DNA of 44,054 bases from Psychromonas sp. (lineage in GTDB: Bacteria; Pseudomonadota; Gammaproteobacteria; Enterobacterales; Psychromonadaceae), in assembly GCA_013619145.1 (NCBI GenBank), contig JABXKR010000152.1:1-44054 (forward strand), in the 5' to 3' direction. The notes under the pieces were generated by a model. The model was not told the origin of the DNA and ran no database searches. It worked only from the letters and a program-made list of their open reading frames with translations. Each line of letters opens with the position of its first letter. The stretch's first letter is position 1. A program made the translations under genes and the position numbers. This document shows, piece by piece, positions 1-44,054 of the stretch.

Positions 1-20
1 GTAGGTCATCGCCAAGCGCC
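1..20 (+). rRNA. rrf: 5S ribosomal RNA, 3' end only (partial)
   Basis: The first bases read GTAGGTCATCGCCAAGCGCC. This resembles the end of gammaproteobacterial 5S rRNA (…GAGAGTAGG-NNATCGCCAGGC…), and a strong intrinsic terminator follows within a dozen bases. Only the tail of the gene is present, so the window begins inside an rRNA operon. The exact mature 3' end cannot be fixed here because the pairing 5' strand is missing. Confidence 0.75.
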
Positions 21-30
21 CAATAACGAA

Positions 31-61
31 CCCCAGTAAGCTCTGCTTACTGGGGTTTTTT
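31..61 (+). terminator. Intrinsic terminator of the rRNA operon
   Basis: A perfect 10-bp stem (CCCCAGTAAG at 31-40, CTTACTGGGG at 46-55) with a 5-base loop is followed by six T residues (56-61). It lies directly behind the 5S rRNA tail and presumably ends the rRNA transcript. Confidence 0.93.
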
Positions 62-242
62 ATTGCTTACGATTTGTGTTTGACCTACTCGAACATGGGA
101 AAATTAAGAGTTGCCACGCAGTGGTATTCAAAACATGTGATAGTAGGGCGAGTTACGCGACAGCGCAGTGTCACGAGCGGGTGAGCTCTGCGAAGCCTGT
201 CCCATCGCTTGTGCTACTTAGATTAACGGCTATCTTTATCGC

Positions 243-536
243 TCAACCAAATGCTAACATCATCTGTTTTTCTGCGAAGTGTAAACCTTTATTATGTGCA
301 TCTTTTGTCAGTTCTGGTAATTTGCTGCAAAGAACGGCGGTATGCACTGAATCAACTCTGCGAATGTCATGGTAAGTACACCAAAATTGCATACTCATAT
401 TTTTTGTTATATGGACGGTCGTATCTTTTGCCGAATTAGTTGTATAATAAATTTCATTTTTCCAGCGATTGATACCCGTTATTTTTCGCCATGTACCATT
501 GCCACAGAGTAGAACTTGTCCACGTGAGAAGATCAT
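243..536 (-). CDS. Small hypothetical protein
   Basis: A 97-residue ORF begins at the ATG with base 536, about 8 bases behind an AAGGGG Shine-Dalgarno sequence. An ATG two codons upstream (542) abuts that sequence and is less likely. The composition is that of a normal soluble protein, with no signal peptide or membrane segment. Visible features are an N-terminal stretch reading GQVLLCGNGTWRKITGINRW and several Cys and His residues in the second half. I do not recognise a family. It converges on the rRNA terminator and has no operon partner. It could be an accessory gene downstream of the rRNA operon or a chance ORF; the good ribosome site favours a real gene. Confidence 0.45.
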   Translation of the reverse strand: MIFSRGQVLLCGNGTWRKITGINRWKNEIYYTTNSAKDTTVHITKNMSMQFWCTYHDIRRVDSVHTAVLCSKLPELTKDAHNKGLHFAEKQMMLAFG

Positions 537-736
537 ATCCATCCCCTTATCTACTTGAAATATTTTGCGCTTTAGTTTAAAAACGATGAGAAAAGATTAA
601 TAAGCACCTATTACTAGTTATAGCCTATCACCTTAGTTTTTATAGCAAATTAATATAAATGCGTATGAACTATAAACTGATTATTTAATTTTATAGATGC
701 CTGTTTATTGATTGTTTCGATAAGATCATTTAATGA

Positions 737-742
737 TATAAT
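737..742 (+). promoter_or_regulatory. Probable -10 element of the hpt promoter
   Basis: A consensus TATAAT lies at 737-742, about 30 bases before the hpt start codon and just ahead of its GGAG ribosome site (763-766). No good -35 hexamer sits at 17 bp; the nearest T-rich candidates are poorly spaced. The 543-736 stretch is otherwise AT-rich with nothing else I can identify. Confidence 0.45.
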
Positions 743-772
743 TGTCGGCTATTTTATTTATCGGAGTTTTCC

Positions 773-1309
773 ATGAACCCAAACCACACTATTACAACTA
801 TGATTTCCGAAGAAGAGATCCAGAAACGCATTAAAGAGATGGCTTCAGAAATTAATGAACGTTATAAAGACAGTGAATCCGTTGTTCTTATTGGTTTATT
901 ACGCGGCTCAGCCATTTTCTTAGCAGATTTAGCTCGTTTACTTACCGTTCCTGTGGTTTTAGATTTTATGGCCACTTCAAGTTATGGTAGTGGTACAGAT
1001 AGCTCTGGAGATGTGAAAATATTAAAAGAGCTTGATGAAGAGATCCATGGCCGTGATGTTTTAATTGTTGAAGATATTATCGATACTGGAAATACGCTAA
1101 CTAAAATTAAAAAAATGCTGCTGTTACGCGATCCAAAATCTTTTGCTATCTGTACATTGCTTACCAAACCTTCTCGCAGAGAAGTAGAGGTACAAGTGGA
1201 TTGGGAAGGTTTTTCTATTGAAGACAAGTTTGTTGTTGGTTATGGCATAGATTACGCTCAATTTTATCGTAACCTACCTTATATTGGCTTCGTTAGTTTT
1301 AATGAATAA
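773..1309 (+). CDS. hpt: Hypoxanthine phosphoribosyltransferase
   Basis: This cytoplasmic purine-salvage enzyme converts hypoxanthine (and guanine less well) plus PRPP into IMP/GMP. The 178-residue length matches bacterial Hpt. The type I phosphoribosyltransferase PRPP loop is visible at about residues 97-109 ([13 protein letters not shown]), with the GLLRGS segment (41-46) that forms the pyrophosphate loop. The ATG follows GGAG (763-766) at normal spacing. The next gene, yadG, begins 13 bases downstream of the stop, so the two are probably co-transcribed. In E. coli hpt is also near yadG-yadH, which supports the assignment. Confidence 0.96.
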
Positions 1310-1322
1310 GGCTGAAAACAGC

Positions 1323-2246
1323 ATGTATGCAATCGAATTACTGGATATAAAAAAGATTTATAAAGGTGGTGTAGAGGCATTAAAAGGGATCTCTTTGACT
1401 GTTAATAAGGGAGATTTTTATGCTTTACTTGGACCTAACGGTGCAGGTAAATCAACGACAATTGGCATAATTTCTTCGCTTGTTAATAAAAGTTCAGGAC
1501 AAGTTAAAGTATTTGGTTATGATTTAGATACTCAGCTTGAACTCGCTAAAAGCCAAATTGGTTTAGTACCGCAGGAGTTTAATTTCAACCAGTTTGAGCC
1601 GCCGATACAGATACTGGTTAATCAGGCAGGCTATTATGGAATTAAACGTAAAGAGGCCTTTTTACGTGCTGAAAAGTATTTAAAACAGCTGGATTTATGG
1701 GAGAAACGCGATAAACCTTCCCGTACATTATCCGGTGGCATGAAACGTCGTTTAATGATTGCACGTGCATTAATGCATGAACCGAAACTGCTTATTTTAG
1801 ATGAACCAACAGCGGGTGTCGATATTGAAGTCCGCCGCTCTATGTGGGAATTTTTAAAACAGATCAATAGCCAAGGTGTGACCATTATTTTAACCACGCA
1901 TTACTTGGAAGAGGCGGAAATGTTATGCCGTAATATTGGTATCATTGATAAGGGTTGTTTGGTTGAAAATACCAGTATGAAATCATTATTAACTAGACTT
2001 GATAGTGAAACTTTTATTTTGGATATCGATCCTCTTGCACAGCTCCCAAGCATTAACAACTTTAAAATCAAACAAATAGATTCACATACATTGGAGGTTG
2101 AGGTGGGTAAACAACAGTCTTTGAATAAGGTGTTTGCACAATTGAGTGAGCAAGGTGTTAGTGTTAATAGCTTACGTAATAAAACCAATCGACTCGAAGA
2201 ACTATTTATTGAACTCGTGGAAAAAGGTAACTTAAATGATCAATAG
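1323..2246 (+). CDS. yadG: ABC transporter ATP-binding protein YadG
   Basis: ATPase subunit of an ABC-2 type exporter; the cargo is unknown. The 307 residues match E. coli YadG along the whole length. Walker A is GPNGAGKST (residues 37-45), the signature is LSGGMKRR, Walker B is LLILDEPTAGVD, and the switch His lies in LTTHYLEEAE. I chose the ATG at 1323 because MYAIELLDIKK aligns with the E. coli N-terminus. An in-frame ATG at 1302 overlapping hpt lacks a ribosome site, and a TTG at 1284 is inside hpt. The 3' end overlaps yadH by 11 bases, so subunit translation is probably coupled. Confidence 0.95.
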   Translation: MYAIELLDIKKIYKGGVEALKGISLTVNKGDFYALLGPNGAGKSTTIGIISSLVNKSSGQVKVFGYDLDTQLELAKSQIGLVPQEFNFNQFEPPIQILVNQAGYYGIKRKEAFLRAEKYLKQLDLWEKRDKPSRTLSGGMKRRLMIARALMHEPKLLILDEPTAGVDIEVRRSMWEFLKQINSQGVTIILTTHYLEEAEMLCRNIGIIDKGCLVENTSMKSLLTRLDSETFILDIDPLAQLPSINNFKIKQIDSHTLEVEVGKQQSLNKVFAQLSEQGVSVNSLRNKTNRLEELFIELVEKGNLNDQ

Positions 2247-3009
2247 CGCTTATCTAACTGCCTTAAAAAGTATCTGGATAAAAGAGATAAACCGCTTTTT
2301 ACGCATCTGGATACAAACACTTGTTCCCCCTGTAATCACTATGAGCCTGTATTTTGTTATTTTTGGTAATTTAATTGGTTCGCGTATAGGCGACATGAGC
2401 GGTTTTAGTTATATGTCTTTTATTGTGCCGGGGCTAATTATGATGTCAGTCATTACAAATTCCTATTCGAATGTAGCTTCATCATTTTTTAGTGCCAAAT
2501 TTCAACGTAATGTAGAAGAGTTACTGGTTGCTCCGGTTCCAAATTATATTATTATCTGGGGTTATGTTGGCGGCGGAGTTGTGCGCGGGTTGATGGTTGG
2601 TTTTCTGGTTACTTGTGTTTCCCTATTTTTTGTCGACTTACAAATCTTTAATATATTTGTACTGATATTAAGTGTGATATGTACCTCTATCTTATTTTCC
2701 ATTGGTGGTTTATTAAATGCAATTTTCGCGCGATCCTTTGATGATATCAGTATTATTCCGACCTTTGTCTTAACGCCATTGACTTACCTTGGTGGTGTTT
2801 TCTATTCAATTAGTTTGCTACCTGATTTTTGGCAGGGTGTCTCACACTTCAATCCTGTTTTTTATATGATTAATGCATTTCGTTACGGGTTTTTAGGTAT
2901 TGCAGATGTCTCGTTAATCTGGTCTTTTTCTGTTATTGGTGCATTTATTGTGGCGCTTTACAGTCTTGTCGCACTGCTGCTGAAAAAAGGTGTAGGTATC
3001 CGTACATGA
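2236..3009 (+). CDS. yadH: ABC-2 type transporter permease YadH
   Basis: Inner-membrane partner of YadG, 257 residues (E. coli about 256). Hydrophobic segments alternate in the six-helix ABC-2 pattern. The conserved early segment TLVPPVITMSLYFVIFGNLI and the late LTPLTYLGGVFYS segment are typical of this family. It overlaps yadG by 11 bases at the start and the next gene by an ATGA junction at its end, which indicates a single operon. The exported substrate cannot be read from the sequence. Confidence 0.94.
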   Translation: MINSAYLTALKSIWIKEINRFLRIWIQTLVPPVITMSLYFVIFGNLIGSRIGDMSGFSYMSFIVPGLIMMSVITNSYSNVASSFFSAKFQRNVEELLVAPVPNYIIIWGYVGGGVVRGLMVGFLVTCVSLFFVDLQIFNIFVLILSVICTSILFSIGGLLNAIFARSFDDISIIPTFVLTPLTYLGGVFYSISLLPDFWQGVSHFNPVFYMINAFRYGFLGIADVSLIWSFSVIGAFIVALYSLVALLLKKGVGIRT

Positions 3010-3671
3010 GTGAATTAGGCAATTCAAGGGTTATTGTTTCTAACCAAGATGGTTTACATGAGCAGTTAGATGAAGTGGTATTAAAGCATTTAAAACATGC
3101 CTTTCGTAAACCTTATCAACAACATACTTTAGATGCTTTTAAAGCTTGTGAAAAGTGGGTTGAACAGCAAGGTAAGCCGATTATTTTTGATTCTTGTTGT
3201 GGTGTTGGGGAAAGTACCTATCATCTTGCTAATAAGCATCCTGAGGCGATTGTATTAGGTTTAGACAAATCAGCTGATCGTTTAGCTAAACACCCGCAAT
3301 CGATTACCGATAATTATCGCTTATTGCAGGTAAACCTTAATGACTTTTGGCGTTTAGCTGTTGATGCAAATTGGCACTTAAGTCACCATTACCTGCTATA
3401 CCCTAACCCTTGGCCTAAAGCGAAACATCTGCAGCGTCGCTGGCATGGTAGTGCGGTATTCCCGGCTATTTTACAGCTTGGTGGAGAACTTGAACTACGT
3501 AGTAATTGGTTTACTTATATCCATGAATTTGCACGTGCATTACAACTTGCAGGTCAAACTTGTAAAGTTTCCGAGTTTCAAAGTGACACGGCTATCACCC
3601 CTTTTGAGCGTAAATATTGGGCAAGCGGGCAAAAATCACTGCGCTTATTAAGTGATCTTGATAACAACTAA
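3006..3671 (+). CDS. TrmB-like SAM-dependent methyltransferase
   Basis: A 221-residue protein with a SAM-binding segment (IIFDSCCGVGESTYHLA, about residues 58-74) and a PNPWPKAKHLQRRW stretch. The latter corresponds to the substrate-binding PDPW-K-RH motif of tRNA (guanine-46-N7) methyltransferase. The fold is therefore COG0220/TrmB-like, but the motif residues differ (PNPW rather than PDPW) and the N-terminus is unlike canonical TrmB. It starts in an ATGA overlap with yadH. A canonical trmB may exist elsewhere, so this could be a paralogue with a different RNA or small-molecule substrate. The family is fairly sure; the substrate is not. Confidence 0.8.
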   Translation: MSELGNSRVIVSNQDGLHEQLDEVVLKHLKHAFRKPYQQHTLDAFKACEKWVEQQGKPIIFDSCCGVGESTYHLANKHPEAIVLGLDKSADRLAKHPQSITDNYRLLQVNLNDFWRLAVDANWHLSHHYLLYPNPWPKAKHLQRRWHGSAVFPAILQLGGELELRSNWFTYIHEFARALQLAGQTCKVSEFQSDTAITPFERKYWASGQKSLRLLSDLDNN

Positions 3672-3881
3672 AATATTTCATATCCCTTATATTGTTAACA
3701 ATAAGCAGTCTGGGCGCTATCAATATATCGTAATATCTGTTCTGTTTCTTGCGTCTTTTTTTCTGACGTCTAAAATAGTACCTGCTTGTATGGATTAATC
3801 AAACGCATTAATGTCCGTATCGCTTTTATTACGTCTATTATTGATACGACCAGTTTCCCGTTAAGAAAGGAAGGTATATAT

Positions 3882-6458
3882 ATGAAAAAATCATTAATTA
3901 CACTTGCTATCATTGCATCCCTTACCACACTGACAGGTTGTGGCTCCAGCAGTTCCAGTGGTCCTGATGTACCCAGCAGTACGACACTTTCTGGTACGGC
4001 TGCAAAAGGGATCATTCAGCAAGGAATTGTAACGGCAACAGAATTAGCTGCTGATGGCATAGAAATAGGTGTTGTTGGTACCGCCATTACTGATGACTCT
4101 GGTCGGTATACATTAGAGTTGACTGACGCATATCAAGATGGGGTGGTCAGATTAACCATCTCTGCTGGCGAAAATACGACAATGAAATGTGATGCTACAA
4201 CCGGCTGTGGTACTGATAATGATTTTGGCTCTTCCGTTGACTTAGAAGATGGCTTTTCGCTTGATGCGATTGTTAAACCTGAAGGTACAAATGTCAGTGT
4301 GCAAATCACCCCTCTAACACATATGGCCGCAGCCCGCGCTTTAGTTGCAGCAGAAACAGGTGAACTCAATGCTGATTCAGTCGCTGATGCAATCAGTGAA
4401 GTGAATCAAATTGCAGGTGTAAATATTATGAGTACTGAGGTGGTTGATATTACAGATGCCACTGCGTTAGTCAGTGCGTCTGATGAAGCCAAGCAGCTTG
4501 CACTATTTAATACCGGTTTAGCAGATATCTTAGTAGCTGGAGAGGGCACTCTGCAAGAAAATTTAATAGCTAATATTGATGATTTAGCTGCATCCTTTGA
4601 GGATGGTGAATTTGCTAGTGATGATGCTATTACTATTACCGATATAACAGATGCTGTTACAACCGCAGTGACTAATGTAAGTGGAAACAGTGATATCGCT
4701 GCTGTGCTGGAAGATAGTATCGCTAGCGTAGAGACAAATATTGATGTAATAGAAAGTCAGGTTGGAGAAGATGGGGGATTTGATCCCGAGCCATCGGATA
4801 GTGCGGGAAGTGATGAAATAACCCAAGCGAAAGCGTTAATAACGGAAGCTCGTACCTTTATTGAAAAAATAGACTCCGATTTTACAGACCCCTTGGATGC
4901 ATTATCGATTGATGCACAAACAGTTAGTGATGCCTTAGATGCTGATAGCGTCGTGATGGCTGAGTTGTTAGGCGCCACGCTAGAGCAGACGCTGACTTAT
5001 TTAGATGGACAGAATGTTGATATTTTGGCGGAAATTGAGTCACCAACTGCAGGTGGATATATTACACCGATTACCGATGAGTTAGGCACATCAATAGGCA
5101 CTATGACCACGACCTTTAGTTCTGATGCATCCGGTGTTTCCATCACTTTAAATGGTAGCCTGACAGGGAATGGCGGGCTGGTTGATAATAATGGTGATGC
5201 TCTAGAAGCAAAAACAGTTAATGTCACTAATTTAAAATTAGCAACTAATCTAACAGTGGAAGATCTTACCACAAGTACAGATATTGAAACTCAAGAAACG
5301 TTATTAGATGCGATCACTGCAACATCAGTGCAACTTAAGCTGACTGGTTTTGTAGGTAATGAAACCACCTCTTTAACGCTAACAGATGTTTCTTTAATGT
5401 TATCGGCTACAGAGGAAGTGACGCTTGATACCACTGAACAGGCTGATAATAGTGCATTAGAAAGTAAGATTAGTGGTGCTTCTTTTAGCGGTGATATAAC
5501 AATAGCTTCTAATGGTGCAAGCTTTGCTGGTAATGTTGAAATTGTGCTTGTCGGTTTGACTAATTCTGCAGCAGAAGTGCCACTTAGCTTACAAACACTT
5601 GAAGTTAATGGTGAATTTAGCAGTGCAACAGAAGGTAGCTTTAATGCCGGGGCTAAATTGACTATCGATAATGCAAGCAGTTTTGATACTTTCGGTTATT
5701 TAGAACAGGCGTCAACGGCTTATAAATGGGTTAGTTTTGATTATAATTTAAGCTCATCGGACTTAGCAATTGTCAATGGGGTGACGGATACGTTTGACTT
5801 TACAAGTGTTCCGGCAATAAGTTCAGCTCTATGGATGGATATATATTATTATAATTCTCAGTATGAAATCTGGGCTGGTGATGATGCAAATTATGAAAAT
5901 AAGTTTTTCACAACTGTGTTAACTGACTTAAATACTGAGATTTTATCCAACACTGCTGAGCAATTAAGCGATGCTACAGACGCTACTTACCAAATCGAAC
6001 ATATTTCGTACCATTACCCTGCTACTAGTGTTGAGGCAGACGTTAAAGTCTCCTTCCCAGACTTTGAAACTGCCGATAACTTTGTCCAAGGTACGCTTAT
6101 GGTAATGGCACAGGCAAATGTCCCTGAATTACCGGAAGCGACTGTGGTTGCCTCTGTGAGTCGGACTGAGTTAGCTGGTGGCGATGCCAGTATTGCGGTC
6201 AGTTACGATGGGCAGAGCTTCACATTGGCAGTCGATTCTGAAGATTTAGATGCGGATGAGCCGGAAGCAACAATGACATTAACGAATCCAGATGGTGTTA
6301 AGTTAATTGTTAACCTTGCAGAAACGCTTGCTGGAGACCAGTATGTTGTGAGTGGGACTGTATCTGTTGGCGGAACGCAAGTAGGCACCGTTGAAGAAAC
6401 CAGCAATGGGCTTGTCTTAGTTCGTTACAATGATGGTACATTTGAAAGCTTATACTAA
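3882..6458 (+). CDS. Large acidic surface lipoprotein, unknown function
   Basis: An 858-residue exported protein. A lipoprotein signal peptide ends in the lipobox LTGC (Cys20), followed by a short Gly/Ser linker. The first ~120 mature residues (GTAAKGIIQQG…, TTMKCDATTGCG, ITPLTHMAA) look like the carboxypeptidase-regulatory/beta-sandwich module seen at the start of many large Shewanella and Psychromonas lipoproteins. The rest is Thr/Ser/Asp/Glu-rich with few Lys or Arg, as in cold-marine surface proteins. The start at 3882 was chosen for its AAGGAAGG ribosome site (3867-3874) and the signal peptide; a longer in-frame ATG at 3786 would destroy the signal. The next gene begins 2 bases after the stop. 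No enzymatic motif is visible. Confidence 0.85.
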   Translation: MKKSLITLAIIASLTTLTGCGSSSSSGPDVPSSTTLSGTAAKGIIQQGIVTATELAADGIEIGVVGTAITDDSGRYTLELTDAYQDGVVRLTISAGENTTMKCDATTGCGTDNDFGSSVDLEDGFSLDAIVKPEGTNVSVQITPLTHMAAARALVAAETGELNADSVADAISEVNQIAGVNIMSTEVVDITDATALVSASDEAKQLALFNTGLADILVAGEGTLQENLIANIDDLAASFEDGEFASDDAITITDITDAVTTAVTNVSGNSDIAAVLEDSIASVETNIDVIESQVGEDGGFDPEPSDSAGSDEITQAKALITEARTFIEKIDSDFTDPLDALSIDAQTVSDALDADSVVMAELLGATLEQTLTYLDGQNVDILAEIESPTAGGYITPITDELGTSIGTMTTTFSSDASGVSITLNGSLTGNGGLVDNNGDALEAKTVNVTNLKLATNLTVEDLTTSTDIETQETLLDAITATSVQLKLTGFVGNETTSLTLTDVSLMLSATEEVTLDTTEQADNSALESKISGASFSGDITIASNGASFAGNVEIVLVGLTNSAAEVPLSLQTLEVNGEFSSATEGSFNAGAKLTIDNASSFDTFGYLEQASTAYKWVSFDYNLSSSDLAIVNGVTDTFDFTSVPAISSALWMDIYYYNSQYEIWAGDDANYENKFFTTVLTDLNTEILSNTAEQLSDATDATYQIEHISYHYPATSVEADVKVSFPDFETADNFVQGTLMVMAQANVPELPEATVVASVSRTELAGGDASIAVSYDGQSFTLAVDSEDLDADEPEATMTLTNPDGVKLIVNLAETLAGDQYVVSGTVSVGGTQVGTVEETSNGLVLVRYNDGTFESLY

Positions 6459-6460
6459 TA

Positions 6461-7564
6461 ATGATATTTAAAATAAAAATTAATGAGCGGCTTTTGCCGC
6501 TCTTTTTTTTCAGTTGCTCGTTTTTATCTGCTTTTTCATATGCCGATGACGACCCTGTACAACCCTATTTTATTTTTGACTCTTTTTCCTATAGTGAGAC
6601 GGTTTCAATTGAATCTGCTTTTGATAGTTGGAAAGGCGATGATTTTGAATCGGGAGAGCGACAATGGACATGGAATTGGTTTGAGCTGGGAGTACAATAT
6701 AAGCATTGGGCAATTGGATTTGTACAGCGCTACGATTATGACTTGCGTTTTTCACAGCAGACAGCTGAGCTTTATTGGCTTACGGCGAATAAAAAAGATC
6801 TGCCCACAGGAAAAACATACAAGCTTGATTTACAGGCAAATGCTATTCACAGCTCAGGTCTCCGTCTTAGCTTTACTGATAGCTTAACAGACTCCTTTAA
6901 TTACCGTTTAGGGCTTAGTTACTTGCAGGCCAGTTATATGCTAGATGGTCAAATAGAGGGAAATGCAACTGCGCTAAGTGACTCCGATTATGATTTTCAG
7001 GCCACTGTTGATTATGCTTACACGGAAGATCACCTCTTTGAGCGTAATGTCAAAGAGCCACAGGGCAAAGGTTTCTCTCTTGACTTTATGTTTAACTATC
7101 AGGTAACACCTGAGATCTATTGGCAGTTGCAAGTGCGAGATCTGTTCGCACGATTGTATTGGAAAGACTCGCCCTATACGCAAGGTACAGCTACTTCAGA
7201 GAGAAAAGAGTATGATGAAAATGGGTATGTTTCCATCGATCCTCTTTTACAGGGCTATGAAGGCATAAGAGGTACTTATGTACAACGATTACAGCCAAGA
7301 TGGTATAGCAAGGTTAGTTATCGAGTAAGTCGCAACAATGCACTGCTAGTTCAGCTTCGTTATCAATACGAACATGCTTTGTATGCATTCGGTGTAGACC
7401 ATGAATTAACCCATGATTCCCGTTTAGGGATTAATTATTGGCCAATCAATCAAGCCGTCGAGTTAAATTGGAATTATCATACAGTTCGATTCGCTGTCGC
7501 TGCTGACGGATTCCTCACATCTGAGCTGAAAACTTTATGGTTCTCTTTTTCTTATGGTTTATAG
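6461..7564 (+). CDS. Predicted outer-membrane beta-barrel protein
   Basis: A 367-residue protein with a Sec signal peptide (hydrophobic LLPLFFFSCSFLSAFSYA, cleavage near residue 28). A mature region rich in alternating aromatic and polar strands follows (FELGVQYKHWAIGFVQRYDY, WNYHTVRFAVAADGF). It ends in an amphipathic strand close to the C-terminus (LKTLWFSFSYGL), as in outer-membrane barrels. It starts 2 bases after the lipoprotein stop without a clear ribosome site, so translation is probably coupled. Remarkably, an intrinsic terminator hairpin (6485-6510) lies inside its signal-peptide codons. I recognise no named family. The tight pairing suggests the two products act together at the outer membrane. 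Confidence 0.75.
   Translation: MIFKIKINERLLPLFFFSCSFLSAFSYADDDPVQPYFIFDSFSYSETVSIESAFDSWKGDDFESGERQWTWNWFELGVQYKHWAIGFVQRYDYDLRFSQQTAELYWLTANKKDLPTGKTYKLDLQANAIHSSGLRLSFTDSLTDSFNYRLGLSYLQASYMLDGQIEGNATALSDSDYDFQATVDYAYTEDHLFERNVKEPQGKGFSLDFMFNYQVTPEIYWQLQVRDLFARLYWKDSPYTQGTATSERKEYDENGYVSIDPLLQGYEGIRGTYVQRLQPRWYSKVSYRVSRNNALLVQLRYQYEHALYAFGVDHELTHDSRLGINYWPINQAVELNWNYHTVRFAVAADGFLTSELKTLWFSFSYGL
6485..6510 (+). terminator. Intrinsic terminator embedded in the barrel-protein gene
   Basis: A 7-bp GC-rich stem (GAGCGGC at 6485-6491, GCCGCTC at 6496-6502) with a TTTT loop is followed by eight T residues (6503-6510). It lies 27 bases after the lipoprotein stop codon, where that gene's terminator would be expected, but inside codons 9-17 of the next ORF. 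Ribosomes entering from the lipoprotein gene would melt it; untranslated transcripts would stop here. Confidence 0.85.
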
Positions 7565-7819
7565 GCTTAATATAAGGGGATTAACTTTCTGCTTTTTAAA
7601 CGCCAAATTAAAATTATGAGGCTAATTAGGAGGCAATATTGTCGATAATGGCATTTAGGAGCTTGGCGTTATCCCGTTAGGAATAGTCATTTTTTTCTTC
7701 AAATTTTCTACACTTCAATTGATTATTTAGCTGTTAATCTTAGTACTTAGATCTATTTTGAAATTTATTTCCCTATTAGATGGTCTATATCCTTACTATG
7801 AACTCTGTAAGGCGAAAGT

Positions 7820-8848
7820 ATGCTTATTAAAATAAGGAAAAAGTCGGATCTGAAAGAATCGCAGATAACCGATCACAGTGTTTATTTAAATCGACGATCG
7901 ATAATTAAAACATTGGCTTTTACAGCTGTAACTATTCCCTTTGTTAAACCTGCACAAGCGGGGTTGTTTAATCTTTTTTCAGAAAATGAAAATGGTTCTG
8001 ATAATTCAGGGGTGATTTTTGCACGCAGCAAGCTGGAATACTTAAAAAACAGCAATCATCAATCACTCAGTCCCATCACCCCTGAAAAAAAGATCCTGCA
8101 GTACAACAATTTTTATGAGTTCGGCACAGGCAAAGCGGATCCTTTTGAGTATGCGGGGCAGTTTAAGGTTGATCCCTGGTCGTTGACCATTGACGGACTA
8201 GTTGATAAAGCGATCACTCTTAATTATGACGATTTATTAAAACGTTTTGTTATTGAAGAGCGCTTATATCGGATGCGTTGTGTGGAAGCATGGTCGATGA
8301 ATATTCCCTGGTTAGGATTTAGTCTGGCGTCTTTAATTAAATTAGCTTCACCAAAATCTGCTGCAAAATTTGTTCGTTTTGAAACCCTTTATGATCCAAA
8401 GCAGATGCGCGGGCAAGGATCCAGCCGAATAGGCGGAGGCATCGATTATCCCTATATTGAAGGATTACGGCTTGATGAGGCTATCAATCCGTTAACACTT
8501 CTTTCTGTCGGTTTATACGGTAAAACTCTTGCTCCACAAAATGGTGCGCCAGTTCGACTGGTTGTGCCATGGAAATATGGTTTTAAGAGTATAAAATCAA
8601 TTGTGCGAATAACCTTAACAGATAAAGCGCCAGTTAATACCTGGCAGAAAATTGCACCTTCTGAATATGGTTTTTTTGCCAATGTGAACCCCGATGTTGA
8701 TCATCCTCGCTGGAGCCAGGAAAGTGAACGTTTTATTGGCGAGGGTAATCTGTTTGCGCAAACACGTAAACAAACTCTGCCATTTAACGGTTATCAGGAA
8801 GAGGTTGCAGATTTGTATAAAGGTTTAGATCTTAAGCGTTATTTTTAG
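7820..8848 (+). CDS. msrP: Protein-methionine-sulfoxide reductase catalytic subunit MsrP
   Basis: A periplasmic molybdenum-cofactor enzyme that reduces methionine sulfoxide in envelope proteins, taking electrons from MsrQ. It has 342 residues (E. coli about 334). A twin-arginine signal is visible (LNRRSIIKTLAFTAV, RR at 25-26), as expected for export of a cofactor-loaded protein. The molybdenum ligand Cys154 lies in YRMRCVEAWSM, matching the family. The ATG follows TAAGG at good spacing, and msrQ begins 12 bases after the stop. The 255-base gap upstream holds an 8-bp inverted repeat (7599-7606/7663-7670) and presumably the promoter. Confidence 0.95.
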   Translation: MLIKIRKKSDLKESQITDHSVYLNRRSIIKTLAFTAVTIPFVKPAQAGLFNLFSENENGSDNSGVIFARSKLEYLKNSNHQSLSPITPEKKILQYNNFYEFGTGKADPFEYAGQFKVDPWSLTIDGLVDKAITLNYDDLLKRFVIEERLYRMRCVEAWSMNIPWLGFSLASLIKLASPKSAAKFVRFETLYDPKQMRGQGSSRIGGGIDYPYIEGLRLDEAINPLTLLSVGLYGKTLAPQNGAPVRLVVPWKYGFKSIKSIVRITLTDKAPVNTWQKIAPSEYGFFANVNPDVDHPRWSQESERFIGEGNLFAQTRKQTLPFNGYQEEVADLYKGLDLKRYF

Positions 8849-8860
8849 AGAAGGATAATA

Positions 8861-9481
8861 ATGAAAATATCTGTAAAAGCTTTATTGTTAATTAAAACTA
8901 TTATTCATCTGTCAGCTTTTGGCACTATTTTTTATCTCTATTATTTAATTGATTTAGATCTGTTGGGGGCAGATCCTGTAAAAGAGATGATCCATTTTTT
9001 AGGCAAAACAGCACTTAACTTTTTATTGCTGACCTTGCTGGTAACGCCTTTAGCTAAAGGTTTAAAACAGCCCTTGTTAATGCGCACGCGGCGTTTATTA
9101 GGTTTATATTGCTTTGCCTGGGCTTGTTTACATCTAACTGTTTTTCTTTGGCTGGAGCTAAATTGGCAGCTGGCTTTTTTTATTGATGAAGTGATTAAAC
9201 GTCCTTATTTGACGCTTGGTGCAGGGGCCTGGCTGATTCTGCTGTTATTAGCTATTACATCAGTAAATGTATTGAAAAAGAAAATGAAAAAAGCCTGGTT
9301 TACTTTACACCGTTTTGTTTATTGGGCCGTTTTATTTGCTGTTATACATTATTACTGGTCAGTAAAATCAGGCTTAATTGAGCCGACAATCTATTTACTT
9401 ATCTGTCTGCTATTACTTGCGCAACGCAAAGATTATTTTAAATCATTACTATTTAAAAGCAGATCTAAAATTAGAAAATAA
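8861..9481 (+). CDS. msrQ: Heme-binding subunit MsrQ of the MsrPQ system
   Basis: Inner-membrane cytochrome b-type protein that passes electrons from the quinone pool or flavin reductase to MsrP. It has 206 residues (E. coli 211), with about five or six hydrophobic helices and the ferric-reductase-like arrangement of His residues (HFLGKTALNF, CLHLTVF, LHRFVYWAVLFAVIHYYW). A strong AGAAGGA ribosome site precedes the ATG. The gene is followed within 15-50 bases by a bidirectional terminator shared with the convergent panD. Confidence 0.95.
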   Translation: MKISVKALLLIKTIIHLSAFGTIFYLYYLIDLDLLGADPVKEMIHFLGKTALNFLLLTLLVTPLAKGLKQPLLMRTRRLLGLYCFAWACLHLTVFLWLELNWQLAFFIDEVIKRPYLTLGAGAWLILLLLAITSVNVLKKKMKKAWFTLHRFVYWAVLFAVIHYYWSVKSGLIEPTIYLLICLLLLAQRKDYFKSLLFKSRSKIRK

Positions 9482-9495
9482 ATAGCAGGTACAAA

Positions 9496-9532
9496 AAATC
9501 CGCTAACAGGCTGGCCATTAGCGGATTTTTTT
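9496..9532. terminator. Bidirectional terminator between msrQ and panD
   Basis: AAATCCGCTAA (9496-9506) pairs with TTAGCGGATTT (9518-9528) around an 11-base loop. T runs follow the stem on the plus strand (9525-9532) and also on the minus strand (complement of the A run before 9497). It can therefore end both the msrPQ and the pan transcripts. Confidence 0.88.
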
Positions 9533-9558
9533 ATTGTTTTTTGGGGCTCTAGTGGCGA

Positions 9559-9939
9559 TTAAGCAACTTGAACTGGCACATCTTTACTGGTGCGAACAAT
9601 ATTATTTTGTGCATCTAAATACACTAAACTTGGTTTGTGATTTGCAATTTCCGCTGCATTTAAGCTGGCGTAAGCACAGATAATCACACGGTCACCAACG
9701 GCTGCCATGCGAGCCGCTGCACCATTAACTGAAATGATTTTTGATCCTCGCTCACCTGATATGGCATAAGTTGAAAAACGACCGCCAGTTTCAATATTGT
9801 AAATTTCGATTTTCTCGTATTCTAGAATGCCGGATTGATCTAGAAAATCTTGATCGATAGCACATGAACCTTCGTAATTTAATTCAGCATGTGTCACGCG
9901 AGCTTGGTGAAGTTTGCCGGTAAGCATTGTTTTTTGCAT
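9559..9939 (-). CDS. panD: Aspartate 1-decarboxylase
   Basis: Makes beta-alanine from aspartate for pantothenate synthesis. The 126-residue length equals E. coli PanD. The self-cleavage site that creates the pyruvoyl cofactor is intact (YEGSCAID, Gly24-Ser25), as is the [15 protein letters not shown] segment. An AAAGG ribosome site lies 8 bases before the ATG. It is the last gene of the minus-strand panB-panC-panD series, 71 bases after panC, and ends at a bidirectional terminator. Confidence 0.97.
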
Positions 9940-10010
9940 ACAAAAACCTTTCTATTCTAGTAATAATTCGCTGTATTATTCAGCAATGTTGCGACTATAA
10001 AGTAAAACTT

Positions 10011-10865
10011 CTAATGGTGCAAATTTACGACTTTATTATCAATTAGACGTGTACAGCCTAAAAAGGCCGCCACTAAAATAACCACTTGTTTACTGTTCTT
10101 CTCAACTGCTTGTAATGTACTGCTATCAACGATGTCAATCGCATCAACATTAAAACCCGCACTGTTAATTTCTCTTGATGCATCATGGATTAATAGTGAA
10201 TGTTCAACTTGTTGTTTTTGTACATCGACAGCGAGTTGATTCATTACTTTTGCTAAAAAAGGGGCTTTCTCTTTTTCTGCAATACTTAGTTTATTATTAC
10301 GAGAACTCATCGCTAAACCACTGGGCTCGCGTACCGTGGCCACGGGAATGATTTCAATGGGTAATGCCAAGTCAAATACCATCTGTTTAACGATGGCCAA
10401 TTGTTGAAAGTCTTTCTCACCAAAACAAGCGTAATCAGGTTGTACGAGATTGAAAAGCTTATTAACTATGGTGCTCATACCACGGAAATGCCCTGGGCGA
10501 AGCTCCCCCTCCAAACAATCGGATAAACCGGGTACTTCAACATAGGTCTGCTTTGCTAAACCATTGGGGTAAATCACTTCAGCTGAGGGGGTAAAAACAA
10601 TATCGACCCCTTCCTGTGTCAGAGCTTGCGTATCTGCTTCAAGCGTTTTAGGGTAATTCTGTAAATCCTGTGCATTATTAAACTGCATTGGATTAACAAA
10701 AATACTTACCACAACAACAGGCGCTTTTTTCTTAGCTTGACGCACTAACTGCAGGTGTCCGTCATGCAAGTTGCCCATGGTGGGAACAAATGCAATTTCT
10801 TGCCCTTGTTGTTTTAGTTGTTTGATCTTTTCTCGCAACAGTTTGGGATCGTTAATAATGTGCAT
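10011..10865 (-). CDS. panC: Pantothenate synthetase (pantoate-beta-alanine ligase)
   Basis: ATP-dependent condensation of pantoate with beta-alanine, the final step of vitamin B5 synthesis. It has 284 residues (E. coli 283). The HIGH-like nucleotide motif is visible in PTMGNLHDGH (residues 28-37), followed by VVVSIFVNPMQF and the MSSRN loop corresponding to KMSKS. It lies 17 bases downstream of panB, so the two are co-transcribed. The ribosome site before its ATG is weak (GAAAAG), consistent with coupling to panB. Confidence 0.97.
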   Translation of the reverse strand: MHIINDPKLLREKIKQLKQQGQEIAFVPTMGNLHDGHLQLVRQAKKKAPVVVVSIFVNPMQFNNAQDLQNYPKTLEADTQALTQEGVDIVFTPSAEVIYPNGLAKQTYVEVPGLSDCLEGELRPGHFRGMSTIVNKLFNLVQPDYACFGEKDFQQLAIVKQMVFDLALPIEIIPVATVREPSGLAMSSRNNKLSIAEKEKAPFLAKVMNQLAVDVQKQQVEHSLLIHDASREINSAGFNVDAIDIVDSSTLQAVEKNSKQVVILVAAFLGCTRLIDNKVVNLHH

Positions 10866-10882
10866 ATTGTTATTCTTTTCTA

Positions 10883-11677
10883 TTAGTAAAAGCTGTGTTC
10901 AGAAGATGGGAATGATCCGTTTTCCACCTGTTCTTTATAAAGTGCAACCGCGCGGCGAATATCACCGGTTTCAATTAGGAAGTTTTTCGAGAACTTCGGA
11001 CAGAAACCAGCTGAAATGCCAAATGCATCATGCATCACCAAAATCTGTCCATCGGTTTCATTACCTGCGCCAATACCGATCACCGGTATTTGTAATGCTT
11101 TGCTTACCCGGGCGGCAAGCGGTACCGGCACACATTCTAACACTAATAACTGTATGCCTGATTTCTCCAGCATTAATGCATCTCTAATCAGTAACTCAGC
11201 TTCTTCTTCTTCACGCGCTTGTACTTTATAACCGCCAAATACATTAACGGATTGCGGCGTTAAACCAAGGTGCCCACAAACAGGAATGCCACGCTCAACT
11301 AATCCTTTTACCGACTCAGTGAGCCATTTACCACCTTCTAATTTCACCATATTTGCGCCGGCACGCATTAAAGTAGCAGCATTTTCATAAGTTTGCTCGG
11401 GTGTCGCATAACTCATAAAGGGTAAATCAGAGATAATCAGTGCGTTTGCAGCTGTGCTAGCAACTGATTTGGTATGGTATTTTATATCTTCAACGGTCAC
11501 GGGTAGAGTGGAATCATGTCCTTGTAAAACCATGCCAAGTGAGTCACCGACTAATAAAACCTGGATATCGGCTTGGTCAAAAATAGCTGCAAAACTCGCA
11601 TCATATGCGGTAATACAGGTTATTTTTTGATTGTCTTGCTTCATTTTAGCCAAACGAGAAACGCTAATTTTAGCCAT
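10883..11677 (-). CDS. panB: 3-methyl-2-oxobutanoate hydroxymethyltransferase
   Basis: First committed step of pantoate synthesis, transferring a hydroxymethyl group from methylene-tetrahydrofolate to ketoisovalerate. The 264 residues match E. coli PanB. The metal and substrate segment [18 protein letters not shown] and the catalytic Glu region near [17 protein letters not shown] are present. A GGAG site lies 6 bases before the ATG. It follows folK by 55 bases. Its need for a folate cofactor gives a functional link with the upstream folK. Confidence 0.97.
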
Positions 11678-11732
11678 GATTACTCCTAAATCAGAAATAT
11701 GTATAAATTTTGAATTGTTGGTCGAAAATGAT

Positions 11733-12080
11733 TTAATTATTCACAGATGATTGTGTATTGTTTATCTGCTGATCACCATACAAGATAATATCAAGATCTA
11801 AAGTACGAGGTCCCCAGCGGTTCTCTTTGCGCTCTCGCCCTTGTAATAACTCTATTTTTTGTAATTCATCTAATAAATCAAGTGCAGATAACTGTGTATC
11901 CAGCTGCGCGACCGCATTAATGTAATCGGGTTGATCTTGCGGGCCCATCGGGGCGCTACAGTACAATGATGACTTATTAGTCAGCTGAGTATTAGGTAAA
12001 CCTTTAAGCGCTTCAATTGCTTGTTTTGCTTGTTTGATAGGATCTGCTTGATTACTACCAATACCAATATAACTAATCAT
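11733..12080 (-). CDS. folK: HPPK (folate synthesis), C-terminally truncated
   Basis: Family: 6-hydroxymethyl-7,8-dihydropterin pyrophosphokinase. The N-terminal 105 or so residues match E. coli FolK well, including [11 protein letters not shown], the [17 protein letters not shown] core with both Mg-binding aspartates, and the catalytic arginines. Only 115 residues are present against about 159. The sequence ends in [10 protein letters not shown] and a stop, where the family continues with the VPHYDMKNRGFML segment and the PL-EIAP end. No frame in the 55 bases before panB restores that segment. The start overlaps pcnB by 8 bases. The protein may be inactive or weakened, unless a second folK exists. 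Confidence 0.9.
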
Positions 12081-13488
12081 TATTATTAATCGCTTTTGTT
12101 TTACGTTTACTGCTTGAATATTTACGTTTTTTACTCGGATTTTTATGCTCAGGCTTAACTTCAGTCGCTTTATTACTGGTGTTTCGGCTGTAGTTATGTT
12201 CCGGTAATTTATTGTGCTCCTGATATTCCTGCCACCAAGCGGTTAATTCAGCAAGTTCACTGCTTTGCTCTATTTGGGCGCGCAGTGATAGGAAATCAAA
12301 AGCAGCACGGAATTTAATATGATGGTAAACACGTTGTGCTCGTTTGCCGCCAAAGCGTGGTAAGCGCAGTTGTAACATCCAGATATCACGGATTGTGGCT
12401 GTAAAACGCTTCGGAATAGCGATGGTTTTTACCTGAATGCTGAGCACTTCATTCATCGCTAATAAAAAGGCATCGTGATCATCCATGCCACTTTCAAAGC
12501 TGATCGCATGAACGCGCTGCTCCAGCGGATACCACAACATAACGGCATAAATATAAGCTGGCGTTACACGTTTTCCCTGTGCAATACGGGCGTCACTATC
12601 AATCAGTGCCTGCTCAATAATGGCATTGGCGTTATCGTCTTCGCCATCTTTAAATAGAATGGGGAATAGCATCTGCAGCAATTTGTATTCTTTTAGTAAA
12701 CGGTAGGTTTTCAGACCTTGTCCCGATAGCAGTAATTTAATCACTTCATCAAAATGACGGGCTGCAGGGATATCTTGTAAAAGCGGTGCTAAGCGACGGA
12801 TCGGCTCGGCACATTGATCACTGATGGTAAGATCTAATTTGCCAGCAAAGCGAATGGCACGCATCATACGCACGGGATCTTCCCGATAACGTACCTCAGG
12901 ATCACCAATTAAGGTTAATTTGCGCTCAGCCAAATCACTCATTCCGCCGCAGAAGTCGTAAAGTGAGAAATCTGCAATATCGTAATACAGCGCATTAACG
13001 GTAAAATCACGGCGCTCTGCATCTTCTTCTAAAGAGCCATAAACATTATCACGCAGCAACATACCCTCTTGTGATTGTTTTACTTTTTGTATGTCTTGTG
13101 CATCTTTGTCGTCGTGATGACCTCGGAAAGTTGCCACTTCAATCACTTCACGACCAAATAAAATATGTGCTAAACGGAAACGGCGTCCAATTAATCGACA
13201 ATTACGAAATAACGCCTTGACCTCTTCCGGTGTCGCATTGGTCGTGATATCAAAATCTTTAGGTTTAAGCCCAAGTAACAGATCACGCACACCGCCGCCC
13301 ACCAATAAAGCACGGAACCCGGCATTATGTAGGCGATACAGAACTTTTAAGGCATTTTCATCAATATCTTTACGTGAGATAGAGTGTTGATCACGAGGGA
13401 TTTTATAAATATCCAATGTCGTTGTTTGTGCTTTATTATTCTTATTTTTTGTAAACACTTTCTTAACGAATTTTTTTAATCGTTTAAT
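12073..13488 (-). CDS. pcnB: Poly(A) polymerase I, probable AUU start
   Basis: Adds 3' poly(A) tails that promote RNA decay. The nucleotidyltransferase head LLVGGGVRDLLLGLKPKDFD and the RRFRLAHILFGREVIEVATF segment are clear, and a basic C-terminal tail is present as in the family. The obvious GTG start is at 13458 but has no ribosome site. Ten codons upstream an ATT (13488-13486) sits 8 bases after GAGG, and the extra residues (IKRLKKFVKKVFTKN) align with the E. coli N-terminus. E. coli pcnB is known to start with AUU, which limits its translation. This gives 471 residues. The gene overlaps folK, and a palindromic repeat element begins about 30 bases upstream. Confidence 0.93.
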   Translation of the reverse strand: MKRLKKFVKKVFTKNKNNKAQTTTLDIYKIPRDQHSISRKDIDENALKVLYRLHNAGFRALLVGGGVRDLLLGLKPKDFDITTNATPEEVKALFRNCRLIGRRFRLAHILFGREVIEVATFRGHHDDKDAQDIQKVKQSQEGMLLRDNVYGSLEEDAERRDFTVNALYYDIADFSLYDFCGGMSDLAERKLTLIGDPEVRYREDPVRMMRAIRFAGKLDLTISDQCAEPIRRLAPLLQDIPAARHFDEVIKLLLSGQGLKTYRLLKEYKLLQMLFPILFKDGEDDNANAIIEQALIDSDARIAQGKRVTPAYIYAVMLWYPLEQRVHAISFESGMDDHDAFLLAMNEVLSIQVKTIAIPKRFTATIRDIWMLQLRLPRFGGKRAQRVYHHIKFRAAFDFLSLRAQIEQSSELAELTAWWQEYQEHNKLPEHNYSRNTSNKATEVKPEHKNPSKKRKYSSSKRKTKAINNND

Positions 13489-13516
13489 AACCCTATCCTC
13501 GGTGATTGTTGCTTTA

Positions 13517-13777
13517 TGCCCAAACTACTTGGAAATGTAAATTCAGAGCCTAGTTCGGATGTCAGAACAAGGCACAATATGAAGAGAATGGTATTCCCTT
13601 TTTGAATATTGTAACGCAGTGCTGGCTTTCGAGCTAGGTCCCCGTAGGGTAAGGCGAGAAGTAACCATCTTCGGCGTTATAAAGCCTTGATGTAGAGTGA
13701 CTAGACCTTCGACTTTATGCCTTGAATCTAGTCACTTCTCGCCTTGCTGACTCCTGCATTTCCAAGTAGCTTGGGTA
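13517..13777. mobile_element. MITE-like palindromic element between gluQ and pcnB
   Basis: The ends are a 19-bp terminal inverted repeat with one mismatch (CCCAAACTACTTGGAAATG at 13519-13537 and its complement at 13757-13775). Inside are further inverted repeats: AAGGCGAGAAGT (13651-13662) with ACTTCTCGCCTT (13734-13745), and GTGACTAGA (13697-13705) with TCTAGTCAC (13727-13735). No ORF of note is present, so any transposition would need a transposase in trans. Shorter sequences with the same ends occur at 21222, 25292 and 27425. It fills most of the 356-base gap between gluQ and pcnB. Confidence 0.75.
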
Positions 13778-13844
13778 TTTAATGTAGCTTGAAAAAATCA
13801 AGCGCTTATTTTATGTGCGTGGCCCGCTAAAAACAAATTAATTT

Positions 13845-14732
13845 TCAAATTTGAATTTCGAGTTGTTTAGGGACTTTATCTAAAGACCAGTTTTTAACGG
13901 CCCATTCTAAGATTTTTGCACAACTAGTTGTATCGACATTATCTGTAACAGTATGGCCGAGAAAATCTAATGCTTTTAATAATGTAGGAACCGGGTTTTC
14001 TTTATCGATAGCCAATGCATGGTTTTGTTTTGACAGCTTTTGGCCGGGGGACGTGACCGCAACAGGTAAATGGATATATTTAGGCGCTTGTGCATCGAGT
14101 AATTGATATAAAGTGATTTGTTTGCCCGTGGTATTTATCAGATCTGCACCACGTACTATTTCTGTTATCGCCTGATTAATATCATCAATCACTACCGCAA
14201 GATTATAGGCGTATAAACCATCTTTGCGCTTAATAATAAAGTCTTCGTGTGTTTCAACACTATTAAAACAAACCTCACCTTGCAGTTGGTCATGAAAATG
14301 GGAGACAGGTTTTCCCAGTTTTTGTAAATTAATACGCAATGAGTTACCGCTTAAAGTTAGCTGTTTATCTCGGCAATGACCTAAGTAGACACCGCCTTGC
14401 TGTTTAATTATTTTGCGGGTGCAGGCGCAGGCATAAGTGAGCTTTTGATCTGCTAACTGAGCTAGCGTTTTTTCATAAGCTTGGCATCGATGGCTCTGAT
14501 AAATAACTTCGCCATCCCAATTTAATCCATAGGCTTGTAGCGTTTCTAGGATATCTTGTGTTGCGCCGGCGACCTCTCGCGGGGGATCAATATCATCAAT
14601 ACGAACTTGCCAGATACCTTGCAATGATTTAGCTTGCAGATAACTACCCAAGGCTGCCACTAATGAACCAAAGTGCAGCGGGCCGGAAGGTGATGGGGCA
14701 AAACGACCTCGATAAGGTTTTTTGTTACTCAA
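13845..14732 (-). CDS. gluQ: Glutamyl-queuosine tRNA(Asp) synthetase
   Basis: A GluRS paralogue lacking the anticodon-binding domain; it attaches glutamate to queuosine in the tRNA-Asp anticodon. The class I motif is in RGRFAPSPSGPLHFGSL, the zinc-site Cys residues lie in YACACTRK and YLGHCR, and KLSKQNHA is the KMSKS equivalent. I chose the TTG at 14732, which has GGAG 9 bases upstream and gives a 295-residue protein starting SNKKPYRGRF, as in orthologues. A TTG at 14753 lies inside the dksA terminator hairpin and is less likely. It follows dksA, as in E. coli. Confidence 0.93.
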   Translation of the reverse strand: MSNKKPYRGRFAPSPSGPLHFGSLVAALGSYLQAKSLQGIWQVRIDDIDPPREVAGATQDILETLQAYGLNWDGEVIYQSHRCQAYEKTLAQLADQKLTYACACTRKIIKQQGGVYLGHCRDKQLTLSGNSLRINLQKLGKPVSHFHDQLQGEVCFNSVETHEDFIIKRKDGLYAYNLAVVIDDINQAITEIVRGADLINTTGKQITLYQLLDAQAPKYIHLPVAVTSPGQKLSKQNHALAIDKENPVPTLLKALDFLGHTVTDNVDTTSCAKILEWAVKNWSLDKVPKQLEIQI

Positions 14733-14749
14733 AAGTAGAGACTCCGCAA

Positions 14750-14785
14750 ACAAAAACGGCTAGCACAAGGCTAACCGTTATTTTT
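14750..14785 (-). terminator. Terminator downstream of dksA
   Basis: On the minus strand AACGGTTAGC and GCTAGCCGTT pair (one G-U) around a CTTGT loop and are followed by a TTTTGTTTG tract. It lies 17 bases after the dksA stop and just before the gluQ start. gluQ expression therefore depends on readthrough or on a promoter inside the hairpin region. Confidence 0.75.
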
Positions 14786-14801
14786 TATTCAAAGGTACAA
14801 A

Positions 14802-15251
14802 TTAACCTACAATTTGTTTTTCTTTGATTTCAGCTAATGTTTTACAATCAATGCATAAATCTGCTGTAGGGCGCGCTTCTAAACGGCGAATACCTATTTC
14901 AATGCCGCAAGACTCACAGAAACCAAAATCGTCTTCTTCGATTTTGTTCAATGTCTTAGTGATTTTCTTAATTAAACGACGTTCACGATCACGCGCACGT
15001 AGTTCTAAGCTAAATTCTTCTTCTTGTGCAGCTCTGTCAACAGGATCCGGAAAATTAGCTGCTTCATCTTTCATATGATCAACTGTACGGTCAACTTCTT
15101 CACGTAATTGTGTGCGCCATGCTTCAAGAATTTTTGTGAAGTGATCACGTTGCGCCTGATCCATGTATTCGTCGCTGCTTTTTGCCTTATACGGCTCCAA
15201 TCCGGCAATGGCTAAAATACCTAATGTTTTTTTAGTGCTGTTGGCTGGCAT
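14802..15251 (-). CDS. dksA: RNA polymerase-binding transcription factor DksA
   Basis: Binds the RNA polymerase secondary channel and works with ppGpp to repress rRNA promoters and activate amino-acid promoters. The 149 residues match E. coli DksA (151). The coiled-coil tip [19 protein letters not shown] carries the essential Asp residues, and the zinc finger is CESCG … CIDC. The ATG at 15251 follows AAGGA at 7 bases; a longer in-frame ATG at 15275 lacks a site. The 15252-15502 gap presumably holds the divergent promoters of dksA and hrpB; I see no sharp consensus in it. Confidence 0.97.
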
Positions 15252-15502
15252 AGAACTTTCCTTTAATTGATGCATGATTGACTGCGCGAATTTACTTGCA
15301 TCAATACAGTGACAAAATGAGATTAAACCTTCGTAGAAATTAAGCTAAAATGGCAGTGCTTATTTTCGGCGGCTATCTATAGCAAGTTAATGCGGTAAAG
15401 TCAAATGTTATGTGTTGCTTTATGATGTTCTAACTTGATTTATTTGTAGAAATGCCAAACATTACACAATGCGACAACTTTGCTATTTTATTGGAGAATT
15501 AT

Positions 15503-17986
15503 TTGTCCTCTTTACCTATTGAGTCTGTTCTTGAAGAATTACAGTCAAGTTTATCACTTGCCCCGCAAGTAATATTACAAGCGCCTCCCGGGGCAGGTAA
15601 ATCGACATTTTTACCCTTTACCATGGTTAAAGAGAAATGGTTTACAGGCAAAATCATTATGCTCGAGCCTCGCAGATTGGCGGCCAAAAATATCGCATTT
15701 TATCTTGCTTCTTTGATGGATGAATCTGTAGGTAAAAAAATCGGTTATCGGATGCGTGGTGAGAATAAAACCAGTAAAGAGACACAACTGGAAATTGTTA
15801 CCGAAGGGGTGTTAACAAGAATGCTGCAGTCCGATCCTGAATTAACAGGGACCGACTTGCTTATTTTTGATGAATTTCATGAACGAAATTTACAGGGGGA
15901 CTTAGGGCTGGCATTGGCACTTGATGTACAAGCAGGACTGCGCGAAGATCTGAAAATATTGATTATGTCGGCAACACTTGAGAACAGTCACTTACAAGAT
16001 AAACTGCCCGACGCACTTTGTATATCATCTCAAGGGCGTTCTTACCCGATTCAATATATCTATCAAAATAGCGTTTCTAAACAGACCTTAATTATTGATC
16101 TGGTCAAATTAATTAAACGTGCCTATCAGGAGCAAAGCGGTAATATTTTAGTCTTTGTGGCGGGGATTAAAGAGATAAAACAGTGCGAATCTTTATTAGC
16201 TGATTATTTTTCAGCATTACAAGATAAAGTATTAATCGCCCCTTTATATGGCGCTTTAACGCTAAATGAACAGCAGAAAGCGATTAGCAATTGTGATTCT
16301 GGAATACGTAAAATTGTTATCGCCACTAATATTGCAGAAACCAGTTTAACTATTGAAGGCATCTCCGTAGTGGTGGACTCGGGATTTGAGCGCTGCATGT
16401 CCTATCAGCCACAGTCTGGTATCGGCAAGTTACAGACGCAACGTATCAGTGAAGCAAACGCCACGCAACGGGCTGGGCGTGCCGGACGATTAAGTGCTGG
16501 TTGTTGTTATCGTTTATGGTCGCCTGAAACCCGTTTAAACAAACAAATTTCACCAGAAATTAATCGTAGTGATTTAACCTCCTTAGTTTTAGAGCTGCTT
16601 AATTGGGGAGTCAGCTCTCCTGCAGATCTCTCTTTTATTACGCAACCGCCTGCAAGGCATGTCGAAACTGCGAAATCGTTATTAGAAATTTTTGGCGCTA
16701 TTGATAATAAAGGGCGCTGCACCAAGCATGGACAAGCGATCGTCAAGCTTGGCGTGAATCCACGTTTGGGGCATCTTTTATTAGAGGCGATTGAGTTCCA
16801 AAAAGAGCATGCAATAGCAGGTTTAGTTGAGCTTGCATGTTTGCTGGTAGCATTGCTTGAAAGTAATGAAAAAAGTAGTGATGATATTGAAACATGTTTA
16901 AGTAAACCCTCGTTTGCAGTTAAACAGCAACAAGCACTTTTATTGAAAAAATGCCAATTAAAAAAATCAGCAGGGCCTTTACCATTAAACTATTGCGGTC
17001 TGTTACTCGCACTGGCGTTTCCAGATCGCATTGCACAAGCTCGCGATCTGAATAATGGTGTGTATTTATTAAGTAATGGTATTGGTGTTTGTTTGCTTCG
17101 TGAGTCAAATTTAATCGGGCAAAAGATGCTGGTGGTGGCTGATTTGGCGATGTCGGATCGGAGTGTAAACAGCATGGTTTATAAAGCCTGCGTTATTTCA
17201 TTAGCGACATTAGAAGAGTTCTTACCTCACTATTTCACCGCAAGTGAAGTTATCCGCTGGTCACTGCCCGGTAAAAAATTACTGGCCGAAAAGCGCCTGA
17301 ATCTGGGCAAGCTGGTGATCAAAAAGCAGCCACTCACTAACCTTAGCAATCAGCAAAAAACAGAGGCGATACTAGCGGGTATTAAACAAACAGGGCTGTC
17401 GGTTTTAACTTGGTCAGATGAAAACAGACAACTGCTGACACGATTATCTTATGCTTTTTTACAACTCTCGCAGGTTAATTACACAATAGATTTCCCTGAC
17501 TTTTCAGAGCAAGTTTTAGTGGATGATATGGAGTTGTGGCTGGCGCCATATTTAAATGGAGTCACTAAACCGGAGCAGTTAAAACGAATCGATCTGAAAG
17601 GGGCATTACTTTCGCGTTTATCCTGGCCTGTATTGCAGGTTTTTAATGATCTTTTTCCCACCTCTGTCAAAGTGCCGACAGGTTCAAATATTAAAATCAG
17701 TTATCGGGATAATGAAACGCCTGTATTATCGGTGCGTATGCAGGAATTGTTTGGTCAACAGGAGACACCTAGCATTTTTGAGGGGCGGATTAAGTTACAA
17801 TTAGCGCTGCTTTCGCCTGCAAGACGACCATTGCAGTTAACCCAAGATTTAGCCACTTTCTGGCAAGGTGCTTATAACGATGTAAAAAAAGAGATGCGCG
17901 GTCGATATCCAAAACATTATTGGCCAGATAATCCCCTTGAGGCAGTGGCAACAAGACGCACTAAAAAACATATAGATCAAAAATAG
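15503..17986 (+). CDS. hrpB: ATP-dependent helicase HrpB
   Basis: A DEAH/RHA-family RNA helicase of unclear cellular role. Motif I is APPGAGKST, motif II is DEFH (IFDEFHERN), motif III is SAT, and motif VI lies in QRAGRAGR. The helicase-associated and HrpB-specific C-terminal regions follow. I chose the TTG at 15503 because it has GGAG 6 bases upstream and gives MSSLPIESVLEEL, which matches the E. coli start; the ATG at 15452 adds 17 residues without a ribosome site. The 827-residue length fits the family. It lies 17 bases upstream of mrcB, the E. coli gene order. Confidence 0.94.
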   Translation: MSSLPIESVLEELQSSLSLAPQVILQAPPGAGKSTFLPFTMVKEKWFTGKIIMLEPRRLAAKNIAFYLASLMDESVGKKIGYRMRGENKTSKETQLEIVTEGVLTRMLQSDPELTGTDLLIFDEFHERNLQGDLGLALALDVQAGLREDLKILIMSATLENSHLQDKLPDALCISSQGRSYPIQYIYQNSVSKQTLIIDLVKLIKRAYQEQSGNILVFVAGIKEIKQCESLLADYFSALQDKVLIAPLYGALTLNEQQKAISNCDSGIRKIVIATNIAETSLTIEGISVVVDSGFERCMSYQPQSGIGKLQTQRISEANATQRAGRAGRLSAGCCYRLWSPETRLNKQISPEINRSDLTSLVLELLNWGVSSPADLSFITQPPARHVETAKSLLEIFGAIDNKGRCTKHGQAIVKLGVNPRLGHLLLEAIEFQKEHAIAGLVELACLLVALLESNEKSSDDIETCLSKPSFAVKQQQALLLKKCQLKKSAGPLPLNYCGLLLALAFPDRIAQARDLNNGVYLLSNGIGVCLLRESNLIGQKMLVVADLAMSDRSVNSMVYKACVISLATLEEFLPHYFTASEVIRWSLPGKKLLAEKRLNLGKLVIKKQPLTNLSNQQKTEAILAGIKQTGLSVLTWSDENRQLLTRLSYAFLQLSQVNYTIDFPDFSEQVLVDDMELWLAPYLNGVTKPEQLKRIDLKGALLSRLSWPVLQVFNDLFPTSVKVPTGSNIKISYRDNETPVLSVRMQELFGQQETPSIFEGRIKLQLALLSPARRPLQLTQDLATFWQGAYNDVKKEMRGRYPKHYWPDNPLEAVATRRTKKHIDQK

Positions 17987-18003
17987 AAACAGTTGGGAAG
18001 TTG

Positions 18004-20085
18004 ATGTCTAAAACAAGCAAGGTTTTTTTAAAAAATAAAAAAAACAGTAGAAAAAGCAAAAAGAGCAAAAACCTTAAACAGCGCTTTTTAAGTTTTTTAT
18101 GGTCGCTATTATGGAAAGGAACGCTGGCTTTTATCGCCTTTATGTTTATTGCAGGTATCTATTTTGACCGGAAAATTGAGCGAAAATTAGATGGGCCGAC
18201 GTGGGACTTACCAGCACAAGTTTATGCGCGTCCTCTATTATTAAAAACGGGTAATAACCTATCACAATCGTTATTAATCAAGGAGCTGAGATTATTAAAT
18301 TACCGCCCAGTGGAATCGGTACAAAGTAGCGGTCAGTTTTCGGTTAATCAGCAACAAGTTCATATTTATCGTCGTGCTTTTGATTTCCCTAATCAGCCTG
18401 AAAGTGCGTTAAAAATCAGTGTTAATTTTTCAGAGGATAAAATAGTTTCGATCCAAGATGACAGAAAACAAAACTTAGTTTCAATTAAACTGGATCCCTT
18501 GCTGTTAGCACGTTTACACTCAGATCAAATTGAGGACCGCCTTTTTGTACCTTTTGAAAAGATCCCCAATCTGTTTATTGATACCTTGTTATTAATGGAA
18601 GACAGGGATTATTACCATCATCAAGGGATCTCTCCTTTTGCAATTTTGCGTGCATTTATTGTTAATTTTCAAGCAGGAAGAACTAGTTTATGGCGTAAAT
18701 TTCAAGAGGCTTATATTGCAGTATTGATGGATTATAAATACAGCAAAGATGCGCTGTTAGAAGCTTACCTTAATGAAGTTTATCTCGCGCAAAATGGTAA
18801 GTCAGGTATTTATGGAATCGGTCTTGCCAGTGATTATTATTTTGCACGACCGATTAATGAATTGCGCATTGAACAAATTGCTTTGCTGGTGGCTATTATC
18901 AAAGGGCCTTCCTATTACAACCCTCGCAGGAACCCTGAACGCGCGTTAGCCCGTCGCGATTTAGTGCTTCGTCTGATGGTTGAAAATAATTTTATTAGTG
19001 CTGATGATTATAAATATGCCGTTGCAGATACACTTAATTTAAGTGATAAACGCGCATTGAATCATCGCGCTAATCCCGCTTTTATCGGTTTGTTACATCG
19101 GGAGTTAAAAGCGAAAGTACCAAGATCTGTGCGTAAAAGTAGTGGCCTACATATTTTCACCTCAATTGATCCGTTAGCACAAAAACATGCAGAATTTGCT
19201 GTGCAGAACGGTGTGAAAAGGGTTGCAAAGAAAAACCAAGAAAACTTACAAGGTGCGATGGTAATAAGTGATAGGCAGCATGCAGAAGTGCGCGCTCTTG
19301 TCTCTGGTCGTGATGTTAAATTCAGTGGTTTTAACCGCGCTTTAGATGCGAATCGTCCGATTGGTTCATTAGTTAAGCCTGCTGTTTATTTAACAGCATT
19401 GGATGCTGGCTATGGTTTAGATTATCATTTAAATGATAAAGCGATTATTCTTAAAAATGCTACAGGGCAACGTTGGCAGCCCAAAAATTACGATCGGAAA
19501 TTTCGTGGACAGGTTACGTTAGAGGACGCATTAATCCACTCTCTGAATGTACCAACAGTGAATTTAGGAATGCAGGTGGGGCTTACTCATGTTATTAACA
19601 GTCTGCATAAAATGGGTATTCAAGAGAAAATAAAAGCGTATCCCTCTCTGGTATTAGGTAGTGTCTCCCTTTCACCTTTGCAGGTCGCGCAGATGTATCA
19701 GCCAATCACCATGAAAGGTGTTTATCAACCATTAGCCCTAATCCGCTCTATTGTTTCTAAAGAGGGCGAGTTGTTATATCAGCGAGCCAATAAGTCACAA
19801 AAAGTATTTTCAGCACAAGCGGTCAAGCAGTTAACTGATACATTGCATAAAGTGGCAAGCGAAGGTACGGCACGCAGTTTACGCTGGCGAAATCCCGGGC
19901 AGTATTTTGCGGGTAAAACGGGGACCACTAATAATTTAAATGACAGTTGGTTTGTCGGTTTTGATAGTGATGAGGTGGTGACCACTTGGGTTGGCAAAGA
20001 TAATAATAAAAGCGCAGAGTTAACCGGAAGTAGTGGTGCGTTAGTGCTGTTCTCTGATTATATGAAACAGAAAAAAGGAAAGTAA
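18004..20085 (+). CDS. mrcB: Penicillin-binding protein 1B with glycosyltransferase motif deleted
   Basis: Class A PBP anchored by an N-terminal membrane helix, with a UB2H-like region, a GT51 domain and a transpeptidase domain. The transpeptidase motifs are intact: SLVK (Ser455), SLN and KTGTT (Lys638). In GT51, motif 1 (EDRDYYHHQG) and the later RK..E and LLEAYLNEVYL motifs are present. However, the sequence runs AGRT-SLWRK at about residue 227, so roughly 21 residues holding the universal GGSTxTQQ motif are missing without a frameshift. Polymerase activity should be lost while crosslinking may remain. The length of 693 is short for the family, and the C-terminal tail is also shorter than in E. 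coli. It starts 17 bases after hrpB. Confidence 0.93.
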   Translation: MSKTSKVFLKNKKNSRKSKKSKNLKQRFLSFLWSLLWKGTLAFIAFMFIAGIYFDRKIERKLDGPTWDLPAQVYARPLLLKTGNNLSQSLLIKELRLLNYRPVESVQSSGQFSVNQQQVHIYRRAFDFPNQPESALKISVNFSEDKIVSIQDDRKQNLVSIKLDPLLLARLHSDQIEDRLFVPFEKIPNLFIDTLLLMEDRDYYHHQGISPFAILRAFIVNFQAGRTSLWRKFQEAYIAVLMDYKYSKDALLEAYLNEVYLAQNGKSGIYGIGLASDYYFARPINELRIEQIALLVAIIKGPSYYNPRRNPERALARRDLVLRLMVENNFISADDYKYAVADTLNLSDKRALNHRANPAFIGLLHRELKAKVPRSVRKSSGLHIFTSIDPLAQKHAEFAVQNGVKRVAKKNQENLQGAMVISDRQHAEVRALVSGRDVKFSGFNRALDANRPIGSLVKPAVYLTALDAGYGLDYHLNDKAIILKNATGQRWQPKNYDRKFRGQVTLEDALIHSLNVPTVNLGMQVGLTHVINSLHKMGIQEKIKAYPSLVLGSVSLSPLQVAQMYQPITMKGVYQPLALIRSIVSKEGELLYQRANKSQKVFSAQAVKQLTDTLHKVASEGTARSLRWRNPGQYFAGKTGTTNNLNDSWFVGFDSDEVVTTWVGKDNNKSAELTGSSGALVLFSDYMKQKKGK

Positions 20086-20087
20086 AA

Positions 20088-20489
20088 GTGCCTGAGCCAT
20101 TAATGAGTGTTGAGCAATTATTAAGTGATTTTAAAAAAAATAAAAGTTGGGATAAACAATATCGTTTGATTATCCAGCTTGGCAAAAAATTACCTGCACT
20201 TACAGAAGTTGAAAAAATAGAAGCGAACCAAGTAAAAGGTTGTGAAAGTCTTGCTTGGTTGGTTATTGAAAAGCAAGGTGAGAGTTATCACTTTAAAATG
20301 GACAGTGATACCCGTGTCGTAAAAGGGTTGATGATGATTTTGACTATTGTTTTTCAAGGAAAAAGCGCGTTACAAATTGAAGCTATTGATATTAATGATA
20401 TTTTTACGCAGTTAGGTTTGCTTAATCATTTAAGCCCGTCGCGTGCTAATGGATTGCTCGCGATTGTGCATAAAATAAAAGGCGTATAA
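20088..20489 (+). CDS. csdE: SufE/CsdE-family sulfur acceptor protein
   Basis: Accepts persulfide sulfur from a cysteine desulfurase for Fe-S cluster or tRNA thiolation pathways. It has 133 residues. The active Cys is in VKGCESLAWL, the equivalent of the SufE VPGCQS motif, and the FGK/GLLNHLSPSRANGLLAIV end is typical. The start is GTG, 2 bases after the mrcB stop and 9 bases after GGAAAG; an ATG five codons later is possible. No desulfurase or Suf gene is next to it, so CsdE rather than the suf-operon SufE is the better guess. Confidence 0.88.
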   Translation: MPEPLMSVEQLLSDFKKNKSWDKQYRLIIQLGKKLPALTEVEKIEANQVKGCESLAWLVIEKQGESYHFKMDSDTRVVKGLMMILTIVFQGKSALQIEAIDINDIFTQLGLLNHLSPSRANGLLAIVHKIKGV

Positions 20490-20493
20490 TTCT

Positions 20494-21219
20494 TTGAAAA
20501 AAAGTAATTACCTGTTTTTGTCTTTATTACTCTTCGCAGTAACTCCTTGCTATTTGTTTGCGCAGCAAATACTGGAGTTTGCAGATAGTGAGCAACGCTA
20601 TGTCTATGATGTATCCTATAAAAAAATAGCCATAGGTAAAATTATTAGAGAATCGCTGTGGCAGGGTAATACAGTTATAGCTAATACAACTGCTGAGTTG
20701 TCATTTTTATCTTATCATTTTGGTGGAAATCAGCTTTCACATATTTATTGGGATGAGATGTCCCAGTCGTTTCTTAGCAAAACATTTGTGCGCAATAGCG
20801 TTGGTTTTTCACGCGTGAGTATGCAAGCTAATTTTTTTAAAGCCGGGCATCAGACAAGTGTCACCCGTGATGGTAAAACTGATGAATATGTTAATGAAAC
20901 AGAAAAAATTATAGATTTTAATGCGATTGGTGTACAAATGAGTGAAGGTTTGAAATTGGGGCAAACCCATTTTGAATTTTATATGCAGACATCGGACTCT
21001 GTGGAGCGCTACTTTTTTGAAGTGACAGGAAAAGAAGCGATTCATACGAAGTTTGGTAAACTTGATACCTACCGATTAGAACAAACTGGCAAAAAAGACC
21101 GTAAGCTTATTGCCTGGTTTGCTCCTGAAATTAATTATCAAATGGTCAAGTTTCGATATGAACGTAACTTATTGGACATTCGTGGTGTAATAAGTGAGCG
21201 CTCAATTATCAATTTGTGA
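20494..21219 (+). CDS. Exported DUF3108-like protein
   Basis: A 241-residue protein with a clean Sec signal peptide (LFLSLLLFAVTPCYLFA, cleavage before QQI). The mature part begins FADSEQRYVYDVSYKKIAIGKI and carries LDTYRLEQTGKKDRKLIAWFAPE. This pattern, a beta-rich periplasmic domain with Y-v-wFAP, is that of DUF3108. The start is TTG, 4 bases after the preceding stop, with AAGG about 10 bases upstream, so it is probably translated from the same mRNA as mrcB-csdE. Function unknown; a periplasmic or outer-membrane-linked role is likely. Confidence 0.78.
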   Translation: MKKSNYLFLSLLLFAVTPCYLFAQQILEFADSEQRYVYDVSYKKIAIGKIIRESLWQGNTVIANTTAELSFLSYHFGGNQLSHIYWDEMSQSFLSKTFVRNSVGFSRVSMQANFFKAGHQTSVTRDGKTDEYVNETEKIIDFNAIGVQMSEGLKLGQTHFEFYMQTSDSVERYFFEVTGKEAIHTKFGKLDTYRLEQTGKKDRKLIAWFAPEINYQMVKFRYERNLLDIRGVISERSIINL

Positions 21220-21221
21220 AT

Positions 21222-21281
21222 TTATACCCAAACCACCTGAATATACTGATTCCTGCATCTTCAAGTAGTTTGGGGATATAG
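21222..21281. repeat. Short palindromic repeat, family of the 13517 element
   Basis: TATACCCAAACCACCTGAA at the left and TTCAAGTAGTTTGGGGATA at the right form an imperfect inverted repeat, with TCCTGCATC before the right arm. The same CTGCAT-TTCAAGTAG-TTGGG core ends the element at 13757-13777. It occupies the gap between the DUF3108-like gene and rlmF, and could act as a weak hairpin in the mRNA. Confidence 0.65.
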
Positions 21282-21304
21282 TCGCTTACTTTTTTGGAAA
21301 ACAG

Positions 21305-22246
21305 ATGACAAATAACAACACAGCTAAAAAAGGGTTATTGCACCCTCGAAATTTACACCAAGGTAGTTATGATTTTAAGCAACTCTGCGAAGCTTGCCCG
21401 CAATTAGCCCCCTTTGTTATTAATAACCCCAAAGATCAGTTAACAATCGACTTCAGTAACCCTAATGCGGTATTAGCCCTTAATCAGGCTTTGCTTAAAT
21501 GTTTCTATGATATCGATTTTTGGCAAATCCCCACGGGGTATCTGTGTCCGCCTATTCCGGGCCGTGCAGATTATATTCATTACTTAGCAGACTTATTAGC
21601 TGAAAGTTGTAATGGTGTGGTGCCGACGGGTAAGCAAGTGAAAGTGTTAGATATTGGTACGGGCGCTAACTGTATTTATCCTATTATCGGTAGTCAGAGT
21701 TACGGTTGGTCTTTTGTGGCAAGCGATATCGATCCTGTGTCTATTAAAACGGCGGATTTGATTGTGAAATCAAACCGTAATTTAAAATCTTTTATTAAAC
21801 TGTTATTGCAGAAAGATAAAAAATCTATTTTCGACGGGATAATTAAAACACATGATAAGTTTGCTTTAACCATCTGCAACCCTCCGTTTCATGCTTCTAT
21901 GGAGCAGGCGCTTGCGGGAACTTCCCGTAAAGTGAAGAATCTTAGCAAAGATAAAGCCACGAGCAATGTTAAGCTTAATTTTGGCGGGCAGGAAAATGAA
22001 TTGTGTTGTGCTGGTGGTGAAATTGCCTTTTTAAAACAGATGTGCAAAGAGAGTCAAAGTTATGGGCAACAAGTCTGCTGGTTTACTAGCCTTGTTTCAA
22101 AATCTGAAAATGTCTCTCCGTTGAAAAAATTATTAACACAGCTTGGTGCTAAGCAGGTAAAAGTTATTAAAATGTCGCAAGGACAAAAAGTTAGTCGTTT
22201 GATTGCTTGGAGTTTTTGCAAAGATCCAAGTTTAATTGTTAATTAA
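21305..22246 (+). CDS. rlmF: 23S rRNA (adenine-1618-N6)-methyltransferase
   Basis: Methylates A1618 of 23S rRNA using SAM. It has 313 residues (E. coli 308). The SAM site VLDIGTGANCIYPIIG and the N6-adenine methyltransferase motif IV NPPF (ICNPPFHAS) are present, as is the family N-terminus HPRNLHQGSYDFKQL. It starts at an ATG 24 bases after the palindromic repeat. Function is assigned from the family. Confidence 0.95.
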   Translation: MTNNNTAKKGLLHPRNLHQGSYDFKQLCEACPQLAPFVINNPKDQLTIDFSNPNAVLALNQALLKCFYDIDFWQIPTGYLCPPIPGRADYIHYLADLLAESCNGVVPTGKQVKVLDIGTGANCIYPIIGSQSYGWSFVASDIDPVSIKTADLIVKSNRNLKSFIKLLLQKDKKSIFDGIIKTHDKFALTICNPPFHASMEQALAGTSRKVKNLSKDKATSNVKLNFGGQENELCCAGGEIAFLKQMCKESQSYGQQVCWFTSLVSKSENVSPLKKLLTQLGAKQVKVIKMSQGQKVSRLIAWSFCKDPSLIVN

Positions 22247-22302
22247 AATAATAGTCTACCCTTAGTTATATAAAAGGCTTCATATTTTTGGTCGGAGTGA
22301 TA

Positions 22303-23037
22303 ATGTATAGATTTAAACTACAACACAAAAAAAAATTAATTTTCGATATGGTTTTAATCGTATTGTTCAATGCTTTGTTTTGGCTGTATTTTAGAGATAG
22401 AGATCTATTTGAACTGTTACATGAGTATGCTCGTGCTCATCAAGAGTATCAACTTGAGCAATATATTCCGTTAATACTCACTCTGATGGTCAGCTTTCTT
22501 TATTTCTCAATACGTCGTTGGCGAGATAGTGTTAAGTTTGCCGCATTTGCAGAGAGGCGAGTTTCAAAGGACTCACTCACTAAGTTATATAATCGCCGGA
22601 CGTTAGAATCTAAATTATTATTAGAGTGGCAACGTTTTATTCGTTATAAAGAACCTTTTTGCTTAATTATGCTCGATATTGATGATTTTAAAGTCATCAA
22701 TGATACATTTGGCAATTCGGAAGGTGATCGGATTCTAATCGAGATATCAGAAAAATTAGGCAATAATACACGAAAAACAGATTTCTGCGCGCGTTGGGGA
22801 GGAGCTGAGTTTTTAATACTTTGTCCGGTTAGTGAATTAGAAGCGATTACCGCCTTGGCTGAAAGGTTACGCTCAGATATCTATCGCCTGTTAAAAGATG
22901 GTGTGGAGCTAAGTGCCAGTTTGGGGGTGAGTCAGTCTGATGCAAAAAAATCGCTTGAGCAGCTGATTAAAGAAGTTGATTTTTCACTTTATAAAGCGAA
23001 AAAAATAGGTGGGAATTGCGTGGTAAGTAGTGAATAG
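22303..23037 (+). CDS. Membrane GGDEF-domain protein with GGAEF signature
   Basis: A 244-residue protein with two membrane helices (about residues 15-33 and 55-75) and a C-terminal GGDEF domain. The helices presumably place a short loop in the periplasm as a sensor. SKDSLTKLYNRRTLE, FCLIMLDIDDFKVINDTFG and the inhibitory RxxD site (RKTD) are normal. The signature, however, is GGAEF (residues 166-170): the metal-binding Asp/Glu at position three is Ala. It may be a weak or inactive diguanylate cyclase or a c-di-GMP receptor through RxxD. The ATG follows GGAG closely; a TTG at 22288 is less likely. Confidence 0.9.
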   Translation: MYRFKLQHKKKLIFDMVLIVLFNALFWLYFRDRDLFELLHEYARAHQEYQLEQYIPLILTLMVSFLYFSIRRWRDSVKFAAFAERRVSKDSLTKLYNRRTLESKLLLEWQRFIRYKEPFCLIMLDIDDFKVINDTFGNSEGDRILIEISEKLGNNTRKTDFCARWGGAEFLILCPVSELEAITALAERLRSDIYRLLKDGVELSASLGVSQSDAKKSLEQLIKEVDFSLYKAKKIGGNCVVSSE

Positions 23038-23068
23038 CTAATTAACGGAATTGCTATAATTACTTAAT

Positions 23069-23105
23069 AAAAAGCCCGAATAATAAATTTATTCGGGCTT
23101 TTTTA
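23069..23105. terminator. Bidirectional terminator between GGDEF gene and serA
   Basis: AAAGCCCGAATAA (23071-23083) pairs with TTATTCGGGCTTT around a short loop. T runs flank the stem on both strands, so it can serve both the GGDEF gene and the convergent serA. Confidence 0.92.
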
Positions 23106-23125
23106 ATAAGAGGTGAAAACTTAAA

Positions 23126-24355
23126 TCAGTGAAGTAAACGGGCGCGGATTGTACCGTCGATCTCTTTTAATTTAGTCAATGCTATTTGCGCATCTTCACT
23201 GGTCACATCAATTACTACATAACCAATATTTTCATTAGTTTGCAGGTATTGTGCTGCAATGTTGATATTGTTTTCAGCAAATGCCAAGTTGATTTTAGTT
23301 AAAATACCCGGTTGATTTTGATGGATATGTAATAAACGACTTGTGCCACTGTGTAGTGGTAAAGACACTTCCGGGAAGTTTTTAGAAGACAGGGTTGAAC
23401 CATTGTCAGAGTATTTAACCAGCTTACCGGCAACTTCATAACCAATATTTTCTTGTGCTTCTTGTGTGCTACCACCAACGTGTGGCGTTAGCAGTACATT
23501 ATCAAATTGGCGAAGTGGAGACTCAAACTCTTCTTTATTTGATTTTGGTTCAGTAGGGAAAACATCGACTGCCGCACCTGAAAGTTTTTTACTTGCAAGA
23601 GCATCACATAATGCCGGAATATCAACAACCGTACCGCGCGCCGCATTCATGAAAATTGCGCCATCTTTCATCTGAGCAAACTCTTTTGCACCCATCATAT
23701 CTTTGGTTGAATCAAGCTCTGGCACATGCAAGCTGACTACGTCAGATTGTGCAAGTAACTCTTCCATGGTTGCAATTTGGGTTGCGTTACCTAAAGTTAA
23801 TTTGTTTTCGATATCGTAAAAAGAAACTCTAAAACCTAAGTTTTCAGCAAGGATACCAAACTGCGTGCCGATATGACCGTAACCGATAATACCTAAGTTT
23901 TTACCGCGCGCTTCATAAGATCCTGTTGCTGATTTATCCCATTCACCGCGATGTGCTTTTGCGTTACGCTCTGGCACGCCACGTAATAACAGTAGTGCTT
24001 GACCTAATACCAGCTCTGCAACGCTGCGCGTATTTGAGAAAGGTGCGTTAAATACCACGGTACCTTTGGCTTGCGCTGCCTGTAAATCAACTTGGTTGGT
24101 ACCGATACAGAAACAACCGATACCCACAAGTTTCTCAGCAGCTGCTAATACTTTTGCATTGAGGTCAGTACGAGAACGGATGCCGATAAAATGAACATCT
24201 TTAATTTTTGCAATTAATTCTTCTTCGCTTAATGAAGTCTTAATGCTTTCAATGTTGGTGTAACCCGCTTGAGTGAATGTATTTACAGAGCTTTGGTGCA
24301 ATCCTTCAAGCAGTAGAACTTTAATTTTATCTTTACTGAGCGAAAACTGAGTCAT
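23126..24355 (-). CDS. serA: D-3-phosphoglycerate dehydrogenase
   Basis: First step of serine synthesis, NAD-dependent oxidation of 3-phosphoglycerate. It has 409 residues (E. coli 410). The NAD fold is GIIGYGHIGTQFG. The catalytic Arg, Glu and His lie in NAARGTVVD, DVFPTEP and LLTPHVGGST. A C-terminal ACT domain (GTSRLLHIHQNQPGILTKIN) is the serine-binding regulatory module. I chose the ATG at 24355 with AAGGA at normal distance; a longer in-frame ATG at 24418 is not supported. It follows rpiA, as in E. coli. Confidence 0.97.
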   Translation of the reverse strand: MTQFSLSKDKIKVLLLEGLHQSSVNTFTQAGYTNIESIKTSLSEEELIAKIKDVHFIGIRSRTDLNAKVLAAAEKLVGIGCFCIGTNQVDLQAAQAKGTVVFNAPFSNTRSVAELVLGQALLLLRGVPERNAKAHRGEWDKSATGSYEARGKNLGIIGYGHIGTQFGILAENLGFRVSFYDIENKLTLGNATQIATMEELLAQSDVVSLHVPELDSTKDMMGAKEFAQMKDGAIFMNAARGTVVDIPALCDALASKKLSGAAVDVFPTEPKSNKEEFESPLRQFDNVLLTPHVGGSTQEAQENIGYEVAGKLVKYSDNGSTLSSKNFPEVSLPLHSGTSRLLHIHQNQPGILTKINLAFAENNINIAAQYLQTNENIGYVVIDVTSEDAQIALTKLKEIDGTIRARLLH

Positions 24356-24533
24356 TTTATTTCCTTGGGCCTTATAAATAAGGTAAATGGACAAGCAATT
24401 GTGTGAGTAAAATAGCAAAATCAGAAGCAGATGTGAACTTTTGTGCGAAGATTCACATATGCAAACTTGAACTAGCTTATTACATTTTGACGATTCATAG
24501 CGCCATTCATTGAATCGTCAAATGTTAAAACTC

Positions 24534-25190
24534 TTATTTAAGTGTTTTAACACCTTCAGGTGAGCCGACTAAAACAACGTCAGCAGCACGGTTGGCAAAC
24601 AGACCATTAGTTACTACACCTACAATTGCATTAATTTGAGACTCAAGTTTAAGAGGCTCTGCAATCTTCAAATTATGTACATCTAAAATGATATTACCGT
24701 TGTCTGTAACAACACCTTGACGATAAACTGGATCACCGCCCAGTTTAACCAGCTCACGGGCAACATAACTACGTGCCATTGGAATAACTTCAACTGGTAA
24801 TGGGAAATCACCTAAAATATCGACATTTTTAGTGTTGTCGACAATACAGACAAATTTATCTGCAACCGCGGCAACAATTTTTTCACGGGTAAGCGCTGCG
24901 CCACCACCTTTGATCATATGGTTATATGGGTTGATCTCATCAGCACCATCAACATAAATACTTAATTCAGAAACTTCATTAAGATCAAATACATCAATAC
25001 CATAAGCTTTTAATTTTTCAGTTGAAGCTTCAGAGCTTGATACAGCGCCTTTAATATCATTTTTCATTGTTGCTAATGCATCAATAAAGTGATTAACCGT
25101 TGAGCCTGTACCTACGCCAACAATTGAATCTTGTTCCACATATTGTAAGGCTGCGTAAGCTGCTGCTTTTTTCATTTCATCTTGTGTCAT
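24534..25190 (-). CDS. rpiA: Ribose-5-phosphate isomerase A
   Basis: Interconverts ribose 5-phosphate and ribulose 5-phosphate in the pentose phosphate pathway. It has 218 residues (E. coli 219). The phosphate loop GVGTGSTV, the catalytic DGADEI, and [11 protein letters not shown] are all present. Between it and serA a GACGATTCA inverted repeat (24485-24521) could form a hairpin in the mRNA but has no T run, so the two genes may share a transcript. Confidence 0.97.
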
Positions 25191-25291
25191 CTTCTGTATA
25201 TCCTGTTTGCTGAAGCATCGAGTAAAAGTGTCGAGATTATAACCTGTTCAAATGAGTTATCCATGAGATATTTATTAATTTTAGGTAATAA

Positions 25292-25312
25292 ATCCAAGTG
25301 GTTTGGGTATAA
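25292..25312. repeat. Half copy of the dispersed palindromic repeat
   Basis: CCAAGTGGTTTGGGTATAAA matches one arm of the repeats at 13757 and 21222. The partner arm is not visible. It lies just after the ygfA stop codon. Confidence 0.5.
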
Positions 25313-25315
25313 ACA

Positions 25316-25933
25316 TCACCACTGGTAATGATGGCTGGGGGTGATGATTTCAGGAAGCGGCACATCCCACTCTTCAATAGGCAGCTTTTCTACTTGTTGG
25401 CAGTCATGCGCCAGGCCGATTGGATAAGGGCCGCTTTTCTCTTTAAACCAGGGTGCAAGCATTCGGTCATAATAACCGCCGCCCATACCGATGCGGTTCC
25501 CCTGCAGATCAAAAGCAACAAGGGGTGTGAAAATAATATCTAATTTTTTAACTGCACAAGTGTGTAATTGCTCTAATTTCGGCTCGTAAATACCATATTT
25601 ATTAAGCACCATTTCAGAATCTATTGTGTATTGCAAAAACAGCAGATGGCCTTTACTGAAAGGGTGCACAACAGGCAGGTAAACTTGTTTATTATTAGCC
25701 CAGCACCACTCTATAAATTCAAAGGTATCTATCTCACCATCGTGGGCTAGTGATATGCCGATATTTTGTGCGTTTAAGACTTTATTATGTTTAACCAATC
25801 GAGCGAATAATTTAGCTGCATCTTGTCTTTGTTGTAAGCCCGACAAATCACGTCTTGCTGTACGCATTTGATTACGTATTTGTGAACGGATTTGATTTGC
25901 TGAAAATGTATTGCCTGGATTGTCCATAACCAT
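25316..25933 (-). CDS. ygfA: 5-formyltetrahydrofolate cyclo-ligase
   Basis: ATP-dependent conversion of 5-formyl-THF to methenyl-THF, recycling a folate by-product; it has been linked to persister formation in E. coli. It has 205 residues. The family signature GNRIGMGGGYYDR and the FTPLVAFD strand are present. The ATG follows AAGGG at about 9 bases. In E. coli ygfA lies right after ssrS (6S RNA) and is co-transcribed with it. Here the same order is kept, but a ~600 bp repeat array intervenes. Confidence 0.95.
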   Translation of the reverse strand: MVMDNPGNTFSANQIRSQIRNQMRTARRDLSGLQQRQDAAKLFARLVKHNKVLNAQNIGISLAHDGEIDTFEFIEWCWANNKQVYLPVVHPFSKGHLLFLQYTIDSEMVLNKYGIYEPKLEQLHTCAVKKLDIIFTPLVAFDLQGNRIGMGGGYYDRMLAPWFKEKSGPYPIGLAHDCQQVEKLPIEEWDVPLPEIITPSHHYQW

Positions 25934-26060
25934 ATTAATAAGCCCTTTAAAAACAGTAGGTAAAGAATATCATTATTAATTAATAGATTAAAATTGAAGA
26001 TGGGAATATTGTTGTTTGTTAGTGCCTCGGTGTGTGGATTATATTTTTGATAAGTAGTGA

Positions 26061-26641
26061 GTAACCCAAGGATATCGTTATTGACTGTGATTTAGTAACA
26101 CGAAGGTCGATAGACGACGGTGTTTTTTTTGAATTGCTAAGCAAAGGAGAAAAAGGAGTAACCTAATAATATGGTTATTGAATGTAGTTTGTAATTAGAA
26201 GTTCAAAGCACTGACGTTTCTTAGCGCTTTATTTCGCTCTTTATTTAGTTGAGAAAAAGAGTAACCCAAGGATATCGTGATTGACTGTGATTTAGTAACG
26301 CTAAGGTCTATAGACGCCGGTGTCTTTGGTTTTTTATTTGACAAAATTAGGAATAAAAAGTCATTGGCTAAATAAACTAGGAAGAAAACGAAGTAACCCA
26401 AGGATATCGTGATTGACTGTGATTTAGTAACACTAAGGTCTATAGATTACGGTGTCTTTGCTTTTGAACTGTCTTAGTTTGAATAAGTAACTCGAGGATT
26501 GTTGCTGGCTGTAGTTTGTAATTATAAGTTTAAAGCACTGACGTTTCTTCGCGCTTTATTTAGTCGAGAGAAAGAGTAACCCAAGGGTATCAGTATTAAC
26601 TGTGGTTTAGTAATGCGAAGGTCGATAGACGACGGTGTCTT
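26061..26641 (-). repeat. Tandem array of six 6S RNA 3'-domain copies
   Basis: Six diverged copies of the last ~65 bases of the 6S gene lie head-to-tail downstream of it in the same orientation. Type A copies begin (plus-strand view) GTAACCCAAGGATATCG at 26061, 26261, 26393 and 26576 and run to GGTGTC. Type B copies, more diverged, begin at 26158 and 26487. Spacing is about 97, 103, 132, 94, 89 and 87 bases, the last to the true 6S end. Type A matches 6S at both flanks and differs in the middle hairpin. B-A pairs are themselves duplicated (26158-26326 and 26487-26641). No credible ORF is present. The rest of the gap to ygfA (25934-26060) shows nothing further. Confidence 0.88.
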
Positions 26642-26662
26642 GTTTTGCTAGAAAAGTGAAGA

Positions 26663-26844
26663 GTAACCCAAGGATATCGTTATTGACTGTAGACCTTGAA
26701 CCCGAAGGTCAAAGTCGGTGTCTTAGTGTTTGCCGCAGGCTTCTCGATACGAGCCGAGCTTGCACAATAGCATTCAGGCCAAGTCACCAGGATAAAGCTT
26801 ATCGGCTCAGGGACGTAGTCAAGATGAGCGGATATCCGAGGGTT
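26663..26844 (-). ncRNA. ssrS: 6S RNA
   Basis: Global regulator that binds sigma70 RNA polymerase by mimicking an open promoter. On the minus strand it carries CCCTGAGCCGATA and GCTCGG…CGAGAAGCCT, both as in E. coli 6S, and a GACAC…ACCTTCGGGTTCAAGGT hairpin. The ends pair: AACCCTCGGATATC (5') with GATATCCTTGGGTT (3'). The length of about 182 nt fits the 184 nt of E. coli. It lies between zapA and ygfA, the standard gammaproteobacterial position. Ends are approximate to a few bases. Confidence 0.93.
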
Positions 26845-26850
26845 AAAAAT

Positions 26851-26878
26851 ACTTTACGCCAGTTTTGTGTATTTGCAA
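26851..26878 (-). promoter_or_regulatory. Probable promoter of the 6S RNA gene
   Basis: On the minus strand TTGCAA (26878-26873) and TAAAGT (26856-26851) are separated by 16 bases. The 6S 5' end falls 6-7 bases after the -10. Both hexamers are imperfect, but the position fits the folded RNA's start. Confidence 0.6.
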
Positions 26879-26979
26879 AGTGTTTTTTTATGCTGATTTT
26901 TAATCTTGTTTTAGTATTGATATAAATTTTTACAATAGATGATTTAAGCGGTTAAAAAATAAAAGATTTATCGATCCGG

Positions 26980-27276
26980 CTATTTTTTATTATTTGGTTG
27001 CAAAACGGTTTCGATTGATTCTTGCAGGGTTTTAATACGTTCATTGAGTTGTTCTGCATGTTTTTTATTTTTAGCTTTTTCTGCATTAAGCTCGTGACAG
27101 AAGTTTAATGCGGCCATCACAATAAGTTGCTCATTACGTAGAGCGCGACTGCTGGTTTTCATCTTTTTTAACTTGTCGTTAAATTGATCAACCGTATTTT
27201 GCAGCGTTTGCTCTTCACCATCCGGGCAGGCGATTTTATATTGCTGTCCTAAAATCGAGATCTCAATATTTGCCAT
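26980..27276 (-). CDS. zapA: Cell division protein ZapA
   Basis: Crosslinks FtsZ filaments at the division ring. It has 98 residues (E. coli 109). The N-terminal beta domain IEISILGQQYKIACPDGEEQ is followed by a helical part ending in a coiled coil (LNAEKAKNKKHAEQLNERIK). The ATG at 27276 has a GGG at 7 bases and fits orthologues; an ATG at 27291 does not. It is divergent from ygfB and upstream of 6S RNA, as in E. coli. Confidence 0.95.
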   Translation of the reverse strand: MANIEISILGQQYKIACPDGEEQTLQNTVDQFNDKLKKMKTSSRALRNEQLIVMAALNFCHELNAEKAKNKKHAEQLNERIKTLQESIETVLQPNNKK

Positions 27277-27424
27277 AATTAACCCATACAATAAAAGGTG
27301 GAATGAACGCTAAAATAAATGTTAGCAAGCTCAAAAAAAAGAGAATAATTTAAGAACTATAGCTATCTCGCTATCAAGTTTCAAGTACTTACTGGTAGCG
27401 TGATCTACTGGATGTTAGAATATT

Positions 27425-27480
27425 ATATTCAAGCTGCCTGGAAGTGCCGAATCTGCATTTTCAAATAGCACGAGTATATT
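27425..27480. repeat. Degenerate copy of the dispersed palindromic repeat
   Basis: ATATTCAAGCTGCCTGGAAG followed by ATCTGCATTTTCAAATAGCA retains the order of the family (CTGCAT-TTCAA-TAG), but the arms no longer pair well. It lies in the divergent zapA/ygfB promoter region, 30 bases before ygfB. Confidence 0.45.
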
Positions 27481-27510
27481 CAATTAATCGTTAATATAAA
27501 GAGTCTACAA

Positions 27511-28080
27511 ATGAGTAAAGAGCCATTACCAAGTTTTGAAAAAATCACTCAGATACTTGAAGACGCTGAGTTATATACTAATGCCTCGGAAACGCACGGC
27601 GTATTATCAGGGCTTGTTTGTGGTGGTGTTAAACTAGACTCTCAAAGTTGGCGGCCTCATTTTAATGATGTCGTTAATGAGGGCATGGGGCTACCAAGCA
27701 AGGCAAATAAATTGGTTGAGGCTATTTACGGGCAAGTGGTTAATCAATTTACCGATGATGGTTTGGGCTTTAAGTTGTTATTGCCTGGTGATGATGTGCC
27801 ACTTGATGAGCGTGCGGAAGCGATGGCGCAATGGTCACAAGGTTTTTTAGTCGGGTTTGGGATGGTCCAGCAAGCCTTAAATCAAGCCTCTGATGAAATT
27901 CAAGAGCTGATCCGTGATATTCGAGATATTTCACAAGTGGCGTTTGATTTTGAACAGGAAGATGAAGAATCTGAAATCGCTTTTGCAGAAATTGTTGAGT
28001 ATTTAGGTGTGGGGGCGATGCTTTGTTTTAATACTTTTTCTCGTCAACCTGCAACACCAATTTCAAAGACCCTTCATTAA
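27511..28080 (+). CDS. ygfB: UPF0149 family protein YgfB
   Basis: A 189-residue acidic cytoplasmic protein of the YgfB/YecA family. The conserved N-terminal ASETHGVLSGLVCGG and the WSQGFLVGFGM segments are present. It is the first gene of the plus-strand run ygfB-pepP-ubiH-ubiI, 21 bases from pepP, with AAAGAG as ribosome site. The biochemical role is not settled; a Pseudomonas homologue affects beta-lactamase expression. Confidence 0.92.
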   Translation: MSKEPLPSFEKITQILEDAELYTNASETHGVLSGLVCGGVKLDSQSWRPHFNDVVNEGMGLPSKANKLVEAIYGQVVNQFTDDGLGFKLLLPGDDVPLDERAEAMAQWSQGFLVGFGMVQQALNQASDEIQELIRDIRDISQVAFDFEQEDEESEIAFAEIVEYLGVGAMLCFNTFSRQPATPISKTLH

Positions 28081-28101
28081 ACTCGGAAGAAAAGTTATTT
28101 T

Positions 28102-29415
28102 ATGAGTGAATTTAAATATCGCAGAGCGCAGTTTTTTGCGCAGATGAATAAAAATAGCATGGCTATTTTTCCTGCTGGTTCAGAAAAAATACGTAGTAAT
28201 GATACTGAGTATCCTTTTAGACAAAATAGTGATTTTTATTATTTAGCTGGATTTAATGAGCCGGATGCTTGCCTGCTACTGATAAAAAAAACAGACAGTC
28301 AAAAAGCTATTTTATTTAATCGCAAGAAAGATAAAAGTGCAGAAATTTGGCATGGGTATCGACTAGGACAAAGTGCGGCGGTTAGTGAACTCGGTTTTGA
28401 TAAAGCTTATCAGTTCGAAGAACTGCAAGATCACCTACAAAAACGACTGGATGGTTTAACGACGCTTTACTTTCCAATTTTTCAAGATGCTAACTTGGAT
28501 AAAACCCTAGCAACAGTTATTAATGAGTTACGTGCGGGTAGACGTAAAGGCAAAGTCGCACCAACAACCTATATTGATAGTTTGTCGATCTTACATGAGA
28601 TGCGTTTAATCAAATCGACAAGTGAAATTGAATTGTTATCTGCTGCAGCTGAAATTTCAGCTGCAGGACATATTTGTGCAATGCAGAAATGTCATTCGGG
28701 GATGTGGGAATATCAATTACAAGCTGAAGTTGAGCATGAATTTGCATTGCAGGGTACACGCGATGCTGCTTATAACAGTATTGTTGCGGGTGGTGAAAAC
28801 GCCTGTGTTTTGCATTACACCGAAAATAATTGCCAGTTACACGATGGTGATTTGGTATTGATTGATGCAGGGGCTGAATATCAAGGTTACGCGGGCGATA
28901 TTACGCGCACCTTCCCGGTGAATGGAGTTTTTTCTGAGTTTCAAGCGAAGTTATATCAATTGGTCTTAGATGCGCAAATCAGCGCAATCAGTCAGGTAAA
29001 ACCTGGTGTGGCACTGCTTGATATTAATAAAAGTGTGATTAAACAACTGGTTGATGGCTTGCTTGAGTTAGGTGTTTTGCAAGGTGATAGCGATACACTG
29101 ATTAAAAATGAAGCTTATAAAGAGTTTTATATGCATGGTATCGGTCATTATTTAGGCTTGGATGTGCATGATGTTGGTGATTGTGGCAGCACGGAGAATC
29201 CGCGTTTATTAGAAGCGGGGATGGTGGTGACTATTGAGCCAGGCTTGTATATCAGTAGTGCTGCTGATGTTGACGATGTTTGGAAGAAGATCGGAATCCG
29301 TATTGAAGATGATGTTTTAGTTACCGAGTTTGGTGCAGAAGTTTTAAGCGCGGATGTGCCAAAAAGTATTAATGAAATTGAAGCGTTAATGGCCGATGCA
29401 CAGCAACATGGTTAA
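28102..29415 (+). CDS. pepP: Xaa-Pro aminopeptidase (aminopeptidase P)
   Basis: Manganese-dependent enzyme releasing N-terminal residues next to proline. It has 437 residues (E. coli 441). The M24B metal ligands are all visible: DAGAEYQGYAGDITRTF, HGIGHYLGLDVHD, TIEPGLY and GIRIEDDV. The 3' end overlaps the ubiH ORF by up to 20 bases. Confidence 0.96.
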   Translation: MSEFKYRRAQFFAQMNKNSMAIFPAGSEKIRSNDTEYPFRQNSDFYYLAGFNEPDACLLLIKKTDSQKAILFNRKKDKSAEIWHGYRLGQSAAVSELGFDKAYQFEELQDHLQKRLDGLTTLYFPIFQDANLDKTLATVINELRAGRRKGKVAPTTYIDSLSILHEMRLIKSTSEIELLSAAAEISAAGHICAMQKCHSGMWEYQLQAEVEHEFALQGTRDAAYNSIVAGGENACVLHYTENNCQLHDGDLVLIDAGAEYQGYAGDITRTFPVNGVFSEFQAKLYQLVLDAQISAISQVKPGVALLDINKSVIKQLVDGLLELGVLQGDSDTLIKNEAYKEFYMHGIGHYLGLDVHDVGDCGSTENPRLLEAGMVVTIEPGLYISSAADVDDVWKKIGIRIEDDVLVTEFGAEVLSADVPKSINEIEALMADAQQHG

Positions 29416-30634
29416 AAAAATGCCGCAGCAGACTGATTACGATATTGTTATTGTCGGTGCGGGCATGTCTGGTTGTTTGCTTGCTTATGGTATTTTAAAG
29501 TTATCACCCTCTTTAAAAATTGTACTGCTGGATGATAATCCGGAGAAGTTAAATAAAGACTCCCATCCAGGTTTTGATGCGCGAAGTATTGCATTAAGCG
29601 CGGGGAGTTGTGAACTGCTAGATGAATTGGAACTATGGGCTGAGCTAAAAGGCAAAGCACAAGCGATTGATGATATCCATATCTCGGATCGCGGGTACTT
29701 GGGGGCTTTAGATCTGCAAAGAAGCAATAAACGGCAAGCGTTTGGTTATGTGGTTGAGCTGCAAGATGTCGGTTTAGTTTTAGATAAGCATTTAGCACAA
29801 TATAAGCAACTAAAGCGTTTATACAGTTCACGTTTGACAACAATAGAGAAGCAAGCAGAGCAGGTTCTCTGCCAGCTCGAAAATGGACAAATATTAACAA
29901 CTAAATTATGCGTTGGCGCAGACGGTGCGAACAGTTTAACGCGCGAGTTATTAGCTATTCCCGCGCAAACATCTGATTATGACTGCAGTGCAATTATTGC
30001 TAATGTCTCTTGCGCTAAACCTCATTTGAATAAAGCGTTTGAACGTTTTACAGAATTTGGGCCAATTGCATTATTACCACTAAGCGATAATCGCTATTCA
30101 TTAGTGTGGTCTGTAGGAAATGCAGATGTGACACGTTTATCCAAGCTCAATCAGCAAGATTTTTTGTCTGAGTTACAGCAAGCATTTGGTTATCGGGCCG
30201 GCATTTTTCGAGAGCTAGGTAAACGTGATATCTATCCGTTAAAACTGATTAAAACTGAAAAACCAGTTACTCATCGAGGTCTGTGTATCGGTAATGCCGC
30301 GCACTGTTTACATCCCGTGATGGGGCAGGGATTTAATTTAGGTTTGCGCGATCTATATGTTTTGGCTGTGTTAATTAGCCAAGTAGAGGATAAACAAGAG
30401 ATTGGAGGTTTTAAGATGCTTAGCCAATATTGGTCTGCGCGCCAAGACGATCATCTGCGAACAATCACTATGACTGATTCTATGGTACGTGTTTTTAGTA
30501 ATACAGATTGGCCTGTTGTTATCGGTCGCAGCATAGCGCTGCAAGCCATGAGTCTTATTCCCGCTTTATCAGCCCCGATTGTTAAACAAGCCAAAGGGCA
30601 ATTTAACTTATTCACTCGAGATCAAAAAGCATGA
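29396..30634 (+). CDS. ubiH: 2-octaprenyl-6-methoxyphenol hydroxylase UbiH
   Basis: FAD monooxygenase of the ubiquinone pathway, acting at C1 of the ring. It has 412 residues from the longest start. The FAD fold VIVGAGMSGCLLAYG, the DG motif (CVGADGANS) and the second FAD motif GNAAHCLHPVMGQGFNLGLRD are visible. HPGFDARSIALSAGS is closer to UbiH than to UbiI. ATG codons at 29396, 29408 and 29420 are all possible; the 29408 ATG overlaps the pepP stop. The end overlaps ubiI by ATGA. Confidence 0.93.
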   Translation: MHSNMVKKMPQQTDYDIVIVGAGMSGCLLAYGILKLSPSLKIVLLDDNPEKLNKDSHPGFDARSIALSAGSCELLDELELWAELKGKAQAIDDIHISDRGYLGALDLQRSNKRQAFGYVVELQDVGLVLDKHLAQYKQLKRLYSSRLTTIEKQAEQVLCQLENGQILTTKLCVGADGANSLTRELLAIPAQTSDYDCSAIIANVSCAKPHLNKAFERFTEFGPIALLPLSDNRYSLVWSVGNADVTRLSKLNQQDFLSELQQAFGYRAGIFRELGKRDIYPLKLIKTEKPVTHRGLCIGNAAHCLHPVMGQGFNLGLRDLYVLAVLISQVEDKQEIGGFKMLSQYWSARQDDHLRTITMTDSMVRVFSNTDWPVVIGRSIALQAMSLIPALSAPIVKQAKGQFNLFTRDQKA

Positions 30635-31851
30635 TGCAATCTTATGATGTAACCATTGTCGGTGGGGGGATGGTCGGTTTAACATTAGCCGCTAGTCTGG
30701 CAAATAGCCCATTATCGATTGCACTGATTGAAGCAAACGAAAACCCTGAATTAACAAGTGAACCAGCTAGTCGTGTGAGTGCAATTAGTTATGCCAGTCG
30801 CGCTATTTTTGAAAGTTTAAATATTTGGCAAAATATTAATAGCGAGCGTATTACGGCTTATAACTGCATGCAAGTTTGGGAAAAAGATAGCTTTGGTAAA
30901 ATTGATTTCAGTGCTGAACAAGTTGATTGCTCTGAGCTGGGCTACATTATCGAAAACGAGCAAATCCAAGCTGCATTACTGCAATCCGTACAAAAACAAC
31001 ACAACGTGACCTTTTATGCTCCAGATCAATTAAGCAATATTGCTATTGGAGATGGTGAGGCCTGGCTTACTTTAAAAAGCGCTAAAACGTTAACCTCTAA
31101 ATTGGTTGTCGGTGCAGATGGCGCAAACTCATGGCTGCGCAAGAAGGTAGATATTCCGTTAACACATTGGGATTACAATCATCATGCCTTAGTCGCGACA
31201 GTTAAAACCGATTTAGCACATGAGAATTGTGCAAGACAAATATTTACGCCTGATGGGCCTTTGGCTTTTTTACCGCTTTTTGAAAAAGATTTATGTTCCA
31301 TTGTTTGGTCAGTACCGCCTGAAAAAGCAGAGCAGTTAAAAAAACTATCCGAGCTTGAATTTAATAGACAATTAACACGTACATTTGATAACCGTTTAGG
31401 TCACTGTGAACTGCAAAGCGAACGCTGCAGTTTTCCATTGACCATGCGTTATGCACGCGATTTTGCCAAACATCGTATCGCCTTGATTGGTGATGCCGCG
31501 CATACCATCCACCCCTTAGCTGGACAAGGGGTTAACCTTGGATTATTAGATGCGGTGAGTTTAGGGCAAACGATTATAGAGAATAGCGAAGCCGATAAAG
31601 AGATTGGTTTATATGAAAATTTACGTCACTTTGAACGTTGGCGAAAAACAGAAACGATGCAGATGATAGCGTCAATGGAACTGCTAAAGCGGTTATTCCA
31701 AGGAGATAATCCGCTACAAAAGACACTGCGCGATTTCGCTTTATTGTTTACAGATAAAGTAAATCCGCTTAAAAAACAGTTTATTAAGCAGGCGATGGGA
31801 TTAAGTGGCGAATTGCCGAAAATTGTAAAAAAGAATGATGCTGATTTTTAG
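30631..31851 (+). CDS. ubiI: Ubiquinone C5 hydroxylase UbiI
   Basis: Second FAD monooxygenase of the same family, 406 residues (E. coli VisC/UbiI 400). The FAD fold is VTIVGGGMVGLTLAASL, the DG motif is VGADGANSWLR, and IALIGDAAHTIHPLAGQGVN is the second FAD site. RVSAISYASRAIF and the late FALLFTDKVNPLKK segment are typical of UbiI. It begins in an ATGA overlap with ubiH, so the two hydroxylases are translated together, in E. coli order. Confidence 0.93.
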   Translation: MMQSYDVTIVGGGMVGLTLAASLANSPLSIALIEANENPELTSEPASRVSAISYASRAIFESLNIWQNINSERITAYNCMQVWEKDSFGKIDFSAEQVDCSELGYIIENEQIQAALLQSVQKQHNVTFYAPDQLSNIAIGDGEAWLTLKSAKTLTSKLVVGADGANSWLRKKVDIPLTHWDYNHHALVATVKTDLAHENCARQIFTPDGPLAFLPLFEKDLCSIVWSVPPEKAEQLKKLSELEFNRQLTRTFDNRLGHCELQSERCSFPLTMRYARDFAKHRIALIGDAAHTIHPLAGQGVNLGLLDAVSLGQTIIENSEADKEIGLYENLRHFERWRKTETMQMIASMELLKRLFQGDNPLQKTLRDFALLFTDKVNPLKKQFIKQAMGLSGELPKIVKKNDADF

Positions 31852-31856
31852 CTATT

Positions 31857-31884
31857 TTGAGCAACTTAAAAAACAGTGTATATT
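31857..31884 (+). promoter_or_regulatory. Probable sigma70 promoter of fabV
   Basis: TTGAGC (31857-31862) and TATATT (31879-31884) are separated by 16 bases in the 99-base gap before fabV. The -35 begins only 5 bases after the ubiI stop. No recognised operator is visible nearby. Confidence 0.6.
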
Positions 31885-31950
31885 ACGCACCAATAACAAA
31901 AACATATTCAAATAACTGATTTGAAACTAATCAAGAGAAGAGCTTAAATT

Positions 31951-33153
31951 ATGATCATCAAACCAAAGATTCGTGGCTTTATTTGTACAACAACTCACCC
32001 TGTGGGCTGTGAAAAGAATATTCAAACACAAATTGAATACACTAAAAAACAGGGCAAAATTCAAAATGGTCCTAAACGTGTATTAGTGATTGGTTCTTCG
32101 GCCGGTTACGGTATGTCATCACGTATTGCTGCTGCATACGGCTCAGATGCGTCAACCATTGGTGTGTTTTTTGAAAAACCGGCAACTGAGCGCAAACCTG
32201 GCTCTGCGGGTTGGTACAACAGTGCTGCATTTGAAAAACAAGCAAAAGCGGATGGCTTATACGCAAAAAGCATTAATGCGGATGCATTCTCACATGAAAC
32301 CAAAGCAAAAGTTATTGAGTTAATCAAAGAGGACTTAGGTCAGATTGATGCGATTATCTACTCGGTAGCAGCACCTGTTCGTAAACTGCCAGATACAGGT
32401 GAAGTGATTCGTTCAAGCCTGAAACCAATCGGTGCAACATATGTTGCAACAGCGATTGATACTAATAAAGACTGCATTATTGAAGCCTCTGTTGAGCCTG
32501 CTACAGAAGAAGAAGTTGCTAATACAGTAACGGTTATGGGCGGACAAGATTGGGAACTTTGGTTAAGCGCGTTAGGTGAAGCTGGCGTATTAGCACAAGG
32601 TGTTAAAACAGTTGCCTACTCATATATCGGCACAGAGTTAACTTGGCCGATTTACTGGGATGGCGCATTAGGTCAGGCAAAAATCGATTTAGATCGCGCA
32701 TCTACGGCTATCCAGGAACAACTTGCACCGCTTAATGGTGAAGCTTATGTTTCAGTGCAAAAAAGTGTTGTAACACAAGCAAGCTCTGCAATTCCTGTTA
32801 TGCCTTTATATATCTCTATGGTATTTAAAATCATGAAAGAGAAAGGGCTTCATGAAGGTTGTATGGAACAGATTCACCGTCTGTTTACTGCGCAGCTATA
32901 TAAAGAAGATGCTAGCGCACCTACTACGGATGACGCGCGTCGTCTACGTTTAGATGACTGGGAATTACGTGATGATGTGCAGCAAGCTTGTAAAGATCTG
33001 TGGCCGACAATCACCACTGAAAACTTATTTGATTTAACGGATTACAAAGAATACAAAGAAGAGTTTTTACAACTGTTCGGCTTTGGTATCGAAGGTGTCG
33101 ATTATGATGCTGATGTTGATACATTAGTTGAGTTTGATTGCCTTTCAGTTTAA
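31951..33153 (+). CDS. fabV: Enoyl-[acyl-carrier-protein] reductase FabV
   Basis: NADH-dependent last step of fatty-acid elongation, the triclosan-tolerant enzyme type found in Vibrio, Pseudomonas and Psychromonas. It has 400 residues. The cofactor loop [20 protein letters not shown] and the catalytic Tyr-(X8)-Lys ([10 protein letters not shown]) are intact, as is the C-terminal [16 protein letters not shown] likely promoter and a UUCG-loop terminator frame it as a single-gene unit. Whether a FabI also exists cannot be told here. Confidence 0.96.
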
Positions 33154-33174
33154 TTACTAATTTTTATGTTTTTT

Positions 33175-33207
33175 AAAATACCCACTTCGGTGGGTATTTT
33201 TGTTTTT
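33175..33207 (+). terminator. Intrinsic terminator after fabV
   Basis: AAATACCCAC (33176-33185) pairs with GTGGGTATTT (33190-33199) around a TTCG tetraloop, and a TTTTTG tract follows. Flanking A and T runs suggest it would also work on the opposite strand. Confidence 0.93.
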
Positions 33208-33273
33208 GCTGGTATAAACTAAACATTAGTTATTCTTAAATCTAAGCTGTTGTAGTCTGCTAAGGTAAATAAA

Positions 33274-33639
33274 ATGAAAAAAATACTATCACTCGCAATA
33301 GTTGCATTAATATTAAGTGCTTGTGTCAACAGAACTGCAGATAAAAATAATATTCGGGTTTATATCAATAGTGGTGCAATTCAATGTGAGTCTGATGGTA
33401 AAACAGTTGCTGAAACTGCTTTGTTATTAACTCAGCAAGCTATTAATGTCAGTTCATCACAATGTGGCTTTCTTTCAAATGTGGTTGTTGTGGCTATGTG
33501 TGGCTCGATTGCCACCAATATTAATGTTCATCAGATTAGTTCAGCCGATTTAAGCAAAGCACAGGCATTGGGTTTTGAAAATGTAGATACATTAAAACAG
33601 CAGAACGACTTGGGATATCAACTCTCTGATTGTAAATAG
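33274..33639 (+). CDS. Small putative lipoprotein
   Basis: A 121-residue protein with a lipoprotein signal peptide ending in LSAC (Cys17). The mature part has three further Cys residues (IQCES, SQCGF, LSDCK) plus AMCGSIATNINVHQI, which could form disulfides in the periplasm. The fold suggests a small alpha/beta domain. I do not recognise the family. It lies 10 bases upstream of another exported protein, so the two are probably one unit. Confidence 0.8.
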   Translation: MKKILSLAIVALILSACVNRTADKNNIRVYINSGAIQCESDGKTVAETALLLTQQAINVSSSQCGFLSNVVVVAMCGSIATNINVHQISSADLSKAQALGFENVDTLKQQNDLGYQLSDCK

Positions 33640-33649
33640 GAGCTAGAGA

Positions 33650-34018
33650 ATGCAACGGTTTATGAAACTAACTTTGTTATTGATCTGCGCTATTTTGTCC
33701 AGCGCGGTTTTTGCAAACAGTGACAAAGAGATAGATCACCTGCTTGATTTTGTTGAGCATACCGAGTGCAGTTATGTACGTAATGGTGCAAAACATAATG
33801 GACCAGAGGCGCGCGCCCATATCCAGAAAAAGTATGATTATTATGCTGATGATATAAAATCAGCGGAAGATTTTATTGCATACTCAGCCAGTAAAAGTCT
33901 AATCAGTGGTTCGAAATACACCATTGTTTGCCCAGATCAGGAGATTCAATTCAGCGCAGATTGGTTATTAGGTGAGTTAAAACAATATCGCTCACTTCTA
34001 AAAACTAACAAGAAATAA
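33650..34018 (+). CDS. Exported DUF5329-like protein
   Basis: A 122-residue protein with a Sec signal peptide (LTLLLICAILSSAVFA, cleavage before NSD). The mature sequence EIDHLLDFVEHTECSYVRNG, ARAHIQKKYDYY and FIAYSASKSLISGSKYTIVC resembles the DUF5329 family, in which two Cys and an HL/RNG motif are conserved. A GGAG ribosome site precedes the ATG. Function unknown. Confidence 0.82.
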   Translation: MQRFMKLTLLLICAILSSAVFANSDKEIDHLLDFVEHTECSYVRNGAKHNGPEARAHIQKKYDYYADDIKSAEDFIAYSASKSLISGSKYTIVCPDQEIQFSADWLLGELKQYRSLLKTNKK

Positions 34019-34108
34019 ACGAATATCCTGGAACGCACTGAATTATTACTGTTTTTTATTAAATTTCTGTTGCATCTTGGTTATAAATTATTAGACTTGA
34101 AAATTATT

Positions 34109-34185
34109 CGGTATGTAGCGCAGCTTGGTAGCGCACTGCTCTGGGGGAGCAGGGGTCGGAGGTTCGAATCCTCTCATACCGACCA
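34109..34185 (+). tRNA. tRNA-Pro (anticodon GGG)
   Basis: A complete 77-nt cloverleaf. The acceptor stem is CGGTATG/CATACCG with an encoded CCA end. The anticodon stem CTGCT/AGCAG encloses the loop CTGGGGG with anticodon GGG, and the T arm is GGAGG-TTCGAAT-CCTCT. A T-rich tract follows as a likely terminator. It stands alone between the DUF5329-like gene and kdsD, with no sign of an integrated element at its 3' end. Confidence 0.97.
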
Positions 34186-34239
34186 TTTTTCCTTTTTTAC
34201 CTCTATAAAGCTCACTCCCCGTCGTTTTAAGGATCTTTT

Positions 34240-35199
34240 ATGACACCGTTTTTATTATCAACTGAGCAATTAATTAAAGAAGTTCGTACCGTTTTTGATG
34301 TGCAAAGTGCCGCATTGTCTGTCCATAGTGAGCAAGTTGGCGATGAGTATCTGCAAGCTTTAAGCTTGATGAAAAATTGTGTTGGCAGAGTGGTTGTTTG
34401 CGGCATGGGGAAATCCGGGCATATTGGCAAAAAGATTTCAGCAACCCTTGCATCGGTGGGGACACCTTCATTTTTTATGCATCCGGGGGAAGCTTTTCAC
34501 GGTGACTTAGGCATGATCACAGCAGATGATCTGTTATTGCTTATCTCCTATAGTGGCGAAACCGATGAGTTGCTTAAAATCATCCCTTCAATTCAGCATT
34601 TTGGTAATAAAATCATTGCCATTACAGGCGGCATAAATTCAACGCTGGCACAAAACTCAGATGTGGTGTTAGATGCTAGTGTGGAAAAAGAAACTTGTCC
34701 TAATAATTTAGCGCCTACTACGTCAACAACATTAACTTTAGTGATTGGCGATGCTTTAGCGTCTACTTTAACTTTAGAAAAAGATTTTAGTCCGATGGAT
34801 TTTGCTCGATTTCATCCTGGAGGCAGTCTTGGTAAGCGTTTACTTACTTTTGTTAAGGATGAGATGCGCAGTGATAATTTACCCTTTGTGCAGTTAGATA
34901 CCTCCCTTACAGATGCATTAATGGTGATGACAGAAACGCGCACCGGTCTTGCTCTGGTAATGAAAGATGAGCAGTTACAGGGAGTGATCACCGATGGTGA
35001 TGTGCGCCGATTTTTAATATCAGGTAAAAGTATCAATGAATGTTTAGCGCAAGAGTTAATGAATGACTCGCCTTGTTTTATCGCGCCGAATGCGCGTTTA
35101 ACCGAAGCGGAAGAGATTATGCGCGAGAAACATATCAAATGGCTGATTGTCAGTGAAGATGGCATCAAGCTCGATGGTATTATTGAGTGGGGACAATAA
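34240..35199 (+). CDS. kdsD: Arabinose-5-phosphate isomerase (KdsD/GutQ family)
   Basis: Converts ribulose 5-phosphate to arabinose 5-phosphate, the first step toward Kdo for lipopolysaccharide. It has 319 residues. An N-terminal SIS domain (VVVCGMGKSGHIGKKISATL, SYSGETDELL, FHPGGSLGKRL) is followed by two CBS domains (TETRTGLALVMKD, ITDGDVRRFL, IKWLIVSEDG). The neighbours are not the usual kdsC-lpt cluster, so GutQ is an alternative name; the biochemical reaction is the same. Confidence 0.92.
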   Translation: MTPFLLSTEQLIKEVRTVFDVQSAALSVHSEQVGDEYLQALSLMKNCVGRVVVCGMGKSGHIGKKISATLASVGTPSFFMHPGEAFHGDLGMITADDLLLLISYSGETDELLKIIPSIQHFGNKIIAITGGINSTLAQNSDVVLDASVEKETCPNNLAPTTSTTLTLVIGDALASTLTLEKDFSPMDFARFHPGGSLGKRLLTFVKDEMRSDNLPFVQLDTSLTDALMVMTETRTGLALVMKDEQLQGVITDGDVRRFLISGKSINECLAQELMNDSPCFIAPNARLTEAEEIMREKHIKWLIVSEDGIKLDGIIEWGQ

Positions 35200-35205
35200 A
35201 CAGTT

Positions 35206-37221
35206 GTGGGCTTACTCAGGAAGATAAACGTTTGTCTAATAATATTGTTTAGCTGTTTAATCTTACTGAGTAATACGCCTGTTGTTTTTGCCCAATCGTT
35301 ACAGAAGCCATTATTAACATGGCTTCCTTTTTTAACCTCGAATCTAAAACGTATTCAACCCAATCAAGACTGCCCGCAAAATCAGATTGTAAATATTCAA
35401 GTCAGCAAAGAAAAAAATAAGCTCAATGCGGATATTGCAGCTATCGATTGGGATTTAAATTGCCAAACCGCCCAAGCGACAAATAGCCGCGTTGAAAAAA
35501 CGTTATCCTTAGCCTCGCAAAAAGATAAGATTGATTTACAAATTAAGGAGTTCTTTAAACTCTTAGCCGTTTTGCCTGACAGCAATATTCGAATAAAGTC
35601 GGTTAACTTAGCCTCAGATCTTATCAATAACAAATTTTCCTTTAGTTTATTTATAATAAAAACTGAGCAAACTGTTTTTATTACCTTATTAAGTGAATTT
35701 CTTAACTCAAAGCTAAAAATTAACCTGTTAAATAAACAACTAAGCCTGGAAAGTACGATCACGTTAGCCAAGCTCCCGCAATTTATAAATGTACCCGTAG
35801 AGCTGAAAAAATTATTAAATAATGAATTACAACTTAGTTATGCAGGTAATTTAAACAGTTGGCAAAAAGGCTCTTTTACTATCAAGTGGCAGGGAGAATT
35901 GAGCGATTTAGCAGCGTCGGCTGAATTGAATTTAGCTGGCGATATTGAACTGTTAACACAACAAGTAAATTTAAGGCTGGTGGCCTTCAATTTAAAAAAT
36001 ATCAGCCATAAAATATCGCTGCAGCAGGATTGGAAAACACCTTATATCAAGCTCAAACTAGCACAGCCGGCCTTAATAAATTTATCATCAAAGTATATGA
36101 AAGCGTTACCCTTGCACCTGCGAGTCGGGCGTAGTGCGCTACTTACAAAAGTCCCCCGTGGTAAAAAACAGCGTATTCGTATTGATACGCAAAAATTACC
36201 CTCCTTGTTTGTTACTTTAAATGCGCAAGGCTCCTTTGAAGATATATTGCTTGATTGGCGTATTTTACTTTTAAACCAAACATTAATGGGCAAGGTCTTT
36301 TATGCGGATAAAAAAGTAAAAGTGGAGATGGCAAACAATCTGCTGTCGCCAAAAACATTAGTTGAATCACTGCGTGATTATCTGCCGGATCTTGATTTAT
36401 TAGAGATAAATTCCGGGGATATTAATCTGCAATTGTCAGCCAGCTACGATTTAAATAAAAAAGTGGTAGGCTTAAAAAGCAGTATCACAGCGTTAGATAT
36501 CGCAGGAAAAAATGATAGTGTGTTATTTGATAATATTAGTTTGAGCAGTGAACTGGATTATCTGTTTGAAAAAGATCTGATAACCATTAATCAGGATAAG
36601 CAGCAGTTAAAAATAGGTAATCTATTTGTTGGCGTGCCGATTCAGGCACTACAGTTAGATGCGCAGATAAATGGCGGTGAGCCTGTTGTTGACCATTTTA
36701 AAGCCCGTTTATTAGGGGGGCGAATCGACTTTGATGATTTCAAATTAATAGCGCCCAGCCAGACAGTCATAAACATTGCCGGTATTAGTTTAACTGAAGT
36801 GATTAAGTACAGCGCTTACCCAGAAATAGAGGGGAAAGCGGTGATTGACGGTATGCTGCCTTTCGCACTGGGTGAGCAAGGTGTAACCGTCAAGAATGGT
36901 TTGATATTTGCGCGCTCACCTGGTGGTTATATTAAGGTGCCTGAAAACACAGTGATTAAAGCGATGGGTAAAGGTAATCCGGCCTTTTATTTGACCATGC
37001 AGCTGTTATCAAATTTTCAGTTTGATACTTTACAAGGTGTAATCGGTTATACTAGCGATGGTGAAAGCGATTTAAAAATAAAGCTTAAAGGGATAAACCC
37101 AGATAAGAGTGGCACGCAGCCGATCACTTTTAACTATTCACACAATGAAAACATTTTAAAATTACTTAAAAGTCTGCGTTTCAATGAGCAATTAGAGCGA
37201 CAAATAAAGGAGAAGTATTAG
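35206..37221 (+). CDS. ydbH: YdbH-family intermembrane lipid transport protein
   Basis: An AsmA-like protein of the TamB/YhdP/YdbH group thought to bridge the envelope for phospholipid delivery to the outer membrane. It has 671 residues, shorter than E. coli YdbH (879). An N-terminal membrane helix (VCLIILFSCLILLSNTPVVF) is followed by long beta-rich repeats. The C-terminal DUF-type segment (FARSPGGYIKVPENTVIKA) is characteristic. The GTG start lies 6 bases after kdsD, with a weak ribosome site. It overlaps ynbE by one base, and the ydbH-ynbE-ydbL order is as in E. coli. Confidence 0.92.
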   Translation: MGLLRKINVCLIILFSCLILLSNTPVVFAQSLQKPLLTWLPFLTSNLKRIQPNQDCPQNQIVNIQVSKEKNKLNADIAAIDWDLNCQTAQATNSRVEKTLSLASQKDKIDLQIKEFFKLLAVLPDSNIRIKSVNLASDLINNKFSFSLFIIKTEQTVFITLLSEFLNSKLKINLLNKQLSLESTITLAKLPQFINVPVELKKLLNNELQLSYAGNLNSWQKGSFTIKWQGELSDLAASAELNLAGDIELLTQQVNLRLVAFNLKNISHKISLQQDWKTPYIKLKLAQPALINLSSKYMKALPLHLRVGRSALLTKVPRGKKQRIRIDTQKLPSLFVTLNAQGSFEDILLDWRILLLNQTLMGKVFYADKKVKVEMANNLLSPKTLVESLRDYLPDLDLLEINSGDINLQLSASYDLNKKVVGLKSSITALDIAGKNDSVLFDNISLSSELDYLFEKDLITINQDKQQLKIGNLFVGVPIQALQLDAQINGGEPVVDHFKARLLGGRIDFDDFKLIAPSQTVINIAGISLTEVIKYSAYPEIEGKAVIDGMLPFALGEQGVTVKNGLIFARSPGGYIKVPENTVIKAMGKGNPAFYLTMQLLSNFQFDTLQGVIGYTSDGESDLKIKLKGINPDKSGTQPITFNYSHNENILKLLKSLRFNEQLERQIKEKY

Positions 37222-37409
37222 TGCTTAATAAATTCAGTTTATTAATCGTGCTGTTTTTTACTATCGCAGCATGTACCCCCAGAGTGGAATTGGCGGTGCC
37301 CGATGAGCCTATTACCATCAATTTAAATGTTAAAATCGATCATGAGATTCGCATTAAAATTGATAAAGAGTTAGATGATGTTTTTGCTGACGACAGTGGT
37401 CTCTTTTAA
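37221..37409 (+). CDS. ynbE: YnbE-family lipoprotein
   Basis: A 62-residue lipoprotein with lipobox IAAC (Cys18), the outer-membrane partner of YdbH. TPRVELAVPDEPITINLNVKI is the conserved family segment that is thought to continue the YdbH beta-groove. The GTG start shares its G with the ydbH stop (TAGTG), indicating coupled translation. Confidence 0.93.
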   Translation: MLNKFSLLIVLFFTIAACTPRVELAVPDEPITINLNVKIDHEIRIKIDKELDDVFADDSGLF

Positions 37410-37438
37410 AAGCAATAAGAAAAAGATTAGGAGTTAAG

Positions 37439-37753
37439 ATGAAAAAAATATTTGTATTGTTTGCTTTAATGGTGAGCTTTTCTGTTTTTGCGTTAGATTT
37501 ATCTGATGCCAAAGAGCAGGGTTTAGTTGGCGAACAAAGCAATGGGTTGTTAGGTGTAGTTGAAGTTTCGCAGCAAGCCAAAGAGTTAGTTGAAGATATT
37601 AATGCTAAACGTTTAGTTAAATATAAACAGATAGCTGAAAAAAATGGGATGACGCTTGAGCAAGTCTCTGTGCTTGCTGGGGAAAAAACCATTAAAAAAA
37701 CTCCTGCAGGACAATATATCCAAAATAGCGTGGGGCAATGGGTTGTAAAATAG
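37439..37753 (+). CDS. ydbL: YdbL-family periplasmic protein (DUF1318)
   Basis: A 104-residue protein with a Sec signal peptide (FVLFALMVSFSVFALD). The family segments KEQGLVGEQSNGLLGVV and TPAGQYIQNSVGQWVVK are present. In E. coli YdbL modulates the YdbH-YnbE complex. A GGAG-type site (TTAGGAG) precedes the ATG. A terminator follows 16 bases after the stop, closing the kdsD-ydbH-ynbE-ydbL run. Confidence 0.93.
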   Translation: MKKIFVLFALMVSFSVFALDLSDAKEQGLVGEQSNGLLGVVEVSQQAKELVEDINAKRLVKYKQIAEKNGMTLEQVSVLAGEKTIKKTPAGQYIQNSVGQWVVK

Positions 37754-37765
37754 TTCTATGAAAAT

Positions 37766-37800
37766 AAAGGCAAAATGAGTTTTCCATTTTGCTTTTATTT
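37766..37800 (+). terminator. Intrinsic terminator after ydbL
   Basis: GCAAAATG (37770-37777) and CATTTTGC (37785-37792), extended by A and T runs, are followed by TTTTATTTTTG. The stem is AT-rich, so strength is moderate. Confidence 0.75.
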
Positions 37801-37801
37801 T

Positions 37802-37848
37802 TGCTCACTACGCCAGACAGTCAGTTGTTATCGTCTGATAAGTGAGCA
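37802..37848. repeat. Two-part stem-loop between ydbL and glnS
   Basis: TGCTCACT (37802-37809) pairs with AGTGAGCA (37841-37848), and CAGAC pairs with GTCTG inside it. There is no T run, so it is not a terminator. It lies in the 243-base gap upstream of glnS. A second small palindrome (TTGATATCGCGTTATCAA) follows at about 37862. Role unknown. Confidence 0.55.
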
Positions 37849-37996
37849 GATTTGAGCCCTATTGATATCGCGTTATCAAAACCAGCACCCGCAAGTAAAT
37901 CCCTTTATTAGTTTCGCGTTATTTAACTTGAGCTTCTGCTGATAATATACGATGATTGCCCCTATTTTTTGATTTATATATTTTCAGAGGTAAGCA

Positions 37997-39658
37997 ATGA
38001 CTCAGGTGGAAACTGGCCCAAGCAATTTTATTCGTAATATTATCGATAACGATCTTGAAACGGGTAAACATCAGTCGATACATACACGTTTCCCGCCAGA
38101 GCCAAATGGTCATCTGCATATTGGTCATGCCAAGTCTATCTGCTTGAATTTTGGTCTTGCACAAGATTACTCTAATGCGCTTTGTAATCTGCGCTTTGAT
38201 GATACCAACCCAGTAAAAGAAGATGCTGACTACGTTGCTGCAATTGAAGAAGATGTGCGCTGGTTAGGTTTTGAATGGGCGGGTGACATTCATTATTCTT
38301 CCGATTATTTTGAGCAACTATATGCTTATGCGGTTGAGTTAATTGAGAATGACAAAGCGTATGTCTGTGAACTTAATGCGGAACAAACACGTGAATACCG
38401 CGGCACACTAACTTCGTCAGGTAAAGAGAGCCCGTTCCGTAACCGTCCTATCCAAGAAAGTTTAGATCTGTTCGCACGTATGCGTGCGGGTGAGTTTTCT
38501 GAAGGTTCGATGATGTTACGTGCAAAAATCGATATGGCATCGCCGAATATGAAGATGCGTGATCCAGTTATATACCGTATCCGTTTCGCTCATCACCACC
38601 AGACGGGCGATAAGTGGTGTATCTACCCTATGTATGATTTCACGCACTGTATTTCGGATGCGATTGAAGGTATTACGCATAGTTTATGTACCCTTGAATT
38701 TGAAGATCATCGTCCACTGTATGACTGGGTATTAGCCAATATCAGTATTGCTTGTAAACCTCGTCAAATTGAGTTCTCACGTCTTAATTTACAATACACC
38801 TTAACTTCTAAACGTAAGTTAAATGCGTTAATTGAAGAGAATATTGTTGCGGGTTGGGATGATCCGCGTATGCCTACTATCTCCGGCATGCGTCGCCGAG
38901 GTTATCCTGCTGCTTCGATACGTGAATTTTCAAAACGTATTGGGGTAACAAAACAGGAGAATACTGTTGAACTTGCTTCATTAGAAGCGTGTGTTCGTGA
39001 AAATCTGGAAGCTAATGCCCCGCGTGCGATGGCGGTGATTGATCCTGTTAAAGTGATTATCAGTAATTATGAAAATGATAAAACTGAGCAGTTAATCGCA
39101 CCTGCGCATCCTAAAGATGAAAGCATGGGAACTCGAACTTTACCTTTCTCGCGTGAGTTACTGATTGATCGTGCTGACTTTAGAGAAGAAGCGAATAAAA
39201 AATACAAACGTTTAGTATTAGGTAAAGAAGTGCGTTTACGTAATGCCTATGTTATTAAAGCTGAAGATGTTATTAAGGATGAAGCTGGTAATATTACTGA
39301 AATTCATTGTTCGTACGATCCTGAAACATTAGGAAAAAATCCAAGCGATGGCCGTAAAGTGAAAGGTGTTATCCATTGGGTTGATGCGACGTCGAATGAA
39401 GCTGCTGAGTTCAGAGTTTACGAGCGTTTATTTCTAGTTGAAAACCCAGCTGCGGCTGAAGATATTCATCAAGTAATCAACCCTGAATCATTAGTTGTAA
39501 AACAGGGTTTTGTTGAGCTTGGGCTTGCTGAAGCAGTAGCTGAAAAAGCTTACCAATTTGAACGCGAAGGTTATTTTTGTGCAGATAGCAAAGATTCAAC
39601 GCCGCAACACTTAGTCTTTAACCGCACTGTTGCGTTACGTGATTCTTGGGGCGGCTAG
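37997..39658 (+). CDS. glnS: Glutaminyl-tRNA synthetase
   Basis: Class I synthetase charging tRNA-Gln. It has 553 residues (E. coli 554). HIGH lies at residues 41-44 in [16 protein letters not shown]; the KMSKS equivalent is in LTSKRKLN. The two C-terminal beta-barrels that read the anticodon are present, and the [14 protein letters not shown] end is typical. The ATG follows AGAGG. It is a single-gene unit with its own terminator. Confidence 0.98.
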
Positions 39659-39690
39659 AAGCTTCAGGTTTACCTTGCCGACAGTTAGAA

Positions 39691-39726
39691 AGCAGTGCTT
39701 AAACTTGATTTAGCACTGCTTTTTTA
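39691..39726 (+). terminator. Intrinsic terminator after glnS
   Basis: AGCAGTGCT (39691-39699) pairs with AGCACTGCT (39712-39720), extended by AAA/TTT. A T run follows at 39721-39725. Confidence 0.9.
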
Positions 39727-39843
39727 ATTTTAAAAGATACATAATTTGTTATAGCTATTACTTTTTTCTATTTGTTGTAGCAGAAATTATTTAGCAGTTC
39801 CATACTGTAACCATGATAATTGTTTACGTTTTAGGAGTAAAAG

Positions 39844-41001
39844 ATGGAATTTGAAGAGATGCTCAATATTTTGTCGAGTAAAGATGGTTCAGATCTTTAT
39901 TTGTCAACAGGAGCACCACCATCAGCTAAATTTCAAGGTACTTTAAAAGCACTCACTAATATCCCTTTTCAGCCAGGTGAAGTAGCCGTTATTGCTGATT
40001 CAATGATGGATAGTGAGCAAAAGGTGGCATTTGAGCAGGATCTTGAGATGAATCTGGCTATTTCAATTTCAAATGTTGGACGCTTTCGAGTCAATATTTT
40101 CAAACAGCGTAATGAAGTCTCGATTGTTGCACGTAATATCAAAGTTGAGATCCCTAAGTTTGACGATTTGAGGCTACCTGAGGTACTTAAAGATGTGATT
40201 ATGGCTAAGCGCGGTTTGGTGTTATTTATTGGTGCGACGGGCTCTGGTAAATCCACATCACTGGCGGCATTAATTGATCATCGCAACTCAAATGCCTCTG
40301 GTCATATAATCACTATTGAAGATCCTGTTGAATTTGTACACAAGCACAAAAAAAGTATTATTAACCAACGCGAAGTGGGGGTTGATACCCGAAGTTTCCA
40401 TGCGGCTTTAAAAAACACATTACGTCAGGCACCCGATGTTATTTTGATTGGGGAAATTCGCGATAGAGAAACCATGGAGCATGCTTTAGCCTTTGCTGAA
40501 ACAGGGCACTTAGCTATTTCAACATTACATGCTAATAATGCTAACCAAGCGCTCGATCGTATTATTAACTTCTTTCCTGAAGAACGACGTCCGCAATTAT
40601 TAAGTGATTTGGGCAATAATTTAAAATCGTTTATTTCACAACGTTTAATTCCTACTGTTGATGGCAAGCGTTGTGCGGCCATTGAAGTGATGATGGGGAC
40701 CTTAACGATACGCGATATGATCAAACGTGGTGATTTTGGTTTATTAAAAGATGTAATGGAGAAGTCAAAACAGTTAGGTATGCAAACTTTTGATGGTGCG
40801 TTATTTGATTTAGTGCTTGAAGGGCGGATATCAGAAGAAGAAGCGATTAAAAACTCGGATTCTCCGACTAATCTTGCGCTGAAATTTAAGCTGCATCATG
40901 GCGGCATTGTGGAGCAAGCTGAAGAAAATGCCAAGAAAAATGGCGGGTTGAGTTTAGAGCCGATGGAAAGATCGCTTCCTGATGACTTAACCTTTTCTTG
41001 A
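39844..41001 (+). CDS. pilU: Type IV pilus retraction ATPase PilU
   Basis: Cytoplasmic hexameric ATPase that assists PilT in pilus retraction. It has 385 residues. Walker A is GATGSGKST (130-138), Walker B is VILIGEIRD, and the His box is TGHLAISTLHANNA. The N-terminus MEFEEMLNILSSKDGSDLYL and the C-terminal extension beyond the TIRDMIKRGD segment fit PilU rather than PilT. The usual neighbour pilT is not upstream. A GGAG site lies 8 bases before the ATG. Confidence 0.92.
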   Translation: MEFEEMLNILSSKDGSDLYLSTGAPPSAKFQGTLKALTNIPFQPGEVAVIADSMMDSEQKVAFEQDLEMNLAISISNVGRFRVNIFKQRNEVSIVARNIKVEIPKFDDLRLPEVLKDVIMAKRGLVLFIGATGSGKSTSLAALIDHRNSNASGHIITIEDPVEFVHKHKKSIINQREVGVDTRSFHAALKNTLRQAPDVILIGEIRDRETMEHALAFAETGHLAISTLHANNANQALDRIINFFPEERRPQLLSDLGNNLKSFISQRLIPTVDGKRCAAIEVMMGTLTIRDMIKRGDFGLLKDVMEKSKQLGMQTFDGALFDLVLEGRISEEEAIKNSDSPTNLALKFKLHHGGIVEQAEENAKKNGGLSLEPMERSLPDDLTFS

Positions 41002-41019
41002 ACGCCCTTTATAAACAAT

Positions 41020-41044
41020 AAAAGCGCCAGATGGCGCTTTTTTA
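41020..41044. terminator. Bidirectional terminator between pilU and the trpB remnant
   Basis: AAAGCGCCA (41021-41029) pairs with TGGCGCTTT (41032-41040) and is followed by TTT; on the minus strand a TTTTATT tract follows. It can serve pilU and the convergent trpB end. Confidence 0.9.
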
Positions 41045-41053
41045 ACTTGTTGA

Positions 41054-41239
41054 TTAATATAACAATTCGATAGCGTAATCTTTAGCGTACTTTTCAACGA
41101 CAAAGTCGATATCTTTATCACCACGACCAGAAAGGTTAAGCAGGATTGCGCCTTTTTCACCCTGTTTAGCGAGTTTCAGTGCGTAGGCAACAGCATGTGC
41201 AGATTCAATCGCAGGGATGATCCCTTCTAATCTCGATTC
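41054..41239 (-). pseudogene. trpB: Tryptophan synthase beta chain, C-terminal fragment
   Basis: The minus strand encodes the last 61 residues of a TrpB-type PLP enzyme: [20 protein letters not shown] … [18 protein letters not shown] and a stop. Matching to E. coli TrpB ([16 protein letters not shown]) ends at the SRLEG segment. Upstream the frame meets a TAA within about eight codons, and the DNA becomes an unrelated pyrimidine-rich stretch. All of the catalytic lysine and most of the PLP-binding part are absent. The fragment is intact, with its own terminator. This marks a breakpoint where the rest of the trp gene was lost or moved, or a misassembly. Confidence 0.9.
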
Positions 41240-41500
41240 AAAAATCCTTGATTATATCGTTTCTAATTCAACCTTCTCTCTTGGTTGGTTTTGCCATAGG
41301 TCTTTATTGCCTTCTTATTTTGCTTTCGAATGGGGCTTTTTATTTCTTTGTTTTTGTGTTTATTTGTCGCCTTTTGCTTTTCTTTTGATTTCCTTTTGCT
41401 TGCCTCGCTTACGTTCGCTTTCGGCTTGTGTGTTATAACGCACATTTTTACATTCAGAAAAGCAATACAATCATCTGCGAATTTCTTACAGGGAGTAAAT
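41240..41500. other. Pyrimidine-rich stretch upstream of the beta-helix gene
   Basis: From about 41250 to 41425 the plus strand is dominated by T and C. A long ORF can be read on either strand (hydrophobic on plus, Lys-rich on minus), but both look like by-products of composition. GTGTGTTATAACGCAC at 41428-41443 is a near-perfect 16-bp palindrome and could be an operator or promoter part. I see no other gene here. Confidence 0.5.
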
Positions 41501-43639
41501 ATGAAAACGTTAAAAACCACAGCTATCCTTATCTCATTGGCTATCAGCGGATCAAGTATGGCAGCGGACTACTGGGCAGACTACCAGTCCTCTCGTGCTT
41601 CAGGCTCGGATCTGCGAGATCCGGCCTCGGCTATTGCAGAAGATAATATACTGCCGAATTTTTCCTACGCTGGTTATCAGTTTGGTAACCAAGCAATACC
41701 AGATTCGTCAACACTGGGTTATAAAATATTTAAGGTAACAGCCTATGGTGCCATTGCTAATGATGGCTTAAGTGATAAACAGGCTATCCGCGACACTATC
41801 GCAGAAGCTGAAAATCACATTGATAATGGTGGATCTGGTGCAATTATTGAATTTCCAGCGGGTCAATTCCGGATCAATGATAGTTCGGATATGCTAGGGA
41901 TAGATTTATCTGATACTCCAGAAGGCAGAACAAACCGAAAATCGTACACAATGAAGATTTCGCGAGGCAATATTATTATTCGCGGAGCCGGCCCTGATAC
42001 GGTCCTCTTTATGGAGCAAAATCTTGAGCTGATCTATCCGAGCAAAGACTGGACGACGCCTTATATTCTGCAAATCGGCTTTGACAGTAAAAATCCAGAT
42101 CCCAATATTATTGCTACAGCGACACAATCTATTCTTTCTCCTAGCGGAGATAAGTTCATCACTACGGTGGCATCAGATCACCTGCGTGAATCCACTCAGA
42201 CTATCAGTGTCGCAGATTCATCAAAATTACAAGTAGGGCAGTGGGTGCAGCTGACCCGACTGGATGATCGACTCGCCACCATTGAAGAGTCTGTGTATCC
42301 ATACCAGCTAGAATCAGGCTGGACAGCTCTTGCTAATGGACTTAGATCTCAGGAGTTTCACCAGATCACAAAGATTCAGGGGAATGACGTGACTTTTGCG
42401 GCTCCAATCCACCATAGCGTCAACGCCGATGGCTATTGGGGATTAAAACACGCACCAATGCTGGAAAATATCGGCATTGAAAACCTAACATTTAAAGGTA
42501 ACTGGCATGAGAATTTCGTGCATCATCAAAGTGGCGTGCATGATGGTGGATGGAGTGCTATAAATCTGAGTAAGGTAAGCAACAGCTGGATCGATAATGT
42601 TACATTCACAGATGTTAATGTTGGTTTGACTGCAACCAACAGTGCCGCTACAACGATTGAAGATATTACCTTTAACGGTAATCCAGGACACCTGAGTCTG
42701 GATATCAATAGCTCTACGCATATCTTAGCGCGTAATATACAAGATCCTGCGCGTCATTGGCATGCAGCCGGTTTCTCGCATCGTGCTGTCGGTAATGTGC
42801 TGACTAACTCGTGGCATGCACCTGATCGCTACCATAACTTGCACGCTGATCAGCCCTATGCCAACCTGATAGATAAAAATGAGGGAGGCTGGAACTATGG
42901 ACTGATGGGGGGATCTATCAGTCAGCAGCCAAACCATTTGAAATATCTGGTGTTCTGGAACAATCGCAATACAGCAGCTGTCGGAGCTATCCGCAACTGG
43001 TCCTTTATGCGCCATGACAGCAACTATGGTCGTGTAATTATGCCCTATGTTGTCGGTCTGACAGGTTGGACTTTCGATAGTATCGAAACACAGCAAAAAT
43101 ATGATGCCAGTCTGCCGAGCATTCCTCAGGCGCATATCCAGGCCGCGACACAAATAGACAGCCTGTACGACGCACAGCTTCAACAACGCCGCTGCGCTAC
43201 AGTTATTATTGATCCAAACCTTATTGGTGAATGGCCGTTGGCCGGCAGTACACAGGATCTCTCCTGTAACCCGCACAATCCGAACCCGCACAATGCGGTT
43301 AGCTTTACTAGCGTAACGGGTACGTTTAACGGTATTGATGAACGAGTTGAGTTAGGGGACTTTGACACTATGACCCAACTGGAATTTGATGTTCGTTACA
43401 ACAATTGGAATACTGCTAAAGCCAGCTTCGTTGTCAGTAAGTCGGACTATGGGACAAACAATCCATATTATGTACAAATCTCTCAAACCGGTACGTTAAG
43501 CGCCCGAGTCAACGGAAAAGGGATCAGTGCTGGCAATTTGGGGGATGGTAACTGGCATCATATTATTATGACCCTTAATGCTAATACTCTGGGTTTGAAT
43601 GTTGATGGTGTTGATCGTGGAACGCAGAGAAGTCGCTAA
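41501..43639 (+). CDS. Secreted beta-helix protein with LamG-like domain, probable polysaccharide-active
   Basis: A 712-residue protein. A Sec signal peptide (TAILISLAISGSSMAA) is followed by SDLRDPASAIAEDNILPNFSYAGYQ. A pectate-lyase-like right-handed beta-helix then runs from about residue 60 (FKVTAYGAIANDGLSDKQAI, IIRGAGPDTVLF) to about 550. From about 576 a concanavalin-like LamG module begins at GEWPLAGS. The plan resembles secreted DUF4955-type polysaccharide-active proteins of marine bacteria; substrate and catalysis are not certain. The ATG follows GGGAG. The frame ends at RSR-stop, 12 bases after the LamG repeat unit ends, so the C-terminus is probably broken. Base composition is less AT-rich than in neighbouring genes, suggesting transfer. 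Confidence 0.8.
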   Translation: MKTLKTTAILISLAISGSSMAADYWADYQSSRASGSDLRDPASAIAEDNILPNFSYAGYQFGNQAIPDSSTLGYKIFKVTAYGAIANDGLSDKQAIRDTIAEAENHIDNGGSGAIIEFPAGQFRINDSSDMLGIDLSDTPEGRTNRKSYTMKISRGNIIIRGAGPDTVLFMEQNLELIYPSKDWTTPYILQIGFDSKNPDPNIIATATQSILSPSGDKFITTVASDHLRESTQTISVADSSKLQVGQWVQLTRLDDRLATIEESVYPYQLESGWTALANGLRSQEFHQITKIQGNDVTFAAPIHHSVNADGYWGLKHAPMLENIGIENLTFKGNWHENFVHHQSGVHDGGWSAINLSKVSNSWIDNVTFTDVNVGLTATNSAATTIEDITFNGNPGHLSLDINSSTHILARNIQDPARHWHAAGFSHRAVGNVLTNSWHAPDRYHNLHADQPYANLIDKNEGGWNYGLMGGSISQQPNHLKYLVFWNNRNTAAVGAIRNWSFMRHDSNYGRVIMPYVVGLTGWTFDSIETQQKYDASLPSIPQAHIQAATQIDSLYDAQLQQRRCATVIIDPNLIGEWPLAGSTQDLSCNPHNPNPHNAVSFTSVTGTFNGIDERVELGDFDTMTQLEFDVRYNNWNTAKASFVVSKSDYGTNNPYYVQISQTGTLSARVNGKGISAGNLGDGNWHHIIMTLNANTLGLNVDGVDRGTQRSR

Positions 43640-44054
43640 CATCAAGTTGTATTGCCCAAACCTTCTTGGTGAATGGCCGTTGGCTGGCAGTACACAGGAT
43701 CTCTCCTGTAACCCGCACAATGCGGTTAGCTTTACTAGCGTAGCGGGTACGTTTAACGGTATTGATGAGCGAGTTGAGTTAGGGGACTTTGACACTATGA
43801 CCCAACTGGAATTTGATGTTCGTTACAATAGTTGGAATACTGCTAAAGCCAGCTTCGTTGTCAGCAAGTGGGACTATGGAACAAATAATCCCTATTATGT
43901 ACAGATTGGTAAAACTGGTACGCTAAGCGCCCGTGTCAACGGCAAAGGGATCAGCGCTGGCAATTTGGGGGATGGTAACTGGCATCATATTATTATGACC
44001 CTTAATGCTAATACTCTGGGTTTGAATGTTGATGGTGTTGATCGTGGAACGCAG
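43214..44054 (+). repeat. Tandem duplication of the LamG-like coding segment
   Basis: Unit 1 runs from 43214 to 43627 and unit 2 from 43656 to 44054. They are nearly identical by eye, with about twenty base differences and one 15-base expansion in unit 1 (near 43272-43290, adding PNPHN). The last ~115 bases are the same. The period is 442 bases, not a multiple of three. The window ends at the base that corresponds to the end of unit 1, so further units may follow. Confidence 0.92.
43640..44054 (+). pseudogene. Out-of-frame second LamG-like unit (partial)
   Basis: Read one frame ahead of the upstream gene, this segment is open from about 43629 to the window end. It gives REVANIKLYCPNLLGEWPL and then a LamG-like domain matching residues 576-710 of the preceding protein. 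It has no start codon or ribosome site of its own. It is either the 3' part of a frameshifted larger gene or the result of an assembly error at the repeat. Confidence 0.7.

Follow-up and report, generated by a model that had tools for sequence, protein, structure and literature searches.

Tandem copies of the 6S RNA 3' end behind ssrS in Psychromonas and three other families: a possible multiplied termination module

The 3' end of the 6S RNA gene ssrS, together with a short trailer, forms a tandem repeat in four bacterial families, and the repeat units are mostly homogenized within each genome. Six such units lie between ssrS and ygfA in the window, that is, the whole 44,054-nt stretch of Psychromonas DNA analysed here. 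Judging from sequence comparison, we interpret the arrays as 6S-linked repeats, in which a duplicated ssrS 3'-end module, Rho-loading in some families, would lengthen the termination zone before ygfA; we give this interpretation a probability of about 0.45.

Results

Six copies of the 6S RNA 3' end lie between ssrS and ygfA

The genes and repeat units at the ssrS locus of the window are as follows.

26980..27276, minus strand: zapA, upstream neighbour of ssrS (PF05164 ZapA, 83.1 bits); gene order as in E. coli
26662..26846, minus strand: ssrS, full-length 6S RNA (RF00013, 70.1 bits, model positions 1-187)
26575..26661, minus strand: unit u1, 87 bp, trailer and copy of the last ~70 nt of 6S (35.6 bits by BLAST with the 6S 3' end, and alignment)
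26486..26574, minus strand: unit u2, 89 bp, diverged type (84% identity to u5; missed by BLAST with 6S only)
26392..26485, minus strand: unit u3, 94 bp (49.1 bits; last 29 nt 96.6% identical to 6S)
26260..26391, minus strand: unit u4, 132 bp (49.1 bits; last 29 nt 96.6% identical to 6S)
26157..26259, minus strand: unit u5, 103 bp, diverged type (34.6 bits; 84% identity to u2)
26060..26156, minus strand: unit u6, 97 bp, final copy (57.2 bits, 88% identity)
25316..25933, minus strand: ygfA (fau), 5-formyltetrahydrofolate cyclo-ligase, downstream gene (PF01812, 158.5 bits)

On the minus strand, zapA is followed by ssrS, a gap of 728 bp and ygfA. The gap contains six units on the same strand as ssrS, 87 to 132 bp long, which together form an array of 602 nt from 26661 to 26060. 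Each unit begins with a variable trailer and closes with a duplicate of the terminal ~70 nt of 6S. An earlier sequence-only reading had placed six same-strand copies here; its interval, 26061 to 26844, does contain the array but takes in the 6S gene as well. The chance level for matches to the 6S 3' end was set with 1000 dinucleotide shuffles of the interval, using the last 75 nt of 6S as the BLAST query. The best match in the shuffles reached 29.2 bits, and five of the six units were above it (u6, u3, u4, u1 and u5, with 34.6 to 57.2 bits), so that these five resemble the 6S end better than chance. The sixth, u2, was recognized through its similarity to u5; it scored 34.4 bits against a unit profile built partly from u2 itself. 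The array also has a higher-order structure, with the block u1-u2-u3 being 84% identical to the block u4-u5-u6. The last 17 nt are the same as those of 6S in u3, u4 and u6 and differ in u1, u2 and u5.

Measured from the 6S 3' end, the units extend 70 to 72 nt back. None of them contains a full-length 6S RNA or its promoter-mimic bubble, and ssrS alone passed the RF00013 gathering score, in agreement with the earlier proposal that the 3' domain was repeated without the 6S core. The short interval expected from other bacteria was also found: ssrS and ygfA are separated by 75 bp in E. coli and by 49 to 167 bp in the 15 array-free Psychromonas genomes in which ygfA adjoins ssrS. Elsewhere in its own genome, the array had no clear unit match, all other matches having an E value of 0.0088 or worse. 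Within the window, the 3' end of the tRNA gene at 34109-34182 was present once when up to three mismatches were allowed; thus, such repeats do not follow every stable-RNA gene here.

A protein-coding array was rejected: the sole open reading frame of at least 50 amino acids wholly inside it has 68 amino acids, starts with TTG and crosses unit borders, and four of the six unit lengths are not divisible by three. A mobile element was rejected as well, there being no other frame of that size wholly inside the array. The region from 25400 to 27700 has four weak inverted pairs, one of which has both arms inside the array, and the promoter search of the interval gave four weak matches, with 3.4 expected. 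A separate tandem repeat was noticed at the contig end (43283-44054); it has a period of 427 bp, which is not divisible by three, comprises 1.8 copies with 94% matches, and overlaps open reading frames. It may be the cause of the contig ending at that point.

Arrays within Psychromonas

The genus set comprised 24 genomes, with 22 relatives being compared; 6S was found in 23 of the 24 and not in G017. Arrays were present in 6 of these 23 genomes.

Window genome: six units
G004 (P. antarctica): five units, u5 degenerate
G005 (which we take to be P. ingrahamii 37): two units, single contig
G021 (Psychromonas sp. MB-3u-54): five units
G016 (P. hadalis): one contig ends inside the array and another starts with a unit; at least two whole units if the contigs join
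G023 (P. aquimarina): two units and a third cut short, found by self-comparison

The units follow immediately on the 6S 3' end, and a copy of that end closes almost every one of them, the exceptions being u5 of G004 and u3 of G023. In a tree of PepP, ZapA and YgfA, in which several nodes including the root were weakly supported, the carriers had array-free sisters (support of 1.0 for G015 with G023 and 0.987 for G013 with G016). The array-free relatives include G015, G013 and G022; a match behind ssrS of G022 had an E value of 0.042, lay 883 nt away and was taken as chance. In the alignment, a block of four columns was filled in all 23 Psychromonas unit rows and gapped in all 23 6S rows. Because the block occurs in every unit and in no 6S row, the Psychromonas units probably share one origin that was followed by losses. 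The block itself rests on the alignment, and a pattern search for a 4-nt insertion missed several rows.

The region downstream of ssrS varies in gene content, too. No ygfA adjoining ssrS was found in G003 and G010. By eye, a serA-like frame takes its expected place in G003, and a TolC-like frame does so in G010 and on the P. hadalis contig that starts with a unit (L033, L040 and L062). In G005 and G021 (L035 and L050), an extra frame with a small membrane-protein-like product was seen by eye between the array and ygfA, at distances from ssrS of about 620-1020 and 850-1250 nt. Psychromonas genomes seem to be subject to rearrangement downstream of ssrS.

Arrays in other families

Among 84 distinct regions downstream of ssrS, a sample enriched for carriers, 16 had at least one extra copy: 6 from Psychromonas, 6 from family f10, 3 from f16 and 1 from f6. 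A BLAST search with 6S on 57 entries (56 distinct genomes) found f10 arrays in G056 (five units of 82 bp) and G032 (three units). The f10 set consisted of 12 genomes. Extra copies were present in six of the seven genomes of one genus (5, 3, 3, 2, 1 and one degenerate copy), the seventh, G062, having none, and they were not found in the five genomes of three other genera. Since the same kind of search missed the G023 array, diverged arrays may have been overlooked in the regions covered only by 6S-BLAST; self-comparison covered 27 G entries and the 12 f10 genomes.

A sequence model was built for the 3' domain of 6S. It was applied to 21 loci, to the kin of the window and to 247 genomes of the order, and in the last set it flagged seven further genomes. 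Adjacent copies were confirmed in G240 (f6; three units of 116 to 118 bp) and in G180, G072 and G090 (f16). G109, G201 and G130 were rejected as arrays, as the second match lies elsewhere in the genome. The counts from this order survey are a lower bound, for the known carriers G063, G023 and G061 gave one match each. When extended to 185 genomes of the class (among them the window's own genome and G029 from the same order), the survey, which was of low sensitivity, found no new array; 88 of the 185 genomes had a match, and G259, G304 and G402 had two matches each, on different contigs. The arrays probably arose independently in the four families. In the G180 units (L134), an insertion near the end forms a local palindrome, CTTAC ... 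GTAAG, by eye; it was not seen by eye in the units of Psychromonas, f10 or G240.

Recurrence also bears on whether the repeats could have been created by assembly. The assembly that contains the window consists of 336 contigs, of which the window is one. However, its units differ among themselves, and arrays occur in the single-contig genomes G005, G032, G060 and G240, so arrays in general are not assembly artefacts; that the window array is one is most improbable.

The units of a genome usually resemble one another most. In 12 of 13 genomes, units were on average more alike within the genome than between it and any other, in a comparison of genomes with at least two units that left out u3 of G023 and u3 of G072, and on a measure that gives about 0.6 for unrelated units. 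The exception was G032 (L007), with 0.73 within and 0.80 to another genome, and G000 was narrowly homogenized (0.77 within versus 0.76 to G004). The G005 units had an identity of 0.86 within the genome and 0.79 to G021, the 6S genes of these two genomes being 0.989 identical.

Base composition, terminators and folding

How transcription might end in these regions was approached through terminator scans and base composition. Two scans for a GC hairpin followed by a T run found no intrinsic terminator in the window interval, and no hairpin with a T run was found behind ssrS in any of the 23 Psychromonas genomes, the stretches being short in G016 (142 nt) and G023 (300 nt). In G240, the hairpin/T-run scan found this element in all three units; the second terminator scan did not report them. 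The hairpin/T-run scan also gave one match inside the G180 array, single matches beyond the copies in L126 and G090, and a single match in the array-free genome G106. Orientation, and the lack of a terminator found before the array, fit co-transcription of the array with ssrS.

A Rho-dependent terminator is made up of about 80 nt of C-rich, G-poor RNA in which C recurs at regular steps beyond what composition alone gives. The C/G ratio was 1.82 to 3.81 in all 11 Psychromonas and f10 arrays tested, each higher than in all of 38 background downstream spacers (pooled ratio of 1.06), which came from the window and 17 named loci and in which a spacer between convergent genes was counted once per strand. 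The window array had a ratio of 1.82, with a maximum of 4.5 in a stretch of 78 nt. The arrays of G180 (1.04) and G240 (1.05) were not C-rich. Among the array-free ssrS spacers, 11 of 15 likewise exceeded all 38 background regions, and the E. coli spacer had a ratio of 2.7. Therefore, C-richness belongs to the trailer and not to the array. A C spacing more regular than in the shuffles at the 0.05 level was found in only 3 of 13 arrays; in the window array, 126 stretches were counted against a shuffle mean of 78.5, and 14.5% of the shuffles reached 126.

In the 6S-derived part of the units, the loss of G exceeded that of C in 14 of 15 genomes (sign test, 0.001), with ancestry shared within families and G061, which has a degenerate copy, left out. 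The losses of G and C were 36% and 14% in Psychromonas, 35% and 6% in f10, 16% and 9% in f16, 2% and 9% in f6, and 6% and 0% in G180. The sole exception, G240, is the genome with predicted terminators in its units. Fourfold sites in the window were unbiased in ygfA (16 C and 14 G), zapA (7 and 7) and serA (26 and 28); those in rpiA do show a C excess (15 and 7). Finally, the arrays folded roughly as strongly as their base composition predicts, and RNAalifold predicted no base pair for 43 aligned 6S ends and units, a weak test since both kinds of sequence were mixed.

Discussion

The explanation that we prefer starts from the place where ssrS transcription would end. The last ~50-75 nt of ssrS and a short trailer have been duplicated in tandem as one module, presumably by slippage and unequal recombination. 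If this module is the site of ssrS termination, each C-rich, G-poor copy would add Rho-loading RNA, and the added copies would lengthen the zone in which the ssrS transcript is ended ahead of ygfA. In G240, whose repeated module has an intrinsic terminator by prediction, the same solution may have been reached by the other termination route. We favour this explanation because of the predicted terminator in G240, the lack of any found in Psychromonas, the bias of C over G and the end of ssrS in E. coli, where Chae et al. are said to have reported Rho-dependent termination in 2011. Selection against pairing with the 6S 5' strand may be another source of the G loss; such pairing is at the shuffled level in G005 and G021, and three of the six window copies keep it in full. 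Among the functions suggested earlier, an effect on ygfA through the read-through transcript would fit best.

A strong rival, which we nevertheless consider somewhat doubtful, is that the copies arose by slippage in a permissive transcribed spacer and have no function, their composition being that of the old ssrS trailer, kept by whatever shapes the trailer. It remains strong because the array-free spacers are equally C-rich. The spread of copy number within one f10 genus (0 to 5 in seven genomes), the array-free sisters of the carriers (at some weakly supported nodes) and the RNAalifold result, weak as it is on a mixed alignment, also point this way. However, four families have the copies at the same place and in the same register, probably from independent origins, and strand-symmetric drift would not give a greater loss of G than of C in 14 of 15 genomes. 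The four-column block in all 23 Psychromonas units argues against it as well, as one unit lineage has then probably been long-lived.

The second alternative, that the copies are processed into small RNAs that bind Hfq or CsrA, as reported for RrA, RrB and RrF between the rrn terminators of E. coli, is improbable. Its precedent is the repeats behind three E. coli rRNA operons, for which this is reported in PMC8144298. There is no GGA in the 602-nt window array, which disfavours CsrA binding and hence a CsrA sponge. Moreover, the units diverge fast between sister species, with identities of 0.76 and 0.79 where those of 6S are 0.973 and 0.989, and the 6S 3' hairpin has been lost in units of the window and of G004.

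Even less probable is a role of the copies as alternative 3' strands, with which the 6S 5' strand would pair in read-through RNA so that 6S is altered or blocked. In the window, u3, u4 and u6 are each predicted to pair with the 6S 5' strand at -19.3 kcal, as strongly as the regular 3' strand does, and u6 is the partner chosen in the predicted global fold of the read-through RNA. Strong pairing was also predicted in G240, u1 and u2 of G072, L124, u1 and u3 of L007 and the last unit of G016. By contrast, pairing was at about the shuffled level or worse in G005, G021, L126 (G063), L127 (G064) and G090, and the nearer strand would be favoured if folding occurs during transcription. The earlier suggestion of alternative 6S 3' ends therefore holds as a possibility for the window, through these three units, and not for several of the other arrays.

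The 6S arrays have parallels in known repeats. According to PMC8144298, E. coli has 22 tRNA-linked repeats (TLRs), which were first described in 1978 and of which most have no known function; three of them lie behind rRNA operons, between two terminators, and are reported as small RNAs, and rrnB has an 18-bp copy of the 5S 3' end and two terminators. In E. coli K-12, we found the repeat behind tyrV three times with a period of 178 bp, every copy carrying the final 19 nt of the tRNA gene, and an exact 13-nt copy of the 5S 3' end at +156-168 behind rrfB. Like the TLRs (rttR of tyrT/tyrV, and rrA, rrB and rrF), the 6S arrays lie directly behind a stable-RNA gene, on the same strand, and their units end in a copy of its 3' end. 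TLRs follow tRNA or rRNA genes, whereas the window array follows 6S, which makes it TLR-like and not a TLR. The copied part is ~50-75 nt in the 6S arrays, as against 18-19 nt in TLRs, and the units are mostly 70 to 132 bp, unlike those of TLRs. There are six units in the window and one to five in the other 6S arrays, compared with the one to five described per TLR locus in E. coli.

The ssrS locus of E. coli has no such repeats. Its reportedly Rho-dependent region concerns the same gene and the same place, with a spacer whose C-richness was described above. A nearer parallel to G240 is T1/T2 of E. coli rrnB, where a highly transcribed RNA gene has both its 3' end and a terminator doubled (PMC8144298); G240 has a 3'-end copy with a predicted terminator in each of three units behind 6S. 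The Psychromonas arrays differ from rrnB T1/T2 in that the scans found no intrinsic terminator in them.

The sequence-only reading had known of no precedent for such an array. In keeping with this, no 6S repeat array was among the literature matches listed, a search of titles and opening abstracts with most subscription papers outside its scope. On the other hand, the E. coli TLRs have the same layout and 6S arrays recur in relatives, so precedents do exist. From the sequences compared here, the layout is one known from TLRs, the stable RNA concerned, 6S, is different, and the arrays occur beyond one genome. We propose, tentatively, that 6S-linked repeats may represent a new convergent class of tandem termination modules, Rho-loading or intrinsic, that would insulate a very active small-RNA gene, with the E. 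coli TLRs in the same general class of stable-RNA 3'-end repeats.

Across several families, the arrays provide a natural series in which the copy number runs from 0 to 6 while the 6S genes are similar. With this series, one can ask of repeats of a gene's own tail whether they terminate transcription, give rise to small RNAs or are neutral debris. The answer would bear on how the 3' ends of 6S RNA arise and on how the ssrS promoter is kept from acting on ygfA.
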